14,269 bases of DNA from Candidatus Methanoplasma sp. Its GTDB lineage: Archaea > Thermoplasmatota > Thermoplasmata > Methanomassiliicoccales > Methanomethylophilaceae. Each line of letters starts with the position of its first letter. The stretch's first letter is position 1. Shown in pieces: positions 1 to 14,269 of this stretch. A program made the translations under genes and the position numbers. The notes beneath the pieces were generated by a model. The model searched no databases. It saw only the letters and a list, made by a program, of their open reading frames with translations, and was not told the DNA's origin. The stretch spans positions 1-14,269 of the forward strand of contig JAIRQG010000125.1 in assembly GCA_031256615.1 (NCBI GenBank), in the 5' to 3' direction.

Positions 1-666
1 TTTCGGCGCAGATATGCCCATGCGGTCAAACAGTTCCGGGTGTTTGAGCGGGAGTTCGATCATCTCCCTTATCCTTTTAAGTTCATCATCCAAACCGCCG
101 ATGTCGTCGTATGTTGTGTGACCGCATCGCACCTTCTCTTTTTCGACCGGTTCGCTTTTTAGGATTATCTCGGTCTCGGGACATACGACAACCGGCCCTT
201 CGGGGATTGTTGATACAACATGGAATGATGTCCTGTTGCCCATCAGGGCGAGGTTCGGGATCATGATCGTCATGCCCGTAATGAGTGGCCTCCTCATCAG
301 CCCGATCTTGAATACGCTGTCGATCCCCTCGTCATTGCTTGTTCTTTTGTTTTCGGAAATGTTAGGATGGAGGATCACTTTCTCAGCGTCGGACGGTTCG
401 CACTTCTTTATGCATACTGTCTCATCCACGCTCACTTCTGCGCTCGTTCTGGTTGGACCGTCAATGCGTATGAGCTTCTTGCCTTCATCGCCAGGCTCTC
501 CCTTGAATATTATGGCCGCAACCGTTCTTTTACCGGCAATCACTACAACATCGCCCAGCCCAAGCCCTAGGCGCTTGCGGGATTCGTTGTCTATCCTTGC
601 CCTCCCGTATCCCACCTCTGACTGCCTTTTCGTCATTGCGACCTTGAGCTCTAAAAACTTCTCCAT
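1..666 (-). CDS. cdc48: Cdc48/VAT AAA+ ATPase, N-terminal part (gene runs off left edge)
   Basis: The archaeal VCP/p97 homologue is a hexameric, ubiquitin-independent unfoldase that feeds proteins to the proteasome and remodels complexes. Only the first 222 codons are present. They begin [20 protein letters not shown] and carry the double-psi barrel signature ([20 protein letters not shown]) followed by the rest of the substrate-binding N domain. Near the edge comes the entry to the D1 ATPase, [20 protein letters not shown], then [18 protein letters not shown]. The 'YDDIGGL' and 'PLKHPELF' blocks are diagnostic for the Cdc48 family. Walker A of D1 would follow just outside the window. ATG 666 is chosen because the frame has a stop at 699-697 and a TATA-like element sits about 28 bases upstream, which suggests a leaderless mRNA. 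The gene diverges from the surface-protein gene. Translation of both the N domain and the D1 entry supports the call. Confidence 0.93.
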
Positions 667-686
667 TTCGCTCAGAGATATCCTTC

Positions 687-700
687 TAATAATATTTCAT
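687..700 (-). promoter_or_regulatory. TATA-like element of cdc48
   Basis: On the minus strand the sequence reads GAAATATTATTAG, an A/T-rich box centred about 28 bases upstream of ATG 666. That is the distance expected for an archaeal TATA box driving a leaderless or nearly leaderless transcript. A second candidate, GTATAATTAAC at 839-849, would instead give a leader of about 150 bases. The choice between them is inferred. Confidence 0.35.
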
Positions 701-974
701 TTGATTGCTCGGGAGCCCTCCAGTATTCATGCTGAAAGGGTTCCTGGCTGTGCCCCTGATCGGTACGGCTGCACCCTCATACAGCCTCCTTGCTTATGTT
801 TTTCGGTATTTTGACACGCGCATACGTGCGCCGACAGTTAATTATACGCTAACCACAAATATCGAACCATAGAGACATTTGTATATCCCTAATATGCAGA
901 GTGGCAGGGGGGCATGGGAACGGCGAATACCTGAGAGCTGCTTGAGGCTGCGGTTTCTCTAACGTCCATATTCC

Positions 975-984
975 AAAATATAAT
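975..984 (+). promoter_or_regulatory. TATA-like element of the surface-protein gene
   Basis: AAAATATAAT lies about 32 bases upstream of ATG 1012, predicting transcription start at roughly 1004-1008 and a leader of only a few bases. An AAGGAAG at 997-1003 would make a ribosome binding site for ATG 1012 if transcription starts further upstream. Confidence 0.4.
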
Positions 985-1011
985 CGGCGGTTAGCCAAGG
1001 AAGTGTGTAAC

Positions 1012-2739
1012 ATGGTAGCGCATAATAATGAAAATAAGAACAAAATGTTCGAAAAACGCCCTATCCTGAAATACGGGATGCTTGCATTAGTGTTATTGGT
1101 GGCGTCGGCCATTGTGGTACAGGTCGTCCCGGGAGGAACAGAAGACACAGCGGCTGCTGATGTCTCGATCAACCTGGACAACAACATCGGCTCCGGGACC
1201 GGATATTCGTGGAGCGGCACTACATTAACCATTAACGGAAATAACAACACCTACACCATCACTCAAAGCATCTCAACCGTTTTGGAGAGAAAGATCGTTG
1301 TTCCATACGGCGTGAGCAGTGTTACGGTGAAGATCAACGGCATTAACATCAGAGGAGATGTCGAAATTCAGTGCATCGCACCCGTGAAGCTGCTTTTGGC
1401 AGGCACCAACGTGATCAGCGGGAGCATCCTGTTGCCGAAAGACTCAACGATCACCATCGACAGCGCCGACAGCACCAATGCCCGCCCGGGCAACGTCAAC
1501 GGCACACTGAATGTCACTGCTTCAGTTTCCGCTTACGCAGGTATCGGCGGCAGCGGGACCGGTGACGGCAGCGGCGGCACAATAACCATCAACGGCGGGA
1601 CCGTGAACGCGATCGGCGGCCAATATGCCGCAGGCATCGGCGGCGGCGGCAACGGCGGCGGTACTGTGGTCGTCGGCGGCGGCACTGTTACCGCCACAGG
1701 CGGCGGCGGTGCAGCAGGCATCGGCGGCGGCAATAACGGCAGCGGGACAGTGACTATACGCGGCGGGACAGTGACCGCAGTCGGCGGCGCCGGCGGCGCA
1801 GGCATCAGCGGCGGCAGTAACGGCGGCGGGACAGTGACCATCGCCGGCGGGACCGTGACCGCAGTCGGCGGCAGCGGCGGCGCAGGCATCGGCGGCGGAC
1901 AGAACGGCGGTGGCGGCACCATAACCGTCGGGAGCAATACGACCATAAAGGCATATTCAGTCGGAAGACCTGCCATCCACGCTTCCAGCATAAGCTCCGC
2001 AAGCACCGGGTATTTTGTGAATCTCACTCTCGGTACGGATCTTCCCTCGGGAGCTTCGAGCATACTTGTTTATGCTTACGGCACCACGAATACAGTGCTG
2101 GCAACGCTGACGCCGCCTGATTCCAATTACAGAGGTTTCGCCTTCACGCTGCCGAATTCCACATCCTCGAAGCACTACAGCATTTTTGTGCTGAACTCGG
2201 AGGGACAGAGACCGATCCTGCGCGCCAGTGACAGCAACCCAGACATCTATTCGATCAAAGGGCTGGACAACTACAATGTGTACAACAGCAATGCCAACAA
2301 CGGCATCCTACCCGTAAAGCTGGATGTCCTCACGTCCGCTTTTGTCGCTGTCACAGATGTGTTCGGAGTGCCTGCATCGGTAACCATCGGAAAACCTTTG
2401 ACCCTGAGCGGCGCGGCGGTCCCCTCTAACGCGACGAACCAGCCCATAGTATGGACGGTCAAGAACGCTGGAACCACAGGGGCGACCATAAGCGACAATG
2501 TGCTTTCCGCCACAGATGAAGGTACTGTTGTGATAACAGCCACCATCACCAACGGCACTGCCACCGGCACCAGCTTTGTAAAGGACTTCAATATCGCCGT
2601 GAGTGTAAAGGAAAAAAGTTCCGGCGGCGGAGATTCGGGCCCGAGCATGTGGATGTGGGTCGGCATGGTGATAGCCATCATCATCCTTCTTGCCATCACG
2701 GTGTCCATGCTGCGCAAGGGCGGCGTGATCAGAAGCTGA
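1012..2739 (+). CDS. Membrane-anchored surface protein with Gly-rich beta-helix-type repeats and a Big-like domain (adhesin-like)
   Basis: Product of 575 residues from ATG 1012; an upstream GTG at 1003 is in frame but less likely. Residues 21-39 form a hydrophobic segment (GMLALVLLVASAIVVQVV) that is a signal peptide or N-terminal anchor, with a possible cleavage site after the Ala run near residue 48. Residues about 176-306 are tandem copies of a 28-residue unit of the type GTVTIRGGTVTAVGG followed by GAGISGG, as in repetitive beta-helix surface proteins of gut microbes. Residues about 446-535 look like a Big/Ig-like domain (ATDEGTVVITATITNGTATG). After a Ser/Gly linker, residues 546-567 form a transmembrane helix with a short basic tail. 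The architecture implies an extracellular protein fixed in the membrane, perhaps for adhesion or glycan binding; the ligand cannot be read from sequence. It appears monocistronic, with its own promoter and terminator. Confidence 0.8.
   Translation: MVAHNNENKNKMFEKRPILKYGMLALVLLVASAIVVQVVPGGTEDTAAADVSINLDNNIGSGTGYSWSGTTLTINGNNNTYTITQSISTVLERKIVVPYGVSSVTVKINGINIRGDVEIQCIAPVKLLLAGTNVISGSILLPKDSTITIDSADSTNARPGNVNGTLNVTASVSAYAGIGGSGTGDGSGGTITINGGTVNAIGGQYAAGIGGGGNGGGTVVVGGGTVTATGGGGAAGIGGGNNGSGTVTIRGGTVTAVGGAGGAGISGGSNGGGTVTIAGGTVTAVGGSGGAGIGGGQNGGGGTITVGSNTTIKAYSVGRPAIHASSISSASTGYFVNLTLGTDLPSGASSILVYAYGTTNTVLATLTPPDSNYRGFAFTLPNSTSSKHYSIFVLNSEGQRPILRASDSNPDIYSIKGLDNYNVYNSNANNGILPVKLDVLTSAFVAVTDVFGVPASVTIGKPLTLSGAAVPSNATNQPIVWTVKNAGTTGATISDNVLSATDEGTVVITATITNGTATGTSFVKDFNIAVSVKEKSSGGGDSGPSMWMWVGMVIAIIILLAITVSMLRKGGVIRS
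1540..1930 (+). repeat. In-gene 84-bp tandem repeats encoding Gly-rich units
   Basis: Three clear and two degenerate copies of an 84-base unit encode GGTV(V/T)(V/I)xGGTVTAxGG then (A/G)AGIxGG and a short N/G linker. GGC dominates the glycine codons, making the stretch far more GC-rich than its surroundings. Such repeats can gain or lose copies by slippage or recombination. Confidence 0.8.
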
Positions 2740-2781
2740 ACCAAACCGCAAAACACTGCGGCGAGAAACATTTTTGACAAC

Positions 2782-2811
2782 CTGCCGGCCTCGGCCGGCA
2801 GATCCGTTTTT
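2782..2811 (+). terminator. Hairpin plus T-tract terminator after the surface-protein gene
   Basis: CTGCCGGC at 2782-2789 and GCCGGCAG at 2794-2801 form a perfect 8-bp stem with a 4-base loop (9 bp if the loop is 2 bases). Five T residues follow at 2807-2811. It lies 43 bases after the stop codon. Archaeal termination depends mostly on the T-tract, so the strong stem is notable. Confidence 0.6.
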
Positions 2812-2998
2812 CTCAGCAGCTCCCCGGTCTGCCGACGAACCCGGAGCATGTGCCCAAAAGTGCGTACATATCCATGCCGGCAGCGGTACGATGCAGACAT
2901 TTTTCACTGCATATTCATTGCCATTACCGGACCGACGGCTTTGTCTGATGATGCTGCCAAACGAGAAAAAAACAGCATGTTGGCACATATATAGTACT

Positions 2999-3015
2999 CG
3001 AAAGCCTTAATATAG
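2999..3015 (+). promoter_or_regulatory. BRE/TATA promoter of the hdrD-like gene
   Basis: CGAAAG (BRE-like, 2999-3004) directly precedes CCTTAATATAG (3005-3015). The TATA centre is about 30 bases before ATG 3041, predicting a leader of 0-5 bases. A second A/T box, CATATATAG, at about 2985-2993 could be an alternative. Confidence 0.55.
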
Positions 3016-3040
3016 GTGCGTGCGTTTTTCTTCTCTTATT

Positions 3041-4891
3041 ATGAAAGCGCTAGAGAATCCATTTTCAAAGCTGAAAGACAACATCAAGATAGGAAAGACA
3101 CCGCGCATACAACAAGAGCTTGCCGCCTGCCTGCAGTGCGGATACTGCATCAGCGTATGCGAGGCCCACAATCAGACCCCGTGGGAATCCGTCACTCCCA
3201 GGGGAAAGATCTACTATCTCAGGCAGCTCAGCAATGCAGGAAGCACAGACAAGCTGCTAGGAAGGGAGGTTGCCCTCAGCCCGTATTTCGTTGACGCGAT
3301 GTACAAATGCACCGGCTGCGGGAACTGCGAGGTAGTATGCCATGCCAACATACCGCTTGTGGAGTTCTGGGAGACCGTTAGGAAATGGATGGTCGATGAA
3401 GGCGTCGGTCCGATGAGCGCGCACAAAGGCATGGCAACGAAGGTCGGAGCCGTACACAACCCGTACGGAGAGCCGCCTTCCAAGAGAGGAGACTGGTGGC
3501 CTGCGGAGGTGGAGAAATCCGCTGCTCCTGAAGTTATGTTTTTTGCAGGATGCACCGGAGCATACAGACAGCAGAGTCTGCCGCAGACCGGCGTGCGCGT
3601 GCTTGCTAGGGCGGGAGTGAAGATCAGCACGCTCGGCCCCGATGAGTGGTGTTGCTCGTCGCCTCTGCTCAGAACCGGCACCAACAAATATTCTCTGGAG
3701 TGCGCAGAGAAAGTGGTGGAGGGAGCGGACGGCGTCGGCGCAAAGGATATGGTGATGACGTGCTCAGGATGCTATAAGACCGTTTCCACCGACTTCGGAA
3801 AGTTCTATGCGAAGACCGGACAGAACGTATATCACTTCTCCCAGTATGTGGAGAAGCTTATTGCAGAGAAGAAACTCCCGCTAAACCACGAATTCAAAGC
3901 AAAAGTGACATATCACGATCCATGCCACATGGGAAGGCATATGGGGGTCTTCGATGCGCCCAGGAACGTCCTGAAGAAGATCAAAGGCCTGGAACTTGTG
4001 GAAATGACCCGCACAAAAGAGAACTCAAGGTGCTGCGGCGCCGGAGGCGGGTACAAGAGCCAATATAATGATCTGGCTGTGAACATCGCCGCTGAGAGGA
4101 TAAAAGACGCAGAGGAGACCGGTGCGGAGATCCTCGTTACCTGCTGTCCGTTCTGCGTTGTCAATCTGACGCAGGGGGCAAAGCAGGCCGGTTCCAAGAT
4201 CAAGATCATGGACCTTTCGGAGATCCTCCTGAAAGTGACCGCTCCTATCGAGAAACCTGCCGAGGGCGCTAAGCCCGATGCGGCGAAAGAAAAGCCACGG
4301 GAAGTTTCGCCCGATGCCGCCGCTGCAGAAAAAGAAAAGCAGGCCGCTTTGGAAAAAGAGAAGGCTGCCGCTGCAGAAAAAGAAAAGCAGGCCGCTTTGG
4401 AAAAGGAGAAGGCTGCCGCTGCAGAAAAAGAAAAACAGGCTGCTGCAGAAAGAGAAAGGCTGGCTGCTTTGGAAAAGGAGAAGGCTGATGCTGCAGAAAG
4501 AGAAAGGCTGGCCCAGGCTGAGAAAGATCTACCGGCCGCAGAGGCCGAAGCAGATGCTGAGGAGGAGGAAGAGTTCATCGGAGAGGACATCTGGACCGAT
4601 AATTCCCCCGAAGCGCTTGTAAGAAGGGCCTCATGGAACAAAGGCCTGAGGTGCAGGAAGGACTACGGACCAAACAATATACCTGTGGCATTCGTTAAAC
4701 CGAAGGTGGCAGTGTACATCCTCGAAAAAGGAGAAGCAGATGCAGCGGTAAAGAAGGAACTTGAGGATGAAGGATGGATCGTCCTGTCTTTCCTTGAGAA
4801 AGATGTCACTGACGGAGAAGAACAGGCGGTCAAGATAAAAGCGGCCGTCAAAGAGAACCGCAGAGCGCACAGCAAGAAAAAGAGAAGATAA
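3041..4891 (+). CDS. hdrD: HdrD-like heterodisulfide reductase subunit with charged repeat linker and extra C-terminal domain
   Basis: Product of 616 residues from ATG 3041, chosen over the in-frame GTG 3020 because the TATA box predicts a leaderless start. Two ferredoxin-type 4Fe-4S motifs come first: C30/C33/C36/C40 and C90/C93/C96/C100. Then come two complete CCG domains: C171, C204-C205, C241, C244 and C295, C331-C332, C368-C369, C372. In HdrD/HdrB these bind the noncubane clusters that reduce the CoM-S-S-CoB disulfide at the end of methanogenesis. HdrD is usually about 400 residues, and here that core ends near residue 405. It is followed by an Ala/Glu/Lys octapeptide repeat (about 425-500), an acidic stretch, and a domain at about 512-616. 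No hdrE-like membrane partner or glcD-like dehydrogenase gene lies beside it. Related GlpC/GlcF-type Fe-S subunits share the core, so the substrate is likely but not certain. Confidence 0.72.
   Translation: MKALENPFSKLKDNIKIGKTPRIQQELAACLQCGYCISVCEAHNQTPWESVTPRGKIYYLRQLSNAGSTDKLLGREVALSPYFVDAMYKCTGCGNCEVVCHANIPLVEFWETVRKWMVDEGVGPMSAHKGMATKVGAVHNPYGEPPSKRGDWWPAEVEKSAAPEVMFFAGCTGAYRQQSLPQTGVRVLARAGVKISTLGPDEWCCSSPLLRTGTNKYSLECAEKVVEGADGVGAKDMVMTCSGCYKTVSTDFGKFYAKTGQNVYHFSQYVEKLIAEKKLPLNHEFKAKVTYHDPCHMGRHMGVFDAPRNVLKKIKGLELVEMTRTKENSRCCGAGGGYKSQYNDLAVNIAAERIKDAEETGAEILVTCCPFCVVNLTQGAKQAGSKIKIMDLSEILLKVTAPIEKPAEGAKPDAAKEKPREVSPDAAAAEKEKQAALEKEKAAAAEKEKQAALEKEKAAAAEKEKQAAAERERLAALEKEKADAAERERLAQAEKDLPAAEAEADAEEEEEFIGEDIWTDNSPEALVRRASWNKGLRCRKDYGPNNIPVAFVKPKVAVYILEKGEADAAVKKELEDEGWIVLSFLEKDVTDGEEQAVKIKAAVKENRRAHSKKKRR
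4317..4535 (+). repeat. 24/48-bp tandem repeat coding for a charged helix
   Basis: The octapeptides AAAEKEKQ and AALEKEKA alternate, and variants with ERERL follow. At DNA level CTGCAG recurs at 4323, 4371, 4419, 4443 and 4491, giving a 48-base higher-order unit built from two 24-base units. The first copies are nearly identical and later ones diverge, so expansion may be recent at the 5' side. The coded segment should be a rigid, solvent-exposed alpha helix, similar in character to TolA domain II. Confidence 0.85.
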
Positions 4892-4896
4892 ACCAT

Positions 4897-4927
4897 TTGC
4901 CGGGACCTCCCGGCAATATCCTTTTTT
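4897..4927 (+). terminator. Hairpin plus T6 between the hdrD-like gene and lhr
   Basis: TTGCCGGG (4897-4904) and CCCGGCAA (4909-4916) form a perfect 8-bp stem with loop ACCT, followed by six T residues at 4922-4927. The T-tract ends three bases before the lhr start codon. It may terminate hdrD transcripts, attenuate read-through into lhr, or structure the lhr start region. Confidence 0.5.
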
Positions 4928-4930
4928 ATA

Positions 4931-7675
4931 ATGTCATTCGAAATACTCTGTCCGGAACTCATTTCTGCTTTGAAAGACAGAGGCATAACGCAGCCTACCG
5001 ACCCTCAGAGGGACGTTATCCCGAAGATACTCTCCGGGAAGAACATCCTTCTCGTCGCTCCCACCGGCATCGGAAAGACCGAGGCCGCCATGCTTCCGAT
5101 ATTTGATTCGATATTTAAGACAAAAGGAAAGAATGGGGTTCGCTGCCTCTACATAACGCCTCTGAGAGCGCTGAACAGGGACATGCTGAAAAGGATGGAG
5201 GACTACGGAAGGGCGCTGGACATCTCCGTAGGCGTTAGGCACGGAGACAGCACACAGGCGGAAAGGAACAGACAGTCGCAGAAGGCTCCCGAGATCCTTA
5301 TCACAACGCCGGAGACACTGCAGGTGCTTTTTACAGGCAAACGGCTGAGAGAACATCTCAAGAACATTGAGTGGGTGGTCATAGACGAGGTCCACGAGCT
5401 GTCAAGCACCGAAAGAGGCGCACAGATGAGTGTTGCCCTGGAAAGACTTGCGGAATTAAGCGGAGAGTATCAGAGGATAGGTCTGTCCGCGACCGTCGGC
5501 GATGTGGAGGATGTCAAAGGGTTCCTTTCCGGGGTGGGTAGGGAGATAACGATCTGCAAGCACGACACGCACAGGGAATTCGAAATAGTGGTGGAGTGCC
5601 CTGCTCCGGACGAGAATGACGCGGTCCTTCTGGATAAACTGCAAAGCGACCCCGAGATCCTGGCTGTGATGAAAAGGGCAAGACGGCTGATGGAATCCGG
5701 AAGGTCCACGCTGTTCTTCGTGAACACAAGGGAGACGGCAGAGTGGCTTGCAGCAAGGTACCACCTCTGGGATGAGGATTTTTCCATTGACGTGCACCAT
5801 GGGTCCCTTTCAAAAGAGAACCGGATGAATATCGAGGACAGATTCAAAAACGGCGACCTTAAAGCGGTCATCGCAACCTCTTCCCTTGAGCTGGGGATCG
5901 ATATCGGATCAGCAGACCTTGTCATACAATACAACTCTCCCAGAGAGGTCTCCCGGATGATACAGCGCGCCGGGCGCGCCGGACACAGGATGGGCGAGGT
6001 CATCCGCTCGGTGATCCTTGCGACGGCGCCGGACGAGGTAGCCGAAGCGCTGGTCATAGCAAGGAGGAGCGACGCGAAGGAATTGGAATATTTCAAAGGA
6101 AGAAAGAACCCTTTCACCGTGCTTGCAAACCAACTGATCGCGATGACGATGAGCGGCCGTACCGACAGAGACCTTGCGTATAAGATATTCAGAAGATCGA
6201 ATCCATTCCGGACCCTTTCCCGTTCAGACATGGACAATGTGCTTGAACAGCTGAAATCCATAAAAATGATATTCGAGGACGAGAGCGGATTCAGGCGTTC
6301 GAAGAAGGGGATGCAGTATTTCTATGACAACATCTCCATGATCCCCGACGAGAGGACCTATCTCATAAGGGACATTAGCACAAGAGGGATCATCGGGACC
6401 CTGGACGAGAGTTTTGTTGCCTCCTTCGCCGAACCGTATGCGATGTTCATCGCAAAAGGCAGGACATGGAGGATCGTTGAGATGAGGGAGGACGAGCTCC
6501 TTGTCGAAGAGGCAAGGGATGTGGGGTCTGTGCCGTCCTGGGCAGGTTCGGACATACCTGTTCCTTTCGAGGTCGCCATGGAGGTCGGAAGGATGCGCCA
6601 TAAGATGAATTATGACAGATACCCAGGCGATGAGAACTGCTACAAAAAGGTCTCGGAATACATCAACGAGCAAAAAGAAAAATGGCCGGTCCCCACCGAC
6701 GATACGATAACTCTCGAAACCGGGGACAGGCTGGCAATACTGAACTGCTGTTTCGGGAGCAGGGTCAACGAGACCTTCGGAAAGATCTACTCTGCGCTTC
6801 TCACGGCGCGCCTCGGAGAAAGCATCGGCGTATCGACCGATCCGTACAGAATAATCCTTGAGCTTCCCAGGAACATCGACAAAAAGATCCTGGAAGATAC
6901 CTTCAGATCCATACGGCCGGGGACCATAGAGTCGTTGGCCAGAAAGACCATACTCAACTCAACATATCTGAAATGGCGTTTCGTACATGTAGCAAAGAAA
7001 TTCGGCATAATCGAAAAAGGGGCGGACCACCGGTTCATCAACTTCAACCGCCTTTTCGAGCTTCATAAAGATACTCCGGCATATAACGAAGCGATCAATA
7101 TTGTGCTGTGGGAGGATCTCGACATCGAAAACACCGAGCTTGCGGTGAAAATGCTGGCAGAAGGGAAGATAAAGATCAGGGTCGGCGGCGTATCCCGCAT
7201 AGGCCTTGAAGGAATTGTGAGGTCAAAGGAACTTATGCAGCCCAGGAGAGCGGACCACACCATTCTGATGGCGCTCAAGAAGAGGCTGGAAGAGGAAGTG
7301 CTGCACGCATCTTGTCTGAACTGCCTCAACCAATGGAGAATGAGGGTAAGCGATGCTCCTCAGCAGATAAGATGTTCTAAATGCGGCGGGAACATGGTTG
7401 CCCTCCTCAAAGAGTATGAGAGAGAAAGCATCAAGAGCATCAAAATGAAGGAACGCGGCGAACAGGAGAAGAAGGATGCCATGAGAGTTTCGCGCAACGC
7501 GAACCTTGTCAACGAATATGGAAAAAGGGCTGCCATCGTCCTTGCAGGCAGAGGCGTGGGCCCCGACGGCGCCTCCAGGATCCTGAGGAGCATGCATCTT
7601 GATGAGGATGATTTCCTCCGCGACATAATGAACGCAGAGATCCTTTACGCCAAGAACAAACGTTTCTGGGACTGA
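4931..7675 (+). CDS. lhr: Lhr-family ATP-dependent helicase (archaeal Lhr core type) with C-terminal zinc motif
   Basis: A 914-residue superfamily 2 helicase. Motifs in order: I PTGIGKTEAA (44-53), Ia TPLRALNRD (76-84), Ib TPETL (126-130), II DEVH (152-155), III SAT (186-188), IV LFFVNTRETAEWLA (261-274), V IATSSLELGIDIG (314-326), VI QRAGRAGHR (345-353). The long region after the two RecA domains matches the winged-helix and Lhr-specific core expected for this length. Lhr enzymes translocate 3'-5' on single-stranded DNA and unwind DNA or RNA:DNA hybrids in repair or recombination. Near the C terminus a C795-x2-C798 and C815-x2-C818 pair looks like a zinc ribbon, followed by a lysine/arginine-rich tail. 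ATG 4931 places the Q-motif region at the usual distance from motif I. No separate TATA box is visible, so it may be read from the hdrD promoter. The last codons lie in direct repeat copy A. Confidence 0.92.
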   Translation: MSFEILCPELISALKDRGITQPTDPQRDVIPKILSGKNILLVAPTGIGKTEAAMLPIFDSIFKTKGKNGVRCLYITPLRALNRDMLKRMEDYGRALDISVGVRHGDSTQAERNRQSQKAPEILITTPETLQVLFTGKRLREHLKNIEWVVIDEVHELSSTERGAQMSVALERLAELSGEYQRIGLSATVGDVEDVKGFLSGVGREITICKHDTHREFEIVVECPAPDENDAVLLDKLQSDPEILAVMKRARRLMESGRSTLFFVNTRETAEWLAARYHLWDEDFSIDVHHGSLSKENRMNIEDRFKNGDLKAVIATSSLELGIDIGSADLVIQYNSPREVSRMIQRAGRAGHRMGEVIRSVILATAPDEVAEALVIARRSDAKELEYFKGRKNPFTVLANQLIAMTMSGRTDRDLAYKIFRRSNPFRTLSRSDMDNVLEQLKSIKMIFEDESGFRRSKKGMQYFYDNISMIPDERTYLIRDISTRGIIGTLDESFVASFAEPYAMFIAKGRTWRIVEMREDELLVEEARDVGSVPSWAGSDIPVPFEVAMEVGRMRHKMNYDRYPGDENCYKKVSEYINEQKEKWPVPTDDTITLETGDRLAILNCCFGSRVNETFGKIYSALLTARLGESIGVSTDPYRIILELPRNIDKKILEDTFRSIRPGTIESLARKTILNSTYLKWRFVHVAKKFGIIEKGADHRFINFNRLFELHKDTPAYNEAINIVLWEDLDIENTELAVKMLAEGKIKIRVGGVSRIGLEGIVRSKELMQPRRADHTILMALKKRLEEEVLHASCLNCLNQWRMRVSDAPQQIRCSKCGGNMVALLKEYERESIKSIKMKERGEQEKKDAMRVSRNANLVNEYGKRAAIVLAGRGVGPDGASRILRSMHLDEDDFLRDIMNAEILYAKNKRFWD

Positions 7676-7686
7676 TCAGATATTGC
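7642..7686. repeat. 45-bp direct repeat, copy A (left flank of the toxin-antitoxin module)
   Basis: This copy contains the last codons and stop of lhr, then TCAGATATTGC. It matches 8462-8506 at 42 of 45 positions; the differences are 7647 a/t, 7649 g/a and 7670 g/a. The longest exact run is 20 bases on one side of the last mismatch and 16 on the other. The palindrome CTGATCAG (7672-7679) lies inside. Confidence 0.93.
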
Positions 7687-8042
7687 TATCTTTGTTGTTG
7701 GTATTCAACTCACCCAATATGATTTTGAACTGTCTTTTGAACAAAGGAATCTCTTCAGTCACAGTGTACCATATCTGATTCAAATCGATTTTCCAATAGT
7801 GGTGTGCAATCACTATTCTAAGCCCAATAATCCCTGGCCAATCGATTTCTGGATACCTGGCTGTGAGCCCCACGGACAGGTTATTCACAGCCTCTCCGAA
7901 ACATTCGAGATAGGATCACATTATCTTGGTAGCGTTTGTTGTTCATGAATATCTCCACATCTTCTCCATAAAACCGTATGTGATCTTCTATCCAATTGCA
8001 CTGTTCAATGATATCTATGACAAGAGTTCGGTCATCTCTCAT
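7676..8042 (-). pseudogene. hepT: HepT-like (DUF86) toxin, frameshifted
   Basis: HepT toxins are HEPN-fold RNases held inactive by the partner MntA. Starting at ATG 8042, the frame reads MRDDRTLVIDIIEQCNWIED and continues to DNVILS, then shifts at about 7905-7912 into a different frame that reads LECFGEAVNNLS. That second frame goes on to YPEIDWPGIIGLRIVIAHHY and IDLNQIWYTVTEEIP. The joined product is about 122 residues, normal for the family. It contains the R-x4-H-x-Y active-site motif (RIVIAHHY), but only after the shift. The break fits loss of one TC from a TCTCTC run. Unshifted, translation ends after about 48 residues (MFRRGCE) without the active site. The start overlaps the mntA stop by 11 bases. 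The final codons and the stop lie in repeat copy A. A sequencing error or programmed shift remains possible. Confidence 0.8.
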
Positions 8043-8346
8043 ATATGACCACTCCGTCTCTTTCAACATTGAGAAGAAATTCAGACCCTTTTTCCAGAGC
8101 ATTTCTGGATATGACATCAACCTCTTTGCCGATGGCGTGCCTTATGTCCATGTACAGATGCCCAAATGTTACAGCACTCTTGACGCTTCCAGGATCAATG
8201 CAGAAATCATAATCGCTGTCAGCAGCGGCATCGCCCCTTGCTGAAGAACCAAAAAGGACAACTCGATCTACATTATACCGTCTGGCAATCGGGACAAGAA
8301 GTTCTCTCAGATCCTCAATAGACAGCTTTTCTGACTTGTTGCCCAT
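8032..8346 (-). CDS. mntA: MntA-like minimal nucleotidyltransferase antitoxin
   Basis: Product of 104 residues beginning MGNKSEKLSIEDLRELLVPI. It has the nucleotidyltransferase signature GS-x10-D-x-D in VVLFGSSARGDAAADSDYDF, and a later acidic residue in the KEVDVIS strand that can complete the metal-binding triad. In characterised HepT-MntA systems, MntA neutralises HepT by AMPylating the tyrosine of R-x4-H-x-Y. ATG 8346 is preferred over upstream in-frame starts because a TATA-like AATTATATC (8368-8376) sits about 26 bases upstream, fitting a leaderless mRNA. The stop overlaps the hepT start, so the two are translationally coupled in the usual antitoxin-first order. The gene is intact although its partner is frameshifted. 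Its surroundings are more A/T-rich than the neighbouring housekeeping genes, and repeats flank the pair, which together point to horizontal acquisition. Confidence 0.88.
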   Translation of the reverse strand: MGNKSEKLSIEDLRELLVPIARRYNVDRVVLFGSSARGDAAADSDYDFCIDPGSVKSAVTFGHLYMDIRHAIGKEVDVISRNALEKGSEFLLNVERDGVVIYER

Positions 8347-8367
8347 ATGTGAGAGATAACGTCCGAA

Positions 8368-8399
8368 GATATAATTCTGGCCGCTTATGTGGTGCCACA
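8368..8399 (-). promoter_or_regulatory. mntA-hepT promoter with a possible operator
   Basis: AATTATATC (minus strand, 8368-8376) is a TATA-like box centred 26 bases from ATG 8346. A short inverted repeat TGTGG-TG-CCACA at 8388-8399 lies just upstream of it and could be an operator for autoregulation. The operator idea is inference from position only. Confidence 0.4.
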
Positions 8400-8461
8400 A
8401 CACATCTGAGATAAATCAAAGGGGCATCCGATGATGATATGGCGATACGGATATGTTGAAG

Positions 8462-8506
8462 CCTTTTCACCAAGAACAAACGTTTCTGGAACTGATCAGA
8501 TATTGC
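8462..8506. repeat. 45-bp direct repeat, copy B (right flank of the toxin-antitoxin module)
   Basis: This copy ends inside the 3' end of rlmE, whose stop codon is at 8496-8498. Its left two thirds repeat the end of lhr but are not translated here, and all three mismatches to copy A fall in that part. The offset to copy A is 820 bases. Confidence 0.93.
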
Positions 8507-9179
8507 CGCCCTTCGGCACGAATTCCGGTTTCTCCCTTTCTTCTGCAATTTCCTTCAGTTTGACATTCCTTGAAGCGAGGAACCCTTTGGATATTATGTA
8601 CATTTCCGATGACGTATCCCTTGACGCCGCAGGCGAATGCGTCTTAACGGACACGAACCTCGACTCAAGCTCTTTGACAAGAGAATCCATCATATCTCCC
8701 ATGAACACCTTCACCACCATCTTGCCTCCTTTCTTCAGGGTCCTGTCGCATACCGCCACAGCATACATGCACAGGTCCACGGATCTGGCATGGTCGGTGG
8801 AATAGTGCCCTCCGATATTGGGCGCCATGTCTGAGAGCACGACATCGACTTTTCCTCCGACGGTCTCCAAGAGTTTCCTCATTGTGCTGTCTTCTGTGAT
8901 ATCTCCGATTATGGTTGTGACGCCGTCCATAGGCCTTATGTAACGGAGGTCCACACCGACCACTTTCCCGTTTTCCCCGACACACTCCTTCGCCACTTGG
9001 AGCCATCCGCCGGGGGATGCCCCGAGGTCGACGACCGAGTCACCTTCCCGGAAGATGCCGAACTTTTCGTTTATCTGTACCAGTTTAAAGGATGCCCTGG
9101 ACCTGTAATTGAGCTTCTTTGCCATTTTGTAATAGTGCTCATGCTTCCTTTCTTGGACCCAACGGTCGTGGAGAGACAT
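8496..9179 (-). CDS. rlmE: RlmE/FtsJ 23S rRNA 2'-O-methyltransferase
   Basis: This 227-residue enzyme uses S-adenosylmethionine to methylate the ribose of a conserved uridine in the A-loop of 23S rRNA (U2552 in E. coli). The SAM-binding motif is VVDLGASPGGW (49-59). The catalytic K-D-K-E tetrad is K32 (SFKL), D117 (SDMAPN), K157 (VVKVFMG) and E192 (SSEMYI), with spacing nearly the same as in E. coli RlmE. The N terminus (DRWVQERKHEHYYKMAKKLN) and the basic C-terminal tail are typical of archaeal members. ATG 9179 is supported by a TATA-like GGTTTATCGG centred 26 bases upstream. The gene converges on lhr; without the toxin-antitoxin insertion the two stop codons would be adjacent. Its last codons belong to repeat copy B. 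Confidence 0.95.
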   Translation of the reverse strand: MSLHDRWVQERKHEHYYKMAKKLNYRSRASFKLVQINEKFGIFREGDSVVDLGASPGGWLQVAKECVGENGKVVGVDLRYIRPMDGVTTIIGDITEDSTMRKLLETVGGKVDVVLSDMAPNIGGHYSTDHARSVDLCMYAVAVCDRTLKKGGKMVVKVFMGDMMDSLVKELESRFVSVKTHSPAASRDTSSEMYIISKGFLASRNVKLKEIAEEREKPEFVPKGGNI

Positions 9180-9200
9180 TACAGAAGGTGATGAGGTTTA

Positions 9201-9210
9201 CCGATAAACC
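9201..9210 (-). promoter_or_regulatory. TATA-like element of rlmE
   Basis: GGTTTATCGG on the minus strand is centred about 26 bases from ATG 9179, consistent with a leaderless transcript. Confidence 0.45.
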
Positions 9211-9291
9211 ATTTTGTATGGATTGTACGGTTGCCTGTCTGTCCCGCGCAAATGCGCATTTCTAAGAGATTCTGTGTTTAATGTTTATTAT

Positions 9292-9852
9292 TTACATCGG
9301 CTTGAGATTTTTATTTAACCGCTCGACCATCCATAAGAGACGCTTATTGCGCCCGTCATCTGTTTTAGCATCAAAATATGCCCTTGCATAGGTCCTTTTT
9401 ACCGACGGAGACATTGCGAGAAAGTTCGTGTAGGCTGGTTCATGCGCGCTCAGTATGTCCGACAATGTCGCTATCTGCTCGTCCGTGATCTCCGACGGTT
9501 TAGGTGCATCCCATTGACCGTTTTTCTTGGCCTCCTCTATTTTTGCTCTGCCGTGGTCCGTCATCATTCCTTGTTTTTCAAGAGCCTCGACTAATGCCTT
9601 ATTTTTTTCAGACCATTTACTGTTCTTCCTTCGCACAGAGAAGTATTTCGCATATGATTTGTCATCTATGCTTTCCATTTGGCCGTCGATCCAGCCAAAA
9701 CAAAGGGCTTCTTCAAGGGCCTCGCCCGCCTTTATTGTTTTTGGCCCGTCTGCCTTACCGAATAACATCCAAATGCCGCTGCTCGATGTGCAGTTGTCTT
9801 TCAGCCAATTTCTGAACTCGTCCCGTGAAGCGAACTGTAAGCGCTCGGTCAT
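9292..9852 (-). CDS. YdeI/OmpD-associated family protein (OmdA)
   Basis: Product of 186 residues starting MTERLQFASRDEFRNWLKDN. The family-defining blocks are present: ALCFGWIDGQMESIDDKSYA, then YFSVRRKNSKWSEKNKALVE, then the GMMTDHGRAKIEEAKKNGQW stretch, and a C-terminal FLAMSPSVKRTYARAYFDAK helix region. The family is widespread in bacteria, patchy in archaea, and named for a proposed link to bacteriocin or peptide protection; its biochemical role is not settled. ATG 9852 is chosen over the in-frame ATG 9909 because family homology starts here and an AGGCGG lies 8 bases upstream (9861-9866). A TATA-like AGTTTATTAG at 9910-9919 would give a leader of about 37 bases. It is divergent from purM and downstream of no other gene. 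The patchy distribution suggests acquisition from bacteria, which is inference. Confidence 0.85.
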   Translation of the reverse strand: MTERLQFASRDEFRNWLKDNCTSSSGIWMLFGKADGPKTIKAGEALEEALCFGWIDGQMESIDDKSYAKYFSVRRKNSKWSEKNKALVEALEKQGMMTDHGRAKIEEAKKNGQWDAPKPSEITDEQIATLSDILSAHEPAYTNFLAMSPSVKRTYARAYFDAKTDDGRNKRLLWMVERLNKNLKPM

Positions 9853-9909
9853 GTTATTTGCCGCCTGGTTTAAACTCCCCCATGTTACCGTTGAAATCGT
9901 ACTGCTCAA

Positions 9910-10040
9910 CTAATAAACTTACCAAATGCCTATGTTGTTCATATCAGAGTATCTGTTATTATTCTGTGTAAGGACCGCTCTTTCGGCAGCTTTTTGATGA
10001 AAACTAATAAGTGAATGAGTTCATTATCCGTCGGATATAA
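9910..10040. promoter_or_regulatory. Divergent promoter region of the YdeI-family gene and purM
   Basis: On the minus strand a TATA-like AGTTTATTAG (9910-9919) serves the YdeI-family gene. On the plus strand AAAACTAATAAG (10000-10011) is the best box for purM, centred about 33 bases before ATG 10041. A small inverted repeat AATGA-GT-TCATT (10014-10025) follows it and could bind a repressor. GGATATAA directly before the purM ATG is too close to act as its TATA box. Confidence 0.35.
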
Positions 10041-11060
10041 ATGTCAAAAAGGTGGACCTATTCGAAAGCAGGAGTCAATATCGACGATAAATCAAAAGCC
10101 ATAAGCTCTCTCGTCAGCGAACTGAGGTTCCAAAGAGACGGCATAGGACAGATGGTCCGCATCCCCAACCTCTTTGCAAGCCTGATCGATTTCGGCGATA
10201 AGTATCTCACTTTGGCGACAGACGGCGTCGGAACAAAGCTTCTGATCGCAAAAGAACTGGGAATCTGGAACACCGTAGGCATCGACTGCATCGCCATGAA
10301 TGTGAACGATACCATATGCGTCAACTCCGAGCCCGTCTCCTTTGTGGATTATATCGCGATCGACAAGCCCAATGATGCCATCACAAAAGAGATAGGCATA
10401 GGACTGCAAAAAGGCGCAGAACTGTCCAACATGGAGATCGTCGGCGGAGAGATAGCTGTCCTCCCTGAGATGGTGAACGGTGTCGATCTTTCCGGGACGT
10501 GCTTGGGGTACGTTGAGAAGGACCGCGCCATCACCGGAGAAAAATGCGAAAGGGGCGATGCGATCGTCAGCCTGAGATCGACCGGCCTGCATTCCAACGG
10601 ATATACACTGGCAAGGAAGGTCTTGGAATCCTCCAATGTTTCACTTAACGATAAGATAAAGGGTTTCTCAGGCACGATAGGGATGGAAATGCTCACGCCC
10701 ACCGAGATCTACGTCAGGCAGGTCCTCGACATCACAAGGAATTACCCCGTTCACGGTCTCGTGAACATCACCGGCGGCGGCCTAAGAAACCTGCTGCGTA
10801 TGAGGAAGGGGTTAAGGTACACCGTCAGTGAGCCGCTTGTCCCCGCCCGGATATTCGATGTTATCCAAGAAATGGGGAATGTCGAGGTCAGGGAGATGTA
10901 CCAGACGTTCAATATGGGCATGGGTTTCATGATCATAATGCCGGAATCCGACGCTGCCGATGTTGTCAAGAGATACAAGAACGCAGACATAGTGGGAAGA
11001 GTGGACGATGGAAGCGGCGTTCTTTTGGAACCTGAGAACATCACTTACGACAAGTACTGA
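10041..11060 (+). CDS. purM: Phosphoribosylformylglycinamidine cyclo-ligase (AIR synthetase)
   Basis: PurM (339 residues) closes the imidazole ring of 5-aminoimidazole ribonucleotide from FGAM and ATP in de novo purine synthesis, in the cytoplasm. The N-terminal signature TYSKAGVNID (6-15) is the PurM hallmark. ATDGVGTKLLIAKELG and IDCIAMNVNDTICV are the ATP and metal-binding blocks shared with PurL, SelD and HypE. RSTGLHSNGYTLAR, LVNITGGGLRNLLR and FNMGMGFMIIMPE complete the fold. The length is normal and the gene intact. It stands alone, without other pur genes nearby. Its last 16 bases overlap the convergent DUF531 gene. Confidence 0.96.
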   Translation: MSKRWTYSKAGVNIDDKSKAISSLVSELRFQRDGIGQMVRIPNLFASLIDFGDKYLTLATDGVGTKLLIAKELGIWNTVGIDCIAMNVNDTICVNSEPVSFVDYIAIDKPNDAITKEIGIGLQKGAELSNMEIVGGEIAVLPEMVNGVDLSGTCLGYVEKDRAITGEKCERGDAIVSLRSTGLHSNGYTLARKVLESSNVSLNDKIKGFSGTIGMEMLTPTEIYVRQVLDITRNYPVHGLVNITGGGLRNLLRMRKGLRYTVSEPLVPARIFDVIQEMGNVEVREMYQTFNMGMGFMIIMPESDAADVVKRYKNADIVGRVDDGSGVLLEPENITYDKY

Positions 11061-11596
11061 TCCAGCTTCGAGCTTATCGCTCCGCAGACCGCTCCCAGAG
11101 CGGTGCATGTCTCAAGGGAGTAACCTCCGCCTGTGATGTCCACATGGTATTTCGGTATCGCGGCGACATCTTTCGGGACCCCATGCGGTCCGATGCCGAA
11201 AATGAGCATGACGCTCTTGCCCTCTCTGACCATATCTGCTATTTTGTCCGGTGCCGTCCTTTTTTTCTCATCGGGTTTGCTTGTCGTGAGTACCGGCTCT
11301 CCGAGCTGCGGCGGGAATCCCTTTGACGGATACGGGAACTTGCCGAACCTTCCTTTCTCTGCCAGCTCCATAAAATAATCTCCGTGGCCGCCGATGCTTG
11401 TTGTGCCTGCCACCCATTCGGCGATCTCCGTCGGCGTCCTTGCGTCCTCGGGGATCGGGAACCCTATAAGAGCCAGATTCATATCGAAAGCCATCGCCAG
11501 GCCTCCTGTTCTCGCGATGACCCTCCTGTGCGGTTCCCTGAATTTGTTGGGATCGTACGAATTGTAGAGCGCGATGGTGATCCTCCCTCTTGTCAT
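11045..11596 (-). CDS. DUF531 archaeal protein, possible SPOUT-type methyltransferase
   Basis: Product of 183 residues starting MTRGRITIALYNSYDPNKFR. Family blocks include FDMNLALIGFPIPEDARTPT, SIGGHGDYFMELAEKGRF, KGFPPQLGEPVLTTSKPDEK, LIFGIGPHGVPKDVA, and a glycine-rich end YHVDITGGGYSLETCTALGA. The (F)GIGPHGVPK loop and the following TG..YSLETCTA region resemble the SAM-binding knot of SPOUT RNA methyltransferases. The family is archaea-specific and, as far as known, uncharacterised, so a methyltransferase role is inference. The ATG overlaps the stop of the upstream 55-aa gene as ATGA, implying translational coupling. The 3' end overlaps purM by 16 bases tail to tail. Confidence 0.85.
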   Translation of the reverse strand: MTRGRITIALYNSYDPNKFREPHRRVIARTGGLAMAFDMNLALIGFPIPEDARTPTEIAEWVAGTTSIGGHGDYFMELAEKGRFGKFPYPSKGFPPQLGEPVLTTSKPDEKKRTAPDKIADMVREGKSVMLIFGIGPHGVPKDVAAIPKYHVDITGGGYSLETCTALGAVCGAISSKLDQYLS

Positions 11597-11760
11597 CGGT
11601 CTCTCCTTATCCTTCTTCTTCCGGCAATGGCGTGCGCATCGCCGTCGAGGAATATCTCATAATCCGGGTTCTCGGCCTGTATCTTTTGGATCTCCTGCAG
11701 AACTTGAGAGAGCGTAAGCTCGCTTGTCCTTATGTCGATGAAAATCTTATCGGATTCCAA
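11593..11760 (-). CDS. Small 55-residue protein, co-translated with the DUF531 protein
   Basis: The product starts MESDKIFIDIRTSELTLSQV, continues through QKIQAENPDYEIFLDGDAHA and ends in a basic tail AGRRRIRRDR. The start is TTG 11760; a GGGAGGG at 11767-11773, six bases upstream, decides it, and the frame is closed upstream by a stop near 11804. A TATA-like GATATAAC at about 11801-11808 predicts a leader of roughly 20 bases that would include this ribosome binding site. The stop overlaps the DUF531 start as ATGA. The predicted fold is beta-strand, helix, beta-strand, with an acidic turn DGDA and a strongly basic tail that may bind RNA. I do not recognise a named family. Coding potential is supported by the start site, coupling and protein-like composition. 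Confidence 0.75.
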   Translation of the reverse strand: MESDKIFIDIRTSELTLSQVLQEIQKIQAENPDYEIFLDGDAHAIAGRRRIRRDR

Positions 11761-11800
11761 AGGATGCCCTCCCAGACACTGACCACGTCTGACGTATCGA

Positions 11801-11814
11801 TGTTATATCAAAAA
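11801..11814 (-). promoter_or_regulatory. tRNA T-tract terminator abutting the TATA box of the next operon
   Basis: On the minus strand the tRNA CCA end is followed after six bases by TTTTT (11814-11810), and this runs directly into GATATAAC (about 11808-11801), the best TATA box for the 55-aa/DUF531 operon. One 14-base stretch thus seems to end one transcription unit and position the next. Confidence 0.5.
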
Positions 11815-11820
11815 GATGTA

Positions 11821-11896
11821 TGGTGCCGTGAGCCGGGCTCGAACCAGCGACTTCATGATCTTCAGTCATGCACTCTCCCAACTGAGTTACCACGGC
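11821..11896 (-). tRNA. tRNA-Phe (GAA) with encoded CCA
   Basis: The minus strand folds into a complete cloverleaf. The acceptor stem GCCGTGG pairs with TCACGGC (one G-U at the base). The D stem is ACTC/GAGT. The anticodon stem CATGA/TCATG encloses the loop CTGAAGA, giving anticodon GAA at 11863-11861. The T arm is GCTGG-TTCGAGC-CCGGC. Discriminator A is followed by encoded CCA (11823-11821). No intron is present. The gene has its own TATA box upstream and an oligo-T terminator downstream. Confidence 0.97.
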
Positions 11897-11922
11897 GTAA
11901 TTCCCCCTATTGCTGGTTTTCT

Positions 11923-11930
11923 ATTATAAA
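11923..11930 (-). promoter_or_regulatory. TATA box of tRNA-Phe
   Basis: TTTATAAT on the minus strand is centred about 30 bases before the tRNA 5' end, so transcription should start a few bases upstream of it. It lies just beyond the stop of the two-helix membrane protein gene. Confidence 0.6.
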
Positions 11931-11942
11931 GTTTCCTGATTA

Positions 11943-12242
11943 TCAATCCCTCGGCATCTTTCCTTTGGGGACTATCTCTTCGCTGCGTACCTCAATGCCC
12001 GGTTTTTTCAGCCTCAGACATTTGACCTCCTCATCGGCCTTTTCCGCCTTCAGCATCCTGGACCTGATGGTCAGCGCCGTTACCGCGCAGACAGCAAAAA
12101 GGGCAAGGGATGCCGCGGAGATGACCGCAAGGATCGTATTTCCGCCGTCGATGGATAGAGCGATCTCGACCACAGATATCGCTGCTGCAGTGGCCGAACC
12201 CGCCGCCACTATCAGCCAGATATTCTCATGACGCATCTTCAT
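11943..12242 (-). CDS. Small two-helix membrane protein downstream of gyrA
   Basis: Product of 99 residues starting MKMRHENIWLIVAAGSATAA. Two hydrophobic helices are evident (about residues 8-28 and 37-58), followed by a charged cytoplasmic-looking tail with Arg/Lys-rich patches (RSRMLKAEKADEEVK, LRLKKPGIEVR). The ATG overlaps the gyrA stop as ATGA, so translation is probably coupled; a second in-frame ATG lies two codons later. It ends in tandem stops TGA TAA. I recognise no family, and a link to gyrase function is not evident beyond the shared operon. Confidence 0.75.
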   Translation of the reverse strand: MKMRHENIWLIVAAGSATAAAISVVEIALSIDGGNTILAVISAASLALFAVCAVTALTIRSRMLKAEKADEEVKCLRLKKPGIEVRSEEIVPKGKMPRD

Positions 12243-14269
12243 TTTTCTTCCTCATCAGAGATTATCGGCTGGACCGCCGTTATCTTGTCTCCGTTCCGCA
12301 TGTCCATGATGCGCACTCCCTTTGCGTTGCGGCCGGTCTCCCTTATCCCATCAACGTTCATGCGTATCATCTTCCCATGTACGCTGGTCACCATCAGCTG
12401 ATCTCCGGTGGACACCTTCCTTACAGATACGACCTTTCCGTTCCTTTCGTCCGTCTTTATCGTTATGACGCCTTTTGCGCCGCGGTTCGTGTGCCTGTAA
12501 TCAACAACATCCGATATCTTGCCGTAACCGTTCTCCGTGACCGTCAGCAGCTTATCTTCGGAGCGCACCACTGCCATTGATACGACCTCGTCGTCCTCTC
12601 TGAGCGTTATTCCCTTTACACCCATTGTGTCCCTGCCCGTCGGCCGGACATCCGACTCTTTGAACCTTACGGCCTGGCCGTTCTTCGTGGCGAGGATTAT
12701 CTGATCCTCCTTTTCGGCGGTCGACGTTTCGATCAGCTCATCGCCGTCCTCGAACTTTATCGCTTTTATTCCCTTTGCCCTTACGTTGCCGTAGGCGCTC
12801 AGGCTTGTCTTCTTCAGCAGCCCGTTCTTCGTGCAGAACGCCAGATATTTATCGTCGGGGAAGTCGTGGACGCATATCGTGTTCACCACCATCTCCCCCT
12901 GCTCTATATCCGGGATCAGATTTATTATCGGCTTTCCTTTGGACTGCCTGCTTCCCTCAGGGACCCTGTATCCCTTGAGCCAGTGCAGCCTGCCGTGGTT
13001 TGTGATGAACAGCAGATAATCATGGGATGATGCGACGAACATGCTCGACACATAATCCTCTTCTTTGGTCTGCATGCCTATCAGCCCCACGCCTCCCCTC
13101 GCCTGCTGCCTGTATGTGTTGAGGGGTATCCTCTTGATGTAGTTGTCCGCGGTGATGGTTATCACCACATCCTCGACCGGGATGAGGTCCTCCTCATCAA
13201 CGTCTATGGCATTCTCATTGATGATCGTCCTGCGCGCATCGCCGTAGGTCCCTTTCATCTCCGTAAGTTCTTCTTTGATTATCGTCAACACTCTGCTCTT
13301 ATTCTCCAGGATGTCGCGCAGGTCCTTCATGAGAAGCAGCAGCTGTTCGTATTCCTCTCTGAGGGACTCTATCTCCAGGCCCGTGAGTTTCTGCAGCCTC
13401 ATCTCCAGTATCGCTTTCGCCTGCTCCTCATCGATGTCCAGAAGACCTCTCAACCCCTCGTTGGCCTCCGGCGCGTCCTTGGATGCGCGGATCAGGGCTA
13501 TAGTCTCATCAAGCATGCTCAGGGCCTTCATCAGCCCCTCCAAAATGTGGTAGCGTTTCTCTGCCTGTTCAAGATCATACTTTGTCCTGCGGACGACCAC
13601 TTCCGTCCTGTACTCGATGTAGTGGCAGATCATATCCTTCAGAGTGAGCACGGTCGGCTTGTTGTTTACAAGTGCCAGATTTATTATTCCATAGGTGATC
13701 TCCATCTGCGTTTTCTTGTAAAGGTTCTCAAGGACCACGTTCTCGATGGCGTCCTTGTGGAGCTCTATTACCACTCTCATCCCGTCCCTGTCTGATTCAT
13801 CCCTCAGGTCGGTTATGTCCTCAAGCACTTTGTTCTTGACATATTCGGCTATTGTCTCGATTAGGGTGGCCTTGTTGACCTGGTACGGGAGCTCATCTAT
13901 GATTATGCTGCTCTTCCCGTTTCCGATCTCTTCGAAATGAGTGTTCGCCCTGACCTTTATCTTTCCCCTGCCGGTAGTGAATGCGGATATTATCCCGGAA
14001 AGACCGTAAACCGTCCCTCCCGTCGGGAAATCGGGTCCTTTGATGAATTTCATCAGATCAAAGAGATCTGCTTCAGGATTATCGATTGCATGGATCATCG
14101 CATCGCATACCTCAGACAGATTGTGCGGAGGCATCTTGGTGGCCATTCCCACCGCTATACCGTCTGATCCGTTAACCAGAAGGTTCGGGAACTTTGCCGG
14201 GAGAACACTTGGCTCTTTCAGGGATCCGTCGAAGTTATCGACGAAATCGACGGTGTTCTTGTCGATATC
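12239..14269 (-). CDS. gyrA: DNA gyrase subunit A, C-terminal part (gene runs off right edge)
   Basis: The last 676 residues are present, entering at DIDKNTVDFVDNFDGSLKEP. Conserved blocks follow: NGSDGIAVGMATKMPPHNL, the tower and coiled-coil region (DIDEEQAKAILEMRLQKLTG), then the beta-pinwheel. A GyrA-box-like QARGGVG occurs at about 13087-13110, with blade repeats PTGRDTMGVKGI, TNRGAKGVITI and TGRNAKGVRIM. GyrA with GyrB introduces negative supercoils; the catalytic tyrosine lies before the visible part. The box (usual form QRRGGKG) distinguishes GyrA from ParC; here the second and sixth positions are changed. Bacterial-type gyrase in an archaeal context is known from several euryarchaeal groups, where it was acquired from bacteria. 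It is followed by the coupled membrane-protein gene. Confidence 0.95.
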   Translation of the reverse strand, partial: DIDKNTVDFVDNFDGSLKEPSVLPAKFPNLLVNGSDGIAVGMATKMPPHNLSEVCDAMIHAIDNPEADLFDLMKFIKGPDFPTGGTVYGLSGIISAFTTGRGKIKVRANTHFEEIGNGKSSIIIDELPYQVNKATLIETIAEYVKNKVLEDITDLRDESDRDGMRVVIELHKDAIENVVLENLYKKTQMEITYGIINLALVNNKPTVLTLKDMICHYIEYRTEVVVRRTKYDLEQAEKRYHILEGLMKALSMLDETIALIRASKDAPEANEGLRGLLDIDEEQAKAILEMRLQKLTGLEIESLREEYEQLLLLMKDLRDILENKSRVLTIIKEELTEMKGTYGDARRTIINENAIDVDEEDLIPVEDVVITITADNYIKRIPLNTYRQQARGGVGLIGMQTKEEDYVSSMFVASSHDYLLFITNHGRLHWLKGYRVPEGSRQSKGKPIINLIPDIEQGEMVVNTICVHDFPDDKYLAFCTKNGLLKKTSLSAYGNVRAKGIKAIKFEDGDELIETSTAEKEDQIILATKNGQAVRFKESDVRPTGRDTMGVKGITLREDDEVVSMAVVRSEDKLLTVTENGYGKISDVVDYRHTNRGAKGVITIKTDERNGKVVSVRKVSTGDQLMVTSVHGKMIRMNVDGIRETGRNAKGVRIMDMRNGDKITAVQPIISDEEEK

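What the first reader, a model, noticed from the sequence alone, without database searches (positions are those of the whole stretch)
7642..8506. Toxin-antitoxin module bracketed by a 45-bp direct repeat made of the ends of both host genes
The sequence shows 42/45 identical copies at 7642-7686 and 8462-8506, 820 bases apart. Copy A completes lhr and copy B completes rlmE. Removing one period leaves lhr TGA immediately followed by the rlmE stop (TGATCA), a tight convergent pair. So a MntA-HepT module entered the junction and duplicated 45 bp without harming either gene. This resembles att-site integration into a gene end, but no integrase or transposase is present in 820 bp, so mobilisation in trans or an undescribed insertion route is implied. 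A palindrome, CTGATCAG, sits in the repeat at the junction.
Basis: partly seen in the sequence, partly recalled or inferred. Interest (0 to 1): 0.78.

Follow-up and report, generated by a model that had tools for sequence, protein, structure and literature searches.

The report
Toxin-antitoxin cassette between duplicated gene ends
In a methane-making archaeon, a small toxin-antitoxin gene pair has slipped between two neighbouring genes by copying about 45 letters of their shared end, and similar repeat-bracketed copies of this kind of gene pair occur in related archaea, which hints at a way such pairs spread without carrying moving machinery of their own.

Summary
Copies 7642-7686 and 8462-8506 match at 42 of 45 bases, 820 bp apart. 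All 13 same-genus genomes with a readable junction have lhr and rlmE abutting without the module; 11 of 13 read TGATCA. At the 3 differing sites all 13 carry the copy-A base, so copy B has drifted. A roughly 775-bp mntA-hepT cassette thus entered and duplicated about 45 bp, leaving both host genes complete. Missed earlier: hepT is frameshifted, and its stop codon is the old rlmE stop inside copy A.

It is not isolated. Of 90 HepT-type modules tested in the family, 7 are bracketed by direct repeats; 6 of the 7 repeats derive from 3' ends of host genes. One further case, beside an arginase-family gene, also has empty sites in relatives. Against 322 other ORFs (6 bracketed) the excess is modest: p = 0.010, or 0.068 without the tRNA cases.

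This resembles 'insertion with long target duplication', described for restriction-modification genes; my searches found no report for toxin-antitoxin modules. How the duplication forms is not shown. New variant of a known kind.

The parts
4931..7675 (+). lhr helicase gene; its last 34 bases lie in repeat copy A
   Evidence: Pfam DEAD, DEAD_assoc, WH_Lhr; ORF
7642..7686 (.). repeat copy A: end of lhr, convergent stops, 11 bases from the rlmE end; also supplies the last codons and stop of hepT
   Evidence: carries the genus base at all 3 differing positions in 13 of 13 relatives
7676..7915 (-). hepT, C-terminal piece with the RX4HXY motif; its stop codon is the rlmE-derived stop in copy A
   Evidence: PF01934, E 6.3e-13; frames; motif definition from PMC7641770 passages
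7881..8042 (-). hepT, N-terminal piece in another frame (gene frameshifted)
   Evidence: frames; alignment with intact relatives; no Pfam match alone
8032..8346 (-). mntA, open, with GSX10DXD; one search lists it from an upstream GTG at 8403, the ATG at 8346 is the likelier start
   Evidence: PF18765, E 3.5e-12; NCBIfam MntA_antitoxin 43.9 bits, below the cut-off of 60
8462..8506 (.). repeat copy B: drifted copy of the lhr end joined to the true rlmE end
8496..9179 (-). rlmE (FtsJ-type methyltransferase)
   Evidence: PF01728, E 8.3e-57

Best explanation
A minimal mntA-hepT cassette (about 775 bp, two genes and no recombinase) was inserted in this lineage into the adjoining convergent stops of lhr and rlmE, and about 45 bp of target were duplicated in the act. 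Shown: the empty site in relatives, the in-register duplication, complete host genes, hepT ending on the duplicated rlmE stop, drift of copy B, and a frameshift in hepT. Inferred: the mode is insertion with long, variable target duplication as described for restriction-modification genes, for example at a widely staggered break whose single strands are copied on both sides of the captured DNA. Inferred: insertions survive where the duplication rebuilds the end of the gene that was hit, so the repeats seen around such modules are mostly gene 3' ends. Inferred: while the toxin works, loss by recombination between the repeats is selected against; here hepT is already broken, so exact reversion should carry no cost.
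For: Empty site in 13 of 13 readable same-genus genomes. Copy B differs from copy A at 3 sites, all non-synonymous in the lhr frame, and is closer to copy A (42/45) than to any of the 13 relatives (at most 40/45), as expected of a duplication in place followed by drift. Other modules in the family have bracketing repeats of different length and target: 7 of 90 tested, mismatched flank pairs never above 13. The L313 case repeats the layout (convergent pair, 3' end of an arginase-family gene duplicated, 86 bp) and five of seven relatives have the two genes adjacent without the module (G075, G094, G067, G034, G081).
Against: The step that makes the duplication is not observed. The excess over other ORFs is modest (7 of 90 against 6 of 322, one-sided p 0.010; 5 of 90 without the two tRNA cases, p 0.068), and flank widths differed between scans. 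83 of 90 modules show no bracket. tRNA and rnpB targets are the classic targets of integrases. In L143 neither copy completes the intact rnpB gene. Short tRNA-end matches occur elsewhere in these genomes, which weakens L310 and L319.
Confidence: 0.6

Rival explanations
1. Site-specific integration: the cassette is a stripped integrative element whose repeats are attL and attR, moved by a tyrosine recombinase acting in trans or since lost.
For: 6 of 7 repeats derive from gene 3' ends, two of them tRNAs and one rnpB; PF00589 integrases exist in 7 of 17 genus genomes; in L113 a tRNA-Pro and an integrase lie next to a module.
Against: No shared core among the repeats and lengths from 25 to 151 bp; the one PF00589 hit in the host genome is beside tRNA-Lys; no second lhr end at 27 other occupied junctions outside the genus; serine recombinases were not searched for.
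Confidence: 0.25
2. Homologous recombination: a circle or fragment from another strain already carried a gene end beside the cassette and recombined with the same gene here.
For: In L313 and L308 differences between copies favour third codon positions (8 of 13 and 7 of 11), as if both copies had been under protein constraint.
Against: In the window all 3 differences are non-synonymous and relatives side with copy A; no other genome examined carries this junction insertion; the third-position bias is also expected if only one copy is constrained.
Confidence: 0.1
3. Assembly artefact: the repeat was created where two contigs were wrongly joined.
For: The genome is an 81% complete assembly in 151 contigs; reads were not available.
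Against: The copies differ at 3 sites, both flanking genes are complete, and diverged brackets recur in other assemblies, one on a 670-kb contig (L334).
Confidence: 0.03

Closest known systems
Insertion with long target duplication of restriction-modification genes (Nobusato et al. 2000, Gene 259:99; not read, seen as described in passages of PMC1643837, PMC3874152 and PMC3031569)
   Same: A small two-gene addiction-type unit without recombinase, a related genome with the empty site, and a long direct repeat (order of 100 bp, variable) made of target sequence
   Different: Toxin-antitoxin rather than restriction-modification genes, an archaeon, a 45-bp repeat here, and the duplicated target is the end of host genes
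MNT-HEPN (MntA-HepT) mobile modules (PMC2701414, PMC7641770; passages)
   Same: Gene pair, signature motifs, and recent insertion between close relatives
   Different: Those passages give no insertion footprint; 'direct repeat' and 'target duplication' occur 0 times in the main text of PMC2701414
Cis-mobilizable elements and tRNA/gene-end integrative elements (definition recalled; listings only)
   Same: Recombinase-free DNA between direct repeats at a gene end
   Different: No related recombinase-bearing element found at the same site and no shared att core

Membership tests
Insertion with long target duplication | Empty site in a close relative with a single copy of the target | tested here: met
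   13 of 13 readable same-genus junctions
Insertion with long target duplication | Direct repeat longer than transposon-type target duplications, made of target sequence | tested here: met
   45 bp, 42 of 45, lhr and rlmE ends
Insertion with long target duplication | Variable target and length between events | tested here: met
   7 brackets, 25 to 151 bp, different host sequences
Insertion with long target duplication | Inserted unit is a restriction-modification system | tested here: not met
   Nucleotidyltransferase and HepT-like RNase genes; so it works like this class, it is not a member in the published sense
Integrase-made att-bounded element | Recombinase gene in the element | tested here: not met
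   Only mntA and hepT pieces in 820 bp
Integrase-made att-bounded element | Related recombinase-bearing element with the same att core | tested here: not met
   None at 27 other-genus occupied junctions; the one PF00589 hit in this genome is at tRNA-Lys
Integrase-made att-bounded element | Circular form or precise excision | not testable with these tools
   No reads or cultures
MntA-HepT toxin-antitoxin (PF01909-type/PF01934) | GSX10DXD in MntA and RX4HXY in HepT, adjacent genes | tested here: met
   Read from the translations; motif definitions from PMC7641770 passages
MntA-HepT toxin-antitoxin (PF01909-type/PF01934) | Intact toxin gene | tested here: not met
   hepT frameshifted; a sequencing error cannot be excluded without reads

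The most novel reading that the evidence does not exclude
MntA-HepT cassettes are mobile units in their own right in Methanomassiliicoccales: bare two-gene DNA that inserts with long, variable target duplications by a dedicated but unknown route, with gene 3' ends as the preferred or only surviving targets, which would make toxin-antitoxin modules a second class of self-spreading addiction unit beside restriction-modification genes.
Probability: 0.3. Interest if true: 0.78.

Novelty: new variant of a known kind. Interest (0 to 1): 0.56.

Why it matters
[quoted passage not shown] An exact empty site plus rebuilt gene ends gives a clear insertion event and a signature, bracketing copies of a host gene end, that can be counted around toxin-antitoxin, restriction-modification and ordinary accessory genes in any genome collection.

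Tried and rejected
Chance or palindrome-driven repeat: rejected. Integrative element at lhr: no support. Viral, phage or plasmid carrier: 0 confirmed viral contigs for MntA, no phage match for the 865 bp, 2 plasmid records at 35% identity, apparently versions of one plasmid. Defence label: MntA matches the PADLOC candidate class PDC-S09, not pursued. The dispersed motif of G012 as a general mobiliser: found in 1 of 17 genus genomes. Shared terminal sequence among the seven inserts: none seen by eye; no statistical test made. Third-position bias as proof of donor alleles: does not discriminate. Empty site for L308: the host gene matched no other genome of 31, so uninformative. L310: four relatives match from the tRNA-Arg end on, but the other repeat is 57 bp from a contig end. 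Left out of the 13 junctions: G013 and G016 (no rlmE found) and G015 (403 bp of unrelated sequence after rlmE to the contig end, last part of lhr missing).

Full report
What is there. One search recovers the reported repeat, 7642-7686 and 8462-8506, 42 of 45 bases, 820 bp apart; the core 7650-7686 matches at 36 of 37. lhr ends in copy A and rlmE in copy B. Between them, on the rlmE strand, lie mntA (8032-8346, open) and hepT in two overlapping frames (7881-8042 and 7676-7915), so hepT is frameshifted as assembled. Its last codons and its stop come from copy A: the stop is the old rlmE stop. MntA has GSX10DXD and the hepT piece RX4HXY, the signature motifs given in passages of PMC7641770; both score below NCBIfam's cut-offs (43.9 and 20.8 bits against 60).

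Host. The window is contig 101 of a 1.18-Mb, 81% complete assembly in 151 contigs.

The empty site. rlmE was found in 58 of 61 genomes, the window's own included. Of 16 other same-genus genomes, 13 have a readable junction: lhr and rlmE abut, 11 of 13 with exactly TGATCA, one copy of the junction sequence in the stretch held, no module. Three could not be used: no rlmE was found in G013 and G016, and G015 has 403 bp of unrelated sequence after rlmE to a contig end and lacks the last part of lhr. In all 13 the base at each of the three differing positions is that of copy A. Copy B is therefore the derived one; its three changes are all non-synonymous in the lhr frame. Outside the genus the junction often holds other DNA, in several cases a fumarylacetoacetase-like gene (named by eye from translations, not tested). 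In 27 such loci (at least three of them the same contig under two names) no second lhr end was found: best score 12 against 36 in the window.

Is it isolated? MntA hits occur in 17 of 17 genus genomes and HepT hits in 15 of 17. Sixty stretches were taken. With the window they hold 60 HepT-type hits, 58 with enough flank; two have bracketing direct repeats, the window and L143. In a second sample PF01934 was found in 24 of 61 family genomes. Thirty-three further stretches were taken, 32 outside the genus and one in G014; two sub-threshold places outside the genus were not taken. Thirty-two were tested, 31 of them outside the genus: five have such repeats, L308, L334, L313, L310 and L319. The seven scores run from 16 to 113; mismatched flank pairs reach at most 13 (171 pairs, 85). 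Flank widths differed between the scans (500 and 700 bp around the module; 1100 bp on each side of hepT).

What is repeated. L313: the 3' end of an arginase-family gene (PF00491), 86 bp, convergent with a phosphoglucomutase-family gene, the same layout as the window; in five of seven relatives both genes lie together without the module (G075, G094, G067, G034, G081). L308: the 3' end of an open frame of 320 codons, 130 bp plus a second 81-bp piece; copy B has a stop and an apparent internal deletion. L310 and L319: 3' ends of tRNA-Arg (40 bp, 26 exact) and tRNA-Lys (25 bp, 4 differences); short tRNA-end matches also occur elsewhere in these genomes, so these two, L319 above all, are the weakest cases. 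L143: 151 bp holding the 3' part of RNase P RNA (RF00373), with the intact gene about 12.5 kb away on the same contig. Neither copy completes that gene, the copies share changes absent from it, and both run into a motif present 23 times in this genome and in none of the other 16, so its history is mixed. L334: 90 bp with a possible reading-frame start, host gene unclear.

Control. Among 322 other ORFs of 90-350 aa (flanks 600 and 700 bp), 6 are bracketed by repeats scoring 16 or more, at four loci; those in L150 and L323 look like tandem duplications. 7 of 90 against 6 of 322 gives one-sided Fisher p = 0.010; without the tRNA cases, 5 of 90, p = 0.068. The excess is suggestive, not strong; what is distinctive is that most repeats are ends of host genes.

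How it works, most likely. A bare cassette was inserted with duplication of the target. An insertion inside a conserved gene normally breaks it, so only insertions whose duplication rebuilds the gene end should persist; this can explain the 3'-end bias without a sequence-specific enzyme (inference). Tyrosine-recombinase integration would explain tRNA and rnpB targets but not the variety of lengths and targets. No integrase element was found at the lhr end, and the one PF00589 hit in this genome sits next to tRNA-Lys; serine recombinases were not searched for. Third-position bias in L313 and L308 (8 of 13 and 7 of 11 differences) leaves room for donor alleles.

Known work. Passages of PMC1643837, PMC3874152 and PMC3031569 describe, and PMC2654758 cites, insertion with long target duplication for restriction-modification genes (Nobusato 2000 not read; Furuta 2010 not held). 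Passages of PMC2701414 report MNT-HEPN modules present in one and absent in the other of closely related genomes; 'direct repeat' and 'target duplication' occur 0 times in that main text. The listings of searches showed me no paper on toxin-antitoxin modules inserting with long target duplications. Several of those lists were cut (search 89 showed 10 of 112, search 64 12 of 41, search 84 12 of 14), and most subscription papers are not in the library. PMC8562856 holds the phrase 'flanking direct repeats', but my look-up of the passage failed, so it is not excluded as prior art.

Noticed in passing
G012, L176-L198 (e.g. the inverted pair in L179/L180): A 19-base motif occurs 23 times (up to 1 mismatch) in G012 and 0 times in the other 16 genus genomes; one place is a long inverted repeat, so it may be the end of a species-specific small transposable element.
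   Followed up: partly
L113 (G015:C78), 2422-4087: A MntA-HepT module, a tRNA-Pro gene and an integrase-family gene lie side by side up to a contig end.
   Followed up: no
L007:2182-2584 (G015:C26): In G015 the sequence after rlmE is unrelated to lhr up to the contig end, possibly another insertion at the same junction; no MntA or HepT match in it.
   Followed up: partly
G000 contigs C81, C106, C140, C16, C10: Five of the eight HepT-type hits of this genome lie within 1 kb of a contig end (places, contig lengths), so flanking repeats may be breaking assemblies and the count of brackets may be too low.
   Followed up: no
window 1549-1884 and 4319-4510: Tandem coding repeats of 84 and 24 nt inside two ORFs.
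   Followed up: no
L323:493-2387 (G023:C4): Two repeat pairs at the same spacing of about 1.15 kb next to a MntA-HepT module suggest a tandem duplication.
   Followed up: no
Family-wide: HepT-type hits occur in 15 of 17 Methanoplasma genomes but in 17 of 53 sampled genomes of other genera of the family, so the module is unevenly expanded.
   Followed up: no
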